DNA from: Cylindrospermum sp. FACHB-282 | GTDB lineage: Bacteria; Cyanobacteriota; Cyanobacteriia; Cyanobacteriales; Nostocaceae | Direction of reading: 5' to 3' | Assembly (NCBI RefSeq): GCF_014697195.1 | Contig: NZ_JACJRJ010000051.1 | Coordinates: forward strand, 1 to 41,819 | DNA: 41,819 nucleotides | Part shown: positions 1-41,819 of the stretch, one piece after another | Layout: each line of letters starts with the position of its first letter | How positions within the stretch are numbered: position 1 is the first letter of the stretch | The notes under the pieces: model-generated | Database searches by the model: none | Told to the model about the DNA's origin: nothing | Seen by the model: the letters and a program-made list of their open reading frames with translations, nothing else | Position numbers and translations under genes: made by a program

Positions 1-1
1 A

Positions 2-475
2 CATCAAATTGGTGTAGTGGTATTTGGGTGGAATCAGGGACAAAGACAAGAAGCGCAGTTAGGTAGAACAACGCAATCATTTGTGCAGATACCAACCGCC
101 AAACTCAAAAAACAAGTTAAACAGTTATGCGAGTACCACGGCATCAAATTTGTAGAAACTGAAGAATCCTATACCAGTAAAACTAGTTTTTTAGATGGTG
201 ATTTTCTACCTACTTTCGGCGCAAAACCTGAAGGGTGGAAACCAAGTGGAAAACGAGTAAAACGCGGTATATATCGCACTGGTACAGGAATTCTAATCAA
301 CGCTGATTTAAATGGTGCAGCGAATATACTTCGCAAAGTAGAGACACAATTAGGACTCGTCCTAGTCAAGGTCTGTAGGCAAGTTTTGACCCTTGCTACC
401 AGATTTCGTATCTGGGAAACCAAAACTAAAAAGCGAAGTGGTACGGGTTCAGCCTACCACGTAGCATCAGTTTAG
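2..475 (+). CDS. tnpB: TnpB (IS200/IS605 family) C-terminal part, copy A, cut by the window edge
   Basis: Only the last 157 codons are present; the frame is open to the first base, so the gene starts outside the window. TnpB is an RNA-guided RuvC-like nuclease encoded by IS200/IS605-type elements. The segment shows the family's C-terminal pattern: a Glu in the EESYTSKTS motif, a GKRVKRG stretch and the last RuvC motif NADLNGAANIL with its Asp. No CxxC zinc-finger pair is visible, as in one common TnpB subgroup. A second, inverted copy at 41345-41818 aligns along its whole length with a handful of substitutions (for example KKQVK against KKRVK, and KRGIYRT against NRGMFRT). Both are cut at the same base. 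The stop is directly followed by the hairpin right end. Whether the full gene is intact cannot be seen. Confidence 0.88.
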   Translation, partial: HQIGVVVFGWNQGQRQEAQLGRTTQSFVQIPTAKLKKQVKQLCEYHGIKFVETEESYTSKTSFLDGDFLPTFGAKPEGWKPSGKRVKRGIYRTGTGILINADLNGAANILRKVETQLGLVLVKVCRQVLTLATRFRIWETKTKKRSGTGSAYHVASV

Positions 476-508
476 AATCCCCGTGTCTTTAGACCGGGGA
501 GAGGTCAA
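438..508 (+). ncRNA. Predicted 3' end of TnpB guide RNA (right end of copy A)
   Basis: The tnpB 3' end and the element right end hold two hairpins. One pairs gtggta (438-443) with taccac (455-460) inside the coding region. The other pairs tccccg (478-483) with cgggga (495-500), continues with gtc/gac, and has a ttta loop. Copies A and B share sequence through gaggtcaa (501-508) and then diverge at once, which places the right boundary at 508. In characterised TnpB systems the omega/reRNA overlaps the gene's 3' end and takes its guide from the flanking DNA, so the guide here would begin at 509. The boundary is seen in the sequence; the RNA function is inferred from the family. Confidence 0.6.
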
Positions 509-543
509 CTTCCTTCTCTTTCTTTGCGTACTTTGCCTCCTTT

Positions 544-628
544 GCGGTTCGTTTCCATCAAATTCTCTCCCCCCTGGGGCTAATTTACTTTCCTCCTCTT
601 TCCCAGCGTCTTGGCGGTTCGTTTCCAT
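544..628. repeat. Two diverged direct repeats upstream of valS
   Basis: The 15-base string gcggttcgtttccat occurs at 544-558 and again at 614-628, each followed by a C/T-rich stretch. The region between the tnpB right end and valS is otherwise pyrimidine-rich. An open frame at 483-680 runs through it but is low-complexity and not credible as a gene. The valS promoter must lie in or near this stretch; no clear -10/-35 pair was identified. Confidence 0.5.
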
Positions 629-690
629 AAATCCCCCTCCAACCCTGTGGCAAAATTTAGTAGAGTCCCTGCAAATTTAGTTTTCCCAGC

Positions 691-3600
691 ATGACCGCAA
701 CTATTCCTAATCTCCCCAGTCTCTATGAAGCCTTCTCCACTGAAGCCAAATGGCAAAAATTCTGGGAAGACAACCAAGTTTACAAAGCTGACCCCAACCA
801 CAAAGGCGAACCCTACTGCGTCGTCATCCCCCCGCCTAATGTCACCGGCAGTTTACACATGGGTCACGCCTTTGAAAGTGCGTTGATTGATACCCTCGTG
901 CGTTACCACCGGATGCAAGGGCGTAATACCCTGTGGTTGCCGGGAACTGACCACGCTAGCATTGCTGTGCAAGCGATTCTGGAAAAGCAACTCAAGGCTG
1001 AGGGTAAAACTCGCTATGATTTGGGGCGGGAGAAGTTCCTAGAACGCGCTTGGCAATGGAAGGCGGAGTCTGGGGGTACAATTGTTAATCAGCTACGGCG
1101 TTTGGGCGTTTCGGTTGACTGGACGCGGGAACGCTTTACCCTGGATGAGGGTTTGTCGAAAGCTGTTGTCGAGGCATTTGTTCGCCTGTATCAGGAAGGC
1201 TTAATTTATCGCGGTGAGTATTTAGTTAACTGGTGTCCAGCTTCTCAGTCGGCGGTGTCTGATGTGGAGGTGGAAAATCAAGAGGTTAACGGGAATCTTT
1301 GGTATTTCCGCTATCCTCTCAGTGATGGTTCTGGTTATTTGGAGGTGGCGACGACTCGACCGGAAACTATGCTGGGTGATACGGCGGTGGCGGTTAATCC
1401 CAATGATGAAAGATATCAGCACTTGATTGGCAAAACTCTGACTCTGCCAATTATGCAACGGGAAATTCCGATTATTGGCGATGAGTTGGTTGACGCTGCT
1501 TTTGGTACGGGTTGCGTGAAGGTGACTCCCGCCCATGATCCTAATGATTTTGAAATGGGTAAGCGTCACAATCTGCCGTTTATCAACATTATGAATAAGG
1601 ACGGGACTCTCAACGAAAATGCCGGGGAGTTTCAAGGACAAGACCGCTTTGTGGCTAGAAAGAATGTGGTTTCTCGCCTGGAGGCTGATGGCGTTTTGGT
1701 GAAGGTGGAAGATTATAAGCATACGGTGCCATTTAGCGATCGCGGCAAAGTACCTGTTGAACCCCTCCTCTCAACTCAGTGGTTTGTCAAAATTCGCCCC
1801 CTAGCTGACAAATCTCTAGAACTCCTCGACCAGCAAAATTCGCCGGATTTTGTCCCCCAACGCTGGACAAAGGTCTATCGTGATTGGTTGGTGAACCTCA
1901 AAGACTGGTGTATCTCTCGGCAATTGTGGTGGGGTCACCAAATCCCGGCTTGGTACGCTGTCAGTGAAACAGGTGGACAAATTACCGACTCGACGCCTTT
2001 TATCGTGGCGCAAAATCAAGGGGAAGCTGAGGAAAAAGCAAAATTACAATTTGGTGAAAATGTCCAGCTAGAACAAGACCCAGATGTGCTAGATACCTGG
2101 TTTTCTTCTGGACTCTGGCCGTTTTCAACTTTGGGCTGGCCGGAACAAACTCAGGATTTAGCGACTTACTACCCCACCACCACCCTAGTTACAGGCTTTG
2201 ATATCATCTTTTTCTGGGTTGCCAGAATGACGATGATGGGGACACATTTTACGGGACAAATGCCGTTTAAAACTGTTTACATCCACGGTTTGGTGCGGGA
2301 TGAGAACAATAAAAAGATGTCCAAATCGTCTAACAATGGCATTGACCCGCTGTTGTTGATTGCCAAATATGGTACTGATGCTTTGCGCTACACCTTAATT
2401 AAGGAAGTGGCGGGGGCTGGTCAAGATATCCGCTTGGAGTACGATCGCAAAAAGGACGAATCTTCATCGGTAGAAGCTTCCCGCAATTTTGCTAATAAGT
2501 TGTGGAATGCTGCCCGGTTTGTGATGATGAATTTAGATGGACAGACGCCGCCACAATTAGGTCAACCCCAAGCCACAGAACTCAGTGATCAGTGGATTCT
2601 TTCCCGCTATCATCAAGTAGTTAAACAAACTACCACTTACATCGACAACTACGGTTTAGGGGAAGCAGCAAAGGGATTGTATGAATTTATCTGGGGCGAC
2701 TTCTGCGATCAGTATATTGAACTAGTTAAATCCAGGTTGCAAAAAGATGCCGATCCGGCATCGCGCCGAGTTGTACAACAAATCCTCGCCTACGTGCTGG
2801 AAGGGATTTTGAAGCTACTGCATCCCTTTATGCCCCATATTACTGAGGAAATTTGGCAAACTCTCACCCAACAACCAGAAGATGCACCGCAAATTTTACC
2901 ATTACAACTTTATCCCCAGGCAGACGCCAACTTGATCAATCTGCAACTTGAAGAACAGTTTGATTTGTTAATTAACACTATCCGCACAATTAGAAATCTG
3001 CGGGCTGAAGCGGATATTAAGCCAGGGGCAAAAGTAACGGTGAATTTGCAAACTGCTAGCGAAAATGAACGGTATATCCTCACTGCTGGAAAGTCTTACA
3101 TTCAAGATTTAGCCAAGGTCGAGAGTTTAACAATTACTGACGAAACCATTACTGGTGAGCAAGAAAGCCAAAAAGTTGCTGGTAAATCGCCTTTGAGAGG
3201 TTTGAAGACTATAGGCTTAATTATCTTGGCAATTGTCTTTGTTCGCTTGGGTTTTGCTGCGGCGGATACAATTAATCAGGTTCCTGTTTTAGGAACCATT
3301 TTTGAATTAGTTGGTCTACTTTATACAATGTGGTTTGTTGCCCGCAATTTAATCACCGCTCAGGGGAGACAAAAGTTATGGGCAAGGTTGTTTAAACCAG
3401 CTACTGACAACATTCTACCCCAGACAGAATCACAACAGCTTCAGGAATCAGACAACAGTATCGCTGGTGTTGTCGGTACAGTACAAGTACTAATTCCCCT
3501 AAAAGGTGTGGTAGATATTGAAGCCCTACGTGCCAAGCTAGAGAAAAGCATCAGCAAAGTGGAAGCGGAAGCTAATTCATTAACTGCTAGATTAAGCAAT

Positions 3601-3714
3601 GCTAAGTTTGTGGATAAAGCGCCAGCAGATGTAGTTCAAAATACTAGAGAAGCTTTAGCAGAGGCAGAGAAACAAGCGGAAATTTTGCGCGATCGCCTGC
3701 GTGGTTTAGTATAA
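691..3714 (+). CDS. valS: Valyl-tRNA synthetase with CAAD membrane domain
   Basis: Class I aminoacyl-tRNA synthetase that charges tRNA-Val. HIGH-type motif HMGH is at residues 56-59 and KMSKS at 542-546; an editing (CP1) domain lies between and the anticodon-binding domain follows. At about 831-900 there is an extra segment with two hydrophobic helices (about 841-857 and 866-885). It matches the CAAD domain known from cyanobacterial synthetases, which anchors them to thylakoid membranes. The insertion separates the core from the C-terminal coiled-coil tRNA-binding arm (about 940-1007, Leu/Glu/Lys-rich). At 1007 residues it is longer than the usual 880-950, and the excess is explained by CAAD. 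ATG start. The gene stands alone on the plus strand, with an inverted repeat just after the stop. Identification is very secure; CAAD rests on its position and helix pattern. Confidence 0.97.
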
Positions 3715-3718
3715 GCAC

Positions 3719-3758
3719 AATGGGTAATGGGAGAGTTATCAATTCCCATTTACCCATT
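3719..3758 (+). terminator. Inverted repeat, possible valS terminator
   Basis: aatgggtaatggga (3719-3732) can pair with tcccatttacccatt (3744-3758) with one bulged base, a few bases after the valS stop. A T-run follows only after about 17 more bases (around 3775). It is either a weak intrinsic terminator or one of the dispersed palindromes common in Nostoc-type genomes. Confidence 0.4.
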
Positions 3759-3834
3759 ACCATTTACCAAAAACTTTTTTATCTCACTTTTTGTAATTTT
3801 ATTTTGAATTTTAAATTGGAGCGAAGCAAAAGTT

Positions 3835-4266
3835 ATGCTATACCTAGCCCAGGTATGTAAAAATGAGTTTTTAGATCAGTACCAGTTACGCTTGTTAGCA
3901 CGTCAGGAGGGTGAAAATCTCTGGATAATTATTTCAGAAGAGGCTTTCATTCTATTGGGAAAGGGAAACACTATAAATGAGAAATTACTGGTAATAGTGG
4001 AGCTTTCCCCCGCAGGAGTGATTCAAAAACTCGAAGACGCCACCAATTGGGTACTTTATCTAGTGCAAACTTACCTCGCCACTGGCGTTACCCCAGAATT
4101 TTTGCAACAAGAAGCAGAGCGAGCAGAACATTGGCGACAATCCCTAACCTTACAAAGCCAAGATTTAGCGCGTCGTTCTTTGGAATTAGAGGCCCGTCGC
4201 GAACAAATTCAAGCAGTAGAAGAAAGTATTAAGCGCGATAAAAATGGTCATGATGATCAAAAATAA
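3835..4266 (+). CDS. Conserved hypothetical cyanobacterial protein with coiled-coil tail
   Basis: 143 residues; not assigned to a named family. The N-terminal half (1-85) alternates strands and helices and looks globular (LWIIISEEAF, LLVIVELSPAG). Residues about 85-135 are rich in Glu, Gln, Arg and Leu with heptad spacing and should form one long helix or coiled coil. No signal peptide or membrane segment. ATG start with a GGAG about 15 bases upstream. It lies in the same direction as valS but is separated by an inverted repeat, and it converges on the aarF-like gene. Coding is credible because the composition is protein-like throughout and codon use matches the neighbours. Function unknown. 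Confidence 0.75.
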   Translation: MLYLAQVCKNEFLDQYQLRLLARQEGENLWIIISEEAFILLGKGNTINEKLLVIVELSPAGVIQKLEDATNWVLYLVQTYLATGVTPEFLQQEAERAEHWRQSLTLQSQDLARRSLELEARREQIQAVEESIKRDKNGHDDQK

Positions 4267-4362
4267 TCTGAATTTTTGAGTGCTGATTTGTCAATGATTG
4301 TGATTAACGCAGGGATAAAAAAATTCTTACCCCTGCTGTTACCAACCCTCATCTTTTAATCT

Positions 4363-6366
4363 TCATTTTTCATATTTGACACTTTCCTCCGCCGCCAACA
4401 GTTCCCGAATTATCCTAGCTATAGCCTTTTGGGCGAAGCGGCTGGCTATTTGTTGACCTAAACGCTGCACACCTGGATTAACAAGTATTTGGGCTAGTTG
4501 AGGAGCAAATTGGGCGGGGTCAAACCCACGGGTTTGCTGGAGAATTTTAAAGATACGTTTGATATGCTCTAATGTCTGTTGTTGCTCAACTGTCGCCCCT
4601 GGGGTTTCATTGACTGCTGTCAATCCTGCTTCTGATAGTAGGTGTGTGAAGTTATGCAGTACATTTTTACCTACAGCATTGAGTCCGTTGATAAATTCAT
4701 CTACCAATTTGTCGCGAATAAATGAGCCGCGTTCGGATGATAGGAACTCTACCGTCTCATTCAGTACCAAACTGAGATCGTATTCTTGGTTTTTGCGCGC
4801 ATTGGTTAACAAGTTTTCTAAGCGATTCCAGCGAAATTTGCTATCTTTAAACAGCAAATCTTGCAGTGATGTTCTTAATGCTGGTGCTGGGTCGGTTAAC
4901 AGGCGTTTAGAAACATAGGGATAAGCTTCGCTGAGAACTTTAAAGTCGGGGTCTATATAGATAGCAATTCCTTCCAGGGTGACGAGGGAGCGAATAATTA
5001 ATGCATAGTATGGTGGTACGCGGAAAGGATACTCATACATCAAAGCTGATAGTTCATCGGTGATGCTTTTGATGTTGAGGTCGGCTACACTGGCTCCTTG
5101 GGCATCAGCGAAGACTCGCGCAAAAGCTGGAATAATTGGGGTTAAATCTGTTTCTGGTGATAAGAAATCTAATTTGACGTAGTCTTTTGCCAAGCCTTCA
5201 AAGTCGCGGTTGACTACGTGGACGATCGCTTCAATTAAACCATAGCGTTGGGCTGGCTGAACCTCACTCATCATCCCAAAGTCGAGATAAGCTAATTTAC
5301 CCTCTGGGGTGGCTAATAAATTACCTGGGTGGGGATCGGCGTGAAAAAATCCATGTTCTAGTAACTGGCGTAGAGAACACTGGACGCCAATTTCAATCAT
5401 ATAACGGGCATTTATCCCTTGGGCACGAATTTCTTCTGTCTGGGTTAATTTAATGCCATTAATCCACTCCATCGTCAACACGCGACGATTGGTGTATTCC
5501 CAATAAATTTTTGGTACATATATGTTTTCCATCTGACCATATAACCCAAAAAAGCGCTCGGCATTTTCGCCTTCATGGATGTAGTCCATCTCTTCAAAAA
5601 TGCGATCGCCTAATTCATCGAGAATCCCGACTAAATCACTCCGCACCCGTTTTACTCTTTGCTGTACCCAGGCGGCTATGCGGCGCAAAATGTATAAGTC
5701 AATGGTAATTCGCTCTCTTAAATCAGGACGTTGAACTTTAATGGCGACTTCCTCACCAGTTTTCAACTTACCTTTATAGACTTGTCCCAATGAAGCCGCC
5801 GCAATTGGCTGGGGCGAAATTGTGGCGTAAACCTCATCTGGGGTTGCTCCTAGTTCTTCTTCAATAAACTGGTAAGCTATTTCGTTGGGAAAAGGCGGTA
5901 ATTGGTCTTGTAGCCTAGTTAGTTCTTCTAAATATACTGGCGGTACTAGATCCGGTCTGGTGGACAAAGCTTGACCAATTTTGATGTAAGCAGGCCCTAG
6001 TTGTGTCAGCAATTCTCGCAGTTGAATCGCTCTGGGGCGGTCATTTTTGACGACAATTCCCCGCTTGTTATCCCACCATAGCCCCACAACAAAGGCTAGA
6101 GTTGGTCGTAAAACTGCGAAAATCCGCCGCAAAACTTGTAGGGGTTTCCTGGCATAATGAGCTTCTATCTCGACAGGATCGTAACCCAAGGACTCAGGTT
6201 CATCTGTTGCTAAGTGTCTTGGCGATGGGCTACGCCCGGCTGGAGGCAATCGCACAACCTTCTCTGATGTAACTTGTTTTGGCACTACATCAATCACGGA
6301 TAGTTCGCCGCCGTTACTATCCTCCGGATTTGGTCGGGTACTAGGGGGAAGTGTCTTCACAATCAT
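4363..6366 (-). CDS. ABC1/AarF/UbiB family atypical protein kinase-like protein
   Basis: Member of the ABC1 (ADCK/UbiB) family, which has a kinase fold with ATPase activity and is linked to prenylquinone and photosynthetic membrane metabolism. Visible family motifs, numbered from the GTG at 6378, are KIGQ at about 133-136 (the KxGQ signature) followed by LSTRPDLVP, the catalytic-loop motif HADPHPGN and the metal-binding LDFG. Length about 670 with a weakly hydrophobic C-terminal tail is typical of cyanobacterial paralogues. The frame opens with GTG at 6378, but ATG at 6366 is equally plausible; neither has a good ribosome site, and I annotate the ATG. The first ~65 residues are Pro/Ser-rich and include GRSPSPR, encoded by bases resembling a dispersed repeat (about 6216-6242). 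Divergent from recN. The substrate cannot be deduced. Confidence 0.92.
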   Translation of the reverse strand: MIVKTLPPSTRPNPEDSNGGELSVIDVVPKQVTSEKVVRLPPAGRSPSPRHLATDEPESLGYDPVEIEAHYARKPLQVLRRIFAVLRPTLAFVVGLWWDNKRGIVVKNDRPRAIQLRELLTQLGPAYIKIGQALSTRPDLVPPVYLEELTRLQDQLPPFPNEIAYQFIEEELGATPDEVYATISPQPIAAASLGQVYKGKLKTGEEVAIKVQRPDLRERITIDLYILRRIAAWVQQRVKRVRSDLVGILDELGDRIFEEMDYIHEGENAERFFGLYGQMENIYVPKIYWEYTNRRVLTMEWINGIKLTQTEEIRAQGINARYMIEIGVQCSLRQLLEHGFFHADPHPGNLLATPEGKLAYLDFGMMSEVQPAQRYGLIEAIVHVVNRDFEGLAKDYVKLDFLSPETDLTPIIPAFARVFADAQGASVADLNIKSITDELSALMYEYPFRVPPYYALIIRSLVTLEGIAIYIDPDFKVLSEAYPYVSKRLLTDPAPALRTSLQDLLFKDSKFRWNRLENLLTNARKNQEYDLSLVLNETVEFLSSERGSFIRDKLVDEFINGLNAVGKNVLHNFTHLLSEAGLTAVNETPGATVEQQQTLEHIKRIFKILQQTRGFDPAQFAPQLAQILVNPGVQRLGQQIASRFAQKAIARIIRELLAAEESVKYEK

Positions 6367-6630
6367 GAAAAAGGCCACCGGTGGGATTGAATATGTAAAT
6401 TATTGTAACAATATGTTGCGATTCCTGCATCATTCTGAGCAGATATTGAGTTCTCAGTTAGCTACTCAAAAAATTCGACTGCTCTAAGCAGAGGCAATTA
6501 ACAGGTTTGCTACACTTAAATGGGCGTGCTAGTTCAATATTAGTTGGTATTACTGGTTGCTGAAAGATCAAGTTCATACTGCTGAAAGTTGAACTGATCC
6601 GACATCTACCCTTATGGAGAATTTTGCTCG

Positions 6631-8382
6631 ATGTTGCTATGCCTGCGAATTGAAAACTTTGCCCTCATTGACCAACTGGAACTGGAATTTGGCCCAGGAC
6701 TGAATGTATTGACAGGGGAAACCGGCGCAGGAAAATCGATTATCTTGGATGCCATTGATGCTGTCTTGGGCGGTAAAGTCTCTAGCCGAGTCATTCGCAC
6801 TGGCACTATTAGGGCAATGGTAGAAGCCACTTTTGCCTCTACACCCTGCTTCGCGGCTTGGTTGAGCGAACAGGAAATTGATTTGATTGATGATAATTCT
6901 GTAGTTATTAGCCGAGAAATCAGCGTCACTGGTAGTAATATCCGCAGTCGCTCACGGATAAATGGTGTATTGGTGAATCGGCAGATGATGGGGGGATTGC
7001 GCGATCGCTTGGTGGAAATTACCGCCCAAGGTCAAACTGTTCAAGTGGGACAATCTGCCCAAGTCCGAGACTGGTTAGATTTGTATGGCGGTGATTCTTT
7101 GATGCAGCAGCGGCAAAAAGTGGCGATCGCCTTTACCGCATATCAACAAGCACATTTAGCACTAGAAAAACGCCGGATTTCAGAACGGGAACGCCTGCAA
7201 CAACTGGATTTGCTCACCTATCAAGTGCAGGAATTAAAAGCAGCCAACCTCAGCGATTCCCAAGAAATGGAACAACTGCTGCAAGAACGGGAACGGCTAA
7301 ATCATGTCGTGGAATTGCAACAGATGAGTTACAAGGTATATCAGGCTTTGTATCAAAATGAAGATGAAACCCCAGCCGCCTCAGATTTGTTGGGAGACAG
7401 CGAGGCTACTTTAAATCACATGGTGGAATATGACGCCCAACTGCAACCGCTGTTGGACTTGGTGAGGGATGCACAAGCAACATTAATGGAAGTGGGAAGG
7501 CAGATTAATGCCTATGGGGAAGGATTGGAAGCCGATCCCCAGCGGTTAGAGGAAGTAGAGGAGCGGATTCGGGAATTAAAGCAGATTTGTCGCAAGTATG
7601 GCCCGACTCTCACGGAAGCGATCGCCTATTACCAACGCATCCAAGGAGAATTAGCAGAACTCAATGACAGCGAACAATCTATCGAAACTTTAGAACAGCA
7701 ACAACAAACTTGTTTAGATCAACTCATCCTCTTTTGTCAGCAGCTAACTCAACTGCGGCGGAAATCTTCTGGTAATTTAGAATCCCGATTGCTAGCTGAA
7801 CTCAAACCTCTAGCGATGGATAAAGTCAGGTTTCAAGTTGAGATTTTGCCTAGTTCCCCAACCCTGGCCGGTGCAGACAAAATTACTTTTATGTTTAGTC
7901 CCAACCCCGGAGAACCCCTACAACCGATGATTGCGATCGCCTCTGGTGGGGAAATGAGCCGCTTTTTATTAGCGCTCAAAGCTTGTTTTACCCAAGCTGA
8001 TACCGCTCAAACAATGGTTTTTGATGAAATTGATGTGGGGGTTTCTGGAAGGGTAGCCCAAGCGATAGCGGAAAAATTACACCAGCTAGGACAACTCCAC
8101 CAAGTATTATGTGTTACTCATCAACCTTTAGTAGCGGCAATGGCAGACCGTCATTTTCGTGTCGATAAACAAACAATCAATCAAAACAAGGGTAATAAAG
8201 CAAACAATGGCAGCACCGAACAGCGGACTGTTGTGCGAGTCACCAACTTGGATAATTTAACCACCCGTCGGGATGAATTGGCGCAATTAGCCGGGGGTAA
8301 ATCGGCAAATGAGGCGATCGCATTTGCCGAATCTCTACTATTGCAAGCCGCTAATCATCGTCAACGAAATGAAGTGAAGTAG
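6631..8382 (+). CDS. recN: DNA repair protein RecN (SMC-like ATPase)
   Basis: Double-strand-break repair protein that bridges DNA ends in the RecA pathway. Walker A GETGAGKS is at residues 29-36, after the typical start RIENFALIDQLELEF. A long Gln/Glu/Leu-rich coiled coil spans about 150-390. The ABC signature SGGEMSR and Walker B MVFDEIDVGVSG lie near 440-480, followed by the H-loop VTHQP. At 583 residues it is close to the family norm. The ATG at 6631 puts the ATP-binding head at the expected distance and has a GGAG upstream. Several HIP1 octamers lie inside the gene. It is divergent from the aarF-like gene and convergent with the cyclase-like gene. No LexA box was identified. Confidence 0.97.
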   Translation: MLLCLRIENFALIDQLELEFGPGLNVLTGETGAGKSIILDAIDAVLGGKVSSRVIRTGTIRAMVEATFASTPCFAAWLSEQEIDLIDDNSVVISREISVTGSNIRSRSRINGVLVNRQMMGGLRDRLVEITAQGQTVQVGQSAQVRDWLDLYGGDSLMQQRQKVAIAFTAYQQAHLALEKRRISERERLQQLDLLTYQVQELKAANLSDSQEMEQLLQERERLNHVVELQQMSYKVYQALYQNEDETPAASDLLGDSEATLNHMVEYDAQLQPLLDLVRDAQATLMEVGRQINAYGEGLEADPQRLEEVEERIRELKQICRKYGPTLTEAIAYYQRIQGELAELNDSEQSIETLEQQQQTCLDQLILFCQQLTQLRRKSSGNLESRLLAELKPLAMDKVRFQVEILPSSPTLAGADKITFMFSPNPGEPLQPMIAIASGGEMSRFLLALKACFTQADTAQTMVFDEIDVGVSGRVAQAIAEKLHQLGQLHQVLCVTHQPLVAAMADRHFRVDKQTINQNKGNKANNGSTEQRTVVRVTNLDNLTTRRDELAQLAGGKSANEAIAFAESLLLQAANHRQRNEVK

Positions 8383-8477
8383 TTTTAACAACCTCAAAAA
8401 TTACAATTCTCTTAGTCAGAATAAAAACAATTTTGAATTAATTAATTCCGAGTACAGGCTCCCACTGATTGTCTTTA

Positions 8478-8526
8478 ATTTTGAATTTTGAATTTTGAAT
8501 TTTGAATTTTGAATTTTGAATTTTGA
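8478..8526. repeat. Seven perfect tandem heptamers (attttga)
   Basis: Seven consecutive copies of attttga between the convergent recN and cyclase-like genes. Short tandem repeats of 7 bases are a known feature of heterocystous cyanobacterial genomes. Copy number is likely to vary between strains by slippage. Confidence 0.9.
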
Positions 8527-8529
8527 ATT

Positions 8530-8564
8530 CCCCGTTCGCCTTTGGCGTCCCGTAGGGAAGGGGT
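8530..8564. repeat. GC-rich dispersed palindromic repeat
   Basis: A GC-rich stretch (cgttcgcctttggcgtcccg, then tagggaagg) sits directly after the AT-rich heptamers and differs sharply from its surroundings. It resembles small dispersed palindromes of Nostoc-type genomes. The resemblance is from memory, and no second copy was found in this window. Confidence 0.4.
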
Positions 8565-8590
8565 TGACGCTGGTTTGTTTGCTTAATCAA

Positions 8591-9841
8591 TTAACCTTGA
8601 TATGCCGTAATTTCTACCCCAGAAACTGTATAACTAATCTCTGTAAATTCGCTCAAGTCCACCAATTGTTTAATTGTAGCATTCACATACAGCTTGCCAA
8701 ATTCCCCTTTGTCTTGAGCCATTTTAGAAGCAATATTCACCGGCATTCCGGCAATATCTTTACCGCCCACAGCCAAATCAGAAATCAAAACTTGCCCAGC
8801 GTCAATACCTATACGTGAAGCAATATCTTGTGCCGCTAGTTCGTAACGAAATGCTTGGGCAAAGTTGAAAGCTGCGGTAGCTTCATCAAAAGTATAAATT
8901 CCTAAAGAACCAATTACCTTGATTTCCTCACCATTGCTTTGGGCAAGGAGGCGCAAACCGATATCTTTCATTTTAGCAGAAAATCCCAAGTTCGTAAACA
9001 TGAAAATCTCACGGGCTGCGGCATCTTTATTTTCCCGTTCAATGAGGACAACTACTTTGTTTTGCAAATACTTATCTGCTAAATATTGCCGAAATACAGG
9101 ATCATTTTGTCGGTTTTGATAAGCGATTAAGTCAGCATAGAAAGGTTCAGAATAGGGAATAGGATATTGTTTATTTCCAGGAGGTACATTAGATAAAGTC
9201 GGCCCATCTAAAACCCGAAACATATTGCCAATTATAGTTTTTACTTCATCTCTTTGAAGAATACTAAAATTGTGGTTAGATGGCAACCGCTCATAAAAGC
9301 CTTGGCTGATAGCTATTTCTCCACCTTCGGTTTGATTTTCAGTAATCTCTTCTATAGTGTCGGCTTCTAAACCATACAATCCACCATTAATGTAGTAAAA
9401 ATCTCCATAATGTGCGCCAATTCCAATTTTAATTTGGCAATTTTTGCTAATTTCTCCTTGGATTGTCAGCAACGCAGATAAAAGAGTTTCTGAATTAACT
9501 GATGCTGGGTAAAACATTTGTGTGTTGTCAGCAGCCCAAATACCAACGCTATATCCACCAAGAGCAATACCAAAGCCATAGAGAATTTCTTTTGGCTGAT
9601 TAATAATTGCTAAAATTTCCAGTAAGCCTCTTTGCTTCGTCAGTTTGGTTAATCCAACGGAATCAGAAGATACGCTATAACCTTTAACTTTATATGGCTC
9701 AAGTAACTGCTGGGCTATTTCTTGAGTTTGCTCACTCTCCATCCACTTGGCAATTAGTTTCAGTGGCAAGGTGCCAATGATATCCTGGGTGGTGTCAAAC
9801 AGCGATGGAGAGTATTGATATTTTTTTAATTTGTTAGTCAT
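8591..9841 (-). CDS. Protein with two degenerate class III nucleotidyl-cyclase-like domains
   Basis: 416 residues from the ATG at 9841; the frame extends to a TTG at 9883, but the ATG is preferred because it follows the upstream stop by 22 bases. Both halves resemble class III adenylate/guanylate cyclase homology domains. The first half has KIGIGAHYGD followed by a GGEIAIS strand. The second has RIGIDAGQVLISDLAVGG, then IAGMPVNIASKM, which mirrors the family's GihtG...G..VN.A.R pattern. Where active cyclases have a metal-binding Asp (GD), the C-terminal half reads KVIGSLGIYTF, so one metal ligand is missing; the usual Arg after VN is Lys. It is therefore probably a nucleotide-binding or pseudo-cyclase protein, not a proven cyclase. 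No membrane segments. It lies directly downstream of the Ap4A phosphorylase gene, probably in one transcript. Confidence 0.75.
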   Translation of the reverse strand: MTNKLKKYQYSPSLFDTTQDIIGTLPLKLIAKWMESEQTQEIAQQLLEPYKVKGYSVSSDSVGLTKLTKQRGLLEILAIINQPKEILYGFGIALGGYSVGIWAADNTQMFYPASVNSETLLSALLTIQGEISKNCQIKIGIGAHYGDFYYINGGLYGLEADTIEEITENQTEGGEIAISQGFYERLPSNHNFSILQRDEVKTIIGNMFRVLDGPTLSNVPPGNKQYPIPYSEPFYADLIAYQNRQNDPVFRQYLADKYLQNKVVVLIERENKDAAAREIFMFTNLGFSAKMKDIGLRLLAQSNGEEIKVIGSLGIYTFDEATAAFNFAQAFRYELAAQDIASRIGIDAGQVLISDLAVGGKDIAGMPVNIASKMAQDKGEFGKLYVNATIKQLVDLSEFTEISYTVSGVEITAYQG

Positions 9842-9863
9842 GCTCTCATGGCTACTACAGGTT

Positions 9864-10742
9864 CTAGGTTGTAGGTACAGCAACTTTCCTCAAGATAGTC
9901 ATTGGGCCATATTCTTTGAGAATCTGCATTTGCTCTTGATTTTTCACCAGCAGCGCTCCTGCGAAGCCTAATGAATTCACAGATATTTTCTCAAACTCTT
10001 CATGCGATCGCACAACGATCAACATCCATTCTCGCGTAGCTAGCAAATTATAAGCACCAGATGGCTTTAAATCCACAGCCTGTAATAGGCTATAATAACG
10101 CTCAAGTGTTGCTTCAGCGCCCATTAGGGGATTTAGGGTGGTGAAAGCGTGGACAAATGGAAATCTTGGGATAGTTGCGATTGCATCCTGAAATTTTGCC
10201 TCTGTCAGCAAGGCTTCCATGGGTATCTGCACCCCTGAAGGTACAAGTGGTAAAGGGACAATTTGCAAATGTTTGTGTCGCTGACTAGCCCCCGCAATTT
10301 TCCCACTATTGTAAAATACCAAACCATTGAAATCAGCCAAACACGCCCACATAGCCGCAAAATCTGCAAAAGTGAGTAAGCTTTCCTGTTCTTCAAAAAT
10401 ACGGGTAATCAGCAATAAGTGATAGTCAACAACATTAAATTTATTCAAAATACAAACATGAGTGTCGGAAATATCCGCCACAAACAAATCCTTTTCATAA
10501 GGTAAAAAAGGATTAAACTCTTTACCAGAGATAGCGCTTTGTTTATCTTGTTTCTTTTTAGCTGATTTTTTGCGGTTCAGATTAGACAAAATCCGCACCA
10601 AGAACCGCACCCCATCCTGTTCGACAAATTCAAACTCTGTCGGTATCGACAGCAACGCCCCACATTGTAAAGCGTGTTCAGTCTGTTCTTTGACACTTGT
10701 CCATAAAGTGTCAGGTTTCAGTAATATTTTCCCTAGTGCCAT
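9864..10742 (-). CDS. ATP adenylyltransferase (diadenosine tetraphosphate phosphorylase) family protein
   Basis: 292 residues. Family enzymes cleave Ap4A with phosphate to ATP plus ADP, removing an alarmone-like by-product of tRNA synthetases. The HIT-superfamily catalytic motif is GASQRHKHLQ, with His156, His158 and Gln160. Upstream are the typical NPFLPYEKDLFV and NKFNVVDYHLLLITR segments, and the C-terminal half carries YNLLATREWMLIV. A Lys-rich stretch (about 58-68, RKKSAKKKQDKQ) is a loop found in the family. ATG start. The last codon lies 22 bases before the cyclase-like gene. No regulator is evident. The enzyme class is secure; substrate preference (Ap4A or other dinucleotides) is not shown by the sequence. 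Confidence 0.9.
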   Translation of the reverse strand: MALGKILLKPDTLWTSVKEQTEHALQCGALLSIPTEFEFVEQDGVRFLVRILSNLNRKKSAKKKQDKQSAISGKEFNPFLPYEKDLFVADISDTHVCILNKFNVVDYHLLLITRIFEEQESLLTFADFAAMWACLADFNGLVFYNSGKIAGASQRHKHLQIVPLPLVPSGVQIPMEALLTEAKFQDAIATIPRFPFVHAFTTLNPLMGAEATLERYYSLLQAVDLKPSGAYNLLATREWMLIVVRSHEEFEKISVNSLGFAGALLVKNQEQMQILKEYGPMTILRKVAVPTT

Positions 10743-11475
10743 TTGATTTTCCTTCCGGCATAGAGAAATATTTTACCAGTATTGGCAACTACTCACCAAA
10801 GGTTCAGAAAATTTAAAATTTCTTTTCCTGAAGTATTGAAATTTTTGCCGGTTTAGGATTTAAACAATATTCAATTGTAATTTCTTCCCAATTATTAGCT
10901 ACTAATTTTTTACCCAACTTATACAAGTTAGTACTTCTACCCTACCCGAATACAGTCATCCTCACAATCAGGTTGCTGCAAGTTGGATATCAGCAATATC
11001 TATCTGTAAGCAGATGCAAAGCCAGCTTTTGAGGATTTAAGATAATTGGTGTTCTAGTATGCAGAATTATTAACTAGGATTATGGTGTAACGGCTAAAAC
11101 TATAAAGTTGGATAATGCACACGCCGTAGCAATTTGTATACTGCATAACATATAAATTAGACTGATGGGTGTGGCACTTGATGGTGCTGGTACAGCATGG
11201 CGCAAGCACTGCAACCCGGAACAGTAGATTGAATAGTATTATTTTGTTAATTGATAGAAAGCTCCTAGTGGCGATCGCACTCCTGGCTGGAGAGGTGATC
11301 GCTCCTTTATTTTAAATGGACAGTTTAACCAAAAAGTTCTACAATTTCATTTATTGGGGTAAAATTACTGGTTGTCCAAATTACTAAGGCATAGTAAAGA
11401 TTTTCTAGTGATTCTGGCTGAATTGAGAAGCGCTCCATTAATATAAGAAAGTCTTTAGTCAAGGACAGCAAAAAA
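10743..11475. other. Long intergenic region, no clear gene
   Basis: More than 700 AT-rich bases between the divergent Ap4A phosphorylase and small membrane protein genes, so both promoters should lie here. An imperfect inverted repeat starting with HIP1 (gcgatc 11271-11276, gatcgc 11297-11302), followed by a T-rich stretch, may be a weak plus-strand terminator. An ATG frame of 20 codons at 11165 was not convincing. Nothing else was recognised. Confidence 0.5.
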
Positions 11476-11598
11476 ATGGATGTAAAGCTGATTTTAGCCG
11501 GATTAACAGTTATATTTACTGTTTCGTGCTTGTTTTTCGGCACGAAAAATGGTTTTTATGATTCAGATGACTATCATGGCAATGGTTCTGCACATTGA
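11476..11598 (+). CDS. Small membrane or exported peptide, 40 residues
   Basis: Short ORF of 40 codons, ATG to TGA. It starts MDVKLILAGLTVIFTVSC and continues LFFGTKNG, then has a polar acidic tail (FYDSDDYHGNGSAH). The N-terminal half is one hydrophobic helix of about 19 residues: a membrane anchor, or less likely a signal peptide (the TVSC is a poor lipobox). A purine-rich AAGGAC lies about 10 bases before the ATG, a fair ribosome site. The antisense frame over it (11325-11543, GTG start) looks random. The split into a hydrophobic helix and a hydrophilic tail supports a real peptide. I believe similar peptides occur in other Nostocales, but that is from memory. Function unknown. Confidence 0.65.
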   Translation: MDVKLILAGLTVIFTVSCLFFGTKNGFYDSDDYHGNGSAH

Positions 11599-11879
11599 GA
11601 CAAGTCTGTAGAAGTCTCTGCGTCAATCAACTTTCAGAACATCGGAAAAGTGAAAAAGCCAGAGGCAAACTTTCTTAATCGTAGCTTGTGAGCTGCTGAT
11701 TACTCAAATTTTCTGAACTAACTTGGTTGAACTGGAGGCGTCCTCCCCAATCAAAAAACCACATTCTCAGGGTGTAGGGGCGGATGATTTAACTTACCCC
11801 TAGGTCACAAAACCAAAATCCGGATAATTTTTGGCTTTTGGGATATATCCATGAAGAACAGGTACGAGGGGAGGAGCGC

Positions 11880-13535
11880 ATGAGGGATAATCTATCGGCA
11901 TTCTCTCGCCTTGATGCTGGGGAAGCGGCTAGTGAATTAGAATGTTTGCCCTATAGTGTCCAGCATCAGGATGAGGGTGTATGTTTACTAGTACGGATGG
12001 GGCCACACCGCATCCTGCTAGATTGTGGTGTGGGCGATATTTCTTTTTTGGCGAAGGAACTCACTAAATCAAGACGCTTACCAGCAGATTTAGTCTTAAT
12101 CAGTCATGCCCACCCAGATCATGCCAGAGGGTCTCTGGCACTGCACAAAGCTTTTCCCCTATTACCTATCTATGCTAGCGAAGTGACTAGCAAGTTATTG
12201 CCGTTGAATTGGCTAGATCAAGACCCCGAAGAAATTCCGTCATTTTGTCAGGCTCTACCGTTGCGATCGCCTGTGGAATTAGAAGATGGTCTAGTGGTAG
12301 AATTATTTCCGGCAGGGCATTTACCGGGAGCTGTAGCAATTCTACTCACCTACACTACCCAAGAACGTGCTTACAAACTACTTTATACAGGGGATTTTTT
12401 CTTATCTAATTCCCGGTTAGTAGAAGGCTTACGTTTAGAAGAATTGCGGGGATTAGAGTTGGATGTGCTGATTATCGAAGGGACTTATGGCACATCCCGT
12501 CATCCCCACCGCCGCAACCAAGAAAATCAACTAGCCGAGCGAATTAATCGGGCAATTGCTGACCATTATTCTGTAATTCTGCCTACACCTGCTTTAGGGC
12601 TAGGTCAAGAACTGCTGATGTTGTTACGTTCTCATCATCACTTTACAGGGAAGGATTTAGATATTTGGGTTGATAGTGCTGTTGCCGTTGGCTGCGATGC
12701 TTATCTAGAACTGCTCTCCCATCTCCCCCCATCAGTACAAAACTTTGCCCGTCATCAACCTTTATTTTGGGATGAACGAGTACGTCCCCGTGTGCGGCGG
12801 TTGCAGCCAGAATATCGTGCTACCGTGGGCAAATCTCCCTGTATTGTCCTCACCGACTCTACAGATGATTTGGGCAAATACTGCCAACCAGATACAGGTC
12901 CTTGGCTGATCCTCCTGCCAGAAAAAATTGATATTAAAGTTAACAAAGAATATTTAGCACCTACCATTGTTGAAAGCTATATCCTCGCCCAACATAGTGA
13001 TGGCCCAGGGACAACACAGCTAATTCATAACTTACGACCCCAGCACGTCGTTTTTATCCACGGTTCCCCTGCCTATTTAGCTGATCTGACTGGCTTAGAA
13101 GAGTTACAAAACCGTTACCACGTGCATTCTCCAGCAGCTGGTATTTTAGTAGAACTGCCAATTGGTGACACATTTCTACAACCAGCTGCCCCAGAGACTA
13201 ACTATGAAGGCGAACTGACAGAGCTAGGAACAGTAATTACAATCACTATCCCTGAAGCAATTACAGCTGATCCACGTTGGCGGGAATTTGCTGATACTGG
13301 TTTAGTCGAAGCCCGTTGGCAGGGCGAAGAACTAGTATTACGGGGGTTATCACCAAGAGAATTGCTTAACCAAAATAGCGATCGCTATACATTGTCTGAT
13401 GTAGATTGCTGCGGTACTTGTAGACACCAAAGAGGACAGCGGTGTTGGAATTCCGCGTCCCCGTTATATAACTTCAAAGTCACCCTTGAAGGTTATTGCC
13501 CTGCCTTTGAAGGCTTATTTAGTCCTGAGTCCTGA
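11880..13535 (+). CDS. Metallo-beta-lactamase fold, beta-CASP-like hydrolase with C-terminal cysteine cluster
   Basis: 551 residues from the ATG at 11880, chosen over the TTG at 11838 because GAGGAG lies a few bases upstream. The MBL metal motif is SHAHPDHA (His76, His78, Asp80, His81), followed by GHLPGAVAIL and YTGDF. The next region (DVLIIEGTYG, then a helical segment, then VVFIHGSPAYL) matches the beta-CASP layout of RNA and DNA processing enzymes such as CPSF73 and RNase J relatives. The C-terminus, about 505-545, carries CCGTC, a Cys after RGQR, and a final GYCPAF, possibly a zinc site or iron-sulfur cluster. A nuclease role is inferred from the fold only. The last codons (SPES, stop) are made by a tandem heptamer repeat. 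Confidence 0.85.
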   Translation: MRDNLSAFSRLDAGEAASELECLPYSVQHQDEGVCLLVRMGPHRILLDCGVGDISFLAKELTKSRRLPADLVLISHAHPDHARGSLALHKAFPLLPIYASEVTSKLLPLNWLDQDPEEIPSFCQALPLRSPVELEDGLVVELFPAGHLPGAVAILLTYTTQERAYKLLYTGDFFLSNSRLVEGLRLEELRGLELDVLIIEGTYGTSRHPHRRNQENQLAERINRAIADHYSVILPTPALGLGQELLMLLRSHHHFTGKDLDIWVDSAVAVGCDAYLELLSHLPPSVQNFARHQPLFWDERVRPRVRRLQPEYRATVGKSPCIVLTDSTDDLGKYCQPDTGPWLILLPEKIDIKVNKEYLAPTIVESYILAQHSDGPGTTQLIHNLRPQHVVFIHGSPAYLADLTGLEELQNRYHVHSPAAGILVELPIGDTFLQPAAPETNYEGELTELGTVITITIPEAITADPRWREFADTGLVEARWQGEELVLRGLSPRELLNQNSDRYTLSDVDCCGTCRHQRGQRCWNSASPLYNFKVTLEGYCPAFEGLFSPES

Positions 13536-13569
13536 GTCCTGAGTTTTGAGTTATGAGTGCTGAGTCCTG
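13521..13569. repeat. Seven heptamers (agtcctg and variants) overlapping a stop codon
   Basis: Units are agtcctg three times, then agttttg, agttatg, agtgctg and agtcctg. The first two units encode the end of the MBL-fold protein and its stop. One unit (agtgctgagt, 13556-13565) has its exact reverse complement at 13664-13673. Similar units recur after tRNA-Asp at 27235. Confidence 0.85.
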
Positions 13570-13715
13570 AGTGATACCCAATAAATAAATCTACTAGGTG
13601 ATTTTGGGAGATTTTATACTGAGTGTATTTTTGAATTTATTCACTCAGCAATAATTACTTACTACTCAGCACTCTTGTGATGACTCAACACGCATAACTG
13701 GGTACTTAGCACTTA

Positions 13716-14027
13716 TTAGTCTGGATTCGAGTCCGTGTAATGATTACGGATTCGCTCGGCTTCAGGACAATCTTCAGTCGTTAGAGGTTCTACATTACCG
13801 CGTGGCACTGAAGCTAATTTTTGCGTTACAGCGCCAATGCTTTCGAGACGAACCATTTCCTCCCAAGAACAAACCTCGTCCTCTTCATCTGTTTCATAGC
13901 GTAGGGTCACTAAATCCCCCTCGATATCGATAATGCGGGCACGCTCAATCCAGCGTTGCTGATCCCGCAAAAAAACACATACCTCCCGCCCGTCGCAACA
14001 CAGTTGATAAATTTTGCGGTGTAGCAT
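13716..14027 (-). CDS. Conserved small cyanobacterial protein (DUF6679-like)
   Basis: 103 residues, ATG start. The N-terminal two thirds (MLHRKIYQLCCDGREVCVF, then RARIIDIEGDLVTLRYE) read as a small beta-rich domain, possibly SH3- or Sm-like. A very acidic patch follows (ETDEEDE), then CSWEEMVRLESIGAV and a polar tail. I recall this sequence type as a cyanobacteria-only family catalogued as DUF6679; the family number is from memory. No membrane segment. It is monocistronic on the minus strand, and about 580 bases upstream hold no convincing gene. Function unknown. Coding is supported by composition and by family resemblance. Confidence 0.75.
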   Translation of the reverse strand: MLHRKIYQLCCDGREVCVFLRDQQRWIERARIIDIEGDLVTLRYETDEEDEVCSWEEMVRLESIGAVTQKLASVPRGNVEPLTTEDCPEAERIRNHYTDSNPD

Positions 14028-14606
14028 GTACTGCTTCTGCCTTTTTAAACAACGTAGTTAAACTTGTCAAAATTTGGGTCTTACCCTTGTAGATTACACC
14101 CTTAAGAGATCAAATTCATAGTTTAGAACCACTATCTGTCTTGACCCAATCCAACAACAGAGTTGTAATTGTCAGATATAGGGGAATCTTGGGTCATAAA
14201 ATTGTGGTGACTGCGCCAGCTAAACTCAATCTCTTTCAGGGTTATTCTAGGAAAAATTCTACTTCGTAGAAGTCAAACAATTCAGGAGTTGTCCTATCCA
14301 GATTAATAGTTGTTGGTGAGTCCTTACTACCATCTTGTAATAAAAAGTACTCGAAAACAAGCGATGATTGCGGTTGTTTGAGTTGCCTACTTGTATTCAT
14401 TGGCATTACTGGTAACTCTGGGGACTCGGCTTAACTTTTACCCCTAATGTATTTGATCTTAACTCATTCTCTGGCTGACCTTAATGGTTTTCGACAACAA
14501 CACCAGAATAGTTTTGCGTTTAGGGTTGTTGCCTAAGGTGGCACGTCCGTCTTTCACCGACAACACACCGACAGAGCCACCTGTTGCTGGATTATCCGCA
14601 ATATTT
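14028..14606. other. Intergenic region without a supported gene
   Basis: Contains an open minus-strand stretch (14459-14611, about 50 codons, reading NPATGGSVGVLSV, later SKTIKVSQRMS) with no ATG and no ribosome site. It could be a decayed gene end. The string cttttacccctaa occurs here (around 14437) and again at around 14861, flanking the 67-residue gene. No RNA gene was recognised. Confidence 0.4.
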
Positions 14607-14810
14607 TTAGACTATGGGAAGTTGTATGAGCAGTTTTGAGGTCGCTTCTCGTTTAATTTTACCTGTACGAACTGCATCGTATAAGGCGTTAAGATCAGCC
14701 AAATCCTCTGGCTGATAGCACTTTGTGGTTAATACTTGATGAAGTAGACCCTCAGATTCAACACTAAGACATCCAGTTTGAAAAGCAGATTCAATTATTG
14801 TGCGAATCAT
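14607..14810 (-). CDS. Small conserved cyanobacterial protein, 67 residues
   Basis: Reads MIRTIIESAFQTGCLSVESE, then GLLHQVLTTKCYQPEDLADL and a Lys/Arg-rich end. It is all-helical with no membrane segment. The layout (an N-terminal helix ending in a TGxLSVE-type turn, then a helix with a Tyr-Gln-Pro-Glu-Asp-Leu motif) resembles a family of 60-70-residue proteins that I recall as multi-copy in heterocystous cyanobacteria. ATG start; no obvious ribosome site. Both sides are non-coding, so it is probably transcribed alone. Function unknown. Confidence 0.65.
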   Translation of the reverse strand: MIRTIIESAFQTGCLSVESEGLLHQVLTTKCYQPEDLADLNALYDAVRTGKIKREATSKLLIQLPIV

Positions 14811-15127
14811 GATAATTAGGGCATAGTAAGCAATTTGTTATTACCTAATAGTGTGGAACACTTTTACCCCTAACTACATTGACAGAGAACAGCCTATCTT
14901 AGTGATTCTCATTACCGTTTAATTGTGATCTAAATCACATTAGTCAGCGCAAGGAATCTAGATATTAAGCCACTTTGCTCATTTACTGATAAATAAACCA
15001 TGTTAATTGTTACAGCAATAAGGCTAATCAATCAGTTGTAGGCATTGTGTTAATCTATACGACCAATATTCAGGATATCCAAAAAAAAAGCGTATTGAAA
15101 TACAATAAATCCAAAGCCTCTACTGAA
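14811..15127. other. Intergenic region
   Basis: About 317 AT-rich bases between the 67-residue gene and the Nif3-like gene, both on the minus strand. It presumably holds the promoter of the former. The repeated string cttttacccctaa is present around 14861. No hairpin or RNA gene was recognised. Confidence 0.4.
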
Positions 15128-15916
15128 CTAAGGAAAAAACTGGCGGAAATCTTCATCTTTTTGACTTAATTGCACCCAGTCTAAGTTGAGGGAATGAAAT
15201 TTTTGTACCAAGCGATCGCAAGCAGGGCGTTCGGTAGCGTAATGTCCAGCGTCAATTAAAATCAGTCCACAATCGCGACTTTCTTGGAATTGATGGAACT
15301 TACAGTCAGAAGTCAGATAAGCTTGGGCGCCAGTTTTGGCTACTGCGCTGATAAAACTGGCTCCAGAACCACCCAAAACAGCAACTCGTGAAATTTTCTG
15401 CTGTAAGTCAGCATTTGGTGACAAAATCAAATGTGGTGGAGTCAGTCGGGTATGAATTGCCGTGAGTAATTCTTGTAATGTCATCAAAGGCTCTAGCACT
15501 CCCACCCGTCCATATCCTAACCCTGCTTGTGTCGGTATGATGGGAGTGACTTTCTGGAGTTCTAAAATCTGAGCTAAAACATCAGCAGTACCGTCCTGCA
15601 CTTGGTCAAAATTCGTATGGGCGCTGTAGACAGCGATATTGTGGGTAAAGGCTAACCGGATCATTTCTGCGATCGCCGAACCACGACGCAGGGACTTGAG
15701 GGGGTTAAAAATCAGCGGATGATGGGCAAAAATCAAATTAGCACGAATGGCGATCGCTTCTTCCATTACCGCTAAAGTTGGAGTCAAGCACACTAATACC
15801 CGTGGGTTTTCCTCCAAAATTCCCGGCTCAACCTGCCAGCCACAATTATCCCAACTTTCACACCAAGCGGGATTTGCCCATTCCTCAAACCAGATAATTA
15901 AATCAGCAATTTTCAT
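15128..15916 (-). CDS. Nif3-like dinuclear metal centre protein (DUF34)
   Basis: 262 residues. Proteins of this family form toroidal hexamers with a two-metal site per subunit; their reaction is unsettled (GTP cyclohydrolase I type 2 is one annotation). Visible metal ligands are AHHPLIF (His65, His66), SAHTNFDQ (His100, Asp104) and GHYATE near the C-terminus. The family opening SWDNCGWQVE and the glycine turn VLGGSGASFI are present. Length matches bacterial members without the inserted PII-like domain. ATG start. It lies about 140 bases downstream of the 250-residue hypothetical gene on the same strand. Identification is firm, function tentative. Confidence 0.93.
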   Translation of the reverse strand: MKIADLIIWFEEWANPAWCESWDNCGWQVEPGILEENPRVLVCLTPTLAVMEEAIAIRANLIFAHHPLIFNPLKSLRRGSAIAEMIRLAFTHNIAVYSAHTNFDQVQDGTADVLAQILELQKVTPIIPTQAGLGYGRVGVLEPLMTLQELLTAIHTRLTPPHLILSPNADLQQKISRVAVLGGSGASFISAVAKTGAQAYLTSDCKFHQFQESRDCGLILIDAGHYATERPACDRLVQKFHSLNLDWVQLSQKDEDFRQFFP

Positions 15917-16055
15917 ATATATTTAGATACAATTAGATACAAAAGTTTACAAAGTTCCCAATTCAAACCCCATTACTGTAAATCCATTATTTTTTATTCC
16001 CGTAGCGTGCCCCAGCCATAGATTGCATTTTAAATTTTCGATAGGAGCGATCATA

Positions 16056-16808
16056 TCAATTTATCTGTTGCGGAATATTAAGTTCTAATGATAACTGTTC
16101 ACGCATAGTCTGGAAAGGTTTATTCCATATAGGTTGAGTATTCCAATTCCAGACAGCAACCGGGATAAGTTGTTTTTGAGCAAGATAACTTAACAACCGA
16201 TACTCATCCTCCGGTTCACGGGAGAAGCAGAAAGGATTGCGATAGCCTGTCTCAGACAGTTTATAAGATGTTGTAGACTGATTGAGGTTGATATTTTCTA
16301 AAATATCCTTTCCTTTAATGAGTAAATAATCCAAAAAAATCAGACTAAAAGGCTCTATATTCGCGCGAGTTTGTGGTTCCTTTTTTACCCATCTTGCCCA
16401 TTCAAATCCATAAATAAAATCGTGAACATAGCGAAAGCGAATTTCTGTTTTAATTCCGCACAATTCAGTTATAAATACCATCTTTTCCCGAAAATTATCT
16501 AAAAATAAAACAGCGCCATCATCCTCTAATAAAGCTTGTTTAAGCATACTACTGACCATAAAATCAAAATCCCAGAAGATATTTTCTGGAAAATTTTCTA
16601 ATTGGGCATGGATGATGATTTCTAGTGTCTCCCGCAGCTTTGTGATCAGTTGACTGTCGGTAGTTTGTTCAGCAATCAAATCGCCCAATTCAGCAAAACT
16701 GGTAGTTAAAGTTTTACAGGGATTAAGCGACAATAGATGAACAGAATGCTCAGACAGAATTTGATCAAGCGTCCAGAAACAATGAGTTGACACTGAGTTT
16801 TGCTTCAT
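16056..16808 (-). CDS. Hypothetical protein, 250 residues, cyanobacterial type
   Basis: Not recognised. It is mostly helical and acidic, with no signal peptide or membrane helix. The best-ordered segment is about 80-170: WDFDFMVSSML, then an acidic FLDNFREKMVFI stretch, then IRFRYVHDFIYGFEWARWVK, followed by PFSLIFLDYLLIKGKDI. The C-terminal third contains a polar YRLLSYLAQKQLIPV segment. The RFRYVHDFIYGFEWARWV block is dense in aromatic and charged residues and is the likely functional core. ATG start with no strong ribosome site. It is upstream of the Nif3-like gene on the same strand. Its long, biased, protein-like sequence makes it a real gene; no reaction can be proposed. Confidence 0.75.
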   Translation of the reverse strand: MKQNSVSTHCFWTLDQILSEHSVHLLSLNPCKTLTTSFAELGDLIAEQTTDSQLITKLRETLEIIIHAQLENFPENIFWDFDFMVSSMLKQALLEDDGAVLFLDNFREKMVFITELCGIKTEIRFRYVHDFIYGFEWARWVKKEPQTRANIEPFSLIFLDYLLIKGKDILENINLNQSTTSYKLSETGYRNPFCFSREPEDEYRLLSYLAQKQLIPVAVWNWNTQPIWNKPFQTMREQLSLELNIPQQIN

Positions 16809-17190
16809 AGTCAGTCAAATTTTATCTAATAAAAAATATTTATCAGGAAGCAAAGGGTGTAATATCCCTACCTTACAGAAACGCCAAGGGTGTACCTCCA
16901 GATTTAGCTGGTGTTTGAGTCGGTGTTGAAATCCCCTTATGTAACCGTCTTGAATGAGATAATTTTGAATTTTCTAATTAGTTTATATCGAAGCTCATAT
17001 ACTTATTAAATAAAATCAAAAAAATTAACTTTAACTTCCCGAAAAAGCTAAATATTAATTTAATTCATGACTGATATAAATGTTTTTTTAGAGTATTTAC
17101 ACAGTTTAGACAGCAAACACAGGGCGGATATAATCCACGCAGTTACACTGATATTTAACCTTTAACTGTTAAGCAAACTTTCAGAAGTTA
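16809..17190. other. AT-rich intergenic region
   Basis: About 380 bases between the YjbQ-like gene and the hypothetical gene, both on the minus strand. It should hold the promoter of the 250-residue gene. No RNA gene, strong hairpin or repeat was recognised. Confidence 0.4.
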
Positions 17191-17604
17191 CTACGCAGAA
17201 ATGTGAACTACCAACTCTCTCACCTGACTATGGTGACGATGCTCCCAAATATAGATTCCTTGCCAAGTGCCTAGCACCAATTGACTGCGATTAACAGGAA
17301 TGTGTTCCGAAGTGTGAGTTAAGGCTGTGCGAATGTGTGCTGGCATATCATCTGATCCTTCAGCATCATGGATGTATTGGCCAGATTCTGGCACGAGTTT
17401 GGCCATGAAGTTAGCTAGATCCACAAGTACATCGGGATCGGCGTTTTCTTGAATTACTAAACTGGCTGAGGTATGACGCAAAAATAAGGTACAAAGGCCA
17501 GTTTGTACCCCTGACTCGGCAACTATGGCGGCAATTTTGGGGGTGATGTTGTAAAAAGATTTGCCCGTTGTGGGAATTCTCAGTAATTTTTGGTAATGAG
17601 TCAT
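17191..17604 (-). CDS. YjbQ/UPF0047 family protein
   Basis: 137 residues, the standard size of the family, which forms trimers. Escherichia coli YjbQ has weak thiamine-phosphate synthase activity, and the true role is uncertain. Hallmarks seen are FLRHTSASLVIQENADPDV (with the conserved His and Asn), the HDAEGSDDMPAHIRTAL block, and the ending GTWQGIYIWEHR followed by HH and REL. ATG start; the spacing to the next gene upstream (137 bases) suggests its own promoter. No signal peptide. Identification is secure. Confidence 0.93.
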   Translation of the reverse strand: MTHYQKLLRIPTTGKSFYNITPKIAAIVAESGVQTGLCTLFLRHTSASLVIQENADPDVLVDLANFMAKLVPESGQYIHDAEGSDDMPAHIRTALTHTSEHIPVNRSQLVLGTWQGIYIWEHRHHSQVRELVVHISA

Positions 17605-17740
17605 TTGTAATGACAGTTAGTTCTATATATAGCTAAAGAGAGTGTTTGAGGTTAATGCTTGCCCATTTGTATTATATAGCCGTGAACTACCCACACTGAC
17701 TTGGAGTACCAAATTCAGTGGGGGACTTACGGCGTAATAG

Positions 17741-18823
17741 TTAAAGGCTGCCAAAATATTGGATTACAGCATCAGCTATCGCTTCAATGCCATCAGAAGC
17801 AATTGCATTTTTGTGCTTTGGTGGTTGGGGTAACTCATGGAGAAAATCCCAAGTCCCTTGAAAAAACTCAGATGGGGTGAGGATTTGATGCTGGTTGTAA
17901 TTAGCAATCCCTTCTAAGAGAACAGGTGCTTCGGCAAAGTCGTCACGGGGGATGGTAACGATAGGTACTTGCAATTTGGTAGCTTCTGCAAATGTGCTGT
18001 AACCAGGTTTAGAAAAGATTCGTCCACAAATGGGCATAAAATCCACAGGGCGGTATTGACGAGTTGTTACTTTCACTAAATTAGGTAATTCAGGTGCAGA
18101 TTGGTCAAAAACAATAAATTGCCAATCGGCAAATTGCCGCAGGTTTTCGTAAGGAATTTGCTGCAAACCCAAACCGCCAAAGGTGAGTAAGATAGTTTTT
18201 TCTCTTTCTGCTGTTATTCCCCAAGTAGCGCGAACATCATCAGCAGGGAAACGGGGAGAACCACTGACTAAGCCGACATCTGTGATATTTGGAAAAGCCG
18301 ACATCGGTTCGTGGAAAGGGAGACGAAATAAGCGATCGCATTTTGAGTACCAATCACTAATCCAATCAGCAATGGCTGTAAATTCCCCTCCCCAATCTCG
18401 GTATATAAAATCCCAGCCAAAATTACTCATCATCCAACAGGGAATATTTGCCGCTTTGGCAAACCCAGCCGCAAGAAAGGGAATATCCGCCAAGATCAGA
18501 TTTACACGGTTTTGGCGGAGAAAATTCACCTCCGTTGCTATCAGCGAATTTTGCCGCTTTTGAATTTCTCGCAATTTTGCCAAGGTAGCTTCTTTATCCA
18601 TTGTCAAGCTATCTGATTGCACCACACCCAAATCAAATGCCCGCTGACGCAGGACAAAATCGCCTTCTATATAGCACTCTAAGAACCACCTGGGGGCAGT
18701 AGTTACTAAAATTAACAGAACTTCTGGACACAATTTTTGAATTCTTGCGGCTAGTGATGCTGTACGGGTAGTATGACCAAAGCCGTGGTTAGTCATAGCT
18801 AAGTATAGAATTGGGCGTTCCAT
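17741..18823 (-). CDS. GT-B fold glycosyltransferase-like protein (MurG/GT28 relative)
   Basis: 360 residues from the ATG at 18823; the frame opens two codons earlier at a TTG. The N-terminal NHGFGHTTR is the glycine/histidine loop of GT-B enzymes. The C-terminal domain has ILLTFGGLG and the acceptor/nucleotide-sugar region FSKPGYSTFAEATKLQVPIV, followed by PRDDFAEAP. The overall type is similar to MurG and to the N-terminal domain of plant arabinokinases. No membrane helix. Donor and acceptor sugars cannot be read from the sequence. It is a single gene with non-coding DNA on both sides. Confidence 0.85.
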   Translation of the reverse strand: MERPILYLAMTNHGFGHTTRTASLAARIQKLCPEVLLILVTTAPRWFLECYIEGDFVLRQRAFDLGVVQSDSLTMDKEATLAKLREIQKRQNSLIATEVNFLRQNRVNLILADIPFLAAGFAKAANIPCWMMSNFGWDFIYRDWGGEFTAIADWISDWYSKCDRLFRLPFHEPMSAFPNITDVGLVSGSPRFPADDVRATWGITAEREKTILLTFGGLGLQQIPYENLRQFADWQFIVFDQSAPELPNLVKVTTRQYRPVDFMPICGRIFSKPGYSTFAEATKLQVPIVTIPRDDFAEAPVLLEGIANYNQHQILTPSEFFQGTWDFLHELPQPPKHKNAIASDGIEAIADAVIQYFGSL

Positions 18824-19204
18824 ATTCAATTAATCACCCTCGTATAGCAATCCTAAATCATTTGTGATAGCGAACAATATACCCAACCTTTCTAAGAAGT
18901 CAGGGATTTGCAGCCCTTTGATTTTCACAAATGGAGCAATAAATTTGAATCCTAGAAGATTTTAATCAGCAGAGCGCAAAATTTCTACCTCAGCACCTTT
19001 ATTAAATGCTGACAGCAGGATAATCAACCGATTTTTCTAAAAATCAATCTTCTCTGCTTCTATCTATTACATCATCAATTAAGCGTAAAATGTTAACCAT
19101 TTCATCGCTTTTATAGCAGTGGCTAAGGCGGTTAGGACATTCTTAAAACCTCAAATTCAGTGATGACAAGGGTTTTACTTTTGCATGAGTGCAAGAGCGC
19201 CTTC

Positions 19205-19287
19205 TGCTATATCACATTTTACTTGGTAGCGCTTGTCTGCAAGATGGTTTTTAACATAATGCGAAACGCATTATGTTAATTTTTTTT
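19205..19287 (+). ncRNA. Candidate small RNA ending in a perfect terminator
   Basis: The gene-free stretch 18824-19315 lies between two minus-strand genes, yet it carries a strong plus-strand terminator at 19251-19287. Nothing on the plus strand upstream codes for protein, so a short RNA is the simplest explanation. A weak promoter is possible: ttgcat and tgctat about 18 bases apart, ending near 19210. The 5' end is a guess. A small hairpin (cttg/caag around 19232-19243) precedes the terminator. The rest of the intergenic region holds a half-copy of a dispersed palindrome (ctaagaagtcagggattt, around 18892). Confidence 0.35.
19251..19287 (+). terminator. Perfect 13-bp stem, aaa loop and eight T
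   Basis: ttaacataatgcg (19251-19263) pairs fully with cgcattatgttaa (19267-19279) and is followed by eight T. The opposite strand lacks a T-run after the stem, so it works only for plus-strand transcripts, although both flanking genes are on the minus strand. Confidence 0.75.
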
Positions 19288-19315
19288 GCCCTGAGAAAAT
19301 CAAAAGCTTATTTCT

Positions 19316-20479
19316 CTAGATTTGGCAAAAATTTTGAATCACATCAACCAATTGGTTGATTTCTGATTCTAGAGTCAAGTAATGAAGACTGACGCGGATA
19401 CAGTGAGGGTTAGCAATTGTCCGCGTTAATAACCCTTGTGACTCTAAAAATTGCACCAATTTGAGAGGCTGGTGATTAGTGAGTTGAAAGGAAACAATAC
19501 CGCTTTGGGGTGGGGAAGTTCGCAAACATTTGACTTCGGGTAAAGCCGTCAACTTTTTCCAGAGATATTCACTATGGCGGCAAATTTGCTGATAACGTTC
19601 CTCTGCTGTTCCCCATTGCCGATGAATGGCGATCGCTTCCCTAAGACCAATATAAAGCGGATAAGCCAAGGTAGACACTTCGTATCTTCGCCCATCTAGT
19701 TGCCAACTCACAGGCTGTCCTTGACTATCGACGACAATACCATTCAAGCCGATAAACGTGGGTTTTAAACTTTCCCGTGTTTCTGGGCGAACATACAAAC
19801 CACCGACACCCGCCGGGCCACATAACCACTTATGACCGGTGAAGGCATAAAAATCTACCCCTAATTCAGTTAAATTTAAAGGCAGAGCACCCGCTGATTG
19901 GGCAGCATCGACGAGTAGTAAGGAATGATTAGTTCTGCACACCTCAGCAATTTTGTCAAGAGGTAAAACTTGACCCGTATTCCAAAAAACATGACTTAAG
20001 ACTACCAGGCGAGTATTAGGGCGCAAATGTTGGGCAATGACTGCCACAGGATCGGCCTCGTTTAAAGTTGCCATTAGGGGGCAAGTGGTAACTTCCACAG
20101 CAAACCTGCGTCCGATTTCTTGGGCGGTAGCAATTACCCCTGGGTGTTCGCAGTCAGAGAGTAGCAAATGGTCGCCAGTCCGCCACTCGATACCCCACAT
20201 GGCAATATTACAGCCCACAGTCACATTTTCTGTGAGGGTAATGGCTGGGGTGGGGACATTCAACTCTAAAGCGATCGCCACTCTAGTAGCTTCTATCTGG
20301 GGTGCAATCCAGCGATATGCCTCAGAACCAAAGGGGCCAATCTGCTGGATGTAAGCTTGACTTTGGGTGATGGCATCCATTGCCCCTTGGGGCATCGGCC
20401 CTTGCCCTCCGTAGTTAAAATAAGTCTTATTAGCTAAAGCGGGAAATTGTTCTCGATGGCGATGCAACAACATAGTCAT
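19316..20479 (-). CDS. PLP-dependent cysteine/cystine lyase-like protein (class V aminotransferase fold, C-DES type)
   Basis: 387 residues. The start FNYGGQGPMP and overall layout fit the cyanobacterial C-DES group, L-cysteine/cystine C-S lyases related to NifS-type desulfurases that can release sulfide or persulfide for iron-sulfur clusters. The PLP-contact motif VDAAQSAG (Asp191) and the Schiff-base lysine in TGHKWLCGP (Lys217) are present. No active-site cysteine loop like that of SufS/IscS is evident. ATG at 20479; a second ATG two codons later is possible. It is divergent from the TM0106-type nuclease, with under 100 bases between. Assignment to C-DES rather than another class V enzyme is an inference. 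Confidence 0.85.
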   Translation of the reverse strand: MTMLLHRHREQFPALANKTYFNYGGQGPMPQGAMDAITQSQAYIQQIGPFGSEAYRWIAPQIEATRVAIALELNVPTPAITLTENVTVGCNIAMWGIEWRTGDHLLLSDCEHPGVIATAQEIGRRFAVEVTTCPLMATLNEADPVAVIAQHLRPNTRLVVLSHVFWNTGQVLPLDKIAEVCRTNHSLLLVDAAQSAGALPLNLTELGVDFYAFTGHKWLCGPAGVGGLYVRPETRESLKPTFIGLNGIVVDSQGQPVSWQLDGRRYEVSTLAYPLYIGLREAIAIHRQWGTAEERYQQICRHSEYLWKKLTALPEVKCLRTSPPQSGIVSFQLTNHQPLKLVQFLESQGLLTRTIANPHCIRVSLHYLTLESEINQLVDVIQNFCQI

Positions 20480-20576
20480 ATCAATTTCAGATTTTGGATG
20501 GCTGTACTTTTAATTACAGTAACTTTAGTCATCTGAGTTACTGCCAGAGCGTCCTAATTATTGTTAATTTAAAAGG

Positions 20577-22019
20577 ATGTTAATTAATGCTGAAATCCTA
20601 CTGCAATATCAACGCTGTAAGCGGCGACCTTTTTTAGATACTCACGGTGACAAAAGCCAGCGAGATGCTCCCAATGAGCTGCTGCTAAAAGTGCAACAGG
20701 ACAAAATCGCCCATCATCGGAGTGTTTTGGCACAGTTGACTTATCATCGACCAGATTATCCACGAGGAAACTGGCAAGCAGGCGCAGCAGCAACTTTAGA
20801 ATTGATGGAACAAGGGGTTGAGTACATTCGTAAAGGAGTGTTACTAACCACTCATTATGAAGGATACACCTTGTTGAGTCGTCCCGATTTACTTGTGAAA
20901 CAACCAGGAAGATCCTGCTTTGGCGATTGGATGTACGTTCCGGCGAATATTGAACTAGGTAAGCGTCCTAAACAGGAATACCAAGTTGTAGTTGCATTTC
21001 ATGCCCAAGTTTTGGCAACAGTGCAGAAAGTCGCACCGGAAACAGCTTGGCTAATATTGCGTCATCAAGACGAGGGCTATGAAGTGGATTTAGCCAAATG
21101 GATTCCACAAATGCAGCAAATCCTGGAAGAATATACGCAAGTTATCAAGTCACCTGATGCGCCAGAGATATTTATTTCCCGTCAAAAGTGCAATCTCTGC
21201 CATTGGTACAATTATTGTTATGCGATCGCTCAATCTCAGCAACACCTGTCTCTCTTACCAGGTGTAACGCCAGTTCGTTACAATCAACTCCAAGCAATCT
21301 CCATCACCACACTAGAATCTCTCGCTAATACCAGTCCCCACACCCTAGAAAACCTGCCTGGTTTTCTCGGCGAAGTTGCACCCAAACTAATATTACAAGC
21401 CCAATCGACAGTAGAAAGACGCCCATTGATCTTACCGACAGCGCCACCAAAAAAAAGTCTCACATTCACAGCGCCGATAGAGCTTTATTTTGATATTGAA
21501 GCCCAGCCAGACTTAAATTTACATTATCTCTTAGGGGTTTTGGTCGTTGACAGGCAAGCTAACACAGAACAGTTTTATTCTTTTTTGGCAGAAAAACCAG
21601 CAGACGAAGCCTTAATTTGGCAACAATTTCTAGATTTAGTTTCCCAATATCCCAAAGCCCCAATTTATCATTTTTGTGTTTACGAATTTGATACAGTCAA
21701 ACGGCTAGCCAAGCTTTATCACACACCTGACACCGCTGTGCATCCCATCTTAAATCGATTTGTAGATGTATATGAACAATTAATTCAAAGTGTGGCCTTA
21801 CCAGTAGAAAGCTATGCCTTAAAAGCAATCGCCCGTTGGATAGGGTTTCAGTGGCGTGACAAAGAAGCTAGTGGTGCTAAGTGTATCTACTGGTATGATC
21901 AGTGGCTAGAAACAGGCGATCGCACCTTACTAGAAATTATCCAACGCTACAACGAAGACGACTGCCGCGCCACACGCAACGTCAAAGACTGGCTAGTAAA
22001 CTTTTTCCAAGACCCATAG
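20577..22019 (+). CDS. TM0106 family RecB-like putative nuclease with RNase H-fold C-terminus
   Basis: 480 residues. The N-terminal half resembles RecB/Cas4-like PD-(D/E)xK nucleases: an early QRCKRRPFLD, then LLSRPDLLVK, NIELGKRPKQEY with Glu and Lys, and a cysteine group CNLCHWYNYC (about 212-221). Together with the early Cys14 this could hold an iron-sulfur cluster. The C-terminal half starts with IELYFDIEAQPD and includes IYHFCVYEFDT and ends with YNEDDCRATRNVKDW, a DEDD-type exonuclease pattern with acidic residues in order. This two-domain plan is the TM0106 family. ATG at 20577, with AAAAGG directly adjacent, an unusually short ribosome spacing. The DNA or RNA target is unknown; no CRISPR genes are nearby. 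Confidence 0.88.
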   Translation: MLINAEILLQYQRCKRRPFLDTHGDKSQRDAPNELLLKVQQDKIAHHRSVLAQLTYHRPDYPRGNWQAGAAATLELMEQGVEYIRKGVLLTTHYEGYTLLSRPDLLVKQPGRSCFGDWMYVPANIELGKRPKQEYQVVVAFHAQVLATVQKVAPETAWLILRHQDEGYEVDLAKWIPQMQQILEEYTQVIKSPDAPEIFISRQKCNLCHWYNYCYAIAQSQQHLSLLPGVTPVRYNQLQAISITTLESLANTSPHTLENLPGFLGEVAPKLILQAQSTVERRPLILPTAPPKKSLTFTAPIELYFDIEAQPDLNLHYLLGVLVVDRQANTEQFYSFLAEKPADEALIWQQFLDLVSQYPKAPIYHFCVYEFDTVKRLAKLYHTPDTAVHPILNRFVDVYEQLIQSVALPVESYALKAIARWIGFQWRDKEASGAKCIYWYDQWLETGDRTLLEIIQRYNEDDCRATRNVKDWLVNFFQDP

Positions 22020-22175
22020 CTATTGATGTCAGTGTTTTCATTATCATGGTAATTCTGAGCTCACCCCTTACCCATAAACTATTAGCAATGCAGATAACAC
22101 AAGCATTATTTCCCTATCTCCTAAGTGGAGATTTTTATTTAATCAGTCATTTTCACACTTCAGTAACAAGTCTCT

Positions 22176-23363
22176 ATGCAGCTAATCAAAAAAGTCTTAA
22201 AATTCCCACTAATTATTTACTTTAGTATTCCCATTCTAATTATCAGTCTCTTCTTTTTTATCAATTTAGACTCCATACCTGTTACCGTCAGTGGCATTGA
22301 GTTTATTGGACAAGCGACCTTACCCACAGGATTATCTTTTCAAAAAACTGAATTGGGAGGACTATCTGGAATTACTTACGACGTCAAACAAGACGTTTAT
22401 TATCTAATTTCCGATGACCGGGGACAAAAAGCTCCCGCCCGATTTTATACCCTAAAAATTGACCTGAGCAAAGGTTACCTCGACAATAGCGGAGTTATTC
22501 CCCTTGGTGTAACCAAACTATTAAACGAAAATAGCCAGACTTATCCCCCTGAGACAAGTGATACAGAAGGTATTGCCTTGACTAGCAAAGCAACTGTATT
22601 CATTTCTTCAGAAGGAGATGTTAAGAAATTAATTAATCCTTTCATTAAAGAATTCTCCCTAGCTACTGGCAAAGAAATCACAAACCTGCCAATTCCTAAT
22701 AAATTTTTACCAAATAAAAGTGGTCAGCAAGGTATCCGTAACAATTTAGCCTTTGAAAGCCTCACTATCACACCAGATAAAAAGTCTTTATTCACAGCCA
22801 CCGAAAACGCTCTAATTCAAGATGGCCCAGCAGCCAAAGCAAACACTGGTACTCCTTGCCGCATTTTGCAATACAACTTACTCACCCAAAAGCCTGAAAA
22901 AGAATTTCTTTACCAAACAGAACCAATCACACCTATTTTTAATCTTCCTGGCAAGTTTGCTAGTGGATTACCTGATTTAATTTCCCTTGATAATCAAGGA
23001 ACCTTCCTCAGCTTAGAACGGTCTTTTACAGGTTTAGGCTTGACTATTTACCTGTTTCAGATTTCCCTAAAAGGAGCCGATGATATTCACAATATTGATA
23101 GCCTTTTGACTACTGACTCCACCAAGATCAAACCAGTTCAGAAAAAAATGCTGTTAGATTTGCGAACCCTAGAAGTGTTACTAGATAACATCGAAGGCTT
23201 AACCCTTGGTTCCAAGCTACCAGATGGACAACCCTCATTAATCCTAGTCAGCGATAACAATTTCAATTTCCTGCAACGCACCCAAATACTAGCCTTTAAA
23301 CTCAAAATTGAACCACCACTGATCAGCTTCTTACGTCATCTGATACCGAAAAGTAACAACTAA
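22176..23363 (+). CDS. Esterase-like/phytase-like beta-propeller protein, exported or membrane-anchored
   Basis: 395 residues. One hydrophobic segment at about 8-29 (PLIIYFSIPILIISLFFFI) is a signal anchor, so the rest should lie outside the cytoplasm. Family motifs of the phytase-like esterase group are visible: GGLSGITYD, YYLISDDRG, DTEGIAL, AFESLTITPDKKSLFTATENAL and LERSF. Such domains form beta-propellers and several are associated with phosphate starvation, but catalytic activity is rarely shown. ATG start. It lies 156 bases after the TM0106-type gene on the same strand. Substrate unknown. Confidence 0.87.
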   Translation: MQLIKKVLKFPLIIYFSIPILIISLFFFINLDSIPVTVSGIEFIGQATLPTGLSFQKTELGGLSGITYDVKQDVYYLISDDRGQKAPARFYTLKIDLSKGYLDNSGVIPLGVTKLLNENSQTYPPETSDTEGIALTSKATVFISSEGDVKKLINPFIKEFSLATGKEITNLPIPNKFLPNKSGQQGIRNNLAFESLTITPDKKSLFTATENALIQDGPAAKANTGTPCRILQYNLLTQKPEKEFLYQTEPITPIFNLPGKFASGLPDLISLDNQGTFLSLERSFTGLGLTIYLFQISLKGADDIHNIDSLLTTDSTKIKPVQKKMLLDLRTLEVLLDNIEGLTLGSKLPDGQPSLILVSDNNFNFLQRTQILAFKLKIEPPLISFLRHLIPKSNN

Positions 23364-23809
23364 CTACCACTAGGGATTGGCTATTGCTTACGGGAAACTA
23401 TTTTTCCTTGTACCCAAAAGCCATAGCCATCGTATCTTTACGTTTATTTACGGCTACAACCAGGCAAATCAATCCAGATTACTTGTATCTCTAGTATAAT
23501 TACTTATAGGCTTCTATTTATAAATATGTTACACAAGAATTAAGATATTTTCCCTAGGCAGAAACCCTAATTTTTTAAGAAGTACACTTTTTTGTATTGC
23601 ATTTCATCTGAAAATAATTTGAGGACTAATTGAGATAGTTGGATCTCACAAAATATTATCCACTAACCTTTGCAAAATGCAAAATAGTAAGAGATCATTA
23701 ATGTCCGGAAATAATTAATATTTGGATAAGCAAAACAATAGTAAATTTTCTCTAAAGCCAAATTTAATTAAGCATTTTTCATGGTAAAGAACCATAATAA
23801 AAATATTTC
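23364..23809. other. AT-rich leader region before the kinase pair
   Basis: About 446 strongly AT-rich bases that should contain the promoter of the first kinase gene. No clear -35/-10 pair, operator or RNA gene was identified. A short repeated string (tgcaaaatgcaaaatag, around 23670) is the only local feature noticed. Confidence 0.4.
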
Positions 23810-25414
23810 ATGCCACCAAACAAAGTTCAGAATATGGACAGGCAAAAAGCTGAGTTAGACATTTACATTGGAAAACTCTTAAACAATCGTTATTTAATCA
23901 AAGATTTAATTGGCAAAGGGGGAATGGGTAGGGTTTACCTAGCAGAAGATGTAGCCAAAGGTGGCTTGCGAGTCGCAGTTAAAATTCTCTTGCTGAATCT
24001 GATAAATCAGCATATGTCACAACGCTTTGGCAGAGAAATTTTTATTGGTGCTCAATTGGGTCGAAAAAGTAAAAATATTGTCCGCGTGTTGAGTTATGGG
24101 GTTACTGAAGAAAAAGTTCCCTTTTATGTAATGGAATATCTCGAAGGTAAAAACCTAAAACAAATTCTCAGAATCCAGCCTTTAACGATATCCAAATTTT
24201 TAGATATTTGTCAGCAAATCTGTTTAGGTTTACAGTGTGCTCACCAAGGTATCAGCCTGAAAGGAGAGATTTATCCTGTTGTTCACAGGGATATTAAACC
24301 AGAAAATATATTTATTAACGATAATGCCAAAAAATCTGAGGTGGTGAAAATTCTCGATTTTGGTATTGCTAAGTTTTTAACAGAGCGCAGTGGGATGACG
24401 CTGACTGATTCTTTTATCGGGAGTTTACCTTACTCTTCGCCAGAACACATGGAAGGACGTAAGCTGTTGGATGTGCGCTCTGATATTTACAGTTTGGGAG
24501 TGCTGATGTTTGAAATGCTAATAGGAAAACATCCATTCCAACTTACAAGTAATTCCTTTGGTAGTTGGTATCAGGCGCACCGTTTTCAAGTTCCACCTAC
24601 CTTTGCAGAAGTTAATCCCCTAGTCAAAATTCCGCAGGAATTACAAAAATTAGTAATAAATTGTTTAGCCAAGGAGGTACGCGATCGCCCCCAAAATATG
24701 GGACAAATTTTAGAAATATTAGCTCATATTAATGAGCAGCTTGATGATGAACCTCTGATTAGTAATAGCAATGAATGTTTGCTTCCATCTCCAGTGCAAT
24801 TAGTTCCTGTAACGACATTTTCAGAAAAAGAGTGTTTGCAGAAGACTTGGCCTAAGAATAAACCGGTTGCAACCATTGGGTTTCCCCATTTATTACATAC
24901 TCCACAAGGTACAATACCAACTTTTTGGGCTATGTTACCCAAAGCAGAAATTGCCAAATTTTTAGATAAAACACATAGTACTGAATTTCTGACTAAAATG
25001 GACTTGTACCCAATGGTATTGTGGGTAACAGTGCTATATGATGACCAGTTTTCTTTGACAAGATGGCTATCTTATTTTTTAGATATCAAAGACAATAAAG
25101 GGCAAAAAGTAACCCATACTTTAGCAGAAATAGGCTACTATCATATATTATTTTTTGCTCTAGAAGAACCGACTACCTGCCACCAGGTGATGACTTTTAG
25201 TCTCACAGCTAGCCAGCGCCAGCAACTCGCAGATTGTTTAGATGTGAGTCAAAAAACAACTGAACTAATTTTGCCAACTCAAGCCAAAACTATTCTGAAA
25301 ATAGAATATGAAAAACTGAAGTTAGAAGTTAACCAAAGATTAACTACACCTCATAAAAAAGAAGCAATAGGTTTAAAAGGTTGGATAACTAAATTATTTG
25401 ATAATTTGTTTTAA
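23810..25414 (+). CDS. Ser/Thr protein kinase with uncharacterised C-terminal domain (first of a pair)
   Basis: 534 residues. Eukaryotic-type (PknB-like) kinase domain at about 25-310: glycine loop GKGGMG (35-40), catalytic Lys58, HRDIKPEN with Asp161, DFG 183-185 and SSPEH in the activation segment. All catalytic residues are present. After an acidic linker, about 345-480 forms a second domain (KTWPKNKPVATIGFPHLL, then FWAMLP and LWVTVLYDD) that also occurs in the next gene. No transmembrane helix or PASTA repeat, so it should be cytoplasmic. The start may be residue 1 or Met9 (23834); neither has a clear ribosome site. It is 96 bases upstream of its paralogue and probably cotranscribed. Targets unknown. 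Confidence 0.93.
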   Translation: MPPNKVQNMDRQKAELDIYIGKLLNNRYLIKDLIGKGGMGRVYLAEDVAKGGLRVAVKILLLNLINQHMSQRFGREIFIGAQLGRKSKNIVRVLSYGVTEEKVPFYVMEYLEGKNLKQILRIQPLTISKFLDICQQICLGLQCAHQGISLKGEIYPVVHRDIKPENIFINDNAKKSEVVKILDFGIAKFLTERSGMTLTDSFIGSLPYSSPEHMEGRKLLDVRSDIYSLGVLMFEMLIGKHPFQLTSNSFGSWYQAHRFQVPPTFAEVNPLVKIPQELQKLVINCLAKEVRDRPQNMGQILEILAHINEQLDDEPLISNSNECLLPSPVQLVPVTTFSEKECLQKTWPKNKPVATIGFPHLLHTPQGTIPTFWAMLPKAEIAKFLDKTHSTEFLTKMDLYPMVLWVTVLYDDQFSLTRWLSYFLDIKDNKGQKVTHTLAEIGYYHILFFALEEPTTCHQVMTFSLTASQRQQLADCLDVSQKTTELILPTQAKTILKIEYEKLKLEVNQRLTTPHKKEAIGLKGWITKLFDNLF

Positions 25415-25510
25415 TTTTTATTATATCCAGCAAATTCTATATGGGCGAAGAAAAATTTATCGGTTAAAATTTTATTTCTGAATTGCATAACTTAGTAGAG
25501 GCAATCAAAA

Positions 25511-27040
25511 GTGAATACAAGCCCATTTTCATCTCCAAGAAGCAGTACGGAATTGCTTGCCAACCGTTATCAACTTAAGCAGTTAATTGGCAGGGGTGGC
25601 ATGGGTGAAGTTTTTTTAGCAAATGATGTTTTGTTAGGAGGAATACCAGTCGCCATCAAGTTTTTGTCTCAGACTATGTCAGATGCCAAGTTGCAAGAGA
25701 ACTTTGCTCGTGAAGCTCAGATGAGTGCCGCTTTGAGTCAAAAGAGCCTACATATCGTGCGGGCTTACGATTACGGCTTGAGTGAAAATGGCAAACCGTT
25801 CTATGTGATGGAATATCTATGTGGCAAGAGTTTAAAGGATTTAATTCCTCTGTCTTTGCCCATGTTTATGACTCTCTCTCGCCAGATTTGTTTAGGCTTG
25901 CAGTGTGCTCATCAAGGGATGAATATTGATGGCAACATTTATCCGCTAGTTCATAGAGATATTAAACCTGCCAATATCTTAGTTATCCCTGATCCGATAT
26001 TGGGGCAGTTAGTCAAAATTTTAGACTTTGGGATTGCGAAATTCTTAAATTACAAAGCGGTAGTCAGCACGAACAAAGGATTTAATGGTACTTTGCCCTA
26101 CTGTTCGCCAGAACAACTTGAAGGGGGAGAATTAGACAGTCGCTCTGATATTTATAGTTTAGGTGTGATGATGTTTGAGATGCTCACAGGCGAAAAACCC
26201 TGGCAACCAGAGACGGACTACTTTGGCGCTTGGTATAAAGCACATCACTTTGAACCGCCACGAGCGATCGCCGATGTCAATCCCAATCTTAAACTACCTC
26301 AACAGCTAAATGATTTAATCATGGCTTGTCTGGCTAAACAAGCCAGCAATCGTCCGCAAAATATCGCCAAAATTCTCCAAATTTTGGAAAGTGTTTCCAA
26401 TTCTATCAGTCTGACTTTACCCACCAGTTCAGCAGCCAAATCCACCTCTAGCAGTTCTTTATCTTCTGGTTTACTAACGAAAATCGAAGAAACCTGTAGG
26501 CAACTTACATGGCCCCAAGATAAACCCATTCAGGAAATTGTGTTTCCCCAGCTTCTAGACACCAACCCAGGATCTATACCTGCACTATGGTTGATGTTGC
26601 CTGAGCAAGAAATCAAGAACCGGGCCCTTTCTATCCGTCATAACCAGTTTATCTTTGTCACATCCCCCCATCCCATGCTGTTATGGGTAACAGTACTCTA
26701 CAGTCGGGAACTAGGCCCTAAATGGCTACCCTGTTACCTAGATATGCAAAATTCCCAGAATCAGAGACTTGTGTGGACATTGGTGGAAAATGAACGCTAC
26801 CCCTTGATTTTCTTTACTATGGAAGCACCCCACTCCTGCGCCAACGTTCTCAGTAGTCGCATCGCTTCAGCACAGCAGCAAATATTAAAAACTTGGGTAA
26901 AACAGAGTCAGAAACTACCACCCTCTTCTGCGCCCCAGTTGAGCAAAAATCTGTTAAAGCAACAATATAAACAGATGCAATTCCAGATATTGCAGAATCT
27001 GGAATCTAAGGCGCAAACTATAGCGACAAAACCAATTTAA
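25511..27040 (+). CDS. Ser/Thr protein kinase with the same C-terminal domain (second of a pair)
   Basis: 509 residues with a GTG start. The kinase domain is at about 18-300: GRGGMG (27-32), Lys50, HRDIKPAN with Asp150, DFG (172-174) and CSPEQ. It is a full-length paralogue of the preceding gene; the two share phrases such as QICLGLQCAHQG, VHRDIKP and RSDIYSLGV. A Ser/Thr-rich linker (about 296-320) precedes the shared C-terminal domain (LTWPQDKPIQEIVFPQLL, LWLMLP, LWVTVLY, YLDMQN). The order of conserved tryptophans and PxxLWVTVLY is kept, so this domain is under selection. The pair probably arose by tandem duplication. The linker may be an autophosphorylation target. Soluble; function unknown. 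Confidence 0.93.
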   Translation: MNTSPFSSPRSSTELLANRYQLKQLIGRGGMGEVFLANDVLLGGIPVAIKFLSQTMSDAKLQENFAREAQMSAALSQKSLHIVRAYDYGLSENGKPFYVMEYLCGKSLKDLIPLSLPMFMTLSRQICLGLQCAHQGMNIDGNIYPLVHRDIKPANILVIPDPILGQLVKILDFGIAKFLNYKAVVSTNKGFNGTLPYCSPEQLEGGELDSRSDIYSLGVMMFEMLTGEKPWQPETDYFGAWYKAHHFEPPRAIADVNPNLKLPQQLNDLIMACLAKQASNRPQNIAKILQILESVSNSISLTLPTSSAAKSTSSSSLSSGLLTKIEETCRQLTWPQDKPIQEIVFPQLLDTNPGSIPALWLMLPEQEIKNRALSIRHNQFIFVTSPHPMLLWVTVLYSRELGPKWLPCYLDMQNSQNQRLVWTLVENERYPLIFFTMEAPHSCANVLSSRIASAQQQILKTWVKQSQKLPPSSAPQLSKNLLKQQYKQMQFQILQNLESKAQTIATKPI

Positions 27041-27108
27041 GATGCTATGATGGCGTAGAGGCAGCAAGAGACATGGAAAAAATCTTTAAATCTCAGCCTC
27101 CGAACTAC

Positions 27109-27137
27109 TTGACAAGTAGAAAAAAAGCAGCGATAAT
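27109..27137 (+). promoter_or_regulatory. Consensus sigma-70-type promoter of tRNA-Asp
   Basis: TTGACA at 27109-27114 and GATAAT at 27132-27137, with a 17-base spacer. This puts the transcription start near 27144, about a dozen bases before the tRNA. It is the best promoter seen in the window. Confidence 0.8.
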
Positions 27138-27155
27138 GGCAAAGTTGCCAACTGA

Positions 27156-27229
27156 GGGACTGTAGTTCAATTGGTTAGAGCACCGCCCTGTCACGGCGGA
27201 AGTTGCGGGTTCGAGCCCCGTCAGTCCCG
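27156..27229 (+). tRNA. trnD: tRNA-Asp (GUC)
   Basis: Full cloverleaf: acceptor gggactg (27156-27162) pairs with cagtccc (27222-27228), discriminator G. The D-arm contains agttcaattggttagagc. The anticodon stem ccgcc/ggcgg encloses a loop with GTC. The T-arm gcgggttcgagccccgt is regular. No CCA is encoded. It lies between the kinases and gltX. Confidence 0.97.
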
Positions 27230-27234
27230 TTCTA

Positions 27235-27282
27235 AGTTATGAGTCCTGAATCCTGAGTGTTATTATCTTAGATTCAGGATTC
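27235..27282. repeat. Heptamer units and inverted repeat after tRNA-Asp
   Basis: Three heptamers (agttatg, agtcctg, aatcctg) of the type seen at 13521 are followed by a 9-base inverted repeat: gaatcctga (27248-27256) and tcaggattc (27274-27282). The hairpin may end the tRNA transcript, but there is no T-run. Confidence 0.6.
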
Positions 27283-27317
27283 TTGGCGTAAATATTTTGT
27301 GAAAGAGAGAATTAACT

Positions 27318-28763
27318 GTGACTGTTAGAGTCCGTATTGCTCCGAGTCCAACGGGGAATTTACATATTGGTACAGCGAGAACGGCTGTATTTAACTGGTT
27401 GTTTGCCCGTCACCACGGCGGGAAGTTCATTTTGCGAATTGAGGATACAGATTTAGAGCGATCGCGTCCTGAATATACCGATAATATTGTGGAAGGACTG
27501 CGCTGGCTGGGTTTGAACTGGGATGAAGGGCCATTTTTTCAATCCCAACGCCTGGAGCTTTATAAAGTAGCAGTACAACAACTACTAGACCGGGGATTTG
27601 CCTACCGTTGCTATACCACCTCTGAAGAACTAGAGGCCATGCGGGAAGCTCAAAAAGCTAAGGGCGAAGCTCCCCGCTATGACAACCGCCACCGCCATCT
27701 TACCCCAGAACAACAGGCGGCTTTTGAAGCCGAAGGTCGCTCTTCTGTGATTCGCTTTAAAATTGAAGATGAGCGGGAAATTGTCTGGAATGACCTAGTA
27801 CGGGGCAAAATGTCTTGGAAAGGTAGCGATTTGGGTGGTGATATGGTGATCGCCCGCGCCTCTGGAGACGGTATTGGGCAACCACTGTACAACTTTGTGG
27901 TTGTGGTAGATGACATTGATATGCAAATCAGCCATGTCATCCGCGGAGAAGACCATATAGCCAACACGGGTAAGCAAATTTTGCTGTATGAAGCAATGGG
28001 AGCCAAAATCCCAGAGTTTGCTCATACACCGCTGATTTTGAACATGGAAGGGCGCAAGCTTTCTAAACGGGATGGCGTCACTTCCATTTCTGACTTTCAG
28101 AAAATGGGCTTCACCGCCGAAGGCTTGGTAAATTATATGACTTTGCTGGGTTGGTCGCCCCCAGACTCAACTCAGGAAATATTCACCTTAGAAGCAGCAG
28201 CTAAGGAATTTAGCTTTGAGCGTGTTAATAAAGCGGGGGCTAAGTTTGACTGGGCAAAACTGGATTGGTTAAACAGCCAATATCTCCACAGTATGCCGGT
28301 AGATAAACTCACAGATTTACTCATACCTTACTGGGAAGCGGCTGGGTATAATTTTGCTGGTGGAAGAGAGCGTCCTTGGTTAGAGCAGCTAGTCACATTA
28401 CTGAGCGCCAGTCTGACTCGGTTGGTGGATGCTGTGGCTATGAGCAAACTGTTTTTTAGCGATGAGGTGGAATTTAGCGAAGAAGGAAATACACAACTTC
28501 AGCAAGCTGGTTCGGCTGCGGTGCTTGAGGGTGTTCTCACAGCTTTGGCAGATCAACCCCAATTGTCAGCAGACACCGCCCAAAACATTATTAAGCAGGT
28601 GGTGAAAGAGCAAAATGTGAAAAAAGGCTTGGTAATGCGATCGCTCCGAGCAGCTTTAACTGGAGACGTCCATGGCCCCGACCTGATCCAATCCTGGCTC
28701 TTATTAAATCAGATTGGTTTAGATAAACAGCGATTGAGTCAAGCAGCCGCAGCAGCCAATTAG
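27318..28763 (+). CDS. gltX: Glutamyl-tRNA synthetase
   Basis: 481 residues, class I synthetase. HIGT at 16-19 within [16 protein letters not shown] at 247-251, then the helical anticodon-binding half. Cyanobacteria generally use a non-discriminating enzyme that charges both tRNA-Glu and tRNA-Gln, the latter corrected by GatCAB; Glu-tRNA also feeds tetrapyrrole synthesis. GTG start at 27318, placing the nucleotide-binding strand at the normal distance from the N-terminus. It ends in an Ala-rich tail. Unlike the ValRS at 691, no CAAD membrane domain is attached. tRNA-Asp lies just upstream with its own promoter. Identification is certain; dual specificity is inferred from the phylum. Confidence 0.97.
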
Positions 28764-28841
28764 CGCTGAATTGCCAGTTTAGCTATTTCGCCGTAAGCCT
28801 CCCACTGAAACGGTACGACCTTCTGTGGTGAGATATAAGGC

Positions 28842-28916
28842 GGTTAAAAATAACGCGACCTCCGACCAATTCAATCCGCAGGATTGACAGGAAGGGGGTC
28901 AGCGTTATTTTTAACC
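28842..28916. repeat. 75-base nested palindrome, likely left end of the tnpB element
   Basis: Outer arms ggttaaaaataacgc (28842-28856) and gcgttatttttaacc (28902-28916) pair perfectly over 15 bases. Inside, gacctcc (857-863 of this block) pairs with gggggtc (894-900), with one G-T pair. The core tcaatcc-gca-ggattga (28871-28887) closes as a hairpin. One arm is inside the ribbon-helix-helix gene and the other is beyond its stop. IS200/IS605 elements have imperfect palindromes at their ends, so this may be the left end. Confidence 0.7.
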
Positions 28917-29074
28917 CTCTCTGTTTCGACTCCGCTCAACACAAGTAGATTTGGCAGTCTATCAACCCAGTCTTCTACTATCTGCGTGACTGTTTTATCT
29001 TTCATTACAGCATAAGAGCGAAGTTTGTTCAATCTACGTTCAGACATCCTGACATTTAATCTAGTAGTTTTCAT
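28871..29074 (-). CDS. Small ribbon-helix-helix (CopG/Arc-like) DNA-binding protein
   Basis: 67 residues, ATG start. The opening strand [21 protein letters not shown] and the helix after [16 protein letters not shown] fit a ribbon-helix-helix repressor or antitoxin fold. It is divergent from tnpB, with only 43 bases between the two starts, so it could repress both. I recall small RHH genes next to tnpB in many cyanobacterial elements. The C-terminal third ([18 protein letters not shown]) is encoded by one arm of the long palindrome and is probably element-end sequence. No toxin gene is adjacent. A regulatory role is inferred from fold and position. Confidence 0.72.
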
Positions 29075-29117
29075 ATTTGTCTACCCGTTGTTGTCACTTT
29101 ATTGTATTATAGTCTTG

Positions 29118-30419
29118 ATGGTTGAGGATAAACAAGTGAGGACAGCGTACCAATACAAGCTACGACCAACAGCAAAACAAGCCATAGAGATAGACAGATG
29201 GCTGGCTATGCTATGCGCTCAGTACAACTATCTGTTGGCTGATAGATTTGATTGGTATGAGCGTAATCGTTCATCGATTAATGCCTGTCCTCTTGTCTGC
29301 CATATACCAGAATTGCGGGATAACCCAGACTATTATTCACAAAAGAAAACGCTACCGCATCTGAAAAAAACTCATCCTTGGTACGGTGAAATTTACTCGC
29401 AGGTTCTACAGGACATAGTTAAACGAGTGAAGGTGACATTTGACCGTTTTTTAAAAGGTGATAGCAATGGCAAACGTAGTGGTAAGCCGAGATTTAAGCC
29501 CCGTGACCGTTATCGCACATTTACATATCCACAGATGAAAGATGGGTGTTTGCCCTCCGGGTTCGGCAGTTCCCCATCGCCGGAAACCGCCAAGACGGGG
29601 ACTGCCTCACAAGGTAATTTAATAACTTTACCAATGTTCGGCATAGTTAAAGTTATCTTGCATCGCCCAATACCTGACGGATTTAAAATTAAAACCGCAT
29701 CAGTAACAAAAAAAGCTGATGGTTATTATTTGACCTTGAGTCTTGAAGATACGACAGTCCCGAATATTAAGCCTGATTTCAATGCGGATTTAATCACGGG
29801 TATCGACCTTGGCTTAAAGGAATTTTTGACAACTGCCAATGGTGATGTTGTCCCAATCCCTCAGCATTACCGTAAATCTCAAAAGCGATTGCGCGTCATT
29901 CAAAAGCGTGTTTCGCGTCGTAAAAAAGGCAGTAATCGGCGCAAAAAAGCTATCAAGCAAGTTGCCAAACAACACAAAAAAGTAGCTGATAAGCGCAAAG
30001 ACTTTCACTTTAAAACTGCCAATAATCTCCTGAAAAAATATGACGTTGTAGTTCACGAAGATTTAAACGTCAAAGGTCTTTCTAGTTCGATGCTAGCAAG
30101 ATCTGTGCATGATGCTGGATGGTCAAGCTTCCTGTCAATTCTAACAACCAAAGCCGAAAATGCTGGGTTATTGGTAATCGCAGTGAATCCATCAGGTACG
30201 TCACAATATTGTTCTAATTGTGGTGTGAAAGTTCCTAAAAAACTGCATGAACGCTGGCACGATTGCCCTAATTGTGGGTGCAGTCTTGACCGTGATCATA
30301 ATGCAGCGTTGAATATAAAAAATAGAGCGGTAGGGCATTCCGTTCTTAAAGCCAAGAGCCTCCTAAGCAATAGCCGGATTGTCTTGGAAGCCTACACTTA
30401 CTGCGAAGCAGAAGTGTAG
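29118..30419 (+). CDS. tnpB: TnpB RNA-guided nuclease of an IS200/IS605-type element, apparently intact
   Basis: 433 residues from the ATG at 29118; the frame upstream is non-coding. The N-terminal helix-turn-helix part starts [18 protein letters not shown]. RuvC motifs are present in order: [15 protein letters not shown] (Asp), [11 protein letters not shown] (Glu), a zinc finger CSNCG...CPNCG, then [11 protein letters not shown] (Asp). All three acidic catalytic residues are kept. No TnpA transposase is nearby, so mobility would need one in trans. About 20-26 extra residues after QMKDGC (Pro/Ser/Gly/Thr-rich) come from an inserted palindrome. The stop codon lies inside the right-end hairpin. 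The product is unlike the end copies, which lack the CxxC pairs. Likely function: guide-directed DNA cleavage that helps retain the element. Confidence 0.93.
29551..29612. repeat. Small GC-rich palindrome inserted in frame in tnpB
   Basis: Arms ggcagttcccc (29565-29575) and ggggactgcc (29597-29606) form a hairpin with one bulge inside a GC-rich block. The block codes for a low-complexity peptide ([16 protein letters not shown]). Flanking codons rejoin normal TnpB sequence. It resembles the small dispersed palindromes of Nostoc genomes. Confidence 0.6.
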
Positions 30420-30420
30420 G
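30391..30420 (+). ncRNA. Right-end hairpin of the tnpB element, predicted guide-RNA scaffold end
   Basis: cctacactt (30391-30399) pairs with aagtgtagg (30412-30420). Inside, ctgc and gcag pair around gaa, with one bulged A, giving 13 base pairs over 30 bases. The tnpB stop codon is part of the 3' arm. By analogy with known TnpB systems, the omega-RNA would end just beyond this and take its guide from the following DNA. The exact element boundary is not visible because there is only one copy. Confidence 0.6.
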
Positions 30421-30556
30421 AGTATGTCACGGGTATACATTCATGTGCCCCTATTTATCATCCAAATTTTCCCAGGGTAAATCTAAAATAGGTAGTTAAT
30501 TTCTCTCATGTTGGGAACTTGGCGTGTAATATTCATGTCATCATGGATACCTAGGA

Positions 30557-31066
30557 ATGAATGTAATTACAATGCCGAAAAAAGCGCTCAATAGAGGGAT
30601 AAGATTATCGTTCATGATAGTTACGCTCTTCATCACATCGATGATTAGTGCCATTGCTGATGCTCAAGAAGCACCACCAATATTTGGAGATATCACTATC
30701 AACCAGAAATTTTCCCCAGACCCCCTGACAGTTCGCGGGATGAGTGGTGGCTCAGTTCCTGGGAAAAAAGTGGCTGGCAGAGCTGAAACAGCTACCGGCC
30801 CTTGTACTGGATTTGTTGATCAAGCACCAGATCATAAACTGCAACTAACCAGTAAATTTGACTACCTAAAGCTGCAAGTAGAAAGCCCTGAAGACACTAT
30901 CATCATCATTAAGGGGCCTGGGGGTACTTGGTGCAATGACGATTTTCAGGGCAAAAATCCTGGCATTGTTGGTGAATGGCTGAAGGGAACTTACCAAATT
31001 TGGGTCGGTTCCTACAAAAAGGGCAAGTATTTCCCTTACACACTAAAAATTACAGAAGTGAAGTAG
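30557..31066 (+). CDS. Exported conserved hypothetical protein
   Basis: 169 residues with a clear signal peptide: basic start, hydrophobic core LSFMIVTLFITSMISAI, and likely cleavage after ADA. The mature domain (about 135 residues) is beta-rich and ends GTYQIWVGSYKKGKYFPYTLKIT, like small PPC-type beta-sandwich domains that often accompany secreted enzymes. Two cysteines (GPCTGF and TWCNDD) could form a disulfide. Start: ATG 30557, or ATG 30572 five codons later; the AGGA is too close to the first to decide. A terminator lies 142 bases after the stop, so it is monocistronic. Function unknown. Confidence 0.78.
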   Translation: MNVITMPKKALNRGIRLSFMIVTLFITSMISAIADAQEAPPIFGDITINQKFSPDPLTVRGMSGGSVPGKKVAGRAETATGPCTGFVDQAPDHKLQLTSKFDYLKLQVESPEDTIIIIKGPGGTWCNDDFQGKNPGIVGEWLKGTYQIWVGSYKKGKYFPYTLKITEVK

Positions 31067-31553
31067 GGGATGGGAGTGCTGAGGAGCCAGTGCTTTGATC
31101 GGCCCCATAGACTTGTTAGCGTAGTCACGGGAGCAAGAAGCAGCCCCTGGCGTTGTTAAGTAGGGGAGATGAGGAAGGTATTTCTCCGGTGACTTTCTCT
31201 GGTTCCTCTGCTCTCTTCAGCAGCCTAGTTTTTTTTTGTAATGAAATATTGTATGAGAATTAAGTTAAATTTAGTTAAGATTATTGATAGGCGTCATAAA
31301 TCTACCGTAAGAGCTTTATGGCTCTATGGCGATCCATGACCAGATATCAAATTAAACAAAATGGATTTATAAACATCCGTTACACAGCATGGTGGCTCAA
31401 AGACAAGGATTAAGCATGGAGGATAAAAAAGTCTGACCAACCGGACATCATAGCCATTTGGTCAAAATGAGGAATTTTATACTTCATACTTCATCCTGAG
31501 TATTTGGTTGCTAAAGCTGATGAATTTTACTGGCATCTAGAGGCAAATAAAAG
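31067..31553. other. Intergenic region before ftsH
   Basis: About 490 bases. The first half contains a small hairpin (cccct/agggg around 31145-31168) and the terminator at 31208-31237. The AT-rich second half should hold the ftsH promoter and a fairly long leader. No RNA gene was recognised. Confidence 0.4.
31208..31237 (+). terminator. Intrinsic terminator downstream of the exported protein gene
   Basis: ctgct (31208-31212) and agcag (31219-31223) pair around ctcttc. After five bases a run of nine T follows (31229-31237). The stem is short but the orientation fits the upstream plus-strand gene. Confidence 0.6.
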
Positions 31554-33440
31554 ATGAAATTCTCTTGGAGAGTCGTAGCACTCTGGTCTGTGCTTGCTTT
31601 GGTAATTGGCTTTTTCTTCTGGCAAGGGGCATTTGCTGGTGCGCCTGCGGACATGAGTAAGAATGCAGCCAATACCCGCATGACTTATGGTCGTTTTTTG
31701 GAATACTTGGACGCTGATCGCGTTTCCAATGTGGATCTTTACGACGGCGGTAGGACAGCAATTGTCGAAGCTGCGGATCAAGACATTGAAAATCGTGTCC
31801 AACGGTGGCGAGTAGATCTGCCTGCTAACGCTCCTGAGTTAATCAACAAACTCAAAGAAAAAAACGTGAGTTTTGATGCCCATCCGATGCGGAATGATGG
31901 GGCTATCTGGGGACTTTTGGGCAATTTGGTATTTCCAGTTTTATTGATTACTGGGCTGTTCTTTTTGTTCCGTCGTTCTAACAACCTCCCTGGTGGGCCA
32001 GGCCAAGCGATGAATTTTGGCAAATCCAAAGCTCGCTTTCAAATGGAAGCTAAAACCGGAGTTAAATTTGACGACGTAGCAGGGATTGAAGAAGCGAAGG
32101 AAGAACTGCAAGAAGTCGTTACTTTCCTCAAACAGCCAGAAAGATTTACTGCCGTTGGCGCACGTATTCCCAAAGGAGTGCTGTTAGTTGGCCCTCCAGG
32201 AACTGGTAAAACTTTACTCGCAAAAGCGATCGCTGGGGAAGCTGGTGTACCTTTCTTCAGTATTTCTGGTTCAGAATTTGTAGAAATGTTCGTCGGTGTG
32301 GGTGCTTCCCGCGTCCGCGACTTGTTTAAGAAAGCTAAAGACAACGCCCCCTGTATCATCTTTATTGATGAAATTGACGCTGTAGGTAGACAACGGGGTG
32401 CTGGTATTGGTGGCGGTAATGATGAGAGAGAACAAACTCTCAACCAACTGCTCACCGAAATGGACGGTTTTGAAGGCAACACAGGGATTATTATTATTGC
32501 TGCCACCAACCGCCCCGACGTACTAGACTCAGCATTGTTGCGTCCCGGACGCTTTGACCGCCAGGTAACTGTTGATGCGCCGGATATTAAGGGACGCTTG
32601 GAAATCTTAGGTGTCCATGCTCGAAATAAGAAATTAGATCCTAGCGTTTCTTTGGAAGCGATCGCCCGGCGTACCCCCGGATTCACTGGCGCTGATTTGG
32701 CTAACTTGCTCAACGAAGCAGCTATTCTCACAGCCAGAAGACGGAAAGAAGCTATCACCCTTGGCGAAATTGATGACGCTGTGGATCGGGTAGTTGCGGG
32801 GATGGAAGGTACTCCCTTGGTAGATAGCAAGAGCAAGCGCTTGATTGCATACCATGAAGTTGGACACGCCTTGGTAGGTACTTTGATCAAAGACCATGAC
32901 CCTGTACAAAAGGTAACTTTGATTCCTCGTGGACAGGCTCAAGGTTTGACATGGTTTACCCCCAATGAAGAACAGGGTTTAATTTCCCGTTCTCAGTTGA
33001 AGGCCCGGATTACTGGTGCTTTAGGTGGTCGCGCCGCTGAAGAGGTGATTTTTGGAGCTGCGGAAGTGACAACGGGCGCTGGTGGCGACTTGCAGCAGTT
33101 GTCAGGCATGGCACGGCAGATGGTGACTCGGTTCGGAATGTCCACTTTAGGGCCACTGTCACTGGAAAGCCAACAGGGAGAAGTGTTCTTGGTCCGTGAC
33201 TGGACAACCCGATCTGAGTATTCTGATGCGATCGCTTCCCGCATCGATGGCCAAGTTCGACAAATTGTCGAAGAGTGCTATGACTTAGCTAAGAAGCTTG
33301 TTCGTGACAATCGTACTGTCACTGATCGCTTAGTAGATTTGCTGATCGAAAAAGAAACCATTGACGGCGCAGAATTCCGGCAAATTGTGGCTGAGTACAC
33401 TGAAGTACCTGAAAAAACCCAGTTTGTACCTACTCTGTAA
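31554..33440 (+). CDS. ftsH: ATP-dependent zinc metalloprotease FtsH (thylakoid type)
   Basis: 628 residues. Two membrane helices (about 7-28 and 115-140) bracket a lumenal or periplasmic domain. The AAA+ domain has Walker A GPPGTGKT (213-220), Walker [10 protein letters not shown] and the second region of homology around [18 protein letters not shown]. The protease has HEVGH (434-438) and the third zinc ligand Asp512 in GAGGDLQQ. The N-terminal region and overall sequence are like cyanobacterial FtsH2/FtsH3, hexameric proteases that remove photodamaged D1 protein; which paralogue this is cannot be fixed without an alignment. ATG start. Followed by a strong terminator and convergent with pepP. 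Several HIP1 sites lie inside. Confidence 0.97.
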
Positions 33441-33467
33441 GCTTTGAATTAATCGTGAAAATTGACT

Positions 33468-33497
33468 GGGGATGGATTTTACCATCCCCCTTTTTTT
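33468..33497 (+). terminator. Strong ftsH terminator
   Basis: ggggatgg (33468-33475) pairs fully with ccatcccc (33482-33489) around a six-base loop, followed by C and seven T. It lies 28 bases after the ftsH stop. Confidence 0.9.
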
Positions 33498-33517
33498 AGT
33501 TCCCTTTTTTAACAACA

Positions 33518-33550
33518 AGATCCCCGACTTCTCTAAGAAGTCGGGGATCT
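33518..33550. terminator. Perfect 15-bp palindrome between convergent genes
   Basis: agatccccgacttct (33518-33532) and agaagtcggggatct (33536-33550) pair perfectly around cta. It is 20 bases beyond the pepP stop. On the minus strand an A/T stretch follows (aaaaaaggga on the reverse reading of cttttttaac), so it may terminate pepP. It also matches a palindrome type dispersed in Nostoc genomes; a half-copy is at about 18892. Confidence 0.6.
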
Positions 33551-33570
33551 GAAACCCTTGAAGACCCTGG

Positions 33571-34881
33571 TTACCTTTCTACTTCATTTACTGCTTTAGG
33601 AACTCCTGCTGTTAACACTTCATTTCCGTCAGGTGTAACTAACACATCATCCTCAATGCGAATCCCAATCCCCACCCAACGGGGGTCAATTTCTGGTTGA
33701 TCTTCTGCTGGTTTGGTATCTGGAACAATATAAAGTCCTGGTTCTATTGTCAGCACTTGGCCAGATTGCAAAAGTTGCGGTTTATCTTCACCATGTTGGT
33801 AAAGACCGACATCATGAACATCTAAACCTAACCAATGACTGGTACGGTGCATATAAAATGGTTTGTATTTTTCTTCTTCAATTAATTTGTCGATTTCTCC
33901 TTTGAGAATGCCAATTTCAACTAAGCCTTCTGTGAGGACGCGCACGGCTGTATCATGGGGTGCTGTAAAGGGGTTGCCTGGTTGCACTTGGGCGATCGCT
34001 TTTTCCTGGGCTTCTAAGACAATTTCATACAGAATCTTCTGCTCTGGGGTAAACTTACCATTGACGGGAAATGTCCGGGTAATATCGGAGTTGTAATAGC
34101 CGTAGGCACAACCTGCATCAATCAGCAGCAAGTCTTGATCCTGCATCTGGCAATTATTTTCGATGTAGTGCAGGACGCAGGCATTAGCACCAGCAGCCAC
34201 AATTGAAGGATAAGCTGGGCCCATGCCACCCCGCAGCCGAAAGATGTGTTCTATCTCCGCTTGAATTTCGTACTCATAACGTCCTGGTGCGGTGATTTTC
34301 AGGGCGTGATTGTGTGCTTCAGTAGCGATCGCCACCGCTTGCCGCATCAAGTCTAACTCAGCTTGGCTTTTAATCAGTCTCATGCTGTGCAATATGGGGC
34401 CAGTATCTTCAATGGCAATTGGCCCGGTACCGCGTTTGGGATAAGTCCGCAGTAAACCTTGGTAATGTCCCAGAATGTTGTCATTGAAAGGGCGATCGCG
34501 TCCCAAGTGATAGTAAATGCGATCGCACTTTTCCAAATACTGCGGCAACTTTTCATCCAACTCAGCAATCGGGTAAGCTGCATCTGCACCATAAATTTCC
34601 TTCGCTGCATCTACCCCACAGCGATAACCACTCCACACTTCCTTCTCTCTATCCTTCGGTTGGACAAACAGCACAAACCGATGTTCTGGGTGATGTGGGG
34701 CTAATACTGCCACTGTCTGGGGTTCGTTAAAGCCAGTCAGGTAGAAAAAATCGCTCTCTTGGCGATAAACATACTCGACATCGTTGTGCATCACTGCCAT
34801 TGGCGCACTGCGAAAAATGGCTGTACCATTGCCAATTTTTGCCATTAACTGCTCACGACGTTGCCGATATTCTGCTTGCAT
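33571..34881 (-). CDS. pepP: Xaa-Pro aminopeptidase (aminopeptidase P, M24B)
   Basis: 436 residues. Removes the N-terminal residue from peptides with proline in second place. The N-terminal AMP_N domain includes YVYRQESDFFYLTGF. The pita-bread catalytic domain shows the metal ligands in order: LIDAGCAYGYYNSDITRTFP (two Asp), HRTSHWLGLDVHD (His), LTIEPGLYI (Glu) and GIRIEDDVLVT (Glu). All are kept, so a two-metal active enzyme is expected in the cytoplasm. ATG start. Length matches the E. coli enzyme. Convergent with ftsH, sharing the palindrome between them. Identification is firm. Confidence 0.95.
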   Translation of the reverse strand: MQAEYRQRREQLMAKIGNGTAIFRSAPMAVMHNDVEYVYRQESDFFYLTGFNEPQTVAVLAPHHPEHRFVLFVQPKDREKEVWSGYRCGVDAAKEIYGADAAYPIAELDEKLPQYLEKCDRIYYHLGRDRPFNDNILGHYQGLLRTYPKRGTGPIAIEDTGPILHSMRLIKSQAELDLMRQAVAIATEAHNHALKITAPGRYEYEIQAEIEHIFRLRGGMGPAYPSIVAAGANACVLHYIENNCQMQDQDLLLIDAGCAYGYYNSDITRTFPVNGKFTPEQKILYEIVLEAQEKAIAQVQPGNPFTAPHDTAVRVLTEGLVEIGILKGEIDKLIEEEKYKPFYMHRTSHWLGLDVHDVGLYQHGEDKPQLLQSGQVLTIEPGLYIVPDTKPAEDQPEIDPRWVGIGIRIEDDVLVTPDGNEVLTAGVPKAVNEVER

Positions 34882-35054
34882 AGCTAATCTATTTTTGAAA
34901 CTATTGTGTTATTTTACACTTTTGCTCACTAGGGACTGCACAGATTATGTCTCTGAGTAGTTGCTAATTCTAAGTTATTCTAGCCAATATTTATTTCACC
35001 CCAAGTTATAAATTATTGCTCAAACATCACTTCTTTAAATTATAGGAAATCTTG

Positions 35055-36296
35055 ATGAAGCCAAATAATCGTTTAGATGCGCTCCTAGCCCTACGGGCTT
35101 TTGCTTGCTTAATGGTAGTGATTCTCCATAGTAATCCTCCTAGAAATTCGATTATTTATCGAGGTTATGATCTGAGTTGGCTAATATTTAGTCATGGCTG
35201 GGTAGCAGTTTGGATATTTTTTGTCCTTTCTGGTTACTTAATGGGGAAAGCCTTCTATGCCGAAAGATACACTGCTGACGTTCCAGGAGTTATCAACTTT
35301 TGGCGTAACCGTTTTGTCAGAATTGTTCCTCTTTATTATTTTTCTATATTAATTTTAACTATATTAGTTTACCCAAATTGGTTGAAAATAGAAAACTGGG
35401 GTTATTTATTGCGGCTCTTTACATTTACTTATGAGTTTTCAGTAACTTCTCAACCAGGAATGAATTTTAATGTTGTTTTTTGGTCGCTCTCCACTGAAGT
35501 TCAGTTTTATATTCTTGTCCCCTTTATCTTTAGCTACTTTAAACAGCGATTCTCACAACCTAGACAAATTTATATCGCCGGAATTTTAATATTCTTGCTG
35601 AGTCTTGCCATCCGTTTTATATTCTGGGTTTCCTTAAGAAGAGAGATTGGCGACCAATTTACCTATGTTGTCAAATATTGGTATACTCCACTTCTAACAA
35701 ATTTAGACCTATTATTGTGTGGCTTTTTAGTTAATCCTTGGCTGAAATATAAACCTTTTAAGTTAAAGCCAAAAGTTAATGATAAACTTTACAAAATATT
35801 TCATCTAGACAAAGTAAGCAAAAAGCACGTCGCCGTAATTCTCATTGTCATCCTATATTTATTCACAGCATATTACTCATATCATCAAGAACTAACAAAT
35901 TTACCAGAGCGTGCTGGTAAAGGGATTAGAACTGCAACAACATTTTTTATTCTGCCACCAGTCACGGCATTGATTACATCTTTTTTTGTTTGGGCATTTG
36001 AGTCAGACATTTATGATTCTTTAAGTAAAAATGAAAATCTATCATTTAGCACTATTTTGAGAAATCCCTTCAGAATACTCGAAGTATTTGGCAATATCTC
36101 TTATGGTGTTTACATCTGGCATAAGCCAATCATCGAAAATATTACACCAATTTTCACCTCAAATATCCCAATTGAAGCATTTTATGCCAGACTCACAGCA
36201 GCAATCATTTTATCAACCTTGCTAGCAACTGTTACCTATTACTTAGTTGAACTTCCATCTGCCGGGTGGAAGATTTATCAACGGACAGATCAATAG
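35055..36296 (+). CDS. Acyltransferase 3 family membrane protein
   Basis: 413 residues from the ATG at 35055; the frame opens with a TTG one codon earlier. A TAGGA about 9 bases upstream supports this start. About ten hydrophobic helices. Opening LDALLALRAFACLMVVILH contains the family's conserved arginine and histidine, and the second helix region has WVAVWIFFVLSGYLMGKAF, then FWRNRFVRIVPLYY. These are hallmarks of the OatA/NodX-type family, which acetylates or acylates sugars, lipids or peptidoglycan at the membrane. The C-terminal FGNISYGVYIWHKPII fits. Low GC compared with the neighbours. No partner genes nearby indicate the acceptor. Confidence 0.92.
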   Translation: MKPNNRLDALLALRAFACLMVVILHSNPPRNSIIYRGYDLSWLIFSHGWVAVWIFFVLSGYLMGKAFYAERYTADVPGVINFWRNRFVRIVPLYYFSILILTILVYPNWLKIENWGYLLRLFTFTYEFSVTSQPGMNFNVVFWSLSTEVQFYILVPFIFSYFKQRFSQPRQIYIAGILIFLLSLAIRFIFWVSLRREIGDQFTYVVKYWYTPLLTNLDLLLCGFLVNPWLKYKPFKLKPKVNDKLYKIFHLDKVSKKHVAVILIVILYLFTAYYSYHQELTNLPERAGKGIRTATTFFILPPVTALITSFFVWAFESDIYDSLSKNENLSFSTILRNPFRILEVFGNISYGVYIWHKPIIENITPIFTSNIPIEAFYARLTAAIILSTLLATVTYYLVELPSAGWKIYQRTDQ

Positions 36297-36642
36297 TCTA
36301 CAACCTTACAAAGGGCTGGGGAGCTTGAAACTGCCTCTGGAGATAGGGGAAATGGGAACTGGGGAAAGAGAAATTATTGCATAAGCATCTTTCAATTACA
36401 GCTTACCGCAAGAAATGCATTGACATACATAGAAGAGCAATCAAATATCTGCAAATACATTATCTAGCATTTAAAAAATATCATTGAACACAAATTATCA
36501 TTTGTCTGCAAAAAACGATATTTATTAAATAAAAATATTTGTGAAGAAAATGTAAAGCTCATATAAATGTTCTTTATTTACAGAATCTTCATAAACAAAT
36601 AAGTTAGAAAAATATAACAACCAGCCATAAAAAAAACACACC
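36297..36642. other. AT-rich intergenic region
   Basis: About 345 bases, very AT-rich in the second half, between the acyltransferase and the FG-GAP gene. It must carry the promoter of the latter. No terminator hairpin, RNA gene or repeat was recognised; a short minus-strand frame (36525-36710) looks random. Confidence 0.4.
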
Positions 36643-37893
36643 ATGATTGAAAGTAGAAATCTCTCCGGCTTATCTGTAAATACAAGCAGTTGGGCATCAG
36701 AGTCTCTCAACAGATCAGAAAGTTTGACAACTTCGCTTAATACTGCAAATTCTGATTCATATCTGGGAGTTAGGAGTTCGTCAGAGTCAACACAAACTAC
36801 ACAAACTAGTGCGTCAGACCAGTTACCAATAGAGGCAGAAAACAGTAATCCTAATCCTTACTTAGCTAGTGCAGCAGTTGCTCCTGACTTCAACGCTGAC
36901 GGCAAAATAGACAAACTTTGGGTTAATACTGAAACTGGTGAGATTGTGGTTCGGCTGATGGATGGTACAAAGACTCTTGAACAGGGTTCTTTGGGTCAAT
37001 ATGACTTAACTGCCTACGATTACAAAATTGCCGATTTCAACAATGATGGCAAGACCGACTTCTTATTACGCAATAAGACAACCGGTCAGAATAGTATTGT
37101 GCTAATGGATGGAGTTCGAGTTTCTAATGCGGCTTCTCTAGACAGAGTTGATCCCACTTGGACTGCTAGCATTGCCGATTTCAATGGCGATCGCAAAACT
37201 GATATCTTCTGGCATAATTCTGAAACTGGTGAGAATGCTATTTGGGAGATGGATGGCACAACAGTTCTGACTGCAAATGTACTAGAAACCACGGCCGTGG
37301 GGTTGGATGCCACCATTGTTGATTTCGACGGTAATGGCAATAGTGACATCTTCTGGCGCAATGAGACAACCGGCGAGAACAGCGTTTGGTTTATGGATGG
37401 CACCCAAGTTAGTAACTATGCGCTGCAAACACAAGATGCATCCTGGACTTATAAGCTTGGCGATTTCAATGGCGACTACCGGACTGACATTTTGTGGAGT
37501 AACTCACAAACCGGTGAGAACAAAATTTGGAACATGAATGGCATCTTCGTCACAGAGGGTAGTCTACAAACCCTTGACTCAACCTGGACATCCAGCATTG
37601 GTGATTTCAACGGCGATGGCAAAACTGACATCTTCTGGCACAATACAACCAGCGGCGAGAACACTGCTTGGTTAATGGATGGCATCACCGTTAGTTCTGA
37701 AGCTTTCCTCCCCAGCAATAGCGCTTCCCTCACACCATCATTTGGCGATTTCAATAATGATGGCAAAACCGATATCTACTGGCGTGATCAGGAAACAGGT
37801 GCTGACACCATCTGGACGATGGATGGCACAAAAGCAACTGAAACTGTCGTATCTGATGCAGATAAACTGACCTCAGAATGGTACACAGCCTAA
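36643..37893 (+). CDS. FG-GAP/VCBS-like calcium-binding repeat protein, seven repeats
   Basis: 416 residues. After a Ser/Thr-rich start (about 1-75), seven repeats of about 45 residues follow. Each has a calcium-loop-like D-F-N-x-D-G-K-T-D-I followed by a W/R-N-x-x-T-G-E-N strand and an M-D-G-T turn: ADFNNDGKTDF, ADFNGDRKTDI, VDFDGNGNSDI, GDFNGDYRTDI, GDFNGDGKTDI and GDFNNDGKTDI, plus a weaker first copy PDFNADGKIDK. This should be a beta-propeller or beta-solenoid surface protein. No N-terminal signal peptide is seen; export by a type I system or another leaderless route is possible. No ribosome site is obvious at the ATG. Likely extracellular, with unknown ligand. Confidence 0.88.
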   Translation: MIESRNLSGLSVNTSSWASESLNRSESLTTSLNTANSDSYLGVRSSSESTQTTQTSASDQLPIEAENSNPNPYLASAAVAPDFNADGKIDKLWVNTETGEIVVRLMDGTKTLEQGSLGQYDLTAYDYKIADFNNDGKTDFLLRNKTTGQNSIVLMDGVRVSNAASLDRVDPTWTASIADFNGDRKTDIFWHNSETGENAIWEMDGTTVLTANVLETTAVGLDATIVDFDGNGNSDIFWRNETTGENSVWFMDGTQVSNYALQTQDASWTYKLGDFNGDYRTDILWSNSQTGENKIWNMNGIFVTEGSLQTLDSTWTSSIGDFNGDGKTDIFWHNTTSGENTAWLMDGITVSSEAFLPSNSASLTPSFGDFNNDGKTDIYWRDQETGADTIWTMDGTKATETVVSDADKLTSEWYTA

Positions 37894-37958
37894 GACTTAG
37901 AGGTTTAGCAGTGTTTGGGTTGTAGCACCGTTTCCACCCAAGCTATTAATATTTGTGG

Positions 37959-38009
37959 CGTTGCTGAATATGGGGATGAACCAGTTCTAAATCCCGGAAA
38001 TCAGCAACG
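37959..38009. repeat. Short inverted repeat, possible mobile element remnant
   Basis: cgttgctga (37959-37967) and tcagcaacg (38001-38009) are exact reverse complements 33 bases apart, in the gap between convergent genes. It may be a decayed insertion-sequence end or a weak bidirectional terminator. The plus-strand frame over it (37915-38133) is not credible. Confidence 0.4.
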
Positions 38010-38104
38010 TTTCCTCATAAAAAAACACTTTTTGATGGGGAAATTATCCTTTACATCATTCACTAAACTGGGTGAAGCGATATGCATCACCCACCTCAAA
38101 AACC

Positions 38105-38872
38105 TTAAAACTTATAACTCAAAATCTGAATAGCCGCATTTTCGGGCAAATTATTTGAGGTAATAGAAATACTGTCACTATTGCTACGACGAACATTTAC
38201 GTCCGGCATCAAAGAGAGAAACTCATCCACTGGGGAAATATCGCACGCAGCCGTATCAGCAGCCTGTGTCCGGTAATGCGTGGGAATCACCAGTTTGGGA
38301 TTTAAAACTGCGATCGCCTGTTTTGCTTCCTGGGCATTGTAAGCCTTAGCACTACCGCCCACGGGAATCAATGCCACATCAGGACGCCCCATCAGGATTT
38401 TTTGCTCAAGAGAAATCGGTGCAGCGGCTCCCCCTAAATGTAGGATACTAATACCCCCTTGTTTCCATGCCCAAGTGATATTTTTACCAAACTGCTTGCC
38501 ATTTTTGCGATCGTGGTCTGTAGCAATTCCCTGGAACTTAATACCCTGGAACTCATAAACTCCCGGTTCATAGACTAGCTTTGGATTCCCCGGTAGTTCT
38601 TCCACTGCGCCTTCATCCAGTAGTTGACTGCTAATCAGTACTAAATCTGCCACAACTTTTGGTGGACGATATCCAGCAGTGCAGCCAATCGGCCGAAAGG
38701 GATTAACAAGAATTTTTGCACCGCCACCAGTAAACAGAAAGCAAGTATGACCCAACCACTGAACCGATAAACCGCTAGATTGTGCATCAGCTTGAAATCC
38801 AGAACCCAAGTTAGTAACCAAAGCTGTTGCTAAACCCGCCCCAGCATAGCCCATCAACTGTCGTCGTTTCAT
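38105..38872 (-). CDS. Exported MBL-fold (UlaG-like) protein without the HxHxDH motif
   Basis: 255 residues. The N-terminus MKRRQLMGYAGAGLATALVTNL is a signal sequence with twin arginines (Tat-like), probably cleaved after ADA. The domain starts SVQWLGHTCFLFTGGGAKILVNPF, typical of UlaG-like metallo-hydrolases. At the place of the metal motif it reads LVLISSQLLDEGAVEEL instead of a THxHxDH pattern, so most ligands are lost. Later fold elements remain: GIATDHDRKNG, ISILHLGG, ALIPVGG and VIPTHYRT. It could be a non-catalytic binding protein. It starts 3 bases after the trpG stop, so the two are probably translationally coupled. Function unknown. Confidence 0.83.
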   Translation of the reverse strand: MKRRQLMGYAGAGLATALVTNLGSGFQADAQSSGLSVQWLGHTCFLFTGGGAKILVNPFRPIGCTAGYRPPKVVADLVLISSQLLDEGAVEELPGNPKLVYEPGVYEFQGIKFQGIATDHDRKNGKQFGKNITWAWKQGGISILHLGGAAAPISLEQKILMGRPDVALIPVGGSAKAYNAQEAKQAIAVLNPKLVIPTHYRTQAADTAACDISPVDEFLSLMPDVNVRRSNSDSISITSNNLPENAAIQILSYKF

Positions 38873-38875
38873 TCA

Positions 38876-39475
38876 CTACACTCTCGACTGTAATTGTTCC
38901 AGAAAATTTCGCATTAACTGCTTTCCCGAAGATGTCAGGACACTCTCTGGATGAAACTGGACGCCCTGAATGTGAGGATAGTTCCGGTGTCGGACTCCCA
39001 TAATGGTGCCATCATCAACCCAAGCGGTGATTTCCAATACTTCGGGGCAAGTCTCGCGGTCAATCACCAGACTATGATATCTGGTTGCAGTCATAGGATT
39101 TTCTAATCCTTGAAAAACCCCAACCCCACTGTGAGACACCAGAGAAGTTTTGCCATGCATCAACTCTGGAGCAGAGACAATTTTACCACCGAACACTTGA
39201 CCAATACTTTGATGACCTAAACAAACACCCAAAATTGGCAATTCTTGTCCTAACCTGGCAATTAAATCTAGAGAAATTCCCGCATCTTCCGGGCGACCAG
39301 GCCCTGGAGAAATGACTACCACATCAGGATTTAATGCCCGAATCTCATCTACGGTAATCTTATCGTTACGAAAAACCCTAAGATCAGATGCGACTGGAAA
39401 CTCTGCGGCTAGTTCTCCCAAATACTGCACTAAATTATATGTAAAGCTGTCGTAATTATCGATGACTATAATCAT
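38876..39475 (-). CDS. trpG: Anthranilate/aminodeoxychorismate synthase glutamine amidotransferase subunit
   Basis: 199 residues from the ATG at 39475, preferred to the TTG at 39493 because [12 protein letters not shown] is the normal N-terminus and an AGG precedes it. Class I glutamine amidotransferase: [11 protein letters not shown] forms the oxyanion region, the catalytic cysteine is Cys85 in LGVCLGHQ, and His175/Glu177 are in VQFHPES. It supplies ammonia to TrpE (tryptophan) or PabB (folate); many cyanobacteria use one subunit for both. The partner gene is not in the window. Upstream is a structured intergenic region, downstream the MBL-like gene. Confidence 0.95.
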
Positions 39476-39604
39476 AAAAAACCTAATTTTCAATACTTTT
39501 CTGATGATAATTTAGCTATTTTTCTTAACTTTCTAGTCATTATCCGAGGAATATAATCACAATTTTCACCAGACTTACTAATAGCTATAAACTTGGATTT
39601 TTAC

Positions 39605-39840
39605 CCATACCTAAAGGCAGGGGATTGTTTTCCTCTGAGGGGCTAACGAATGGAAGCAGACACTGCGAAGTTAGGCTTGAAGACAAAACCTCAAACCAAT
39701 TGGCGAAGCCATAGCGCTGACTACAATAGTGTCCATGTATCGCAGATACTTTCTACGTATTTTATGGAGTCAACTCTATCTAAACGGCGATTAAAATCAC
39801 CTATGTCCTGATCCCCATGTCTAAAGCCCTTTTTTCTACA
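39605..39840 (+). ncRNA. Candidate stand-alone structured RNA, HEARO/IscB omega-RNA-like
   Basis: The gap between dgkA and trpG holds about 235 bases unlike its surroundings. Stems seen: cagggga (39618-39624) with ttcctctg's tcctctg (39631-39637); gacact (39659-39664) with agtgtc (39728-39733), closing a 60-base domain that contains ggctt/aagcc (39674-39678, 39706-39710) or the local ggcgaagcc hairpin; and aaagcc (39823-39828) with ggcttt (39841-39846) around six T. The string taacgaatggaagcagacact resembles, from memory, the HEARO RNA consensus that accompanies IscB/IsrB nucleases. No IscB/IsrB ORF follows, so it would be an orphan or decayed copy. Ends are approximate. Confidence 0.5.
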
Positions 39841-39868
39841 GGCTTTGATTTTCAGTCACAAACCGTAT

Positions 39869-40324
39869 CTAGAAAGCAGAAATAATTAACGCTACTAGAG
39901 GGGGGAGTAAGAGAATAGCAGCTACCAGCAACGCTACCAAAGCAGAAACAAGTACGGCACCAGCAGCACAGTCTTTGGCAATTTTTGCCAAATCGTGGTA
40001 AGTTTGCTTAACCGTTAAGTCCACAAGGGACTCGATAGCAGTATTCAGTAACTCCAAAGCTAAAACTAAACCACTAGTTATACCAATTACGGCTATTTCC
40101 ACTGCTTGCAGTTGCAAAAAAACGCTTAAGCCAATGGCCAAAGTACAGACGCTTACGTGGATGCGAAAGTTGCGTTGAGTCTGAAAACTATAGCTAATTC
40201 CAGCCCAGGCATACTTAAAACTAACGAATAAATTAGAGGCAACTTGCCAGGAAAGCTCCCGTTCATTGGTCACAAGCGTTGATAAGCTCTTTGACATTGG
40301 TGGAGGCGAAACTTTTGGGGACAT
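39869..40324 (-). CDS. dgkA: Diacylglycerol/undecaprenol kinase family membrane protein
   Basis: 151 residues. DgkA-type enzymes phosphorylate diacylglycerol, or in many bacteria undecaprenol, at the membrane. The N-terminal ~30 residues are polar; then SFKYAWAGISYSFQTQRNFRIH carries the family's amphipathic entry, followed by three hydrophobic helices. The catalytic signature ELLNTAIESLVDL (Glu91 and Glu98 among others) and AKDCAAGAVL (Lys117, Asp118) are intact. ATG start. It lies 160 bases after ybeY on the same strand, an arrangement I recall in other bacteria, and upstream of the structured RNA region. Lipid preference is not readable. Confidence 0.93.
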   Translation of the reverse strand: MSPKVSPPPMSKSLSTLVTNERELSWQVASNLFVSFKYAWAGISYSFQTQRNFRIHVSVCTLAIGLSVFLQLQAVEIAVIGITSGLVLALELLNTAIESLVDLTVKQTYHDLAKIAKDCAAGAVLVSALVALLVAAILLLPPLVALIISAF

Positions 40325-40484
40325 AGGCTTAAAAATACAAAAACAGAGTAGGGAAGGTGGGAGTCTTCGCCGATTTTAATGGCGCGATCAACTTCAAGGC
40401 AATTTTAGGCAATTTTTTTACGGAAGCATTATGCATTATAAAAATATCACCCAAGATTAATACTTGCAGACGCGCGCACAACTA

Positions 40485-41018
40485 CTATTCTATGTCAATA
40501 GTAATACCTATTGAGTACAGCAATACCACTTGTTGTTTTAACATTTGCATCAGACTTTCTTCATCAGGATGATCCCAGCCCAAAAGATGCAATAAGCCAT
40601 GAGCAGTTAACCAGGCTAACTCGGTTGTCAAACTATGACCCTGCTGATCAGCTTGGCGTTGTGCTGTATTTATAGACACAATAATGTCGCCTAAATACAA
40701 AGGTAATGAGGCTAGCATTTCCTCGCTTTGCGGCAAGTCTGCTTCTAAGGCTGCAAAGGCTAAAACGTCTGTCGGCTGATTCTTTTGGCGATACTGGGCA
40801 TTCAGTGCCTGAATTTCCAAATCGTCTGTTAAACGCAGCCCTATTTCGTAACTTGGCGCTGGTGGAAGATGAGAATTAAGCATTTCCAACCAGCCATGAA
40901 ACCAGTTTTCCCAGGTAGCGGGAGCAACTTGGGACTCTGAGTAACCCATATTCACTGCTTCAGATGGGGATGACTCGGAAAAACAATCCTCCACATATAG
41001 TTCGACTCTCAGGGGCAC
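40485..41018 (-). CDS. ybeY: Endoribonuclease YbeY (rRNA maturation)
   Basis: 177 residues. Single-strand-specific RNase for 16S rRNA 3'-end maturation and ribosome quality control. The zinc motif HGLLHLLGWDH gives His140, His144 and His150. The preceding region (NAQYRQKNQPTDVLAFA, then LGDIIVSINTA) is typical. The start is a GTG at 41018 with AGGAG 7 bases upstream; the next ATG lies 23 residues in and would cut the fold. It is 33 bases downstream of the DUF3285-like gene, so probably the same transcript. Identification is firm. Confidence 0.95.
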   Translation of the reverse strand: MPLRVELYVEDCFSESSPSEAVNMGYSESQVAPATWENWFHGWLEMLNSHLPPAPSYEIGLRLTDDLEIQALNAQYRQKNQPTDVLAFAALEADLPQSEEMLASLPLYLGDIIVSINTAQRQADQQGHSLTTELAWLTAHGLLHLLGWDHPDEESLMQMLKQQVVLLYSIGITIDIE

Positions 41019-41050
41019 AAAGTCTCCTAGGCTGAGATGATAGTTTGTCG

Positions 41051-41206
41051 TTAGCGAGTTAGATAAGCAAGACCAATGAGGGCGGCTAAAAGCCCTACAG
41101 CAGTCATTGCAAAATGTTTCAAGGAAGTGCCACCTTTCCTCACCATGTTTCGCATGGCAAGTTTCACGTAGCTAGGTTGAGGTTCTGTTGAAGGAGAGGT
41201 GCTCAT
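41051..41206 (-). CDS. Small cyanobacterial membrane protein, DUF3285-like
   Basis: 51 residues, ATG to TAA. Reads MSTSPSTEPQPSYVKLAMRN, continues with the basic MVRKGGTSLKHF, and ends with one hydrophobic helix AMTAVGLLAALIGLAYL capped by TR. It has the size and layout of the cyanobacteria-only DUF3285 family as I recall it. No strong ribosome site. The stop is 33 bases before the ybeY start on the same strand, so the two probably form an operon (then dgkA). A single-pass membrane peptide with a positively charged face towards the cytoplasm; function unknown. Confidence 0.75.
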   Translation of the reverse strand: MSTSPSTEPQPSYVKLAMRNMVRKGGTSLKHFAMTAVGLLAALIGLAYLTR

Positions 41207-41311
41207 GATTGTTTGAACATATACTCTTTTATAACTTTAACAGCTAGCTCCGGGTAGAGTTGCGATTGCCTGATAAAGGAGCGCACCCTGCACCGGGTGA
41301 ATCTCCAATCT

Positions 41312-41342
41312 TTGACCTCTCCCCGGTCTAAAGACACGGGGA
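41312..41342 (-). ncRNA. Predicted 3' end of TnpB guide RNA (right end of copy B)
   Basis: Reverse reading gives the same hairpin as copy A: tccccg with cgggga (41337-41342 and 41320-41325 on the plus strand), gtc/gac and a ttta loop, then gaggtcaa ending at 41312. Beyond this (41311 downwards: agattggagattcacc) the flank differs fully from copy A, so this is the element boundary and the predicted guide start. Confidence 0.6.
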
Positions 41343-41344
41343 TT

Positions 41345-41818
41345 CTAAACTGATGCTACGTCGTAGGCTGAAGCCGTACCACTTCGCTTTTTAGTTTTGG
41401 TTTCCCAGATACGAAATCTGGTAGCAAGGGTCAAAACTTGCCTACAGACCTTGACTAGGACGAGTCCTAATTGTGTCTCTACTTTGCGAAGTATATTCGC
41501 TGCACCATTTAAATCAGCGTTAATAAATAGTCCTTTTCCTGTGCGGAACATACCGCGGTTTACTCGTTTTCCACTTGGTTTCCACCCTTCAGGTTTTGCG
41601 CCGAAAGTAGGTAGAAAATCACCATCTAGAAAACTAGTTTTACTGGTATAGGATTCTTCGGCCTCTACAAATTTGATGCCGTGGTACTCGCATAACTGTT
41701 TAACTCGTTTTTTGAGTTTGGCGGTTGGTATCTGCACAAATGATTGCGTTGTTCTACCTAACTGCGCTTCTTGTCTTTGTCCCTGATTCCACCCAAATAC
41801 CACTACACCAATTTGATG
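41345..41818 (-). CDS. tnpB: TnpB (IS200/IS605 family) C-terminal part, copy B, cut by the window edge
   Basis: Last 157 codons of a tnpB gene whose start lies beyond the window. Same motifs as copy A: EESYTSKTS with the RuvC Glu, GKRVNRG, and the final NADLNGAANIL with Asp; no CxxC pairs. It differs from copy A at scattered positions (KKRVK, EAEES, RGMFRTGKGLF, SGTASAYD), so the two are older duplicates and not the same locus read twice. The cut is at the same base as in copy A, which suggests an assembly break where the copies become identical. Confidence 0.88.
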   Translation of the reverse strand, partial: HQIGVVVFGWNQGQRQEAQLGRTTQSFVQIPTAKLKKRVKQLCEYHGIKFVEAEESYTSKTSFLDGDFLPTFGAKPEGWKPSGKRVNRGMFRTGKGLFINADLNGAANILRKVETQLGLVLVKVCRQVLTLATRFRIWETKTKKRSGTASAYDVASV

Positions 41819-41819
41819 T

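Follow-up and report, generated by a model that had tools for sequence, protein, structure and literature searches.

The block at positions 39605-39840 of the window is very probably the remains of an IS605-family transposon that carried tnpA and tnpB, was inserted between dgkA and trpG, was internally deleted, and is now a decaying, non-functional relic. The window is the whole stretch of DNA analysed, 41,819 nucleotides from Cylindrospermum sp. FACHB-282. In it, dgkA ends at 39869 and the ATG of trpG is at 39475, both on the minus strand, leaving a gap of about 393 nt. The earlier note rightly described this gap as long, and the extra length is explained as an old transposon remnant. Most likely, then, the block is a commonplace decayed IS605-type remnant rather than a HEARO guide RNA standing on its own.

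Search for a HEARO RNA

HEARO (RF02033), the RNA of IscB/IsrB, is a guide RNA of a mobile-element nuclease, and to this extent the block resembles it. The earlier note went further, and proposed a stand-alone HEARO (the omega RNA of IscB/IsrB), read from the plus strand and acting in trans, on the basis of nested stems, a HEARO-like 21-mer, and the lack of an IscB/IsrB gene downstream. The 21-mer is found in the block, and the last point, which concerns a usual but not an obligatory feature of HEARO, is also correct: a genome search shows a single RRXRR-domain (IscB-type) protein, which is on contig C88, with none in the window. The presence of this protein favours the proposal, as does the fact that five of the six genomic HEAROs over the cut-off have no RRXRR gene nearby.

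The covariance models, however, give no support. A cmscan at gathering thresholds, run over the entire window, found one tRNA, elsewhere in the window, and nothing else. In the region 39480-39900 an Rfam cmscan at E ≤ 10 listed no HEARO, and its three matches, all to unrelated families, were sub-threshold. Both HEARO and the other Rfam families were thus rejected as identities for the block. As a positive control, the HEARO model was run on the genome of the window, and located eight places (six over the cut-off and two weaker), none of which is in the window. The 21-mer was compared with seven HEARO-model regions (the six over the cut-off and one weak), using the best ungapped match and 500 shuffles. 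In six of the seven regions its match was equalled by 388-499 of the 500 shuffles, and in the remaining one (L003) by 56; a resemblance to HEARO is not borne out. The nested stems fare no better, since the plus strand of 39600-39850 folds with an MFE z of -0.79 and 45 of 200 shuffles are as good. It is the minus strand of the block that is structured (z -2.58, 2 of 200 shuffles as good), and the element described below runs in that direction too. Fold and homology both led us to reject a plus-strand RNA.

The findings that the earlier note named as counting against its reading include the lack of a covariance-model match (coupled there with the lack of a transcript) and a block that is a protein-gene remnant. 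The search that it suggested gave no match at the block, and the block contains the 3′ end of tnpB. A tnpB element on the minus strand accounts for the block, and we give a stand-alone HEARO here practically no chance of being correct. The block differs from HEARO in having no covariance-model match, in lying on the opposite strand, and in belonging to a different nuclease family. It also differs in position: PMC9755519 places HEARO 5′ of its nuclease gene, whereas the region found here is at the 3′ end of tnpB. A guide-RNA-like block on one strand can therefore be a tnpB/reRNA remnant, from another family of RNA-guided nucleases, on the opposite strand.

Anatomy of the element

The block was searched at the DNA level against 40 genomes, including its own, of which seven had a match at E ≤ 0.001; no plasmid copy was matched. 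At locus L019 the match falls on the 3′ end of a gene for a 394-aa protein, identified as TnpB. On the minus strand, the order is a left end (LE), tnpB 3′ sequence, and a right-end (RE)/reRNA region extending to about 39594. The features are as follows.

39784-39828, minus strand: left end of an IS605-family element, with the near-palindrome GGTGATTTTAATCGCC; 38 of 45 columns are identical to the LE of genome G051 (L085:1022-1065)
39782-39783, minus strand: internal deletion junction between LE and tnpB 3′ sequence, with about 1.46 kb missing relative to L085:1066-2528
39671-39781, minus strand: tnpB 3′ remnant, approximately 37 codons' worth, with an open frame at 39766-39671 ending in IRRKYLRYMDTIVVSAMASPIGLRFCLQA and a stop
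39594-39771, minus strand: decayed reRNA (TnpB omega RNA) region, consisting of tnpB 3′ sequence and RE; 71.3 bits with model R1
39605-39629, minus strand: RE terminal hairpin region AATCCCCTGCCTTTAGGTATGGG, the best preserved part; in genome G002 the R1 match is confined to it (L018, 18.9 bits, model positions 140-171)

The peptide encoded by the tnpB remnant agrees with positions 354-378 of the L019 TnpB at 17 of 25 residues (E 3e-9 in a single comparison), and with the L078 TnpB at 16 of 25. Both of these TnpB proteins match PF07282 and PF01385 over the cut-off, while the 31-aa remnant itself matched no Pfam model.

The LE stretch of about 45 nt has similar counterparts elsewhere in the family, and weaker ones in the genome of the window. 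We considered whether it was simply an unrelated repeat. This reading was dropped, because in G051 the 45-nt repeat adjoins a tnpA-like frame and tnpB. The G051 element (L085) has LE at 1022-1065, followed by a divergent tnpA-like frame, tnpB, and the tnpB 3′ match from 2529, with both matches on the same strand. The divergent frame in L085 and L106 looks like Y1 TnpA, as judged by eye. In the block, LE is joined to tnpB 3′ sequence at 39782-39783, and so the roughly 1.46 kb that is missing corresponds to the tnpA-like frame together with almost the whole of tnpB; a tnpA (Y1 transposase) gene is absent from the block. The ends are like those of other copies and are in the same order and on the same strand, and tnpB coding sequence is present as a 3′ remnant only, as would be expected for an IS605-family relic.

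The closest known system is the IS605-type element L085 of G051, to which the tnpB genes L078 of Nostoc sp. FACHB-973 and L077 of Desmonostoc vinosum are related. The block shares with it the LE, the tnpB 3′ sequence, the right-end reRNA region, and their order and strand. In contrast to L085, it lacks tnpA and nearly all of tnpB, and its structure and end motif are decayed.

A structural model of the reRNA region

TnpB reRNA is described in PMC8612924 as consisting of the tnpB 3′ end and the right end, with about 16 nt of flanking DNA as guide. A covariance model of this region, R1, was built from seven aligned tnpB 3′ ends from other genomes, with the relic left out. Four of the sequences come from full-length or nearly full-length tnpB matches (L019, L079, L084, and L085), and three from partial matches (L081 and L082, with the C-terminal half only, and L090, at a contig end). 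L087 was excluded, being on the same contig as L081, as was L078, which we took to be on the same contig as L084. RNAalifold applied to the seven sequences gives 45 pairs, 11 of which have changes on both sides.

R1 matches the minus strand of the window at 39771-39594 with 71.3 bits (E 1.1e-18 over 72,400 bases); the scores of 139-189 for the seven training sequences follow from the way in which the model was built. In the 6.1-Mb genome of the window, the relic (E 9.2e-17) is the only strong match reported among the 150 of 352 candidates that were scored. Within the same 150, three further places score 11.6-17 bits, two of them being the end hairpin only. The relic in G001, a genome of the same genus, scores 50.7 bits, and in G002 the model matches only the end hairpin.

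The block is thus like a TnpB reRNA, as set out in PMC8612924, in combining a tnpB 3′ end with a right end, next to DNA that would act as guide. It differs in that 11 of the 45 modelled pairs are non-standard or gapped, the 3′ end motif that should be conserved beside the guide has changed, and no close TnpB was found. The earlier note offered a stand-alone guide RNA or a relic. The second is right, in that the relic derives from a mobile element of the OMEGA type, one that bears a guide RNA; the RNA in question is a TnpB reRNA region rather than an IscB HEARO RNA. Its function has probably been lost, with structure and end motif decayed and no close TnpB found.

Distribution among relatives

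The dgkA survey covered 40 genomes with dgkA, including that of the window. Thirty gave loci, 28 of which have trpG in the locus; in loci where the local match to dgkA stopped early, the gap lengths obtained also count some of its codons. R1 matches in three of the 30 loci, namely the genome of the window (G000), G001, and G002, and there is no R1 match in the other 27. The extra sequence is present in the window's genome and in G001, where the same relic is at the same site, and a stub of RE is kept in G002. We infer that this stub is what remains of the same insertion.

The fusion of LE to tnpB 3′ sequence recurs in G001, in the same order. At the outer LE of G001 (L048) there is different sequence instead, which has a GCCTGCGGCAGGC palindrome, and so the two orthologous relics decay differently. 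In genome G011, L021:1501-1537 has a 36-column match (89%) to window 39580-39615, covering the RE end and flank; R1 finds nothing there. At the LE-like loci L012, L020, and L022, R1 matches the end hairpin only (9.8-14 bits), and it has no match at L010, L011, L014, and L024.

These results bear on whether the element arrived already short, as a MITE-like miniature non-autonomous element moved by TnpA in trans, which would also be a dead relic today. Both ends are kept with the inside missing, and the LE/tnpB fusion was already there in the ancestor of G000 and G001, which favours this idea. Against it, no second copy with both parts was found in the genome of the window (27 of 27 candidates scored, and 150 of 352 in the R1 scan), and among 217 genomes of the family, with up to three candidates scored in each, the LE and tnpB 3′ parts were matched together only in the G001 ortholog. 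We consider a MITE-like origin rather unlikely. A single copy with a shared junction fits both shrinkage in place and arrival in a short form, of which deletion in place is the simpler.

Decay of the relic

Of the 45 modelled pairs, the references have 37-44 as standard pairs, the window has 34 (with three gapped), and the G001 ortholog has 29. The seven references have 81 invariant columns, of which 19 differ in the window and 16 in G001; 12 of these differ in both, nine of them with the same letter. The changes common to both imply that part of the damage predates their split. The invariance of the RE end among the references is in part built in, because the cutting pattern required most of the RE end, and right ends in the same genome that have a similar end are not independent, because they were found with the same model.

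The ungapped identity between the window and G001 is 79.7% for the reRNA span and 76.9% for LE, compared to 93.1% for the trpG coding sequence, 91.7% for the dgkA coding sequence, 86.5% on the dgkA side, 86.7% for the trpG leader, and 88.8% for the next intergenic gap. The relic (reRNA span) and LE are thus the least conserved of the seven stretches compared. The 5′ stem and the 3′ end motif are worn in both species, and GGGGAGACAGTCAA corresponds to GGGTAAAAATCCAA. Some observations do argue against decay: the remnant frame is still open in both G000 and G001, the 34 pairs and the RE hairpin persist, and the fold of the minus strand is better than shuffles.

Search for a TnpB partner

With the L019 TnpB as query, 18 matches were found in the genome of the window, the best being about 31% identical and one, of 67 aa, 37%; all 40 candidates were scored, and no close TnpB was among them. 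A scan of genome contigs with the same query confirmed six of 24 candidate stretches. Among 217 genomes of the family, with up to eight candidates scored in each, a match at E ≤ 1e-60 occurs in four, all from outside this genus. PF01385 matches 33 places in the window's genome at E ≤ 0.001, and therefore more distant TnpBs do exist there.

A shortened element could in principle still yield a minus-strand reRNA that is used in trans by another TnpB-type nuclease of the genome, with its guide fixed at the trpG leader. The retained pairs and RE hairpin would fit such an orphan reRNA, and the PF01385 places could supply a nuclease. However, the reRNA span is, with LE, the fastest-diverging stretch measured, the two parts of it that are eroded are so in both species, most of it is lost in G002, and the nearest TnpBs of the genome are far from the L019 protein. 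We therefore regard a retained, working orphan reRNA as very unlikely, and a present supply of reRNA to a different TnpB as equally improbable.

The window has a TnpB-like frame of its own at 29025-30419 on the plus strand (464 aa), with a PF01385 match at 29757-30086. At its two ends, 2-475 (plus strand) and 41345-41818 (minus strand), there are near-identical TnpB-like C-terminal frames, the minus one matching PF07282 and the plus one recognized by eye, and both ends of the contig seem to fall within copies of a single repeated element. Behind the first of these frames is an RE-like hairpin (474-505, R1 9.8 bits).

Proposed origin

The block is best read as a dead relic, since its gene is lost and its RNA worn; most likely it predates the split of the three compared species of the genus. 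An IS605-family transposon with tnpA and tnpB would have inserted between dgkA and trpG in the ancestor of these species, with tnpB on the minus strand like both genes. The intact element would have made reRNA from the minus strand, and on the scheme given in PMC8612924 its guide of about 16 nt would have come from the DNA beside RE, below 39594 towards trpG. An internal deletion would then have taken out tnpA and nearly all of tnpB, to leave LE, the tnpB 3′ end, and RE, which now appear to be decaying as a non-functional relic. A full element was probably once present at this very site, although it may have arrived already shortened, and the relic presumably does nothing today. Decayed IS605 and IS607 copies are put aside as a class in a paper on TnpB-containing elements (PMC9956272).

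HEAROs elsewhere in the genome

The genome's single RRXRR (IscB-type) match lies immediately downstream of the HEARO at C88:2527-2755, which is over the cut-off. The other five over the cut-off have no IscB-type gene nearby, and are L001 (C37), L003 (C38), L004 (C44), L005 (C42), and L006 (C1). Nuclease-free HEAROs inserted before ATGA have been described. The five of this genome are better candidates for stand-alone HEAROs than the block 39605-39840, and more suitable for finding out if RNAs of this kind act in trans. L001, L003, L004, and L005 have approximately 470-540 nt in common, in pieces that are 80-97% identical, each running to TTATGAA. In L003, L004, and L005, the next long frame starts at the ATG within TTATGAA. 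The same holds for L006, which lacks the common body of 470-540 nt.
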